NCBI GenBank assembly: GCA_016215105.1
Contig: JACRLJ010000132.1
Location: 1-36,134 of the forward strand
DNA: 36,134 nt
Source: Candidatus Hydrogenedentota bacterium
GTDB lineage: Bacteria; Hydrogenedentota; Hydrogenedentia; Hydrogenedentales; SLHB01
Reading direction: 5' to 3'
The notes below the pieces were generated by a model. The model had not been told where the DNA came from, did not search any database, and was given only the letters and a program-made list of their open reading frames with translations. This document shows, one piece after another, positions 1 through 36,134 of this stretch (positions within the stretch are counted from its first letter, which is position 1; each line of letters opens with the position of its first letter). A program made the translations under genes and the position numbers.

Positions 1-3000
1 CGCCGTCAACCGTATACCTCGGGGGCGGCTTCTCCTATGTCGGCCCAAACAACGGTCACGGCGTGCCTCTCGATATCGCGACAGGTCTGCCCGTTGGGGT
101 CTATCCCAAAGTCAACGACACAGTCTGTGTCTGCGTTGCGGACGGGTCAGGCGGTTGGTACATCGGTGGCCTATTTACGGTTGTGGGGAATGTAGCCCGC
201 AATCACATTGCCCACATCCTTGCGGATGGCTCGGTAGACGCCGCCTGGAACCCCAACGCGCCGTCGCCCCCCACGACGCCATATCCGGCTGTAGTCGAGA
301 CACTGCTGGTGGCCGGTGACGTGATCTACGTCGGCGGAACATTCTCGAGCATCGGTGGCCAGCCACGCAATGGCCTTGCGGCGCTGGATAGGGCAACCGG
401 ACTGGCCACGGATTGGAACCCTGACGCGGCTACGTGGCACCCTCTTGTGCCCGTCCTGATCTCTACGTTGGCGCTATCGGGTAACACCGTGTACGTGGGA
501 GGCGGGTTCGTGAGCATTGGCGGCCAGACCCGCAATGGGCTCGCGGCGTTGGACACCAGCACGGGATTGGCAACGGACTGGGATCCAAAATTGTTGTACG
601 ATTCTGGCCCGATTATCGAAAGTCCCGGGGGAATAGTGACTTTAGCCGTGTCAGGAGGCGTGGTTTACGTAGCGGGAGCATTTCAGATTATTGGTGGCCA
701 AGCGCGCAACGGCCTCGCCGCGCTGGATGTAAGCACCGGACTGGCGACCGCTTGGGATCCGAATGTAGCTAACGCGTTCGGCCCGTACGCCCCGTACACC
801 ATGGTCAGAAAGTTGGTGGTGTCGGGCAACGTGGTGTACGCGGGCGGCATGTTCACCGACATCGGCGGCCAGGCCCGCAACAACCTTGCGGCGATCAATG
901 TCAACACCGGTCTGGCGACCAGTTGGAACCCCGATGTGAGCGGGGGGTATCAGCCTCAAGTGACTACGTTGGCGGTTTCGGACAACCTCGTGTACGTCGC
1001 CGGTGATTTCACGCATATTGGCAGCGTCCAGCGCAACTACGTTGCCGCGCTGGACGCAGCTACCGGACTTCCAACAGACTGGGCGCCCGCCGCGAGCGGA
1101 CCTGTGACCGCCTTGGCAGCGTCAGGCAATGTGATGTACATGGGAGGAAGCTTCGCCAGCCTCGGTGGCCGAGTGCGTAATAATATCGCGGCATTGGACG
1201 CCGCCACCGGCATGGCAACAAACTGGGACCCGAACGCCGCAGGCGGAGTTTCATCCATGGTGGTGTCGGGCGGAGCGCTCTATGTTGGCGGATCCTTCAC
1301 GGCCATTGGCGGCCAGATCCGCGATGGACTCGCGTCGCTGGATATGACTACCGGATTGGCCACGGCCTGGAACCCAGGCGTCAGCCAGTACGGGGTTGTA
1401 TCGTCCATGGTGGTGTCGGGTTCCAGAATATACGTCGGAGGCGATTTTACCCGTGTCGGCGGTCAGCCCCGTAATAGCATCGCGGCGCTCGACTGCTCTA
1501 CCGGTTTGGCTACGGCGTGGAACCCAAACCCGGACTTCGGCGTGTACGGCCCGAGCGTTAAGTTGGCGCTGCTGGGCGACGTGGTGTATGTGGCGGGCGG
1601 GTTCAAGAAGATCGGTGGTCAGAACCGTAACTACCTCGCCGCGCTCGACGCCACGTCCGGCGTGGCCACACCTTGGAATCCCAATCCGGATGCCGGCGGT
1701 AGCTTTCCCGTCGTACAGGACATCGCGGTGTCCGACGACGCGGTGTACGCGGCCGGAGCATTTCACAGCGTCGGCGGCCAAGCGCGCAATGGAATCGCCG
1801 CGCTCGACCCCGTCACTGGGTTGGCCACGGGTTGGGATGCAAACCCAACCGGCAACGACAATACTCCTCAGGTCTACAAACTGACGGTATCCGGCGGCGT
1901 GGTGTATGCCGCCGGCTGGTTCTCGAATATCGGCGGCCAAGACCGCAAGTACCTTGCGGGGTTGGACGCCGCCACGGGGCTGGCCACGGATTGGAGTCCC
2001 AATTTCGGTTTCAGTGGGGACTTTCCGTTCATCACCGCCGTTGGGGTATCGCCTAACGCGGTATACGTGGGCGGCTACTTCACCGACGTTGCCGGCCAAG
2101 CGCGGTCCAACTTTGCCGAGTTCGACACGCAGACGCCGGTTTCATCGGATGTTTTCGTATCGTCGATCTTCTGCTTGGACCCGTCCATTACGAGCGCAAC
2201 GTCGTTGCGGTTTGCAGTATGGTTTAGCGAGGCCGTCACCGGCGTGGATGTGAGCGACTTTGCGTTGACTACTACCGGCGAGGTCTCGGGCGCATCGGTC
2301 ACTTCCGTCGAAGGCTCTGGCGCCTTGTACACGGTAAGAGTCCACTCCGGAACGGGCAATGGAACCATCCGCCTGGACGTGGTTGACGACGATTCGATTG
2401 TCGGCGCAGCGACGTCGCTCCCCTTGGGCGGCGCCGGGCTGGTCAATGGCGATTACACCATGGGGCAGGCCTACACGATCGATAGGACTGCGCCGCCTGC
2501 GGACACCGCGCCGTCAGTGACTCTGGGTTCGCCGGCGCCGGCGCTTACCAATGCGCAGCCCATTCCGGTAACGGTGAATTTCAGCGAGGCCGTGACCGGG
2601 TTCACCGCAAGCGATATCGCGGCGGGTAATGCCACCGTCACGGACTTCATGGGTTCAGGGGCGAGCTATACCTTCAACCTTCTCCCTTCTGGTCAGGGCG
2701 TGGTGACGGCGGATATCGCTTCTGGAGTAGCGAAGGACAGCGCGGGCCACGGCAACAGCGCGGCTGCGCAGTTCAGCCGAGTCTTCGATAGCGTGCCGCC
2801 GGAAGTCATCATCGGGGAGCCGTCCGAAGTATTCACTTTGGGAGGCGCCGTAACGTATCCCGTTACGTACATCGGAGCCGACACGGTGATGTTGAGCCGC
2901 GCCGATGTGACACTAATCTGGCAAGGAAGCGCCAACGCGGCGGTAGACGTGTCCGGCTCGGGAAGCGCGTGGACCGTCACCCTGAAGCACATCACAGGCA

Positions 3001-3569
3001 ATGGCTGGCTGGCTATCAGTATTGCCGCGAGAACGGCGGTGGACGCGGCGGGCAACAGTGCGCCGGCGGCGGGACCTGGCGCGTCGTTTCTTGTATTTAA
3101 CACGGCGCTCGAGATCGGGTTGGCGTCGCCTACCTTGAATACCACGTGTGATTCGCGAATTCCGGTTACGGTAACGTTCACCAAGCCGGTCGCAGGATTC
3201 ACGGCGGACTCTATGATCGTGTCCAACGCGTCCGTGGCTAATTTCTCGGGCGACGGCGCGGTATACACGTTTGACTTGATTCCCAATGCTCCCGGGGCCG
3301 TGACCGTACAGATACCGGATGCTGTTGCCATCGATTCCTCGGGCAATGGTAACCTGGCATCGCCGGCGCTCACCCGTACATACGATCCCGCCGCTCCGGA
3401 CCCCGATATCCTTGGCGACGGCCAGGTCAACGCCGTTGACGTGCAATTGGTCATCAACAAAGCGCTCGGCCTAGCCATCGGCGGCGACGCGGACACGAAT
3501 CACGATGGAACCGTAGACGCATTGGACGTGCAACTGGTGATCAACTTCTCGTTAGGACTTACCTTCTAG
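1..3569 (+). CDS. Secreted beta-propeller repeat protein with Ig-like domains and C-terminal dockerin (5' partial)
   Basis: The reading frame is open from base 3, and the codons before the first GTG (63) already encode a repeat unit (TVYLGGGFSYVG), so the gene enters from outside the window. About 14 copies of a ~45-60 residue unit follow, with consensus VYVGGxFxxIGGQxRNxLAALDxxTGLATxWNP, like delta-60/beta-propeller repeats (to ~2140). Next come about four Ig-like domains with FSEAVTGF-type motifs (~2150-3390). The end, ~3405-3566, holds two EF-hand-like dockerin segments (GDGQVNAVDVQLVINKALG and a DTNHDGTVDALDVQL repeat). Dockerins bind cohesins; no cohesin is visible here. The protein is most likely extracellular or surface-attached; its ligand is unknown. 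The signal peptide must lie upstream of the window. Confidence 0.9.
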   Translation, partial: PSTVYLGGGFSYVGPNNGHGVPLDIATGLPVGVYPKVNDTVCVCVADGSGGWYIGGLFTVVGNVARNHIAHILADGSVDAAWNPNAPSPPTTPYPAVVETLLVAGDVIYVGGTFSSIGGQPRNGLAALDRATGLATDWNPDAATWHPLVPVLISTLALSGNTVYVGGGFVSIGGQTRNGLAALDTSTGLATDWDPKLLYDSGPIIESPGGIVTLAVSGGVVYVAGAFQIIGGQARNGLAALDVSTGLATAWDPNVANAFGPYAPYTMVRKLVVSGNVVYAGGMFTDIGGQARNNLAAINVNTGLATSWNPDVSGGYQPQVTTLAVSDNLVYVAGDFTHIGSVQRNYVAALDAATGLPTDWAPAASGPVTALAASGNVMYMGGSFASLGGRVRNNIAALDAATGMATNWDPNAAGGVSSMVVSGGALYVGGSFTAIGGQIRDGLASLDMTTGLATAWNPGVSQYGVVSSMVVSGSRIYVGGDFTRVGGQPRNSIAALDCSTGLATAWNPNPDFGVYGPSVKLALLGDVVYVAGGFKKIGGQNRNYLAALDATSGVATPWNPNPDAGGSFPVVQDIAVSDDAVYAAGAFHSVGGQARNGIAALDPVTGLATGWDANPTGNDNTPQVYKLTVSGGVVYAAGWFSNIGGQDRKYLAGLDAATGLATDWSPNFGFSGDFPFITAVGVSPNAVYVGGYFTDVAGQARSNFAEFDTQTPVSSDVFVSSIFCLDPSITSATSLRFAVWFSEAVTGVDVSDFALTTTGEVSGASVTSVEGSGALYTVRVHSGTGNGTIRLDVVDDDSIVGAATSLPLGGAGLVNGDYTMGQAYTIDRTAPPADTAPSVTLGSPAPALTNAQPIPVTVNFSEAVTGFTASDIAAGNATVTDFMGSGASYTFNLLPSGQGVVTADIASGVAKDSAGHGNSAAAQFSRVFDSVPPEVIIGEPSEVFTLGGAVTYPVTYIGADTVMLSRADVTLIWQGSANAAVDVSGSGSAWTVTLKHITGNGWLAISIAARTAVDAAGNSAPAAGPGASFLVFNTALEIGLASPTLNTTCDSRIPVTVTFTKPVAGFTADSMIVSNASVANFSGDGAVYTFDLIPNAPGAVTVQIPDAVAIDSSGNGNLASPALTRTYDPAAPDPDILGDGQVNAVDVQLVINKALGLAIGGDADTNHDGTVDALDVQLVINFSLGLTF

Positions 3570-3597
3570 AAACGAGATTCTCTTTCTGCAGTGACGA

Positions 3598-3624
3598 GGG
3601 CCGTCGCCCGCCGACGGCCCTTCT
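3598..3624 (+). terminator. Hairpin terminator after the dockerin protein
   Basis: A 9-bp perfect stem (GGGCCGTCG at 3598-3606, CGACGGCCC at 3612-3620) with a 5-nt loop is followed by TTCT, 28 bases after the stop codon. The U-tract is short, so strength is uncertain. Confidence 0.55.
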
Positions 3625-3649
3625 CAAACTCACGCGCTTCGCTAGATTT

Positions 3650-3812
3650 GACGCGGCGGCTCGCCGCGTCACCTGGGCGCCAGGAGTTTCCTCGCGCAGC
3701 AAAGCTGCCCAGAAGACGAATTCGCTCGCAGGTGTTTCCGTTTTCGCGCCCACGGTAAGCGTCTCGACGTGCGAGCTAACGGCGCCTCGGTGACGCGGCG
3801 AGCCGCCGCGTC
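3650..3812. repeat. REPIN-like inverted repeat, 24-bp perfect arms
   Basis: The arm at 3650-3673 is the exact reverse complement of 3789-3812, with 115 bp between. Each arm is itself a hairpin (GACGCGGCG, GCT, CGCCGCGTC). Two REP-type hairpins in inverted orientation is the REPIN layout. A diverged single copy lies at 35084-35108 (23 of 25 bases identical to 3791-3815), so this is a dispersed family. No gene is visible between the arms. Confidence 0.7.
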
Positions 3813-3934
3813 TACGTTGGGGGCTTGGCTTTGTTTGCGCGGTCTGCCGAACGTTGGAGATTGCAGGCATCGCGCCGAGGCGGGGCGTGTACGTTGGCGT
3901 CGAAACCACTATTACTTTAGCGCCAAAGTCAAGT

Positions 3935-3964
3935 TTGAGTCGCGAGGCCTTCAAATGCTACACT
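3935..3964 (+). promoter_or_regulatory. Candidate sigma-70 promoter for sat
   Basis: TTGAGT (3935-3940), an 18-bp spacer and TACACT (3959-3964), each 4 of 6 to consensus, lie 85 bases before the sat start. The leader then contains an 8-bp hairpin (AGGCCGCT at 4000-4007, AGCGGCCT at 4010-4017) just before the ribosome binding site. Confidence 0.35.
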
Positions 3965-4048
3965 TCCGGCTCGTGTTTCTCCTCGGTTTCAGTGGCTGAA
4001 GGCCGCTGGAGCGGCCTATCGTCACAACCCAAACGGAGGTTTAGTCTC

Positions 4049-5203
4049 ATGTCCATTGCTCCTCACGGCGGCCAACTGGTGAACCGGCTGTTGACCGGCG
4101 CCGCGCTTGACAAGGCCCGGACCCGCGCGAAGTCGTTGCCGAAGATCACCGTCGAAGCGTATCCGGCGTTCGATATCGACAATATCGCGAAGGGTGTGTT
4201 CAGCCCGTTGACGGGTTTCATGAACGCGGCGCAGACGCGTTCGGTGTTGGACACGATGCACGTGAGCCCAGGGATTCCGTGGGCGATTCCGATTCTGTTG
4301 GCCGTGAGCCAGGCGGAAGGCGACAAGCTCACCGTGGGCGGCGAAGTCGCGATTGAAGATGATATGGGCGATATCGTGGCGATTCTGCATTTGGCGGAGA
4401 AGTTTGCGTTCGACCATGCGGAGATCGCGGAGAAGGTTTACCGCACGACCGACCCGTCGCATCCCGGCGTGCAATACACGTTGTCGCTGGGTCCGGTGTT
4501 CCTGGCGGGCGAGCTTGACGTGCTGAAGGCGCGCGAGGTCGAATTTCAGGAATACAATTTGACGCCGGCCGAGACGCGCGCGGCGTTTGCCGCCAAGGGC
4601 TGGAAGCGCATTGTCGCGTTCCAGACGCGCAACCCTGTGCACCGCGCGCACGAGTATTTGCAGAAGTGCGCGCTCGAGATGTGCGACGGTTTGTTGCTTC
4701 ATCCGTTGATGGGCACGACCAAGAGCGACGACATACCCGGCGACGTGCGTATGGAGTGCTACACGACGATCCTGGAGCATTACTATCCGAAGGATCACAC
4801 GATGCTGTCGATCATGCCAGTGAACATGCGGTACGCGGGCCCGCGCGAAGCGATTCAGCACGCGATCTACCGCAAGAACTACGGCTGCACGCACTTCATC
4901 GTGGGCCGCGACCACGCGGGCGTGGGCAACTTCTACGGCACGTACGACGCGCATTACATCTTCGACGAATTCGATCCCGCGGAGATCGGCATCGAGCCGT
5001 TGTTCTTCGACCATTCGTTCTTCTGCAAGGCCTGCGGTAATATGGCGTCAATCAAGACGTGCCCGCACGGGAAGGAGCATCACGTGTTCCTCAGCGGGAC
5101 GAAGGTGCGCGATATGCTGCAAGCCGGCGAGATTCCCCCGGTCGAGTTCACGCGTCCAGAGGTCGCCAAAGTCCTGATCAAGTGGGCGCAAGGGACGAAG
5201 TAA
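4049..5203 (+). CDS. sat: Sulfate adenylyltransferase (ATP sulfurylase)
   Basis: Makes adenosine 5'-phosphosulfate (APS) from ATP and sulfate in the cytoplasm, the activating step for sulfate assimilation or sulfation. The start is the ATG at 4049, with GGAGG ten bases upstream; the frame stays open further upstream but without family similarity. This gives 384 residues, normal for the stand-alone bacterial/archaeal type. Visible motifs are QTRNPVHRAHE (the QxRNPxHxxH active-site signature), the HPLMGTTKSDDIP segment and GRDHAGVG. Near the C-terminus a CKACGNMASIKTC cluster followed by histidines resembles the zinc site of Thermus-type ATP sulfurylases. No APS reductase or intact APS kinase lies nearby; only the degenerate APS-kinase-like gene at 6708 does. 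The next gene starts 4 bases after the stop. Confidence 0.96.
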   Translation: MSIAPHGGQLVNRLLTGAALDKARTRAKSLPKITVEAYPAFDIDNIAKGVFSPLTGFMNAAQTRSVLDTMHVSPGIPWAIPILLAVSQAEGDKLTVGGEVAIEDDMGDIVAILHLAEKFAFDHAEIAEKVYRTTDPSHPGVQYTLSLGPVFLAGELDVLKAREVEFQEYNLTPAETRAAFAAKGWKRIVAFQTRNPVHRAHEYLQKCALEMCDGLLLHPLMGTTKSDDIPGDVRMECYTTILEHYYPKDHTMLSIMPVNMRYAGPREAIQHAIYRKNYGCTHFIVGRDHAGVGNFYGTYDAHYIFDEFDPAEIGIEPLFFDHSFFCKACGNMASIKTCPHGKEHHVFLSGTKVRDMLQAGEIPPVEFTRPEVAKVLIKWAQGTK

Positions 5204-5207
5204 CGCG

Positions 5208-6599
5208 ATGACACGTAAACGCGCTGAGCGCGTGTTGGTTATCGGGCTGGATTGCGCTACGCCGCAGTTCGTGTTCGGCCCGAACCGCTACGAAATGCCC
5301 AATCTGCAGGCGCTTGCCGCCCGCGGGTGCTGGGGGCTGCTGCGAAGCTGTCACCCGCCGATCACGGTGCCGGCGTGGGCGTCGATGATGTCAAGCAAGG
5401 ACCCAGGGACGCTGGGGTATTACGGGTTTCGTAACCGCAAGGACCGCTCGTACGACGCGATGTTCACGGCGAATTCGACGGCGGTGAAAGAGAAGCGGGT
5501 GTGGGACATTCTGTCGCGCCAGGGCAAGAAGGTGGTGGTTCTCGGCGTTCCGCAGACGTATCCGGTGTCGCCGGTAAACGGGTGGCTGGTATCCGGATTT
5601 CTTGCGCCGAACACCGACTCCGATTTTACGTATCCCAAGGCGCTCAAGACGGAACTGCGCGAGGCGGTGGGCGAATACATCATTGACGTGAAGGATTACC
5701 GGACGGACGACAAGGATCGGCTGATCAAGCAGATCCACGGCATGCTCGACAACCGGTTCGCCTACGCGCGGTATCTCATGGACAGCAAGCCGTGGGATTT
5801 CTTCATGATGGTCGAGATGGGCGTGGACCGGCTGCATCACGGGCTGTGGCAGCACATTGATCCCACGCATCCGAAGTTTGTGCCGGGCAATCCGTACGAG
5901 AACGTTTTGCGCGATTACTACCGCGCGGTGGACAACCATATCGGCGAATTGCTCACACGCGTCGGCGACGAGACGGCGGTATTCATCGTGAGCGATCACG
6001 GCGCGAAGTCCATGCACGGCGGGATCTGCGTGAACCAGTGGCTCATCAACGAGGGGCTGCTGACGGTGCGCGACAAACTCGATGGGCGCAAGCGCATCGA
6101 AGATTGCGATATCGACTGGTCGCGCACCAAGGCGTGGAGCTCGGGCGGCTACTACGCGCGGCTGTTTCTCAACGTCGAAGGCCGCGAGCCGCAGGGTATA
6201 ATTCCGGCGGATCAGTACGAGGCGGTTCGGGACGAGATCGTGCGCAAACTCGAAGCCATGACGGATCACGAAGGCAAGCCGCTGAACACCAAGGCGCACA
6301 AGCCGGAGGATTTGTACCGCACCGTCAAGGGCGTGGCGCCGGACCTGATCATCTATTTTGGCGATTTGTATTGGCGTTCGGTGGGTTCGGTGGGGTTTGA
6401 CAGTATTTACACCTTCGAGAACGATACCGGGCCCGATGACGCAAATCACGACTATAATGGTATCTTTGTCATGGATGATCGCTCGGGACGCGCGGGCCAG
6501 GAGTTGCAGGGCCTGCAACTGATGGATGTCGCGCCGACGATCCTGGATGTGCTGGGCGTGGACGTGCCGGCGGACATGCAAGGAAAGGTCATTAACTAA
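5208..6599 (+). CDS. Alkaline-phosphatase-superfamily phosphodiesterase/nucleotide pyrophosphatase
   Basis: A 463-residue protein of the type I phosphodiesterase/nucleotide pyrophosphatase group. Metal and nucleophile positions are visible: D15 in VIGLDCATP, T53 in PPITVPAWASM (probable nucleophile), MGVDRLHHGLW, D263/H264 in VSDHGAKS, and a late histidine in NHDYNGIF. No signal peptide is seen, so it is probably cytoplasmic, unlike secreted sulfatases. It starts 4 bases after sat, so the two are almost certainly co-transcribed. The context suggests a substrate in APS/PAPS or nucleotide-phosphosulfate turnover, but substrates of this subgroup cannot be read from sequence. It ends with DMQGKVIN and lacks the usual charged LGYI-type tail of relatives; such a tail occurs on the small protein encoded at 6708. 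Confidence 0.85.
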   Translation: MTRKRAERVLVIGLDCATPQFVFGPNRYEMPNLQALAARGCWGLLRSCHPPITVPAWASMMSSKDPGTLGYYGFRNRKDRSYDAMFTANSTAVKEKRVWDILSRQGKKVVVLGVPQTYPVSPVNGWLVSGFLAPNTDSDFTYPKALKTELREAVGEYIIDVKDYRTDDKDRLIKQIHGMLDNRFAYARYLMDSKPWDFFMMVEMGVDRLHHGLWQHIDPTHPKFVPGNPYENVLRDYYRAVDNHIGELLTRVGDETAVFIVSDHGAKSMHGGICVNQWLINEGLLTVRDKLDGRKRIEDCDIDWSRTKAWSSGGYYARLFLNVEGREPQGIIPADQYEAVRDEIVRKLEAMTDHEGKPLNTKAHKPEDLYRTVKGVAPDLIIYFGDLYWRSVGSVGFDSIYTFENDTGPDDANHDYNGIFVMDDRSGRAGQELQGLQLMDVAPTILDVLGVDVPADMQGKVIN

Positions 6600-6632
6600 G
6601 AGCGTCTAACAAAGGCCTTGGCGATGGCACAT

Positions 6633-6652
6633 GGACGGCGGGGACGCCGTCC
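6633..6652. repeat. Short dispersed hairpin in the sat-operon gap
   Basis: A 7-bp stem (GGACGGC at 6633-6639, GCCGTCC at 6646-6652) with a 6-nt loop, followed by CTCCCGTTCGC. The GCCNTCCCTCCCG-like ending recalls the dispersed 27-mers at 14184 and 34655. Confidence 0.4.
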
Positions 6653-6707
6653 CTCCCGTTCGCGCTAACACAGGTTTTGTTACAGGCTCTAAGAGGAAGT
6701 ACTCGTA

Positions 6708-7097
6708 GTGAAGGGAATTACCGTTTGCTTGTCGGGGGCCAACGCCGCCGACACCGCCAAGACCCTCGGCGCGCGGCTTATTGAGTTGGGTCACAACGCC
6801 GAGCAGATAGACTCCGAGGCCGTGAACCGCCTGGGCGGACTCGCCGGCGCGGCGCATGCGTGCCTGCTGCTGTCGCGTAACGGCGTGATTGCGGTGTCAA
6901 CGTGCGCGGGCCTGAAGCCGGAGGGTGAGACGTTGGCGGTCGAGATCGATGGCAACGACACGCCGGATTTCGCCGCGGAGAAGATCCTCGACACGTTGGC
7001 GTCGGCCGGATTGGTTTCGCTCGAAACGGGCGACTATTCGCCCGAGGAAGAGGAACAGATTCGGCGGCGTCTCGCCAGTCTCGGCTACATCGAATAG
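6708..7097 (+). CDS. Degenerate APS-kinase-like small protein with phosphodiesterase-type C-terminal tail
   Basis: 129 residues from a GTG start with AGAGGAAG 8 bases upstream. The N-terminus (KGITVCLSG, then TLGARLIELGHNAEQIDSE) and the segment GVIAVSTCAGLKPEGETLAVEI through PDFAAEKILDTL follow the order of APS kinase (CysC) strands. The P-loop GxSGxGKST is replaced by SGANAADTAKT, and the middle of the fold is missing. ATP binding and kinase activity are therefore unlikely. The last 20 residues (YSPEEEEQIRRRLASLGYIE) resemble the C-terminal tails common on sulfatase/phosphodiesterase proteins. It lies 108 bases after the phosphodiesterase, in the sat operon direction. It may be a regulatory or scaffold partner of Sat or the phosphodiesterase, or a decaying cysC. 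The APS-kinase relationship is my reading of weak similarity. Confidence 0.6.
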   Translation: MKGITVCLSGANAADTAKTLGARLIELGHNAEQIDSEAVNRLGGLAGAAHACLLLSRNGVIAVSTCAGLKPEGETLAVEIDGNDTPDFAAEKILDTLASAGLVSLETGDYSPEEEEQIRRRLASLGYIE

Positions 7098-7145
7098 CTT
7101 TGGAGCAGTAAGTTGGCGCACCGGGCGCGAATGCCGCGAATAGCA

Positions 7146-7195
7146 GGGACAGACACGCTTTTCAAACTACCGAAAAGCGAGTCAGTCTCCGTTTT
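7146..7195 (+). terminator. Imperfect hairpin with T-tract after the APS-kinase-like gene
   Basis: Arms 7146-7163 and 7172-7190 pair imperfectly, with a perfect inner CGCTTTTC/GAAAAGCG, and a TTTTT run follows at 7192-7196. It begins with CAGGGACAGACACG (7144-7157), close to the CAGGGACAGACTACG core of the inverted repeat at 19575, so it may be a dispersed repeat used as a terminator. Confidence 0.45.
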
Positions 7196-7204
7196 TCGCT
7201 TCTG

Positions 7205-7269
7205 CGTAGCGCCGGCATCTTGCCGGCAGAGTCCGGACGCCACGATGCCGGCAAGATGCCGGCGCTACG
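7205..7269. repeat. Perfect 24-bp inverted repeat (hairpin element)
   Basis: Bases 7205-7228 are the exact reverse complement of 7246-7269, with a 17-base loop. The arm core GCCGGCATCTTGCCGGC is itself partly palindromic. It lies in the gene-free stretch before the glycosyltransferase and looks like a mobile or dispersed hairpin element of this genome. Confidence 0.75.
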
Positions 7270-7336
7270 TCTGGTGGAAGTGGTTGTCTCAAGAATCTCA
7301 AAGCAATAGCGTAACGCAGCGAACGAGTAGTTCCCT

Positions 7337-8392
7337 ATGCTTGTAGGCGTAAACACTCTGACCTTGGCGCCGGGCGACGGCGGCGGCGAGGAAGTGTATC
7401 TGCGCAACGTCTTGGCGAAGATGCGCATGGTCCAGCCGGCGACGCGCTTCGTCATCTTCACGGATAGCCGCAATCACGATTCCTTTGACGGCTGGGACCG
7501 CGTCAATGTCGGCGATTGCGCGACCGAGGATATCAACGCGTTTCGCGGGGGCGCGGGACGTCTGGACGGCGCGGCGCGTGACGCCAAGGTGGATTTACTG
7601 TTCTCGCCGTTGCGCACGGCTCCGTTGAAGTGCTCCGTGCCGGTCGCGTTGTATACGCTGGATCTTCAGTTCATCCCCGCGCCCGATCAGGCGCCGCGAT
7701 GGCGCGATGCGTCGCGCATCAAGGCTATCAAGCGGCTGTGCGACGAAAGCGTGGCGATTGTGGCGCCGTCCCAGTTTGTGCAAAAGGAATTGCTCGAGAA
7801 GCTGGGCGTGCAGATGAATCACAGCGTGGTGGCGCCGCTTGGGGTGGACGCGATATTCGAGCGCCCGCAGCGTTGTCCGGCGGAGAAGCCGTACTTGCTC
7901 ACGGTCGGGAACACGCAGGCCAGCAAGAACATCCCGAGGCTGCTTCAAGCCTTTGCGAAGATCCGCGAGGAGTTTCCGCATAGCCTGGTCGTAGTGGGCC
8001 GTCCTGGCGACGCTGAACCCGAGGATTGGGGTGACCGCGTTATCCGCATTGATCGGTTTCCCGCGGCCGCGCTGGCGGGGTTGTATCAGCATTGCGACGC
8101 GTTTGTTTGCGCTTCGCTTTACGAAGGGTCCGGGGTGACGGTCCTCGAGGCGATGCGCGCGGGCGCGAGTGTGGTGGCGGGGCGGATTGGCGGGATACCG
8201 GAAGTGGCGTCCACGGTGCCGCTTTATCTGAACCCCGAGAACGTCTCGTCGATTGTTTCGACGGTTCGCCGCGCCTTGACGGAGAATCCGTCAGAGCGTT
8301 CGCACCGCATCAAGGCGGGCCACGCCATTGCGTCCGAGTTTAGTTGGGAAAACTGCGCCTGGAAGACGCTGGCGGCCTTCAAGAGGCTGTGA
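7337..8392 (+). CDS. Glycosyltransferase, GT4-like (GT-B fold)
   Basis: 351 residues. It transfers a sugar from an activated donor to an acceptor glycan or lipid in the cytoplasm. Evidence: an N-terminal GT-B half starting MLVGVNTLTLAPGDGGG; the linker region with YLLTVGNTQASKNIPRLLQAF, typical of the start of the donor-binding half; and CASLYEGSGVTVLEAMRAG, which carries the E-x7-E motif of retaining GT4 enzymes, then GIPEVAS. There are no membrane segments. The start ATG has no clear Shine-Dalgarno sequence. No polysaccharide cluster surrounds it, so donor and acceptor are unknown. Confidence 0.88.
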   Translation: MLVGVNTLTLAPGDGGGEEVYLRNVLAKMRMVQPATRFVIFTDSRNHDSFDGWDRVNVGDCATEDINAFRGGAGRLDGAARDAKVDLLFSPLRTAPLKCSVPVALYTLDLQFIPAPDQAPRWRDASRIKAIKRLCDESVAIVAPSQFVQKELLEKLGVQMNHSVVAPLGVDAIFERPQRCPAEKPYLLTVGNTQASKNIPRLLQAFAKIREEFPHSLVVVGRPGDAEPEDWGDRVIRIDRFPAAALAGLYQHCDAFVCASLYEGSGVTVLEAMRAGASVVAGRIGGIPEVASTVPLYLNPENVSSIVSTVRRALTENPSERSHRIKAGHAIASEFSWENCAWKTLAAFKRL

Positions 8393-8480
8393 AAGGCCGG
8401 TCACCGGGGGCCGCCGGGAGGTCCCAGAGCCGGGCTTCGCCGCGGATACCGCTATCCCCTTGCAGCGCAAAACATTACCC

Positions 8481-8509
8481 TTGACGGGTTGGCGTATTAA
8501 TGGTACTAT
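8481..8509 (+). promoter_or_regulatory. Strong sigma-70 promoter for rpsU
   Basis: TTGACG (8481-8486), a 17-bp spacer and TACTAT (8504-8509). Predicted transcription starts near 8516, giving a ~208-base leader before the rpsU GTG. The leader is GC-rich with no convincing ORF. It could hold a translational control structure, but I recognise no known one. Confidence 0.7.
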
Positions 8510-8723
8510 ACCCCGCGAGTTTATGGGATTCTTTGTTTGCTGCGGAGCGTCGGTGCTCCCGGGCCAGCGTACGCCGGAGTCGGCGGTGCCGGCCGCGCAG
8601 TCCCAATTCCAACACATGAAGTAACCAGGTATGTAACGCCGGAGTGCGCCGATACGCGCGGACTTCGGCTAACCCATACGGCCACCGCAGGAGCGGTGAT
8701 GTGGAGGGGAGGGTTGATTTTTC

Positions 8724-8912
8724 GTGACGAAAGTCCGGGTAAAACCTGACGAGCCTTTTGAGAAGGCCTTGCGGCGCTTCAAGAAGAAGTGCAATAAAGA
8801 AGGCATCATGCAACGGCTCAAGGAAACCAAACACTACGAGAAGCCGAGCGAGCGGCGGCGCCGCAAGATCGCAAAGGCGATTTCGCGTCATAACGCAGCA
8901 GCGGCCGAGTAA
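8724..8912 (+). CDS. rpsU: 30S ribosomal protein S21
   Basis: 62 residues, starting at GTG 8724 with a long purine-rich ribosome binding site GGAGGGGAGGG (8703-8713). The sequence TKVRVKPDEPFEKALRRFKK followed by KEGIMQRLKETKHYEKPSERRRRK is typical S21: a small, very basic protein that binds the 3' end of 16S rRNA in the small subunit and helps translation initiation. It has its own promoter upstream and a strong terminator downstream, so it is a single-gene unit. Length is normal for non-proteobacterial S21. Confidence 0.95.
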   Translation: MTKVRVKPDEPFEKALRRFKKKCNKEGIMQRLKETKHYEKPSERRRRKIAKAISRHNAAAAE

Positions 8913-8937
8913 GCTCGATCGTTGGTGGTGATATTGA

Positions 8938-8980
8938 AGACATGCAGGGTCATCGAAGATGGCCCTGCATGTCTTGTTCT
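8938..8980 (+). terminator. Rho-independent terminator of rpsU
   Basis: Arms 8938-8953 and 8959-8974 form a 16-bp stem (core GACATGCAGGG/CCCTGCATGTC, one G-U pair) with loop CGAAG, followed by a T-rich TGTTCTT. It ends 68 bases after the rpsU stop. Confidence 0.88.
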
Positions 8981-9017
8981 TACTGAGGCGCGTCGCAGGT
9001 GGGCGGATCCACTCAAG

Positions 9018-9123
9018 CTACTTCACTAACAGATCCGAATGAGAGCCAGTTGTCTCACGTGTAACCAAACCGACGGACCACATTCAGTTCAGATCGGCGG
9101 GCGTATACCGGCGTAACCGTCAG
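9018..9123 (-). pseudogene. Remnant of a HicA-like toxin gene
   Basis: Directly after the RelB-like remnant, the next frame reads TVTPVYARRSELNVVRRFGYT and then a stop. After a frame change, VTRETTGSHSDLL follows and stops at 9018. R-x-x-GSH after a helix with a GY/GF turn is the start of HicA-family mRNA interferases, which need the histidine for activity. The first codon is CTG (9121-9123), where CTGA overlaps the upstream stop; an ancestral ATGA overlap is plausible. Frame-broken and truncated after the GSH motif, it cannot encode an active toxin. Family assignment rests on a short stretch. Confidence 0.4.
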
Positions 9124-9272
9124 ATGCCGAGTTTCTTGAACATGGAATTGGCGTTCTTGCACGCCACAAGATTTCGTTTGGCGTCGGTATCTTCAAAGGT
9201 CTTCCGCGTCGTGGCGTTGGGAATTGCCACGTTGAATGGAATCCGCCCGCGAACCATAGCGGCTTTGCCCAT
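9120..9272 (-). pseudogene. RelB/DinJ-family antitoxin with internal deletion
   Basis: The 50-codon ORF joins a RelB/DinJ-type N-terminus (MGKAAMVRGR) directly to the C-terminal toxin-wrapping part (PFNVAIPNATTRKTFED through NSMFKKLGI). The roughly 35-45 residues between, which form the ribbon-helix-helix DNA-binding and dimer region in this family (~85-95 residues), are missing without breaking the frame. GAGG is present ~10 bases before the ATG. It therefore may still be translated, but should not bind operator DNA. It lies between the YgiT-type gene and the HicA-like remnant. Confidence 0.6.
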
Positions 9273-9317
9273 CAAAGTTATCCTCGATTTGTCCCGAGCC
9301 AGTGTTGCGCATTTGGG

Positions 9318-9524
9318 TCATGCGGTCAGCGCATGGACCTTCTGTTCAATGGATGATACGAGGTCCTGAATCGCGGCGACTTCGCTTTCTTCGAAGTAGG
9401 CCTCACCGCATTGTTCGCACACCCAGGCTGCGATAGCGTCCAACACAAGGTGACAGCCTTTGCGATCAACGTGAAGCGGAGTTGTTCCTCGCTTCATCTC
9501 TCCTTGGCAATGAACACATTTCAT
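9318..9524 (-). CDS. YgiT-type zinc finger protein (MqsA N-terminal-like antitoxin)
   Basis: 68 residues from the ATG at 9524; the longer frame upstream lacks family similarity. MKCVHCQGEM and AWVCEQCGEAYFEE supply the two CxxC pairs of the YgiT/MqsA zinc-binding fold, and EVAAIQDLVSSIEQKVHAL is the helical end. This family usually sits behind a DUF4258 or RelE-like toxin gene. No intact partner is visible: upstream only a short in-frame stretch ending SRWRKRESEVHQ resembles the basic end of such toxins. It is either an orphan antitoxin or a small regulator. Confidence 0.75.
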   Translation of the reverse strand: MKCVHCQGEMKRGTTPLHVDRKGCHLVLDAIAAWVCEQCGEAYFEESEVAAIQDLVSSIEQKVHALTA

Positions 9525-9833
9525 CTGGTGAACTTCGCTTTCCCTTTTGCGCCACCGCGATGCGAATGAAGACCAGGTTCTCGACACCTCCAACCATGGC
9601 ACTAGACTACCCGTCGGCAGACAGTCAATCAATCCGAAAATGAGGGCCGCAATCCGCGCGTAGGCGGCGTGTCGGGCCGGTGTCGATGCGGCTTGGGTAC
9701 TTGGGCAGGGATGCCCAAGCCACGGGGCGGGCTCTTCTCGAGGCCGGCTCAGGTTTGAATTCAGGTCCGGCGTAGTGCCACCATCACGCAGGGTTGCGTA
9801 CCTAGGAAGCAAATGTTACGGGAGGGAACTGCT
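9525..9833. other. Spacer with a hairpin, no gene seen
   Basis: No credible gene. A palindrome CTTGGGCA-GGGA-TGCCCAAG at 9702-9721 resembles other dispersed hairpins in the window. The last bases hold the ribosome binding site GGGAGGGA (9820-9827) of the fucosidase gene. Confidence 0.5.
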
Positions 9834-11633
9834 ATGCGAGTGAACTCTGTGGCGTCGTCGTGGTTGCGCCGGGCGGCGGTAGCGTGTGTGGCGGGGTTGT
9901 TTCTGGGAGTGAGTCTGGCCCAGGCGGCGGAACCGGCGCCGCAGGGCGTTCCGGGGGAAACGAAGGAACAGCGCGACAAACGCATGGCGTGGTGGCGCGA
10001 AGCGAAGTTCGGAATGTTTATTCATTGGGGGTTGTACGCCGTGCCGGGGGGCGTGTGGAAGGGCAAGAATATCGAAAATGCGGCCGGTGAATGGATCATG
10101 TTCGGCGGACAGATTCCGGTGGCGGAGTACGAGCCGCTGGTGAAGCAATTCAACCCGGTCAAGTTTGACGCGAAGGAGTGGGTGCGGATCGCGAAGGACG
10201 CGGGGTGCAAGTACATCACGATCACTTCGAAACACCATGACGGATTCTGCCTGTTCGACAGCAAGCTGACCGATTATGACGTGATGAGCACGCCGTTCAA
10301 GCGGGACATCATGAAGGAACTGGCGGACGAGTGCCACAAACAAGGGATCAAGATTTGCTGGTATCACTCGATCTTGGATTGGCATCATCCGGACTATCTT
10401 CCGCGCGGCGCCGGAAGCCCGCGTCCCTGGGACACGCGTCCGGTCGACGGCGCGAATTTGGATCGCTATCTCGATTATATGAAGGGCGAGTTGCGCGAGT
10501 TGTTGACGAACTACGGTCAGATTGGCGTGATTTGGTTTGATGGCGGTTGGGAACACAAGCCCGAAGAGCTGCACTCCGAAGAAGTGACGAAGATGATACG
10601 GAGCATTCAGCCGGACATCATCATCAATGACCGCATCAACATTCCGCAGGACTTCAACACACCCGAGCAGAACATCCCCGAGACCGGCATTCCCGGCCGC
10701 GATTGGGAAACCTGCATGACGATGAACGACACGTGGGGATTCAAGACGAACGACACTAAGTGGAAGTCCAACGAGACGCTGATTCGGTACTTGGTGGATA
10801 TCGCGAGCAAGGGCGGCAACTTCCTGTTGAACGTGGGGCCGACGGCGGAGGGGTTAATCCCACAGGCGAGCGTCGAGCGTTTGGCGGCCATGGGGCAGTG
10901 GATGAAAGTGAACGGCGACGCCATTTACGGCACGACGGCGAGCCCGTTCAAGCATCTGGGCTGGGGCCGATGCACGGTGAAGCCGGGCGTGCTGTACCTG
11001 CACGTGTTTGACTGGCCGGCGGATGGGAAGCTGGTGGCGGCGGGACTAAAGAACGCCGTGAAGAAAGCCTATCTCCTGAGCGATGCGAAGAAGACCGCGC
11101 TGGAAGCGAAGAACACGCCCGACGGCGTCGCCATTACGGTTCCTGCGAAAGCGCCGGATCCGATTGCCAGCGTGATCGCGCTGGAGATCGAGGGCGCGCC
11201 GAACGTGGTGGACACGCCGATTCCGCAGTTGGCGGACGGGTCAGTAAGCTTGGGCGCGGCGGACGCTGTGGTTCACGGGAAGACGGCTAAGTTTGAATCC
11301 GGAAACGGCAAAGACAACATCGGTTTCTGGACCGATCCGAAGGACACGGTCTCGTGGGAGTTCAACTTGTCGAAGGCGGGCAAGTACCAGGTGGCGGTGA
11401 CGTACGCGTGTGAACCCGCCGCGGCTGGCGCGGAATTCACGATCGAATGCGGCGGCAAGAAGGTTGACGGGAAAGTGACCGAGACCGCGAATTGGGGCAA
11501 GTACAAGACCGAGCCGGTTGGCGTGATCGAGCTTGCCAAGACGGGCAAACAAACACTGACCGTTGCGCCGAAATCGGCGCCGCACGGGGCGGTGATGAAT
11601 TTGAAGAGCGTGGTGTTGAAGGTGGCGCAGTAG
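9834..11633 (+). CDS. Alpha-L-fucosidase (GH29), secreted
   Basis: 599 residues from the ATG at 9834, chosen over 9813 because GGGAGGGA lies 6 bases before it and it begins directly at the signal peptide (MRVNSVASS, then a hydrophobic stretch to AQAAEPA). It hydrolyses terminal alpha-L-fucose from glycans in the periplasm or outside. GH29 signatures: WWREAKFGMFIHWGLY near the N-terminus, KHHDGFCLFDSK, and IGVIWFDGGW, in which D236 is the expected nucleophile. After the barrel, residues ~450-599 form an extra beta-rich carbohydrate-binding-like domain (KAGKYQVAVTYAC through MNLKSVVLKV). It is followed by a sialate O-acetylesterase in the same direction, consistent with degradation of decorated glycans. 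Confidence 0.94.
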   Translation: MRVNSVASSWLRRAAVACVAGLFLGVSLAQAAEPAPQGVPGETKEQRDKRMAWWREAKFGMFIHWGLYAVPGGVWKGKNIENAAGEWIMFGGQIPVAEYEPLVKQFNPVKFDAKEWVRIAKDAGCKYITITSKHHDGFCLFDSKLTDYDVMSTPFKRDIMKELADECHKQGIKICWYHSILDWHHPDYLPRGAGSPRPWDTRPVDGANLDRYLDYMKGELRELLTNYGQIGVIWFDGGWEHKPEELHSEEVTKMIRSIQPDIIINDRINIPQDFNTPEQNIPETGIPGRDWETCMTMNDTWGFKTNDTKWKSNETLIRYLVDIASKGGNFLLNVGPTAEGLIPQASVERLAAMGQWMKVNGDAIYGTTASPFKHLGWGRCTVKPGVLYLHVFDWPADGKLVAAGLKNAVKKAYLLSDAKKTALEAKNTPDGVAITVPAKAPDPIASVIALEIEGAPNVVDTPIPQLADGSVSLGAADAVVHGKTAKFESGNGKDNIGFWTDPKDTVSWEFNLSKAGKYQVAVTYACEPAAAGAEFTIECGGKKVDGKVTETANWGKYKTEPVGVIELAKTGKQTLTVAPKSAPHGAVMNLKSVVLKVAQ

Positions 11634-11663
11634 TGGTCTGGTGAAGAGTCCTGCGCTCGTCGA

Positions 11664-11695
11664 GCGCGGCAGTACTCGGGCGCGGCAGTACTCGG
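11664..11695 (+). repeat. 16-bp exact tandem duplication
   Basis: GCGCGGCAGTACTCGG occurs twice back to back (11664-11679 and 11680-11695), followed by two diverged AGTACT-like pieces. It lies in the spacer between the two glycan-enzyme genes, and no function is apparent. Confidence 0.8.
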
Positions 11696-11777
11696 AAGTG
11701 ATAGTACTTGGGAAGTGACTCAGGCGGTTGGAGAGGGTTTCAAAGGGAAACTCGCGGAAGAGGAAAGGAAACGGACT

Positions 11778-13370
11778 ATGCGTTACGTTCGACGTTGTAT
11801 GCTCCCGGTTTTGTGTCTGGGAGTGCTGTTTGCGGCGGTGTCCGCGAGCGCGGCGGTGACGGTGCCGAATGTTATCGGCGACCACATGGTGTTGCAGGCC
11901 AACGCGAAAGTACCTATTTGGGGAAAGGCCGATCCCGGCGAGAAGATCACGGTCATGGTAATTGCGGGGCAGAACCTATCGAGTCTGTATCCGAAATTCA
12001 CCACCAAGGCCGACGCAAAGGGGAATTGGCGTGTGAACCTTAGTGGGCTGAGATCCGACTGGAACTACCAACTCTCGATCTCTGGGGCCAAGGACAAATT
12101 AATGATCAAGGATGTCCTGGTTGGAGAAGTGTGGGTGTGTTCGGGCCAGTCGAACATGCAGTTCGGGCTGAAGTCGGCGAATAACGGCGAGGCGGAAGTC
12201 GCTGGGGCGAATTTCCCGCAGATACATTTATTCAAGACGCCGCGGAAGACGTCCGCCACACCCAAGGACAACTGCGATGGGAAGTGGGAGGTGTGTACAC
12301 CGGAGACCGCGGCGGACTTCTCTGCGGTGGGGTATTTCTTTGGCCGCAAGCTTCACCAGGATCTGAAAGTGCCGGTTGGGTTGATCGAAAGTGATTGGGG
12401 TGGCACGGCGGCGGAGGCGTGGACCAGCATGCCGTCGCTCACCGCAAAGCCAGAGTTCAAGCCGATCCTGGATCGCTGGAACGACATTGTCGCGAAATAT
12501 CCCGAAGCGCATACGAAGTATGAACAGGAACACGCCGAGTGGCAAAAGGCGGCGGACGCCGCGAAGGCCGCCAATCAACCCGTGCCGAAGGAGCCGCGCC
12601 GTCCCACCGGTCCGGACGATCCGAATCGCCCAGCGAACCTGTACAACGGCATGATTTCGCCGTTGCTGCCGTACGGCATTCAGGGCGCGATCTGGTACCA
12701 GGGTGAGTCCAACGCCGGCCGCGCGTACCAGTACCGCTCGCTGTTTCCGACGATGATCAATGATTGGCGCGCGGCGTGGGGCGGGAAGAAGTTCCCGTTT
12801 TACTTCGTGCAGTTGGCCAATTGGATTGTGCCCGCCAAGCCCGACGCGCCGAAGCCAAAGGATTCCGATGAATCGACGTGGGCGGAGTTGCGCGAGGCGC
12901 AAACGATGACGTTGTCGCTTCCGAATACGGGCATGGCCCTGGCGATCGATATTGGCGATCCGAATGACATTCATCCAAAGAACAAACAGGATGTAGGCAA
13001 GCGGCTCGCGTTGAATGCGCTCGCCAAGGTGTATCACCAGAAAGTGGAGTTCTCGGGACCGATGTACAAGGGACTGAAGGTTAAGGGGAATAGCGCGGTC
13101 GTGACGTTCACGCATGCGGAGGGTTTGGCTGCGAAAGGCGGGAAATTGAAAGGCTTTGCAGTCGCCGGCGCCGACAAGAAGTTTGTGTGGGCGGATGCGG
13201 AGATTAAAGGCAATAGCATCGTGGTGTCGTCGAAATCGGTTGCGAAGCCGGTCGCGGTGCGTTACGCGTGGGCGGACAATCCGGAGTGCACTCTTGTTAA
13301 CGGCGCTGGCTTGCCGGCGTCACCGTTCCGCACGGACCAGTGGCCCGGAGTGACGGCGAATAGCAAGTAG
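11778..13370 (+). CDS. Sialate O-acetylesterase (SASA family), secreted
   Basis: 530 residues from the ATG at 11778. GGAAAGGA lies just upstream, and the product starts with a signal peptide ending near VSASAAVTVP; the in-frame extension upstream is ignored. It removes acetyl esters from sialic acids or other acetylated sugars or plant glycans. SASA/SGNH motifs: VCSGQSNMQFGL with S125 as nucleophile, an IWYQGESNAGRA block, and NDIHPKNK with D397 and H399 as the catalytic Asp/His. Length is typical of the PVC/Bacteroidetes-type secreted form. It lies 144 bases after the fucosidase; the two probably act on the same glycan. Confidence 0.93.
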   Translation: MRYVRRCMLPVLCLGVLFAAVSASAAVTVPNVIGDHMVLQANAKVPIWGKADPGEKITVMVIAGQNLSSLYPKFTTKADAKGNWRVNLSGLRSDWNYQLSISGAKDKLMIKDVLVGEVWVCSGQSNMQFGLKSANNGEAEVAGANFPQIHLFKTPRKTSATPKDNCDGKWEVCTPETAADFSAVGYFFGRKLHQDLKVPVGLIESDWGGTAAEAWTSMPSLTAKPEFKPILDRWNDIVAKYPEAHTKYEQEHAEWQKAADAAKAANQPVPKEPRRPTGPDDPNRPANLYNGMISPLLPYGIQGAIWYQGESNAGRAYQYRSLFPTMINDWRAAWGGKKFPFYFVQLANWIVPAKPDAPKPKDSDESTWAELREAQTMTLSLPNTGMALAIDIGDPNDIHPKNKQDVGKRLALNALAKVYHQKVEFSGPMYKGLKVKGNSAVVTFTHAEGLAAKGGKLKGFAVAGADKKFVWADAEIKGNSIVVSSKSVAKPVAVRYAWADNPECTLVNGAGLPASPFRTDQWPGVTANSK

Positions 13371-13425
13371 ACAAGACATTCGTGGAGATTGGGATTGCGG
13401 TTGAGCCGCAAGGGGAAACCGAATT

Positions 13426-13459
13426 GCGGGTCGCGGCGAACGCCGCGGCCCGCGCCGTT
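13426..13459. terminator. Hairpin between convergent genes
   Basis: Arms 13426-13438 and 13441-13453 form a 13-bp GC-rich stem with one G-U pair around AA. GTTTCTG follows at 13456. It lies 56 bases after the esterase stop and could also serve the convergent small gene at 13578-13778. Confidence 0.5.
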
Positions 13460-13577
13460 TCTGTACTGTGGATTCACTAAACAGAAACGAATGAATACAA
13501 CACTACACGTGTCCCTTGCCGCGTCCTCTTTCTCACTGCCACCCGCCAGTCGCATCGCGCGAGGTCCCGCGCTCGCG

Positions 13578-13778
13578 TCACCGCCGCCCTGCGAAAACCC
13601 CCTCAGCCAATGCGGTATCGTGCGAATCGCACACGGCATAGGCCTCAAACCCGAGCGCTTGCGCTTCTACAGCCGCCCACTGCATGAGTTCGTGCCGCCA
13701 CCATAGGCTGAGGTCTTCGTCCTCGTGATTCCACAGCGAGGACTCGTCGTCGTCAAGGTGAAAACGCCAAGTATTCAT
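13578..13778 (-). CDS. Small acidic hypothetical protein
   Basis: 66 residues starting at ATG 13778, 7 bases after a strong GGAGGG (complement of 13786-13791); a GTG one codon earlier sits too close to it. The protein (MNTWRFHLDDDESSLWNHED, later RHELMQWAAVEAQALGFEAY and CDSHDTALAEGVF) is rich in Asp/Glu and Trp, with no membrane segment. I do not recognise the family. The strong ribosome binding site and the lack of a competing gene support it being real. It is isolated, convergent with the esterase gene. Confidence 0.5.
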   Translation of the reverse strand: MNTWRFHLDDDESSLWNHEDEDLSLWWRHELMQWAAVEAQALGFEAYAVCDSHDTALAEGVFAGRR

Positions 13779-14030
13779 CACCTGACCCTCCTGCGATCAC
13801 ACAGTCTAGCACACAATAGCGAGTTTTTGGGGATTTTCTTTTTCGGGGGTGTTGGCACACCGGCCTGGCCGTACCGCGAGCTTCGGTCGGTGGGGCGGCG
13901 CCCGGCTAAGCAAAATTGCCTCAAGGGGTTGCGACGAACTATGCGGGCCGGTCAGTCCGGGGCGGTGCGAGATGAGCATTGCGCGGTTCTTTGGTTGACG
14001 CCGTTGGCCTGCGTCGAAAGAGATTTCTTT

Positions 14031-14113
14031 CGCCCCTGCCGGGGCTACAACGCTATGGGCAGCGGACCCACGGCTCACGCCGTGGGCTACCCTCTAACGC
14101 CCCTGCCGGGGCT
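14031..14113. repeat. Paired palindromes CGCCCCTGCCGGGGCT flanking a third hairpin
   Basis: The 16-mer CGCCCCTGCCGGGGCT occurs identically at 14031-14046 and 14098-14113. Between them an 8-bp-stem hairpin CCCACGGC-TCAC-GCCGTGGG spans 14067-14086. The direct-repeat-plus-hairpin arrangement suggests a compound dispersed element. Confidence 0.7.
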
Positions 14114-14183
14114 GGGAAATGTACTGACTGAGGTCTTGAACTCAGAATGGCGCTGGAGTGACCGCAGCTGTTGGCGCCCAGGT

Positions 14184-14210
14184 TGGCGGATGAGGACAGC
14201 CGCCCTCCCG
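14184..14210. repeat. Dispersed 27-mer, copy 1
   Basis: This 27-mer (TGGCGGATGAGGACAG, then CCGCCCTCCCG) matches 34655-34681 at 24 of 27 positions. Both copies lie outside genes, and a related GCCGTCCCTCCCG piece is at 6646-6658. Confidence 0.65.
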
Positions 14211-14270
14211 TGATCGGTTCTTGCTGGCCCCGTGTGCTTTTCAGCTATAGCTTCATATTGGAGTTGCGGG

Positions 14271-17200
14271 TCATTTTGCGAGTTCGCGGCTGCGCGACAT
14301 GTAATAGAGGACGGGGACCGCCATTCGGGAGAGGAGCAGGGAGGCGACTTCGCCGGCCATCAGCGATATTGCGAGCCCCTGGAAGATGGGATCGAACAGG
14401 ATCACTGACGCGCCCACGATTACGGCGGCGGCGGTGAGCAACATGGGGCGGAAACGGACGGCGCCGGCGTCGACGACGGCCTCGGCGAGGGGCATCCCTT
14501 GCTTGAGGCGCAGTTCGATGAAGTCCACGAGGATGATCGAGTTGCGCACGACAATTCCGGCGCCGGCGATGAAGCCGATCATGGAGGTGGCGGTGAAGAA
14601 CGCCCCCATGAGCCAGTGCGCCGGCAGGATACCGACGAGCGAAAATGGAATTGCCGCCATGATCACGAACGGCGTTTTCATCGATTGAAACCAGCCGACT
14701 ACCAAGATGAAAATCAGCACGAGAACCGCCGCGAAGGCGAGACCCATGTCGCGGAAGACTTCGTAGGTGACATACCACTCGCCGTCCCATTTCAGTGACA
14801 GCTTGGCGGTAGAAACCGGTTGCTGCGTCGAAAGCTGCTCGATCGCGTAGCCCTCGCTTAAGTGAATCGCCGCCACGCGTTTCATGAGTTCGAAGATTAC
14901 GTATACGGGGCTCTCGGCTTTGCCGCCCACGTCGCCGGTGACGTACACGACGGGCATGAGATTCTTGTGATAGATGCTCTTGTCCTGAATTGCCGGCTCG
15001 ATGCGCGTGAGTTCGCCGAGCGACACGAGGTTACCATTGCGGCCCGCGATTTTGATCTCTTTCAGGTCGTCGAGGCTCGAACGATCACTGCGGGCCAGTT
15101 GCAGGTACACCGGCACGTCCTCTTTTTCCGCGGGCTTATGGACCAGCCCGACGCCCATACCGGAGAGAGCAATCTGCAACGTGCTGTTGACCTGTTCGAC
15201 AGAAACACCGTTCAGCGCCGCCTTCTCTTGATCAACCACGAAGGTATACTTCGTCTGGTCGTCCTCCATATAGGAGTCGGTGTCCACGACACCATCGGTG
15301 GTCTCGAAAATCTCGCGCACCTCTTTCGCCAATTCCAACTGCCGGGCGTAATCCGGACCGTAAATCTCGGCAACGAGCGTTTGCAGGACGGGTGGGCCCG
15401 GCGGGACTTCCGCGACCTTCACGCGCGCGCCGTACTTTGCGGCAATGACTTGAATCGCGGGGCGCGCGTGCTTGGCGATGTCATGGCTTTGCGCGCTGCG
15501 GTCGGCTCTCGGCGCCAGATTCACTTGAATGTCGGCCTCGTTTGGATTGTGGCGCGTGAAATAGTGCCGGACGAGTCCGTTGAAATTGTGGGGAGACGCC
15601 GCGCCGGTATACATCTGAAAATCGGTCACCTCCGGAATGCGCCGGACGTATTCGCCGATCTCGCGTGTAACGGCCGCGGTCTGTTCGAGCGTGGTTCCTT
15701 CGGGCATATCGATGATGATCTGGAATTCGCTTTTGTTGTCGAAGGGCAGCATTTTCGCAAGCACGCGTTGCAGCGGGACGAGCGCGCACGCGGCCAGCAG
15801 CAGGACGACGACACCGGCGAGGAAACCGTATCGGAGGGCGGGCTTCGTGACGAGCCCATTCATGACACGCCGGTACAGCCGGTCGAGTTTCCCCTCGGAG
15901 TGGCCATGGCTGGGCGCCGCGGCGGCGGTCTTCGTCTTCCGCAGCAGGCGAAGCGGATTCCAATTCGCTTTGGGCTGGCCCTCGGGCCGCAGCAGGCGGT
16001 ACGCAGCCCAGGGAGTCACCATGAACGACACGAGAACGGAAAAGACCATAGCTGCGGAGGCGCCGACTGGAATCGGCAGCATATACGGACCCATGAGCCC
16101 GCGCACAAAGGCCATGGGCAGAATCGCGGCGATTACCGCCGCCGTCGCCAACAGGGTGGGATTTCCGACCTCGTCCACGGCCTCGATTACCACATCCATG
16201 ACGGGCCGGCCTTTGCTTTCGGGAAGGTGGTAGTGACGCCCCACGTTTTCCACAACAACGATTGCGTCGTCGACGAGAATGCCGATAGAGAAGATGAGGG
16301 CGAACAGGGTCACGCGGTTGATGGTGTAGCCGTAGAAGTAGAACACGACGAGCGTGAGCGCGAGGGTTACCGGAATCGCAATCGCCACTGTACCCGACTC
16401 GCGCAGGCCCAGTGTGAACGCGATGAGCAATGTTACGGAGAGGATGGCCAGGCCCATGTGGTAGAGCAACTCATTCGACTTCTCTGCGGCTGTTTCGCCG
16501 TAGTTACGCGAAACGGTAAGGTCCACATCGCTCGGGACGATCTTGCCGCGCAGCGCATCGACCTTTTCGATGACCGCTTCCGCGACGACCGTCGCGTTGG
16601 TACCCTTGCGCTTGGCGACGGAAATGGTGACGGCAGGGGCGACGCTCTGGCTGCCGTCGGCCGCTTTGTCTCGTTGGCCAAGAACGTGGCTGAATCGCGC
16701 CGACGGGCCGTACGAGTTGAAGACGTAGTTCGCGGGTTCCTCGGGCCCATCCAGGATTTCCGCGACGTCCCGCAGATAGACGGGCCTCTGATCGTACACC
16801 CCGAGAACGACTGCGCCCACGTCGTCAGCGTTCTCGAGAAAGCGTCCGGCCTCGACGAGAAACTCCTGATTTTCCGTGGAAAAGGCGCCGGCTCGATCAT
16901 GCGAGTTTGCTGCGGCGAGGACGGGAAGAACAGACGCGGGCGCGACGCCGCGGGCCGCCATCTTTCCTTTGTCCAGCACCACGCGCACTTGACGGCGTTG
17001 TCCGCCAATGAGTTTTACCTCGGATACGTTGGGCGTCTCTTTAATAGCGTCGTGCAGTTGGGCCGCAATGCGGCGAAGCATGTAGTGGTCGTAACGTCCG
17101 CTGGACAGCGTAAGGGCAAGTATGGGAACGTCGTCGATGGAACGCGGTTTGATGAGGGGGCGGCTGCATCCGGGCGGAATCAGATCGAAGTTCGCCGACA

Positions 17201-17585
17201 TCTTCTGGTTCAGGCGGACAATGGCTTGCTCTTCGTTGGTTCCGACGAGGAAGCGGACGATGACGAACGAGGCGCCGGGGCTCGATGTAGAATAGACGTA
17301 TTCGACGCCGGGGATCTCCCAGAGGAGTTTCTCCATGGGCTTGGTGACGCGCTCTTCGATTTCTTTCGCGCTGGCGCCGGGCATTTGGACTGATACGTCC
17401 ACCATCGGCACGATGATCTGCGGCTCTTCTTCGCGCGGCAATAGCAACACCGCCCCGACGCCGAGCAAAATGGAGGCGCCAATCAGCAGCGGTGTGAGCT
17501 TGCTGTCTATGAAGGCATGCGCGATCTTTCCCGCAATGCCTCGCGGCGCGGGCGCCGCGGGTCCTTGTTTAGACTCGTCAGCCAT
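14271..17585 (-). CDS. Efflux RND transporter permease subunit
   Basis: 1104 residues if started at ATG 17585 (MADESKQG), which overlaps the end of the adaptor gene by 8 bases (ATGGCTGA), so translation is probably coupled; an upstream in-frame start exists but lies inside the adaptor gene. It is a proton-driven inner-membrane pump that works as a trimer with the adaptor and an outer-membrane channel. RND features: the first transmembrane helix at [15 protein letters not shown], then [20 protein letters not shown], the helix-4 motif [11 protein letters not shown] carrying the proton-relay Asp pair, and two periplasmic porter halves. No outer-membrane TolC-like gene is in the window. The substrate cannot be deduced. 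Confidence 0.92.
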
Positions 17586-18774
17586 TTTGGATGACACAGC
17601 CTTCGGTAACTTGAGCTGTGTTACCCATGACGACGCGGTCACCCGCGCTGAGACCGCTCAGGACTTCGACGGTGTCCCCGTACCGTTTTCCGACGGTGAT
17701 CAAGCGGAGACGGGCCTCGCTGTTCTCGGCGCCGACAACGTACACACCAGTCAACTGGCCTTGCTGGACGAGCGCGGCCGCCGGAACCGTAAGCGCGGCT
17801 TTCTGCGCCGCGCCGAAGGAGGCGCGGCCGAACATTCCCGAGCGAATTTCGGGGCGCGGCGGCAGATCGACTTTGATTAGGAAGGTGCGGCTCGCCGAAT
17901 CCGCGGCGGGCACGACTTCCGCGACCGTTCCGCTTATGGCGCCGGCTATGGCGTCCAGTGTAACGGAAACAGTGTCGCCCGGCTTTATGGCAGATACGCG
18001 CGCTTCGTCGACCAGGGCCTCGAGGCGGTACAGCCGCGTGTCCTCGATTTCGAGCAGCGGCACGCCCGGCGCCGCGAGGTCGCCGACCGCCACGCTCTTG
18101 CGCGTCACCACTCCTGCAAAGGGCGCGGCAATTTGCGTGTACGTCAATAGGGTTTTCGCGGCGCTGAGTTCGGCGGCCGCCTGCGCGACGAGCGCTTCGG
18201 CTTCGCTGGCGCGGGCTTGTACGGACACGGCCACGTCGCCGGCTTGCGCCGCCTCGGCTTCGGCGCCGCGCCAACGCGCGCTGGCTTCGTCGAAGGCCTG
18301 TTTGCTGACGGCCTGTCTATCCACAAGACCCTTGTAGCGTTGGAAGGTCGCTTGCGCGAGTGTGCCGGAAGCTTCCGCGGCAGTTTTCGCGTGCATCGCC
18401 GCGCGGACGGATCCGGCTGCGGCCTGACGCGAGTCCTGGGCTTCTTTCAACGCGGCCTCCGCGCGTTGCACCTGGGCCACGGCGTCCCGGTCATCGAGTT
18501 CGATGAGGATCTGGCCCGCTTGCACGGTGTCCCCTTCTTTTACGCGAAGGGCGGTGATATGCCCGACGGCTTTGCTTTGAATGGCGCTTGAGGAGGTCGA
18601 GCGGATGGTGCCCACGGCCTCGTACGTCGTCGCCACGGTGGTCTTGGTGACGACAGTCACGGGCGCGATTACGCTTGGCCGGTCGGGAGAGCCCGGCGCC
18701 TTGTGTGAACCGCCACAACTGGGCAGTGCAATCAGTACGCTGGCTGCTACTGCAAGATGGATCAAGCGCGGCAT
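17578..18774 (-). CDS. RND efflux periplasmic adaptor (membrane fusion protein), lipoprotein
   Basis: 398 residues from ATG 18774, with GGGAGGGA 5-12 bases upstream; the longer frame to 18822 lacks a ribosome site. The N-terminus [20 protein letters not shown] ends in a lipobox, so it is probably lipid-anchored in the periplasm. Order: lipoyl half-motif ([20 protein letters not shown]), a long alpha-hairpin rich in Ala/Gln (~95-200), second lipoyl half ([20 protein letters not shown]), beta-barrel and C-terminal domains. It links the RND pump to an outer-membrane channel. It is the first gene of the two-gene unit, overlapping the permease. Confidence 0.92.
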
Positions 18775-18830
18775 GGTTCCCTCCCTTCGTGTGTTGGTGA
18801 TGCGGCTCCGTTTACCCCACACGTTTGATA

Positions 18831-19151
18831 TTACACCCCCAAGGCGCGGCTAAGCACATCGGCGGATTGAACTCCGACGAAGCGGGACTGTTCTTTGCCG
18901 CCCTTGAAGACAATCAGCGTGGGGATAGACCGGACGTCGAGGTCCATGGCCACGTCTGCGACGTCGTCTACATTCACTTTGACCACGCGCGCCTTGTCGC
19001 CGACCTGTTCGGCTACCTGTTCGACGATGGGCATCTGGGCGCGGCACGGTCCGCACCATGTGGCCCACATGTCCACGAGGACGGGGACGTCGGCGTCAAG
19101 CACTTGTTCTTTGAAGTGGTTCTGGCTGGCGATTTGGGTTACTGCGTTCAT
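18831..19151 (-). CDS. trxA: Thioredoxin (internal start within a longer ORF)
   Basis: 106 residues from ATG 19151 with GGAGG 9 bases upstream, the normal length for thioredoxin. It reduces protein disulfides in the cytoplasm. The WCGPC active site sits in VDMWATWCGPCRAQMP, with the cis-proline segment RSIPTLIVFKGG further on. The frame is open upstream through a DUF6132-like membrane module (see 18831-19358), so both a free and a membrane-tethered form may be made. A sigma-54-type promoter lies before the longer ORF. Confidence 0.88.
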   Translation of the reverse strand: MNAVTQIASQNHFKEQVLDADVPVLVDMWATWCGPCRAQMPIVEQVAEQVGDKARVVKVNVDDVADVAMDLDVRSIPTLIVFKGGKEQSRFVGVQSADVLSRALGV

Positions 19152-19358
19152 TGTGGAATCCTCCATTGATGTTTTCCATGAGGTAGCTGCGTGACTCATC
19201 AGGGCTGAGACGATGAGAAAACCCATCAGTCCGCCGTAGATCGCGCCCAAGTACGGGTTCGAGGTCAGTGGACACGCTCCCGTAGTACAACTGCGGGAAG
19301 ACCCAATCCAGGCGCCTATGGCGCCTCCAATTATCACACCTGCCGCTTGCGCTATCAT
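18831..19358 (-). CDS. DUF6132-like membrane module continuous with thioredoxin
   Basis: The full frame from ATG 19358 (AAGGAG 6-8 bases upstream) encodes 175 residues. Residues 1-54 form a two-helix glycine-rich membrane module (AAGVIIGGAIGAWIGSS; CTTGACPLTSNPYLGAIYGG; LMGFLIVSAL) like DUF6132 proteins. A linker (HAATSWKTSMEDST) then leads straight into the thioredoxin at residue 70, with no stop codon. Either it is a true fusion giving a membrane-anchored thioredoxin, or the small membrane protein gene has lost its stop and trxA is made from its own internal start. DUF6132 proteins are normally ~50-70 residues. The two cysteines of the membrane module could be substrates of the thioredoxin. 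Confidence 0.7.
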   Translation of the reverse strand: MIAQAAGVIIGGAIGAWIGSSRSCTTGACPLTSNPYLGAIYGGLMGFLIVSALMSHAATSWKTSMEDSTMNAVTQIASQNHFKEQVLDADVPVLVDMWATWCGPCRAQMPIVEQVAEQVGDKARVVKVNVDDVADVAMDLDVRSIPTLIVFKGGKEQSRFVGVQSADVLSRALGV

Positions 19359-19407
19359 TTTGGTCTCCTTAGGGCGTCGTATCTCGAGTGCCCTTGCGAG
19401 ATACTAT

Positions 19408-19423
19408 GGCAACCCGTGTGCCA
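19408..19423 (-). promoter_or_regulatory. Sigma-54 promoter for the DUF6132/thioredoxin ORF
   Basis: On the minus strand TGGCACACGGGTTGCC matches the sigma-54 consensus TGGCACG-N4-TTGC with the obligatory GG-N10-GC spacing. It lies 50 bases upstream of the ATG at 19358. Confidence 0.75.
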
Positions 19424-19450
19424 GCTTGACGCAGTAGACGTTGACTCGTC

Positions 19451-19465
19451 GTAACACGCTGTTAC
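19451..19465. promoter_or_regulatory. GTAAC-N5-GTTAC dyad, possible activator site
   Basis: GTAACACGCTGTTAC lies 28 bases upstream of the sigma-54 element at 19408-19423. A related dyad GTAACGTTAACTGTTAC is at 19712-19728. They could be enhancer sites for a sigma-54 activator; this is inference. Confidence 0.35.
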
Positions 19466-19487
19466 AGAATAGCTTGCACTTTGCGAA

Positions 19488-19569
19488 CAAGAATGTACGC
19501 TCTGTCCTTCAGTTCATAGTAGCGTTACCAACTTATCAGGCAACGCTACTAACACACGTTACATTCTTG
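19488..19569. repeat. Nested inverted repeats
   Basis: The outer arms CAAGAATGTA (19488-19497) and TACATTCTTG (19560-19569) enclose the inner arms AGTAGCGTT (19518-19526) and AACGCTACT (19542-19550). No gene is inside. Confidence 0.5.
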
Positions 19570-19574
19570 ATTCA

Positions 19575-19709
19575 TTTAATTCAGGGACAGACTACGATTT
19601 AAGGAAGCCTTGTCGAACTTCATGGGTGTTGGCCGACGAGAACGAGGGAAAGCCGAGGATCTTGGCGACTTCGTAGCGGCTTTAATTCGTAGTCTGTCCC
19701 TGAATTAAA
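19575..19709. repeat. 135-bp element with 23-bp perfect terminal inverted repeats
   Basis: Bases 19575-19597 (TTTAATTCAGGGACAGACTA and CGA) are the exact reverse complement of 19687-19709, around an 89-bp core. The core holds a 29-codon open stretch on the minus strand (RYEVAKILGFPSFSS...), without a start. The shape fits a non-autonomous mobile element or REP-like unit. The core motif CAGGGACAGAC recurs at 7144. Confidence 0.65.
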
Positions 19710-19830
19710 ATGTAACGTTAACTGTTACGCTACATTTCTCATTTTGTAACGGGTGAAACAGGTGGCCCGCTGGGCGAGGTGAAACCCGGCGGGCCTGGAG
19801 GTAGGAAGACGCTTGTTTGCGGAAGTAGGG

Positions 19831-20019
19831 TTAGTCGGGTACTCCTAATCGGCGGAGGAAGGTCATCATGGGGCACCAGTTGGTGAAGGCGGATTGGGCT
19901 AAGTTGAGTCCTACGAAGCCTGTAAATAACAGCCAGTAGGGTGAGTGAAATGCGGCGAGGAGCGCGGATAGGAACACGAAGGTTCCGGCAATAAGGCGCA
20001 ACCAGCGATTGACGTTCAT
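19831..20019 (-). CDS. DUF2892 family small membrane protein
   Basis: 62 residues, start ATG 20019 with AAAAAGGAG upstream. Two hydrophobic helices (LIAGTFVFLSALLAAF and YWLLFTGFVGLNLAQSAF) are followed by TNWCPMMTFLRRLGV, the typical conserved Cys-Pro end of DUF2892, a domain often linked to rhodanese and sulfur-handling proteins. It is an inner-membrane protein of unknown function. It is preceded by a sigma-54-type promoter and transcribed toward the DUF6132/thioredoxin ORF, with which it shares that promoter class. Confidence 0.85.
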   Translation of the reverse strand: MNVNRWLRLIAGTFVFLSALLAAFHSPYWLLFTGFVGLNLAQSAFTNWCPMMTFLRRLGVPD

Positions 20020-20070
20020 GGCGAGATTCTCCTTTTTGACAGGTTCGGTGGCGGTCGTCGCTGTATAGAG

Positions 20071-20086
20071 AGCATGGGTCGTGCCA
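20071..20086 (-). promoter_or_regulatory. Sigma-54 promoter for the DUF2892 gene
   Basis: On the minus strand TGGCACGACCCATGCT has TGGCACG and GC exactly 10 bases after GG. It lies 51 bases upstream of the DUF2892 start codon. Confidence 0.72.
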
Positions 20087-20245
20087 CTCTCGCTCTTCGG
20101 CCGGGTGACTGGTCGCTCTAGAGTTGGGTGATCTTGGCGATGGTATGCTTCTCTCGTGAGAATGGGTCTTGAAGGTGCGGGTAGTCCCCGGTTTTCGCTC
20201 GAATGCAGTGTTGGTCAAGTTGCTTCAGTTTTGCATCACTACACT

Positions 20246-21511
20246 ATGGTGAAGGACATGGAGAGCATGGTGGAGTTGGGTTGCTTGGTAGAGCGATCGC
20301 GTGAGGGTGACTTGGACGCGTTCACGGAAGTGGTTCGGCGATTCCAGGGCATGGCGCACGGATACGCCTATTCGATTCTGGGCGATTTCCATCTGGCGCA
20401 GGACACGGCTCAAGAGGCCTTTGTCGAGGCGTATTACAAACTGGGTGACCTAAGGGCGCCGTCCGCGTTTCCGGGTTGGTTTCGCCGCATTGTGTTCAAG
20501 CACTGCGACCGGGTCACTCGAAAGCGCCGTGGCGTAACCGTGCCGTTGAACGACGCGATCGCCGCGCCGCCGCGTCAAGACCAGTCGGAAATGCGAGAGG
20601 CCGTCTTGCGCGCCATTCGGAGTCTGCCGGAACGTCAGCGGGAAGCCACCACGCTCTATTACATCGATGGATACTCACAGGCGGAGATTGCGGAGTTTCT
20701 GGAAGTGCCCGTGACCACGGTGCAGAAGCGCCTGCACGATTCAAGGAAAAGGCTGAAGGAAAGGATGGCTGATATGGTTGGACCGACCCTGAAAGACAGC
20801 GCGCCCGACGAACGGTTTTCTCGAAGCGTTATTGCCGAATTGCTGGCGCGGCCGAATCTACTCTTGATGGAAGGGCATCCGGTGAAACAGGTCTTCGACG
20901 CGGTTCGCGCGGCGCTGCCGGAGTACGAGTGGACCGAAGGGGACGAGGTAATCGAGGAAAGCGATCCCAATAAGGTTTATCACGTGGAAGTGCAGGAAGC
21001 CACATATCACGTGGACTCGGGACGCGTGCTTAGGACGAGCACCACGCCGGCGGTGATGCGCGCTTTGGCTGGACGAACGAGTCCGGTTCGCTTGATCACG
21101 GCCGGGCGGGCGTTTCGCGCAGGCGCGGTGAACGACCATCCGATGCGTTCAAATGTATTTCATCAGCTGGATGTGTTGCACATTGACGTCGATGCAGACC
21201 GAAAGCGGTTAAGGCGCGAGTTGGAGCGCTTGGTAACAGCCGCGTTGGGGTCGGTGGAATTGGAGTGGACGATGCGAGACGAGCAATTCCCCGGGTATGC
21301 CGACAGCGCCGACGTCTACCTTCACCACTCCGGGTCGAAACTCGAGATCGCGGGCGGCGGGATGCTGGCCAACGCGACGCTTGCGGCCGCCGGGTTTGAT
21401 CCGGAAAAGGTGTCGGGCTTTGGCTTCGGCGTCGGCCTCGAGCGCCTGACAATGCGCAAACTCGGCCTTGACAGCATCCACGCGCTCTATCGACCGCCCT
21501 ACGTGGGGTAA
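20246..21511 (+). CDS. ECF-type sigma-70 factor fused to a PheS-like class II aminoacyl-tRNA synthetase core
   Basis: 421 residues from ATG 20246; the frame is open to GTG 20156, and ATGs at 20258 or 20267 are also possible because no start has a clear ribosome site. Residues ~12-95 are sigma region 2 (FLAQDTAQEAF-type helix, here HLAQDTAQEAFVEAYYKL), and ~122-175 are sigma region 4 (LPERQREATTLYYIDGYSQA). Residues ~205-421 resemble the catalytic core of phenylalanyl-tRNA synthetase alpha: LRTSTTP (262-268), a motif-2 region GRAFR (287-291) with FHQLD (305-309), LEIAGGGM, and the motif-3 block SGFGFGVGLERLTM (390-403). The N-terminal tRNA-binding coiled coil of PheS is absent. A ligand-sensing sigma factor is the likeliest reading, but this is inference. 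The chimera lies in one frame with no sign of assembly break. Confidence 0.88.
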   Translation: MVKDMESMVELGCLVERSREGDLDAFTEVVRRFQGMAHGYAYSILGDFHLAQDTAQEAFVEAYYKLGDLRAPSAFPGWFRRIVFKHCDRVTRKRRGVTVPLNDAIAAPPRQDQSEMREAVLRAIRSLPERQREATTLYYIDGYSQAEIAEFLEVPVTTVQKRLHDSRKRLKERMADMVGPTLKDSAPDERFSRSVIAELLARPNLLLMEGHPVKQVFDAVRAALPEYEWTEGDEVIEESDPNKVYHVEVQEATYHVDSGRVLRTSTTPAVMRALAGRTSPVRLITAGRAFRAGAVNDHPMRSNVFHQLDVLHIDVDADRKRLRRELERLVTAALGSVELEWTMRDEQFPGYADSADVYLHHSGSKLEIAGGGMLANATLAAAGFDPEKVSGFGFGVGLERLTMRKLGLDSIHALYRPPYVG

Positions 21512-21527
21512 GATTCAGAATTGCGTG

Positions 21528-22970
21528 TCAGGTGGTTGGATTGAGCGGGATTCCGAGTTGGGTCATGCGGCGCCAGAGGTGGGTTCGGGTTATGCCGAGG
21601 CGGCGGGCGGCTTCGGCTTTGTTCCATCCGGATTCGTTGAGCAATGTCACTAACTCGTCTTTGCCGACGGGGCGGCGTTTGGGCGTTGACGGCGTTGGCA
21701 CGAAATCGAAGACCGGCGGCGGGACTGGCGGCGGCATCTTTAGTTCCGCGCGCCGGATTTCGATGGGCAGGTCGAGAGGTCCGATCGCGCCCCCGCGGCA
21801 GGTGACGAAGGCATGCTCGACGGCGTTCTCAAGTTCACGCACGTTGCCCGGCCAGGGATAGTCGAGAATCATTCGCATTGCATCCGGGTCGACGCCGGAG
21901 ATCGTTTTTCCTGTTCGCTCATTGAACTTGACGATGAAGGCCTCGACGAGCAGGCCGATGTCTTCTTTGCGTTGGCGGAGCGGAGGCAGATAGATCGGGA
22001 ACACCTGAAGGCGGTAGAACAGGTCTTCTCGAAACGATCCCTGGTTGACGCGTTCTCGAAGGTCCCGATGTGTCGCGGCAATGATTCGCACGTCCACCTT
22101 GCGCGGCTTGGCGTCTCCGATGCGTTCGATCTCGCGTTCCTGGATGACGCGGAGCAATTTCACTTGAAGCGCGAGCGGAATTTCGCCGACCTCATCGAGG
22201 AAGATGGTCCCGCCTTCGGCGAGTTCGAAGCGCCCGATGTGATCTTTGAGGGCGCCTGTAAACGAGCCGCGGACGTGGCCGAAGAGTTCGCTTTCGACGA
22301 GGGTTTCGGATAGGGCGGCGCAGTTCACGCTCACGAGGGGTCCGGCGCGCCGTTCGCTATGGTAATGAATAGCTTTGGCGACGAGTTCTTTTCCGGTTCC
22401 GGTTTCGCCGTAGATTAGCGCGGTGGTTTGCGATGCGGCGGCCAGTTCGACGAGATTGAATAGTTCTCGCATGGCGGGGCTCTTGCCGACGATGTTGTGG
22501 AACTCGTAGCGCTGCTGGACCTCGCTGCGGAGCAGACTAACCTCGGTTTCAAGCCGTTTGAGCGTCGAGATATCCGTCACGGTCACCACCGCGCCTGCGG
22601 GATTCTCGTCCGGATCGCGGAGCACCCGCGCGCTGATGAGCGCCGGCAGCGTCGAGCCGTCTTTGCACAGGATTGTGAGTTCGGACCGGTCAAGATTACC
22701 CGCCGCAAAGAGCTGGCAGAACATGGCTTCCTTAGCGGCTTCCTCGTCGACATCGCGCTGGAGCCACGTGAACACCCCGCACGGATTGCCTACGGTCTCG
22801 TCGCGCGAGTAGCCGGTAAGCCGTTCCATGGCCCGGTTCCATCGCCGTACGACGCGCAGCGTGTCCAGCACAAACACGCCGTCCGCCATGGTGTCCATGA
22901 TGGCTTCCAACTCTTGGGCGGCGTCTTCTCGGGTTCCCAGCATGGTCTCGCGCTCCGGTTGCGGGTCCAT
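21528..22970 (-). CDS. PAS-domain sigma-54-dependent transcriptional activator
   Basis: 480 residues. An N-terminal PAS sensor (~22-135: [20 protein letters not shown], then a TVTDIS end) is followed by a sigma-54 AAA+ domain with Walker [15 protein letters not shown] (variant of the GAFTGA loop that contacts sigma-54), Walker [12 protein letters not shown] and the R-finger region. A Fis-type helix-turn-helix ([20 protein letters not shown]) ends the protein. It has no receiver domain, so it is ligand- or redox-controlled rather than phosphorylated. It converges on the sigma/PheS gene with 16 bases between, and diverges from the EF-hand protein gene. The start has no clear ribosome site; ATG 22943 is an alternative. 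Confidence 0.92.
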
Positions 22971-23000
22971 TATACGAAACGGGGCCGCTGCCCGCGACCG

Positions 23001-23031
23001 CGCTATGCAGATCCTGCATAGCGTGCATAGC
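23001..23031. promoter_or_regulatory. Candidate enhancer (UAS) palindrome for a sigma-54 activator
   Basis: A perfect 10-bp inverted repeat CGCTATGCAG-ATC-CTGCATAGCG (23001-23023) is followed by a third half-site TGCATAGC (23024-23031). It lies 50-80 bases upstream of the -24/-12 element at 23081 and ~30 bases before the PAS activator start, the usual place for a Fis-type HTH site. Confidence 0.6.
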
Positions 23032-23080
23032 TCTTGCTCCGGATTTGCGCAGTTCGGTGGCCAAACAGGCCGGTTTGCGC

Positions 23081-23096
23081 TGGCACGGAACGTGCT
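23081..23096 (+). promoter_or_regulatory. Sigma-54 promoter for the EF-hand-like protein
   Basis: TGGCACGGAACGTGCT keeps TGGCACG and the GG-N10-GC spacing. The predicted transcription start near 23107 leaves a ~65-base leader. Confidence 0.78.
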
Positions 23097-23172
23097 CTAT
23101 CAGGGGCATAGTTGAACTCAAGCACGGCGGCTACCCGCGAGGGGCCGCCACAACCAGAAAGGCAGGTACAGT

Positions 23173-23685
23173 ATGATGAAGCGAATTTTGGGAATGGGCG
23201 CGGTTGCGGCATTGTGCGCCGCATTGTTTATCGGATTGAACAGCGCGAGCGCGGCCGGCGCCGCGAAACAGTGCCCCGCAAACGCGAAGGGGCAGTGCGC
23301 GAGTTACGTTGACGCGAACGGAGACGGTGTCTGTGACAACTTTGTCGATGCGAACGGGGACGGCGTGTGCGACAACCGTCCTGCGAACGCGGGGAAAGGC
23401 AAAGGGCCTCACGCGCAGAACGGCAAGCGCGCGAACTTTGTGGACGCCAATGGCGACGGGGTCTGTGACAACAAGGGCACTTGTGACGGCACGAACTGCT
23501 CCGCAACGAATCCGAATTTCGTAGACGCGAACAACGATGGCGTGTGCGACAATTGGAGTGAGAGCAAGGGAACGAAGCAGTGTGACGGCAGTCAGTCGCG
23601 TCAAGGCCAGCGTCGCGGTCAGGGAAGCTGCCCCGTAGGTGGTGGACAAGGTAAGATGCAGGGGAAAAGCGCCGCGGGCAAGTAA
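23173..23685 (+). CDS. Secreted EF-hand-like repeat protein (FVDANGDGVCDN repeats)
   Basis: 170 residues with a signal peptide (MMKRILGMGAVAALCAALFI to SASA). Four copies of (F/Y)VDAN(G/N)DGVCDN follow, each with the D-x-N-x-D-G-x-x-D spacing of a calcium-type EF-hand loop plus an inserted cysteine. The rest is Lys/Gly/Gln-rich, with further cysteines (CDGTNCS, KQCDG, SCPVGGG). There is no membrane anchor, so it is periplasmic or extracellular. Metal binding is likely; whether Ca2+ or a thiophilic metal is unknown because of the cysteines. It is controlled by a sigma-54 promoter, and the adjacent sensor kinase/NtrC pair follows downstream. The arrangement recalls ZraP with ZraSR, though the proteins are not homologous. 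Confidence 0.8.
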   Translation: MMKRILGMGAVAALCAALFIGLNSASAAGAAKQCPANAKGQCASYVDANGDGVCDNFVDANGDGVCDNRPANAGKGKGPHAQNGKRANFVDANGDGVCDNKGTCDGTNCSATNPNFVDANNDGVCDNWSESKGTKQCDGSQSRQGQRRGQGSCPVGGGQGKMQGKSAAGK

Positions 23686-23731
23686 ACGAATGGGTCAATC
23701 CCCAAGGCGGGCGCCGGAAACGGCTCCACAC

Positions 23732-23754
23732 GCCTCCAGGCCAGACCTGGAGGC
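23732..23754 (+). terminator. Hairpin after the EF-hand-like gene
   Basis: GCCTCCAGG (23732-23740), loop CCAGA, CCTGGAGGC (23746-23754): a 9-bp perfect stem but without a T-tract. It may be a weak terminator or attenuator before the kinase gene. Confidence 0.45.
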
Positions 23755-23780
23755 GGCCTTGGCGTTATAGGGAGCGGGTC

Positions 23781-23807
23781 ATGAAGCGCTTTCGGGCAAA
23801 CCGATGA
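23781..23807 (+). CDS. Possible 8-residue leader ORF overlapping the kinase start
   Basis: ATG 23781 follows GGGAG by 6 bases and reads MKRFRANR, then a TGA that overlaps the kinase ATG (ATGA at 23804-23807). The kinase itself lacks a good ribosome site, so translational coupling through this mini-ORF is plausible. It has not been seen elsewhere. Confidence 0.3.
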   Translation: MKRFRANR

Positions 23808-25135
23808 CATCCAATTCGAAATTCCGTTGGCGCGCTTTGGCGACGTCCGCAGTGTATGGGCTTGTGGTATTGGTCCTCGTGTCCAGCGGACCCGTGACGT
23901 ATTACGCCCGCGTAAACAGTCTTCGAGCGGCGCTCGAAACGCAGAGCGATACGGTATTGTCTACGGTGAAGGCGGCCATACGCGCTCAGGGCCGCAGGGG
24001 CCAGTACCAGGCGGATCATCTGACGGCTATCTTTGAGGAGCTGGTGAAGAATCGTGGTATCCTTGCGGTGGGTCTTAGCGCTCAAGACGGAACCATGCTT
24101 GCCGAGGCGGGGGACACGGCGCTGCTCAGCCGGCGGCCCGACGACCGGCCCGTTGTAGGCGATACCGCTTTCGTGTCCGCGGCGCCGCTCACGCTGGAAA
24201 ACGCGGGAGGATTTGGACCACATGGTCTTGGGTTTCGCGGGGGCCAAGGCGCGGCCCGGCAGAATCCGCCGGAACAGGCTTTGCCTTCCGAGCCCATGAC
24301 GCTAACCCTCGCGGTTGACGCGGCGCCCATGAATCTCGAAGTCCGGCGCGAACGGTGGACATCGGCGCGCACCGCCGGGTTGTTGCTGTTTGCGTTGGGG
24401 CTGGTCACGTATATCCGCTGGATGTTGGTCAAGCGGCGGCGCCTCGAAAGAGATCTATTGTTGGCGCAGGAGCTTGCCGGATTTCACGAGCGCGTAGCCC
24501 AAATGGGGGCGGGGCTGGCCCACGAAACCAAGAACCCGTTGGGCGTGGTGCGCGGGCTGGCGCAGGCAATAACCGAATCGCCCGACTCCCAGCCGGAGGC
24601 GACGCGGCTCGCGGCCGCGATAGTCGATGAGGCGGACCGGACGGTGCGCCAGATTAACTCTTTCTTATCCCTGTCGCGTCCACGAGATCCAAGTAAGGCA
24701 AACGTCGAGCTCGATGCGTTTTTTAGGGCCTTCCTACCCTTGCTTCGCGCGGAGTCCGCGAGCACGCACGTTGCGGTCGACTACACGCCCTGCGGCTTAA
24801 CCATTCTCGCGGACGAGGAACAACTCCGACGGGTCGTACTCAATCTTGTGATCAACGCGATGCGGGCTTCACGGACGGATGGACAGGTTCGCTGCGGCGC
24901 GGCGCGTCACGGACGAACTGTAACCGTGACGGTCGCCGACGACGGGTGCGGGATTGCGGCTGATGACCTGCCGCACGTAACCGAGCCGTATTTCACGCGC
25001 TTTGACGGCGGCACGGGGCTGGGTCTGACCGTCGTGGACCAGATCGTTCGCGCGCACGGGTGGTCGTTGCGAATTGACTCCAACGCGGGCAAGGGAACCG
25101 TAGTGTCCATTGAGGGCGTCAGTCCGGTAGGATAG
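23804..25135 (+). CDS. Sensor histidine kinase (ZraS/AtoS-like)
   Basis: 443 residues. The N-terminal helix (LATSAVYGLVVLVLVSS) and a second at ~187-205 (AGLLLFALGLVTYIRWML) enclose a periplasmic sensor of ~150 residues that includes a Gly-rich GFGPHGLGFRGGQG stretch. Cytoplasmic part: H-box GLAHETKNPLGVVRG with phospho-acceptor H240, N-box LVINAMRAS, G1 VADDGCGI, F-box PYFTRF, G2 GGTGLGL. It phosphorylates a response regulator, almost certainly the NtrC-type protein encoded 4 bases downstream. The signal is likely envelope stress or metal, inferred from the neighbouring secreted metal-binding-type protein. Confidence 0.92.
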   Translation: MTSNSKFRWRALATSAVYGLVVLVLVSSGPVTYYARVNSLRAALETQSDTVLSTVKAAIRAQGRRGQYQADHLTAIFEELVKNRGILAVGLSAQDGTMLAEAGDTALLSRRPDDRPVVGDTAFVSAAPLTLENAGGFGPHGLGFRGGQGAARQNPPEQALPSEPMTLTLAVDAAPMNLEVRRERWTSARTAGLLLFALGLVTYIRWMLVKRRRLERDLLLAQELAGFHERVAQMGAGLAHETKNPLGVVRGLAQAITESPDSQPEATRLAAAIVDEADRTVRQINSFLSLSRPRDPSKANVELDAFFRAFLPLLRAESASTHVAVDYTPCGLTILADEEQLRRVVLNLVINAMRASRTDGQVRCGAARHGRTVTVTVADDGCGIAADDLPHVTEPYFTRFDGGTGLGLTVVDQIVRAHGWSLRIDSNAGKGTVVSIEGVSPVG

Positions 25136-25139
25136 CGGC

Positions 25140-26441
25140 ATGAATGACGTGCGATGCATTGCAGTAGTGGATGACGACCCTGGACAACGCTTTCTGCTTG
25201 ATACCGCGTTGCGCGGGGCGGGCTATGCGACGCTGCTGTGCAAGAATGGCGAGGAAGGAATCGACGCCGCGCCGCGGTGTGAACTGATGCTCCTCGATGT
25301 TCGCATGCCCGGTCTGGACGGTTTGACCGTCTTGAAGCGCGTCAAGGAAACGCATCCGGACTTGCCCGTGATTTTGCTCACGGCGTTTATCGATGTCCGC
25401 GACGCGGTCGCGGCGATCAAGACGGGCGCGCTCGATTACCTGGAGAAACCGGTCGATCTCGATGAACTCATTTCCGCCGTGGACGACGCCCTGGGCTCGA
25501 GCGGACGGCCTGTCGCCGGCGCGGACGCGTTGGCGCTGCCCGCGGGAATTGTCGCGGAAAGCCCCGCGACACGCCAGATATTTGAACAAGCGCGGCGCGT
25601 GGCCGAGTCGAAGGCGACGGTCCTCATCCTGGGCGAGAGCGGCGCCGGCAAAGAGATCCTGGCGCAGTTCATCCACGCCTGCAGTTCGCGGTCCGGCACA
25701 CCGTTGATCACGGTCGATTGCGGAACGCTGCCGAAGGACCTGATCGAGAGCGAACTCTTCGGCCACGAGAAAGGCGCATTCACGGGCGCCGAAACGCAAC
25801 GCAAAGGCCGATTCGAACAAGCGGACGGCGGAACGCTGTTCCTGGACGAGATTGGCGAGCTGCCGTTGGCGCTTCAGCCGGCGCTACTGCGCGTGCTCGA
25901 GTCCGGGGAATTTCGCCGCGTGGGCGGGAGTCAACAACTGCGCGCGGATGTGCGAATCATTGCGGCCACGAATCGCGACCTCGAAAAGAACGCTAGGGAA
26001 GGGCGGTTCCGCGAGGACTTGTTCTATCGCTTGAACGTATTCCCGATTGTCGCGCCACCGTTGCGTGAACGCCGGGACGACATCCTTCCGTTGGCCGAGT
26101 GCTTTTTGCGAGACCGCAAGCAGCGGCTCAGTCCGGCGGCGGAACGGCTCCTGGTGAATTACGCGTGGCCCGGCAATCTGCGTGAACTCCGAAACGCGTT
26201 GGAGCGCGCGTCCATCCTTGCCAATGGCAGTCTGATCATTCCGAGTGACCTCCCGCAGCAAATTCAGGCGGCGCCAGCCGAGCCGGAACCGGTTCCGGCC
26301 GCGGCGAACATGCGCGAGGTCCAGCGGCGCGCGATCCTCGAGGCGCTGGAGAAGACGGGCGGAAATAAGACGCGGGCCGCCACGCTGCTGGGGATTAGCC
26401 GCAGAAATCTTATCTACAAGTTGCGCGACTACGGGCTGTAG
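25140..26441 (+). CDS. NtrC-family sigma-54 response regulator
   Basis: 433 residues. The receiver domain (1-~120) has the acidic pocket D11-D13 and phospho-acceptor D53 in [10 protein letters not shown], and the conserved K in YLEKPVD. The AAA+ domain has Walker A GESGAGKE, an intact GAFTGA (in [10 protein letters not shown]) and [13 protein letters not shown]. The C-terminal Fis-type HTH is [20 protein letters not shown]. It is the partner of the kinase just upstream. It activates sigma-54 promoters; the elements at 23081, 20071 and 19408 are the nearest candidates, though the PAS activator could serve some of them. Confidence 0.94.
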
Positions 26442-26463
26442 CCTATTGCCCCACGACTGGCGC

Positions 26464-27876
26464 CTAGACGTAGCGCGATACGATCGCCAGGCCGGTGGCC
26501 ACACTGGTGAACGTGTCGCGTTCGAGAAGGCGTTCGGCGCCGTAGCGGTCCTCGAGCATATGGCGCAACGCAGGTATGAGACTGGTTCCACCCGTCGTCA
26601 GCACGTAGTCCACGTCGCCAAGATTGATCTGGGCCTGTGTCTCCGCTTCCTTGACGGAGCCGAGCATGTCTTCCGCGAGATGTTCGATGATGTGCGCGAA
26701 TTCGGCGCGCTCGAGATCGGCGGCGATGTGGATGGCTTCCTTTTCGATGACGATTCTCGCCTGCTGCTCGAAGGAGAGCGTCTTCTTAGCCTGCTCGACT
26801 TCGCGCACGACGGGATAGCCGTAGTTCCGCTGAATGAGGCAACGCAAGGCCCGGATCGCGGTGGGCTCGGTCGAACTCATCTCCATCGCGACCAGCCAAT
26901 TCAGGGTTTCTTGCGTGTTTAGCTTGTAGAGGTTCTGCCAGTCCGCTATGGTCCGGAAAAGGTATTGGGGAACGGGCAATTGCGATGGGCCGTAGCGGGA
27001 CCTGCTTCCGAAACTCGGGAAGAGTTTCGCGCGGATGATCTCGCGGTCGATGGCGTCCCCGGCGACGGTCACCCCGGCAACGCCCAAGACCTTACTATGC
27101 GCCAGACGGGTGGCCGTCTCGGCGCCGCCGCCGAATTCCATAACGCACACGTCGCAGGTTCCGCCGCCGATATCGACGACCATGAGGCGCTGCGTGCGGT
27201 CCGTGGTGACGGCGTATTCGACGCAGGCGGCAACGGGCTCGTAGAAGAAGACGACGTTCTTGAATCCCGCGAGGCCGGCGGCAGTCCGTAAGCGGCGTTC
27301 CGCGACGGCGTCTTCTTCGGGATCGGTCGAGAAGCGCACGGGGCGCCCGAACACGGCGGTATCGATATTCTCATCAACCGCCTGGTCAACCTTGTGTTTG
27401 ATCTCGCGGAGGATGAACGCGGTGAGTTCCTCGATCTGGTATTGCTGGCCGAAGACTTCGGTTCCTTTGTGGCTGCGGTAGCGCATGGCGGTCTTGAGCG
27501 ATTGGAACAGGCGTCCGGGCGAGTTCACTTCGACCATGGCGTGGGCGCGGACGGCCTCGCGGCGGCCGGAGTCGAATTCGGGGGGGCGGTAGCTCTCGTC
27601 CTTGTCCGGCTCGGAGCCTACGTAGCCGTCGATGGCGATTCCGAGGTCGACTTGCTCGAGGGCAACTTCGCGGTCCACGTTGCGGTCGATGAACGCATTG
27701 GCCGCGGCCCGGCCTACAATGTGTTCGCCCTCCCGCGACATATAGAGGAGGGATGGCAGTGAGGCGGGATTGTCATTGACGGGGTCGAGCTCGAGAATGC
27801 GCACACCCTCTTCGCCGGCCAGCGCCACACTCGAATTGGTAGTTCCGAAGTCCAACCCGCAAAACATCTTCGCCAT
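26464..27876 (-). CDS. Short Hsp70-family ATPase (YegD-like)
   Basis: 470 residues containing essentially only the Hsp70/actin-fold nucleotide-binding domain: phosphate-1 loop GLDFGTTNSSVALA, phosphate-2 VVDIGGGTCDVCVM, and adenosine loop VLTTGGTSLIPALRHML. The C-terminal peptide-binding domain and lid of DnaK are absent. This is the layout of YegD-type proteins, whose clients are unknown. It probably hydrolyses ATP in the cytoplasm. It is transcribed alone from a good promoter at 27985-28013 and converges with the response-regulator gene with 22 bases between. Confidence 0.88.
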   Translation of the reverse strand: MAKMFCGLDFGTTNSSVALAGEEGVRILELDPVNDNPASLPSLLYMSREGEHIVGRAAANAFIDRNVDREVALEQVDLGIAIDGYVGSEPDKDESYRPPEFDSGRREAVRAHAMVEVNSPGRLFQSLKTAMRYRSHKGTEVFGQQYQIEELTAFILREIKHKVDQAVDENIDTAVFGRPVRFSTDPEEDAVAERRLRTAAGLAGFKNVVFFYEPVAACVEYAVTTDRTQRLMVVDIGGGTCDVCVMEFGGGAETATRLAHSKVLGVAGVTVAGDAIDREIIRAKLFPSFGSRSRYGPSQLPVPQYLFRTIADWQNLYKLNTQETLNWLVAMEMSSTEPTAIRALRCLIQRNYGYPVVREVEQAKKTLSFEQQARIVIEKEAIHIAADLERAEFAHIIEHLAEDMLGSVKEAETQAQINLGDVDYVLTTGGTSLIPALRHMLEDRYGAERLLERDTFTSVATGLAIVSRYV

Positions 27877-27984
27877 GTAGAATTACCCGTCCCACCGATT
27901 GTCTGGCCGCAAAACAACGCAACCCGACTCGGCCGATACCGTCCGAATCAGGTCTGAAGTGTTTCGATCAAATGCAAATCGCGG

Positions 27985-28013
27985 AGTATATCACGGGGTG
28001 CACGGGTCGTCAA
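27985..28013 (-). promoter_or_regulatory. Sigma-70 promoter for the Hsp70-like gene
   Basis: On the minus strand: TTGACG (28008-28013), a 17-bp spacer and TATACT (27985-27990). The leader is ~100 bases. The rest of the 27877-28199 spacer shows no gene, only a weak CCGGG/CCCGG hairpin at ~28168-28187 behind iclR. Confidence 0.72.
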
Positions 28014-28199
28014 ACGCGCGAAATCCGGCAAAGAGCAGGGTTCAAGGTCTGGGGTGACGCGTGATTTCATCGAACTTCCCTTTGACGGGTCTGCGCAGAC
28101 GTTGGCGCCGTCCAGCGGCGTGTCCAGTGTCGGCTCCAGCTGCGGCGTGAGATTACCGCCCTGCACCGGGGATTCAAACTCCCGGACGGGGTTCGCTGT

Positions 28200-28991
28200 C
28201 TATGCGTCCTTCTTGCTTGAGGCGTCAGTCTCGCCGCCTCGTAGCGCTTGCGAGATCGTGTCCGCGGCGGCTACGACGCAGGTGGTTAGGTTCGGCAGTA
28301 CCTTTTCCGTGATACGGGAGCTAGGTCCGGAGATGCCGACGGCCGCCACAACGGAGTTGAACGGGTCGCGAACGGGCGCTGCGACACAACGGATTCCAGT
28401 CTCGTATTCGTCCCAGTCCAAGGCATAGCCGCGCAGGCGAACGGTCTCCAGTTCGCTCTTGAGACCGGTTAGGGTGCAGATGGTCTGCGGGGTATAGCGG
28501 GTGAGTTCGATTTCGCCCAGCACCCTGTTCAGTGAAGCCTCGCCAAGAAAGGCCAGCAGACACTTGCCCACGGAATTGCAGTGTACCGGCAGGCGCTCGC
28601 CAACGCGGCATTCAATGATGTTTCGCTCGGTCGACATGAAGGACTCGACGGTGACTACCGAGCCCGAGTCCAGGATCGCCAAGTGGGCGCTTTCGTGGGT
28701 AGCGTCGCGCAGGTTCGACAGGGGCGCCAGCGCTGCCTGGCGCAGGGTGCGGTTAACGACGCCTTGCCGGGAGACCTCGAGCAGCTTCGTCGTGAGCCGG
28801 TAGTGGCCGCTCGCCTTCTCCTGGGTCACGTACCCGGCTTTGAATAAGGTCTGCAGAGCCCGATGCACGGTGCTCGGTGGCAAGTTCGTCTCACCGGCCA
28901 GTTGCACGATGCCTTTGCCGTTGGGGTTTTGGGAGAGTCCTTCGATGAGCCGGAGCGTTCGTTCAACGGCGTTGATGGTGGAGGACCCCAT
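28200..28991 (-). CDS. IclR-family transcriptional regulator
   Basis: 263 residues; GGAG lies ~10 bases before ATG 28991. The N-terminal winged HTH (~5-70: AVERTLRLIEGLSQNP, then LPPSTVHRALQTLFKAGYV) is followed by the IclR effector-binding domain (~80-250, with the GSVVTVE and LPVHCNSVGKCLLAF strands). It usually acts as a repressor or activator of sugar or aromatic catabolic genes on binding a small metabolite. It diverges from the GH89/isomerase/oxidoreductase operon at 29510-34526, its probable target. Its own promoter overlaps a palindrome, which suggests autoregulation. Confidence 0.93.
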   Translation of the reverse strand: MGSSTINAVERTLRLIEGLSQNPNGKGIVQLAGETNLPPSTVHRALQTLFKAGYVTQEKASGHYRLTTKLLEVSRQGVVNRTLRQAALAPLSNLRDATHESAHLAILDSGSVVTVESFMSTERNIIECRVGERLPVHCNSVGKCLLAFLGEASLNRVLGEIELTRYTPQTICTLTGLKSELETVRLRGYALDWDEYETGIRCVAAPVRDPFNSVVAAVGISGPSSRITEKVLPNLTTCVVAAADTISQALRGGETDASSKKDA

Positions 28992-29052
28992 GTTCGATTC
29001 TCCTGGGTTGGGGTGGCGGGAATCTGGATTCCAGACAGTGCTTACAAACGCA

Positions 29053-29063
29053 GAATGATATTC
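29053..29063. promoter_or_regulatory. Candidate IclR operator
   Basis: GAATGATATTC is a perfect dyad (GAAT-N3-ATTC) located 12 bases downstream of the iclR -10 element, where repressor binding would block transcription. IclR-type sites are often GAA/TTC dyads. Confidence 0.5.
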
Positions 29064-29074
29064 CGCACACTGAA

Positions 29075-29103
29075 ACTATACGAAATCGTCCTTATCGAGT
29101 CAA
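29075..29103 (-). promoter_or_regulatory. Sigma-70 promoter of the iclR-type gene
   Basis: On the minus strand: TTGACT (29098-29103), a 17-bp spacer and TATAGT (29075-29080). Confidence 0.7.
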
Positions 29104-29181
29104 GCCTGCGCCGCCTATATGTGTAACGGCATTATACAAAGCATGTTATGGCGTCGCTCGTCGAGGGGGTGTTCGCGGCAT

Positions 29182-29210
29182 TTGACATTTCAAAGGTCGT
29201 GTGGTAAGTT
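29182..29210 (+). promoter_or_regulatory. Candidate promoter for the glycan operon
   Basis: A perfect -35 TTGACA (29182-29187), a 17-bp spacer and TAAGTT (29205-29210; only 3 of 6). A weak -10 behind a perfect -35 would suit activator control. Confidence 0.4.
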
Positions 29211-29268
29211 CCGAGAAGCAGGAGTAGAATCGGATTCCGCGTAGTGGAAATCGCTGGAGGGGCATACG

Positions 29269-29400
29269 GTGTCCATCCAGACGCTTCTCAGGCATGGGAG
29301 GCCAAAAGAAATTGGGCTTGTCCGCACCGGTACATGGGGTAGGTATTATGATCGCGCTGCATTTTTCCGTGAACGCTGCCGTTGGCAAGGCGGTACCTAA
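29269..29400 (+). CDS. Possible 43-residue leader ORF or gene fragment
   Basis: The GTG at 29269 lies 6 bases after GGAGGGG (29256-29262) and downstream of the candidate promoter at 29182. The product (SIQTLLRHGRPKEIGLVRTG, then TWGRYYDRAAFFRERC) slightly recalls a dinucleotide-binding start (IGLVxTGTWG). It could be a decayed oxidoreductase N-terminus or a leader peptide. No family is recognised with confidence. The remaining bases to 29509 show no gene. Confidence 0.3.
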   Translation: MSIQTLLRHGRPKEIGLVRTGTWGRYYDRAAFFRERCRWQGGT

Positions 29401-29509
29401 CGCGCACATGGCCATTGCGGAAGACTATGCGCAACTGTGGGATAACAGGCTTTTTTGTCAGCGGCAATTCCACGGATAGTCCAGTCGGCTGAGCCCTTCA
29501 GGAGGAGAG

Positions 29510-32362
29510 ATGCTGCATCTATTTATTCTGGTGAATTTGATGGGGGCCTTCGCGCCAGACTCGGTGGGTCAGGCCGCTGAGACGGCCATATCGGGGATCG
29601 TGGTGGCTGGCGAGGGCGGCGGCGATGCGTCAGACTCCGAAGCCTACCGCGTTTCGATTGCGTCAGCGGAACTCGTGAAGTATCTCGGCGCCATGTCGGG
29701 GAAGAAGGTTTGCCTTCAGGGGCCGGACGACCCGATCCGGGCGAAAACGGTGTTGGTGGTCGGCAACGCCTCTCAAAACCGTCTGGCGGCGGCCTTGGTT
29801 GCCCGTAAGGTCGTCGACCTTACGCTGCCCAGTGACGATCGCGACGCGTTTGTGGTCCGTTGCGGGAAAGATGACGGTCACGCCTATCTGGTATTTGCGG
29901 GGGCTAATGGGCTCGGGACGCTGTACGCGGTATACCACTATCTGGAGAACTGCTGTGACGTCGGCGCGTTCATGGATGGCGAGCACGTGCCCAAACGCAA
30001 GACGGCCCCTGTCGAGGGAGTCAACATCGCTGAAACGCCGCGGTTCCGTGATCGGCATTTCGGCTTCTCCGTGGCGTACGGCATGAAGAAGTACTTCAAT
30101 CAGTTCCGCACCGCCGAAGAAATGAACCAGTTGATGGATTGGATGGTGAAGCGGAAACTGAATCGGACCGGTTGGGGCTTTTACGCTTACCCCGGCGGCA
30201 CGGAGTCTGGCGCCGTGTTCGGCTACGAGTGCAAACCGGAAGAGGACTACGGCGCCGGCTGGCCTCGGGCGTGGACCTTCTCGCCCGAGTACCGCACGAA
30301 GATGCTGCAGGAGTGGTTCACGTATGCGCGGGCACGCGGTATTCAGTTCTACTATGCCCTGGAGTTCGGCCTGGTACCCGTTTCCTACCGCCAGAAACAT
30401 CCTGAGTTGCCGTATGTGCCGAATCTCGGCTACGACGCGAACGTCATTCAGCCGGATTCGCCCGAATGCCTCGCGGTGATGAAACAGTATCTGAACGAGA
30501 TTGTCCGTCTGTACGGGACCGATCATCTCTATCAGGCTACGCCATTTTGTGAGTCGACCGGAGGAGCAACCCCAGACGCGGCATTTGAGGTCAAGCTCAA
30601 GGCGGCGCGATCCCTCTGCAATACGCTATTCAAGCTCGACCCGAAATATGTGTGGCAAAGCGATTCCTGGGACTTCGGCGCGGTGCTCAGCGTGTGGACG
30701 CCGGATCGTCTGGCAAAGTATTTTGACGAACTCAAGCCGTTGCAAGACCGGATGTACGTCTACGATACGACGTCGGATGGGAACCCGTTCTGGAACCGCA
30801 CCAAGTATTTTGGCGGCGTGCCGTGGGCATTTGGGGTGTTGCACTCGTTTCAGGGAGACGACTATCTGCACGGTGATATGCCGAGGATCATCCGGCAGAC
30901 CTGCGAAGCGGCCAACGATCCCGGCAGCACGAATCTCAAAGGCATGTACCACATTCCCGAGAGCTTCGGGCACAACGTGATGTTCTTCCAACTCACCACC
31001 GCGCTTGCCTGGGGCCCGAATGGGGTCGACTTGGAGAAGTTCGTTCAAAAGTACTGCCGGACACGTTACGACCGCGCGTCGTACAAGGCGATGCTCGAAT
31101 GCACGCGCACGGTCGTTGATGCGGCGTATCGCGGCGGCGGCATGGACGTTTACTATCAGCGCATGGGGATCACGTACAATCCTGCTGCGTCGGCGCCGTT
31201 CGACGACTTCATTGCCTACCAGCGCCTCTACCCGGAGTTGTGCCGCGAGATACCGCTCATGGAGCAGGCGGTGGAAAAGGCTCTGGGTGAAGCTTGGCGC
31301 GAGCGCGGCAACAAGCTCTTCGAGAACGACCTTGTCGATTACACGCGGACGATGCTGGGCCTCAAGTCCAACTATTGCATGATTGAGGCCTATAGGGCTT
31401 TCAAAGTGGGTAAGCGCGCGACATTCGAGAAGAACGCCGCGGTTGCGCTCCGGTGTCTTGACGGGATCGCGACGATCCTCTCGACGCGCCCAGACTTTTC
31501 GATCCAGAAGACCATTGACGACGCCATGGCGATACCCGGGACCAATCCGTTCGTGCCGCGAATGGTCCGCAAGCACGCGATCAACGACATGTACGCGCCG
31601 GTTGAGAACTTCGAGCAACTCGTCCTGTTTTCGAAGCCGCGGGTGGAGGCGTACTTTAACGAGATGCGTGCGCGCATGGAACGCGGCGACACCTCCTTCC
31701 CGCGCGCGAGCATGAACGCGGCGTTTGGGGCGCTTGAAAAGCACTGGTGGGAAAACGACATCGTCATTCCGGATAGTGCGCGGTTCAAAGGCACGACTCT
31801 GGAGGCCGTTCGCGCGATGCGCGATGTCGCGCCAATGGACGTGGCGCCGGCGCCTTCCACTGTGGACCTCAAGACCGACCAGATTGTGGCATGCACGCCC
31901 AACCTACCTTCCGAATTACGCCCTCTTGGGTGGGAGGATGGTCGATTGCAGACAGTTGTGATGGACGGGCGGACGGTATGGAAAGTGGGAGATCCGGCCC
32001 TCGGTATGGCGAACAAGCATCTGTACTTTCTGGTAGACGCTTCCGTTGCGCTCAATTGTCAGGAGCCCGTCGCCCTTACTGTCCAGTATCTTGACAAGGG
32101 GAAGGGGCTGCTGGTGCTCGAATACGATGGCTACGACAGCGACTATGCGGCTGCTGAGCCCATCGCATTGCGCGACTCTGGCGAATGGAAGACTGCGAAG
32201 ATCACCTTGCCTCACCCGCAGTTCACGAAGTCCCAAAATGCCGGCGCAGACTTCCGGCTATCCGCGGAGAACGGCCCGATCCTGGTGGCGGGGGTGGCCA
32301 TTGCCTCGCCCCATACGACCGCGTTACCGACGTTCGAGCAGGTGAAGGGATCGGCGAAATAG
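29510..32362 (+). CDS. Alpha-N-acetylglucosaminidase-like glycoside hydrolase (GH89)
   Basis: 950 residues; AGGAGGAG lies 5 bases before the ATG. A short hydrophobic N-terminus (MLHLFILVNLMGAFA to VGQAAE) is a probable signal peptide. Domain order matches NAGLU: an N-terminal alpha/beta domain (~25-160), a TIM barrel (~165-500) and a helical domain (~500-760). A beta-rich C-terminal addition (~775-950) may bind sugar. GTDHLYQATPFCES (E348) and GMYHIPESFGHNVM (E484) fit the two catalytic glutamates, and GVPWAFGVLHSFQGD corresponds to the PWxxxxLHxFGG motif. It releases terminal alpha-linked GlcNAc, as in mucin or heparan-type glycans. It is the first large gene of the operon that ends with the Gfo/Idh/MocA gene. 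Confidence 0.8.
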   Translation: MLHLFILVNLMGAFAPDSVGQAAETAISGIVVAGEGGGDASDSEAYRVSIASAELVKYLGAMSGKKVCLQGPDDPIRAKTVLVVGNASQNRLAAALVARKVVDLTLPSDDRDAFVVRCGKDDGHAYLVFAGANGLGTLYAVYHYLENCCDVGAFMDGEHVPKRKTAPVEGVNIAETPRFRDRHFGFSVAYGMKKYFNQFRTAEEMNQLMDWMVKRKLNRTGWGFYAYPGGTESGAVFGYECKPEEDYGAGWPRAWTFSPEYRTKMLQEWFTYARARGIQFYYALEFGLVPVSYRQKHPELPYVPNLGYDANVIQPDSPECLAVMKQYLNEIVRLYGTDHLYQATPFCESTGGATPDAAFEVKLKAARSLCNTLFKLDPKYVWQSDSWDFGAVLSVWTPDRLAKYFDELKPLQDRMYVYDTTSDGNPFWNRTKYFGGVPWAFGVLHSFQGDDYLHGDMPRIIRQTCEAANDPGSTNLKGMYHIPESFGHNVMFFQLTTALAWGPNGVDLEKFVQKYCRTRYDRASYKAMLECTRTVVDAAYRGGGMDVYYQRMGITYNPAASAPFDDFIAYQRLYPELCREIPLMEQAVEKALGEAWRERGNKLFENDLVDYTRTMLGLKSNYCMIEAYRAFKVGKRATFEKNAAVALRCLDGIATILSTRPDFSIQKTIDDAMAIPGTNPFVPRMVRKHAINDMYAPVENFEQLVLFSKPRVEAYFNEMRARMERGDTSFPRASMNAAFGALEKHWWENDIVIPDSARFKGTTLEAVRAMRDVAPMDVAPAPSTVDLKTDQIVACTPNLPSELRPLGWEDGRLQTVVMDGRTVWKVGDPALGMANKHLYFLVDASVALNCQEPVALTVQYLDKGKGLLVLEYDGYDSDYAAAEPIALRDSGEWKTAKITLPHPQFTKSQNAGADFRLSAENGPILVAGVAIASPHTTALPTFEQVKGSAK

Positions 32363-32394
32363 CCGAGAAGTATATCGGAAGGAGCATGAGAGCG

Positions 32395-33270
32395 ATGAGA
32401 CTAGCGATAGATACGGGTCTGTTCCCGTATCAGAGTTGGGAAGAAACATTTGAATTGATCGCCGAATCCGGCATCAAGTATGTCGAATGGAGCCAGCGCG
32501 GCGACTTCGTATTCCAGGATGTGGAGGAGAAGGAGTTGCTGCGAGTCGGGAAGCTCATTGAGCGCGCTGGACTCGAGTTGGCCGGTATGATTCCGATGTG
32601 TCCGCTTGCGAGCCCCATCGAGGCCGAACGTCACAAGGCGGTCGCGGATTGGAAGCGGCTCATTGCGATCACGGCGTCGCTGGGCGCGAGACAGATGTTT
32701 GGCGAGATGACCGGGAATGCGCTGTTCAAGAAAGAAGTCCTCCTATGCACCGACGCATTCAAGCGTTCGATGGAAGCATTGGCGCCGACGCTTGCAGAAG
32801 CGGGAATGCATGCGAGCTTCGAGCCGCATCCCGGGGACTTTGTCGAGGAGAACAACAAGGCGGTGGACCTTATCCGGGAGATGGGGCATAGGGAAGTGGG
32901 GTACCTGTTTTGCATGCCCCATACCTATGTGATGACACCGTCCGATACGAGGCAGACCGCCGTCGAGATGATCCAGTACGCGGGCAAGACGATTACTCAT
33001 ACCCACATCGCCGACACGCACCCGGTGTGGCGCATTATTACCATGGGCGGCGCTGGGGCTCACGAGCACATGCTGCCGGGCTGGGGCGAATTGGATTTTC
33101 CGGCCATCGCACAGGCGCTTCGTGAGGTGGGGTACGATGGCTTCGTATCGGCGCCGTTGTTTAGTCACGCGGACCGCGACGGAAGAGTGGTTCTGAAAGC
33201 GGCAATTACCATGCGCGAATACGCGGTGAACACGCTCGGGATCGCTTTGCGCGGAAAGGGAGCCGCATGA
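32395..33270 (+). CDS. Sugar phosphate isomerase/epimerase (xylose-isomerase-like TIM barrel)
   Basis: 291 residues from ATG 32395, with GGAAGGAG 10 bases upstream; ATG 32386 is too close to it, and the earlier frame lies within the GH89 gene. Family features: MRLAIDTGLFPYQSWEETFE start, IKYVEWSQRG, SFEPHPGDFVEE, THTHIADTHPVWR and GWGELDFPAIAQALREVGY, with Glu/His/Asp metal ligands on barrel strands. It probably interconverts a keto/aldo sugar or epimerises a sugar acid in the cytoplasm. It lies 32 bases after the GH89 gene and overlaps the next gene by 4 bases (ATGA), so it works with the oxidoreductase. Confidence 0.9.
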   Translation: MRLAIDTGLFPYQSWEETFELIAESGIKYVEWSQRGDFVFQDVEEKELLRVGKLIERAGLELAGMIPMCPLASPIEAERHKAVADWKRLIAITASLGARQMFGEMTGNALFKKEVLLCTDAFKRSMEALAPTLAEAGMHASFEPHPGDFVEENNKAVDLIREMGHREVGYLFCMPHTYVMTPSDTRQTAVEMIQYAGKTITHTHIADTHPVWRIITMGGAGAHEHMLPGWGELDFPAIAQALREVGYDGFVSAPLFSHADRDGRVVLKAAITMREYAVNTLGIALRGKGAA

Positions 33271-34526
33271 GCAGATTGGGTGTAGCCGTAGTGGGATGCG
33301 GTGGGATGGCGCACAGTGTGCATTTGCCGGCGATCGCGCTCTTGCGGGACGATCTGAAGTTGGTGGCGGTTTGCGATCGCGAGCCGGTTTGTGCCGAGGA
33401 AACCGCCGCACGCTACGGGGTCCGGCCGTATACGGATTTGGAGCGCATGCTTGGTGAGCAAGATCGGATAGACTTCGTGGTGGTGACGGTTCACGCGCAG
33501 CATCATCATACGGTGGCGATTGAGGCCGCACGCGCAGGCAAGCACATCCTTGTGGAGAAGCCGATCGCGGTCAGTCTTCCGTGTGCGTCCGCGATGCTCG
33601 TTGCGTGTCAGAAGAACATGGTGAAGATTGAGGTCGCGGAGAACTACCTGCGGATGCCGATGGATGCGTTCATAAACGAAGTCATTCGATCCGGGGCGCT
33701 TGGTCCGATTCGCGCCGTATCGGTGACAGACCCGGTCAATGGCTGCTCGATAGATATTGGAGTCCACCGGCATTCCCAGTTGCGCGAGGCGGCCGGGGGC
33801 TGGCCTGTTGCCATTTCCGCGATAATGGCGAGGCCGGAGATTGTGCGTCCGGAACCGTCGGAACGGTTTCAGGAGCGTGAATTTGGGGATACTTGCGGCG
33901 TTGAATGGTCTGTGGCCATGGTTGACTTCGACAACGGTGTGGCAGGCAAGTGCGAGCACCTTCCTTTGTCGAAGGAGGCGTTGGTCTGGTCCGGGGACCT
34001 TCGCACCGTCATCGGGGACGAGGGTGGCGTTGCGGATGATCTGTGGCCGAACGTTTGGCCGTGGAAATCGGAGGGCCAGCTTACGGTCAAGCGTTGGCGG
34101 GGTCACGGCGGGCATGAGGCATTGGGTGTGCGGCGGACCGACACGTTGATTCACGGCCGAGCGTTTGCGGAACGCATCGAACTAGAGGGCACCACGCCGG
34201 TGGTGTGGGAGAACCCAGCATTAGAGCAGGTCAAGGCCGCGCCGTCCGAACTGTTTGAGGCGCCGTGCGCACATGGCCGACAGACGTGGGCGGACTGGTT
34301 CACCGCCGAGGTCTCGATCTACAAGTCATTTGCCTGTGCAATCCGCGAGAATACTGCGCCGTGGTACGGAGGCGACCGTGGCCGGAACGATCTGGAATTG
34401 ACGGTGGCCACTTACGAGTCTGCGCGCCTGGGCCAGCGTCTGACGCTTCCCCTCACGGCGGCCACAGCACACGATCTGGCGTTCGAAGAAGCGTTTCAGC
34501 GGCGGTACGGGCGCTCCATTCTCTGA
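33267..34526 (+). CDS. Gfo/Idh/MocA-family NAD(P)-dependent oxidoreductase
   Basis: 419 residues. The N-terminal Rossmann fold has VAVVGCGGMAHSVHLPAI and the EKPIAVSLP signature typical of the family (H-x-EKP context: KHILVEKPIA). The C-terminal domain is a beta-sheet substrate/dimer domain. It oxidises or reduces a sugar, sugar acid or inositol derivative using NAD(P). The start codon overlaps the stop of the isomerase gene (ATGA), so the two are translationally coupled. In this operon it likely acts on sugars released by the GH89 enzyme, e.g. an amino-sugar derivative; the exact substrate is unknown. Confidence 0.92.
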   Translation: MSRLGVAVVGCGGMAHSVHLPAIALLRDDLKLVAVCDREPVCAEETAARYGVRPYTDLERMLGEQDRIDFVVVTVHAQHHHTVAIEAARAGKHILVEKPIAVSLPCASAMLVACQKNMVKIEVAENYLRMPMDAFINEVIRSGALGPIRAVSVTDPVNGCSIDIGVHRHSQLREAAGGWPVAISAIMARPEIVRPEPSERFQEREFGDTCGVEWSVAMVDFDNGVAGKCEHLPLSKEALVWSGDLRTVIGDEGGVADDLWPNVWPWKSEGQLTVKRWRGHGGHEALGVRRTDTLIHGRAFAERIELEGTTPVVWENPALEQVKAAPSELFEAPCAHGRQTWADWFTAEVSIYKSFACAIRENTAPWYGGDRGRNDLELTVATYESARLGQRLTLPLTAATAHDLAFEEAFQRRYGRSIL

Positions 34527-34654
34527 GGGGCAGGGGTCGATCTAACTGATATGCGTGGTCGAATAGAAGCGGGCTATTGCGGGGCCTTTGGCGGGAGGAT
34601 CGCGGCGCTGCTTATCGCGCTAGGACCGGCTGGCAAAACGTCGCGCGAGCACCC

Positions 34655-34681
34655 TGGCGGCTGAGGACAGTTGCCCTCCCG
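34655..34681. repeat. Dispersed 27-mer, copy 2
   Basis: Matches 14184-14210 at 24 of 27 positions in the same orientation. Both lie in gene-free spacers. Confidence 0.65.
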
Positions 34682-34702
34682 CTCGCCTCAAAGTGGGTAT
34701 TG

Positions 34703-34866
34703 CTAGTGGTTTGATTTAAGCTGATGGATCATTATTCGTTGCGGATACGAGTGTTGCCCGGCGCTGAAAAGGCCGCCAAAGCCGAATTGGAGGCGACCGT
34801 TATACCCCAGAACAACCGAAAGCACTGGCAAACATAATGACCCTCAACTTCAAATCAAACCACTAG
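34703..34866. mobile_element. 164-bp MITE-like element with 15-bp terminal inverted repeats
   Basis: CTAGTGGTTTGATTT (34703-34717) is the exact reverse complement of 34852-34866, and pairing continues imperfectly (AAG / GAAG). Inside is a 38-codon open stretch (ATG 34724; MDHYSLRIRVLPGAEKAAKA..., stop 34838-34840) without a ribosome site. It is probably a non-autonomous derivative of a DNA transposon; no transposase is in the window. Confidence 0.6.
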
Positions 34867-35234
34867 GAATCCGGCCAGAAGGTCAGCTTTTTGACCGCGC
34901 CTCAAGAAGCTCCAAGGACTCCAATCGAAATTACTTTGCCAAGTTTGTTTACGAATATAGCTTGCATCGGAATTCAACTTGATACGTTCAGTTCGGTGCG
35001 AAGGTTAAGCGATCGGAGGGGAAGGACAGAGTCATCGCGCCACGGACAGGCGCGTCACAGCGAGACGCCCCGCGCGCTCCGGCTGACGCGGCGAGACGGC
35101 GCGTCTACTTTTGGTGGAGCAGTCTTATCCTACCGCCGCTGGGGTTTATGCGCTGGTCTTTGGGGAGCAATTTCGCGAAGCGCAGGCGGTCCGCGGGGTT
35201 GGTGGCGTTCGCCTTTTGCTATGCATTGAAACCG
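34867..35234. other. Gene-free spacer with one REP-like copy
   Basis: No gene is supported. Bases 35084-35108 are a diverged copy of the 3791-3815 repeat, and the preceding 35050-35080 is rich in CGCG-containing short dyads. A small GGTCA/TGACC hairpin lies near 34880-34895. Confidence 0.55.
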
Positions 35235-35263
35235 TTGATTCCATGCCGGATGAACGGTATGCT
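35235..35263 (+). promoter_or_regulatory. Promoter predicting a leaderless mRNA for the XRE regulator
   Basis: TTGATT (35235-35240), a 17-bp spacer and TATGCT (35258-35263). Transcription would start at ~35270, two bases before the ATG at 35272. No Shine-Dalgarno sequence is present, which agrees with a leaderless message. Confidence 0.55.
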
Positions 35264-35271
35264 AACGGACT

Positions 35272-35703
35272 ATGAAAAACGCAGAGCGACTAGCCAACCG
35301 GGTCAGGGAGTGCCGCAAGCGAGCGGGCATACGCCAGTCCGACCTTGCCGAGCAGGTTGGTGTCACCCGGCAAACGATCATCGCGATTGAGAAGGAGCGT
35401 TTTAATCCGTCAGTAGCGTTGGGTCTGCGCATTGCGCGCGTGTTGGGCGAGTCCGTGGACGCGTTGTTCGTATTGACTCCGTTCTTTGCGTCGGAGCCGG
35501 CCGATAGCGCAGTCGAACAAGAGTCGGCGGCGGTATTGAATGAAGAAGTTGCGCCTGCGGCGGCTCCGGAACCGGCGTTTGAAGCGCTGGCGTCGTTGAT
35601 GGGCCCGGATGAAGAGAACGTGTCGAACGATCCGGTGGGGGTATTGCCGAGTCCGCTGGACGGTTCGGCGCAGTCTCCGATTCAGGGCGTTTGGGACTTT
35701 TAG
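35272..35703 (+). CDS. XRE-family HTH regulator with long acidic C-terminal tail
   Basis: 143 residues. Residues 5-65 form a Cro/C1-type HTH (RVRECRKRAGIRQSDLAEQ, VTRQTIIAIEKERFNPSVAL), ending with VDALFVL, as in small regulators of ~65-70 residues. A further ~75-residue tail rich in Ala/Pro/Glu/Asp, without predicted structure, follows and ends DGSAQSPIQGVWDF. The tail is unusual for this family; it could be an interaction or stability segment. The gene stands alone ahead of the nuo operon, so its targets are unknown; autoregulation is common in the family. Confidence 0.88.
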   Translation: MKNAERLANRVRECRKRAGIRQSDLAEQVGVTRQTIIAIEKERFNPSVALGLRIARVLGESVDALFVLTPFFASEPADSAVEQESAAVLNEEVAPAAAPEPAFEALASLMGPDEENVSNDPVGVLPSPLDGSAQSPIQGVWDF

Positions 35704-35954
35704 AGTGGTGCGTTGGACTGGTCGGACGGATGGCGAAGGGGCGGCCGGAGCGCGAGGGGAGGGCCATCGAAAGCGGCGGGGAGTTGGCGCCGGTGAATTT
35801 GTGATCGATTATTGAGCTATGCTAGCATCCGTGCTTGCTATGTGCGCCCTGTTGGCGCGGGAGGATTTGCCCGCGGGGCGTGTCGGTTCCTCAAGGTGTG
35901 GCCTGTCCAACGCGCTCCCACCGGAACGAGATTCTGGAGAACTATTAAGGTAGT
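35704..35954. other. Spacer before nuoA
   Basis: No gene seen. A small hairpin CGCGGG-AGGATTTG-CCCGCG lies around 35857-35876, and an AT-richer stretch at 35798-35825 may hold the nuo promoter, but no clear -35/-10 pair with normal spacing is visible. Confidence 0.4.
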
Positions 35955-36134
35955 ATGGATAGTTCGGCTTCCGATACGGTCGCCCTCTGGCCGCTGATGG
36001 TTTACATTGGCGCCGCGCTTGTCGTGGTCCTGGGCATGATAGGCGGCTCCTACGTGTTGGGTCAGCGCAGCCGGGGCTTGGCCAATCAAATTCCGTACGA
36101 ATCCGGGATTGTATCTACGGGTTCGGCGCGCGTC
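35955..36134 (+). CDS. nuoA: NADH-quinone oxidoreductase subunit A (3' partial)
   Basis: The first 60 codons, running off the window end. TAAGG lies 4 bases before the ATG. After a short N-terminus, a membrane helix (WPLMVYIGAALVVVLGMIGG) is followed by the loop IPYESGIVSTGSARV, the conserved YESGxxPxGxAR signature of NuoA/ND3. It is a membrane subunit of complex I near the quinone-site interface, and normally opens the nuoA-N operon. The full protein should be ~120 residues. Pro of the signature is Ser here (GIVS). Confidence 0.93.
   Translation, partial: MDSSASDTVALWPLMVYIGAALVVVLGMIGGSYVLGQRSRGLANQIPYESGIVSTGSARV

Follow-up and report, generated by a model that had tools for sequence, protein, structure and literature searches.

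An ECF sigma factor fused to a PheS-like class II synthetase core, a candidate cis-acting switch

A sigma factor and a synthetase core in one reading frame

The window, by which we mean the whole 36,134-nucleotide stretch of DNA analyzed here, carries a gene whose product joins an ECF sigma factor to a PheS-like class II synthetase core. We think it somewhat probable that this sigma factor is regulated in cis by the repurposed PheS domain, acting as a ligand-binding or conformational switch. Translation of positions 20246-21511 on the forward strand gives 421 residues and a stop in an unbroken frame, at the coordinates expected from the original prediction, with an alternative in-frame start at the ATG at 20258 (Table 1). 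Both sigma regions score above their Pfam cut-offs (Sigma70_r2, PF04542, 24 bits; Sigma70_r4_2, PF08281, 25.7 bits), only a short linker lies between them, and the protein reaches 79.9 bits against TIGR02937 (cut-off 42.9 bits), as is characteristic of ECF sigma factors. A second linker of ~40 residues separates region 4 from the synthetase core, in which tRNA-synt_2d (PF01409) matches residues 228-417 with 101.7 bits (E 5.7e-29; gathering cut-off 19.8 bits). This match and the class II fold match to 3pco_A described below identify the domain as a class II synthetase core. The original prediction of sigma regions 2 and 4 and a PheS-like part in one frame was thus upheld by three profiles, and all of the PheS motifs that it quoted are present in the translation. 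It was also right that the tRNA-binding coiled coil is missing: in the alignment the core lines up with E. coli PheS from about H107 onward. At the other end, the C-terminal tail of PheS, NDxRFLxQF, is replaced by RPPYVG in the window protein (alignment). The fusion protein therefore has a folded C-terminal extension behind sigma4 that is kept in its homologs, the structural hallmark of an extended ECF.

Table 1. Features of the fusion gene and its neighbors in the window, and loci that carry other C-terminal modules.
Feature	Position in the window, or locus	Strand	Basis or comment
Whole ORF, ECF sigma factor and PheS-like class II synthetase core, 421 aa	20246..21511	+	one frame
Sigma-70 region 2, residues 30-95	20333..20530	+	PF04542, 34.8 bits
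Sigma-70 region 4, residues 117-170	20594..20755	+	PF08281, 62 bits
Linker, residues 171-210, common to all three fusions	20756..20875	+	alignment
PheS-like class II synthetase core, residues 211-421	20876..21508	+	PF01409 (residues 228-417), PDB profile, model, alignment
Motif 2, GRAFR...FHQ, residues 287-307	21104..21166	+	R195, Phe206 and Gln208 equivalents kept; acidic D197 lost
Former Phe side-chain pocket FPFTEPS, now FPGYADS, residues 348-354	21287..21307	+	alignment
LEIAGGGM, residues 366-373	21341..21364	+	Glu268 equivalent kept
Motif 3, SGFGFGVGLERLTM, residues 390-403	21413..21454	+	Arg301 kept; A294 -> Gly
Small membrane protein, DUF2892-like by eye	19831-20019		divergent from the fusion
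NtrC-type regulator	21528-22970		convergent with the fusion
Loci with other C-terminal modules on the same or a nearby ECF type	L003, L042, L126-L131, L079, L142-L151, L041/L045, L078		

Conservation of the fusion in three genera

The search within the phylum covered the family of the window genome (25 genomes) and the entire phylum as represented in the collection (68 genomes), where it is a single order. Besides the window genome (G000), two genomes encode the same architecture, and both proteins align with the window protein over the full length: G016:C27 (homolog L010), with 54% identity, and G011:C239 (L011/L040), with 36% identity. The fusion is thus carried by 3 of the 68 genomes of the phylum, in three genera of one family. 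No fusion was found in about 526 genomes outside the phylum, which are small samples of known diversity: the searches of 318 genomes sampled across the domain, of 16 genomes from the phylum of G316 and of 195 genomes from the phylum of G095 (where the search had no positive control) were negative. Plasmids and viral contigs gave no fusion either. In a scan of genome contigs the sole match was an ordinary pheS beside pheT in Promineifilum, with no fusion.

Because homologs with the same architecture exist, the reading that an assembly artefact or frameshift join produced the fusion is already refuted, and we give it practically no credence. The window genome is assembled in 171 contigs and its housekeeping pheS appears chimeric, which would be in keeping with such a reading; against it, two further genomes share the architecture and a conserved junction, and the fused domain did not arise from that housekeeping pheS (32% identity; tree). 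The junction residues conserved in G000, G016 and G011 are D188, R190, S192, I196-L200, P203, L206 and G210-V213 (alignment). Between G000 and G016, conservation at codon positions 1, 2 and 3 is 0.78, 0.80 and 0.44 in the sigma part and 0.57, 0.67 and 0.39 in the C-terminal part, and GC3 is continuous across the junction (0.72 and 0.74). The conserved junction in G016 and G011 and the coding pattern on both sides exclude the artefact near codon 190 that had been raised as a concern.

A further ORF of 60 aa in G011, an orphan on contig C286 (L085:6138-6318) that directly follows a NUDIX-like gene, has retained the final ~45 residues of the PheS-like domain, is about 60% identical to the window protein and has the motif 3 Arg intact. 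Judged by this similarity, it is the remnant of a second copy of the PheS-like domain.

Relationship of the C-terminal domain to PheS

In both sequence and fold, the solved structures closest to the C-terminal domain are those of bacterial PheRS alpha subunits (PDB profile match to PheRS alpha, E 5e-37); SepRS and PylRS rank behind them. A model of the domain (m44a8c6291262; mean pLDDT 71, pTM 0.72) matches 3pco_A with a Z score of 20.6 and an rmsd of 2.5 over 194 residues, a likeness that is not independent of the sequence match, the model having been built from a mostly PheS alignment. The original prediction proposed a structural model as a check for an intact class II active site; a PheS-type fold is predicted, and the active-site residues differ among the members as described below. 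A full-length AlphaFold model has an overall mean pLDDT of 60 with low confidence in the sigma part, and given this low confidence the domain packing in it was left unused.

Against the PheS equivalog TIGR00468 the window protein scores 85-87 bits (87.3 in one scan), far under the cut-off of 237.45 bits, which indicates a homolog of PheS that falls outside the standard PheS family. Besides this low score, the N-terminal coiled coil, the FPFTEPS pocket and NF..LN..HPAR loop, and a pheT neighbor are all features of PheS that the fusion does not have; the pheS-pheT pair of G000 is on contig C28, and there is no pheT near the fusion in the window. Charging of tRNA together with PheT is thought unlikely, given that the coiled coil and the pheT neighbor are both absent. 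In a phylogenetic tree the fused domains form their own clade (100/98), apart from all sampled housekeeping PheS proteins including those of the hosts, whose genomes encode a separate PheS elsewhere; the branches are long and call for caution on the exact origin of the fused domains. This separation from every sampled PheS means that the domain is not a recent duplicate, and a recent origin from the host pheS was rejected (32% identity; clade at 100/98), subject to the same long-branch caution. Membership in SrmL (NF051887) was also rejected, the window protein scoring 79.4-81.6 bits, far below the cut-off of 300 bits, and the HisZ model TIGR00443 gave 13.9 bits (cut-off 271.65 bits).

Two observations were made on other PheS proteins. 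The only housekeeping pheS of G000 (L089:3085-4665 on G000:C28, minus strand) is one 526-aa ORF with a YggS/PLPBP-looking N-terminal part that is joined to PheS inside the coiled coil, and pheT follows directly; this ORF may reflect a misassembly at a microhomology or a real fusion. Large viral contigs (L139 and L140, 236 and 323 kb) encode PheS-like proteins in which the FPFTEPS pocket is intact, and these are just 32-36% identical to a bacterial PheS.

Active-site residues

A reference set of 63 PheS sequences defines 66 near-invariant positions, and of these G000 keeps 28, G016 33 and G011 23. We scored seven positions (E. coli R195, H202, F206, Q208, E210, E268 and R301) that we take to contact ATP or the amino group, from established class II knowledge and the Thermus PheRS numbering. 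Five of the seven are retained in G000, all seven in G016 and none in G011; the retention in G016 exceeds random retention (P about 0.005) and that in G011 has P about 0.04 against the same expectation, both P values being a guide only, as the positions were chosen by the authors. The motif 2 Arg, Phe206, Gln208, Glu268 and the motif 3 Arg are kept in both G000 and G016. Of the residues expected in an active class II enzyme, these two members therefore keep both arginines and lose the acidic residue, D197 of motif 2, which is gone in all three members; G011 has lost all of them.

The Phe side-chain pocket FPFTEPS has become FPGYADS, FPRFEQC and HPLASPY in the three members, with F250 and T251 altered in each, and the NF..LN..HPAR loop of PheS is lost or eroded in the fusions. 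In E. coli PheS, the substitution Ala294Gly leads to relaxed specificity (PMC3275996). From the alignment, the pocket of the fusion is a non-standard phenylalanine pocket; with n=3 members, a relaxed pocket constraint is not distinguishable from a new specificity, and the differing pocket residues of G000 and G016 mean that no common ligand can be read from the sequence. Judged by its residues, the G011 domain resembles a pseudoenzyme. It seems unlikely on this pattern that the whole family shares an essential catalytic role, and a binding or conformational role for the domain would be more economical than shared catalysis.

Gene neighborhood and related sigma factors

The fusion gene stands alone in the window. 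Positions 14271-20019 of the window hold the divergent DUF2892-like gene and, beyond it, an ORF that contains a thioredoxin and genes for an RND efflux pump and its membrane fusion protein, and the 226-bp intergenic region between the DUF2892-like gene and the fusion is a candidate target of the sigma factor. In G016, an NlpC/P60-like gene begins 28 bp downstream of the fusion on the same strand and a methyltransferase-like gene is next after it (L010:63-1460, minus strand; both assigned by eye), and the three genes form a possible operon. The G011 contig terminates just past the fusion gene. No neighboring gene is common to the three loci, that of G011 extending only to this contig end, and no anti-sigma gene was recognized beside the fusion. 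No bipartite promoter motif is common to the three upstream regions, of which that of G016 is only 169 bp, and a sigma-70 and terminator scan was uninformative.

In the sigma factor tree, G000 and G016 are close neighbors and the placement of G011 is less firm. Among the closest sigma relatives in the phylum, G000:C159 (L003) has a kinase domain and a FliG_C-like end, and a kinase-like domain is also found in G009 (L042). Related sigma factors bear ankyrin-repeat tails in G052, G028, G027, G047, G037, G053 and the phylum of G316 (repeats judged by eye) and a GNAT-like tail in G008 (L041/L045; by eye, without a Pfam match), and in a sigma factor from a Paenibacillus plasmid, which is more distant, the extra domain is of the glyoxalase/VOC type. 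Sigma factors of this clade appear to swap their C-terminal modules, in which case the PheS-like domain is best viewed as one of several modules on a shared platform. The range of tails in this clade (kinase, ankyrin, GNAT-like and PheS-like) points to a modular platform on which one-protein transcription switches may be built. Among the ECF sigma factors of G000 more generally, many have long C-terminal extensions of several hundred to >1000 residues, in which a transmembrane segment is often apparent.

A proposed cis-acting switch and its alternatives

We propose that a sigma2-sigma4 protein acquired its C-terminal domain from a class II synthetase of the PheRS alpha type, and that this domain would bind either a partner protein or a small ligand, which may be a carboxylate resembling an amino acid, alone or together with a nucleotide. 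Binding would alter the packing of the domain on sigma2/sigma4, and the altered packing would switch RNA polymerase or promoter engagement; the synthetase fold would serve as the receptor, much as HisZ reports histidine with a HisRS fold. In favor of such a switch we count the retention of the fusion in three genera with a conserved linker and coding-type conservation on both sides, the absent coiled coil, altered C-terminal tail and predicted PheS-type fold, and the nucleotide-site residues (5/7 in G000, 7/7 in G016, 0/7 in G011) alongside a side-chain pocket changed in all. To these we add the sister sigma factors with other C-terminal modules, the lack of a recognized anti-sigma gene next door, and the precedents of C-terminal regulatory extensions (PMC8999054) and HisZ (PMC9437257). 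Counting against it are the unlike pockets of G000 and G016 and the neighbors and upstream motif, which are not shared.

A narrower proposal, that promoter activity is set by a small molecule recognized, or made into an acyl-adenylate, in the repurposed PheS active site, can be advanced only tentatively. G000 and G016 may still bind ATP or form an adenylate; given the G011 residues, neither activity can be required in all members. Given the differing side-chain pockets, each lineage may read a different ligand. The original prediction that the domain senses a small ligand is consistent with these data, and the identity that it suggested, an amino acid or aminoacyl-adenylate, is weakened by the changed pocket, the loss of D197 and the losses in G011, and is possible for G000 and G016. 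In outline the original view holds; as a precedent, HisZ fits better than GCN2.

The residues kept in G000 and G016 (the motif 2 Arg, Phe206, Gln208, Glu268 and the motif 3 Arg), and the retention of all seven scored positions in G016 above random expectation (P about 0.005), would also suit an active ligase that adenylates a putative acid and passes it on to a small molecule, to a partner protein or to the sigma factor itself, the adenylate or the modification then setting promoter choice. We consider such a ligase unlikely, since D197 is lost in all three members, G011 is without any tested site residue and the pocket is not conserved between G000 and G016. The dead active site of G011 could instead point to a scaffold, a module for dimerization or protein interaction only, perhaps self-pairing or pairing with the cell's PheRS, with synthetase features that are ancestral; the ankyrin repeats found at the same place in the related sigma clade are protein-binding as well. 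However, ATP-site residues are kept in G000 and G016, and the NF..LN..HPAR loop and the PheS C-terminal tail are lost, so that pairing with PheT in the manner of PheS looks unlikely, and the scaffold as a whole seems to us rather improbable. That the C-terminal domain is a decaying relic with no role might be argued from the low identity among members, the lost active site of G011 and the orphan 45-residue tail on C286, but a frame open in three genera and codon positions 1 and 2 conserved above position 3 make this very unlikely.

The narrower proposal, if true, would tie a synthetase-type substrate to transcription initiation within a single protein. If the domain is a receptor, a ligand of the synthetase type would act on RNA polymerase directly through one component, which a single purified protein would suffice to test, and G011, which is without every ATP-site residue tested, provides a natural control within the set.

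Comparison with known systems

Synthetase folds have been reused as sensors, as in HisZ and GCN2, and as ligases. BirA combines a class II-like ligase domain with a DNA-binding domain, and its effector is the adenylate. Like BirA, the fusion has a ligase-like domain and a DNA-binding part in one protein; it differs in being a PheS-type domain on a sigma factor, whereas BirA has a biotinyl ligase fold and is a repressor. With PheS (TIGR00468, PF01409) the fusion shares a homologous catalytic-core fold and motifs, and it departs from PheS in having no coiled coil and no adjacent pheT, a changed Phe pocket and a score far under the cut-off. SrmL (NF051887), a PheS-related mystery ligase, resembles the fusion as a PheS-like core outside translation, with 80-100 bits for G000 and G016, although the fusion falls far beneath its 300-bit cut-off.

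HisZ, the regulatory subunit of ATP phosphoribosyltransferase, is a synthetase paralog that lacks adenylation activity yet continues to relay a histidine signal (PMC9437257). It likewise reuses a synthetase-derived domain for regulation with no need of adenylation (PMC9437257), but it is derived from HisRS and acts on HisG rather than on a sigma factor, and the likeness is one of mechanism only. At least 26 ECF groups have extensions, and cis regulation has been proposed for the SnoaL-like extension of ECF41 and the C-terminal extension of CorE (PMC8999054); this review of ECF extensions makes no mention of a synthetase extension. A search of the open-access literature, limited in scope, returned no publication on an ECF with a synthetase domain, in agreement with the original prediction that no such group had been described. 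Reuse of synthetase folds and C-terminal domains on ECFs are each already known, and their joining appears from that limited search to be undescribed. Like the ECFs with a C-terminal extension (PMC8999054), the fusion consists of sigma2-sigma4 and an extra domain with no recognized anti-sigma factor nearby; unlike them, it has as its extra domain a PheS-type class II synthetase core.
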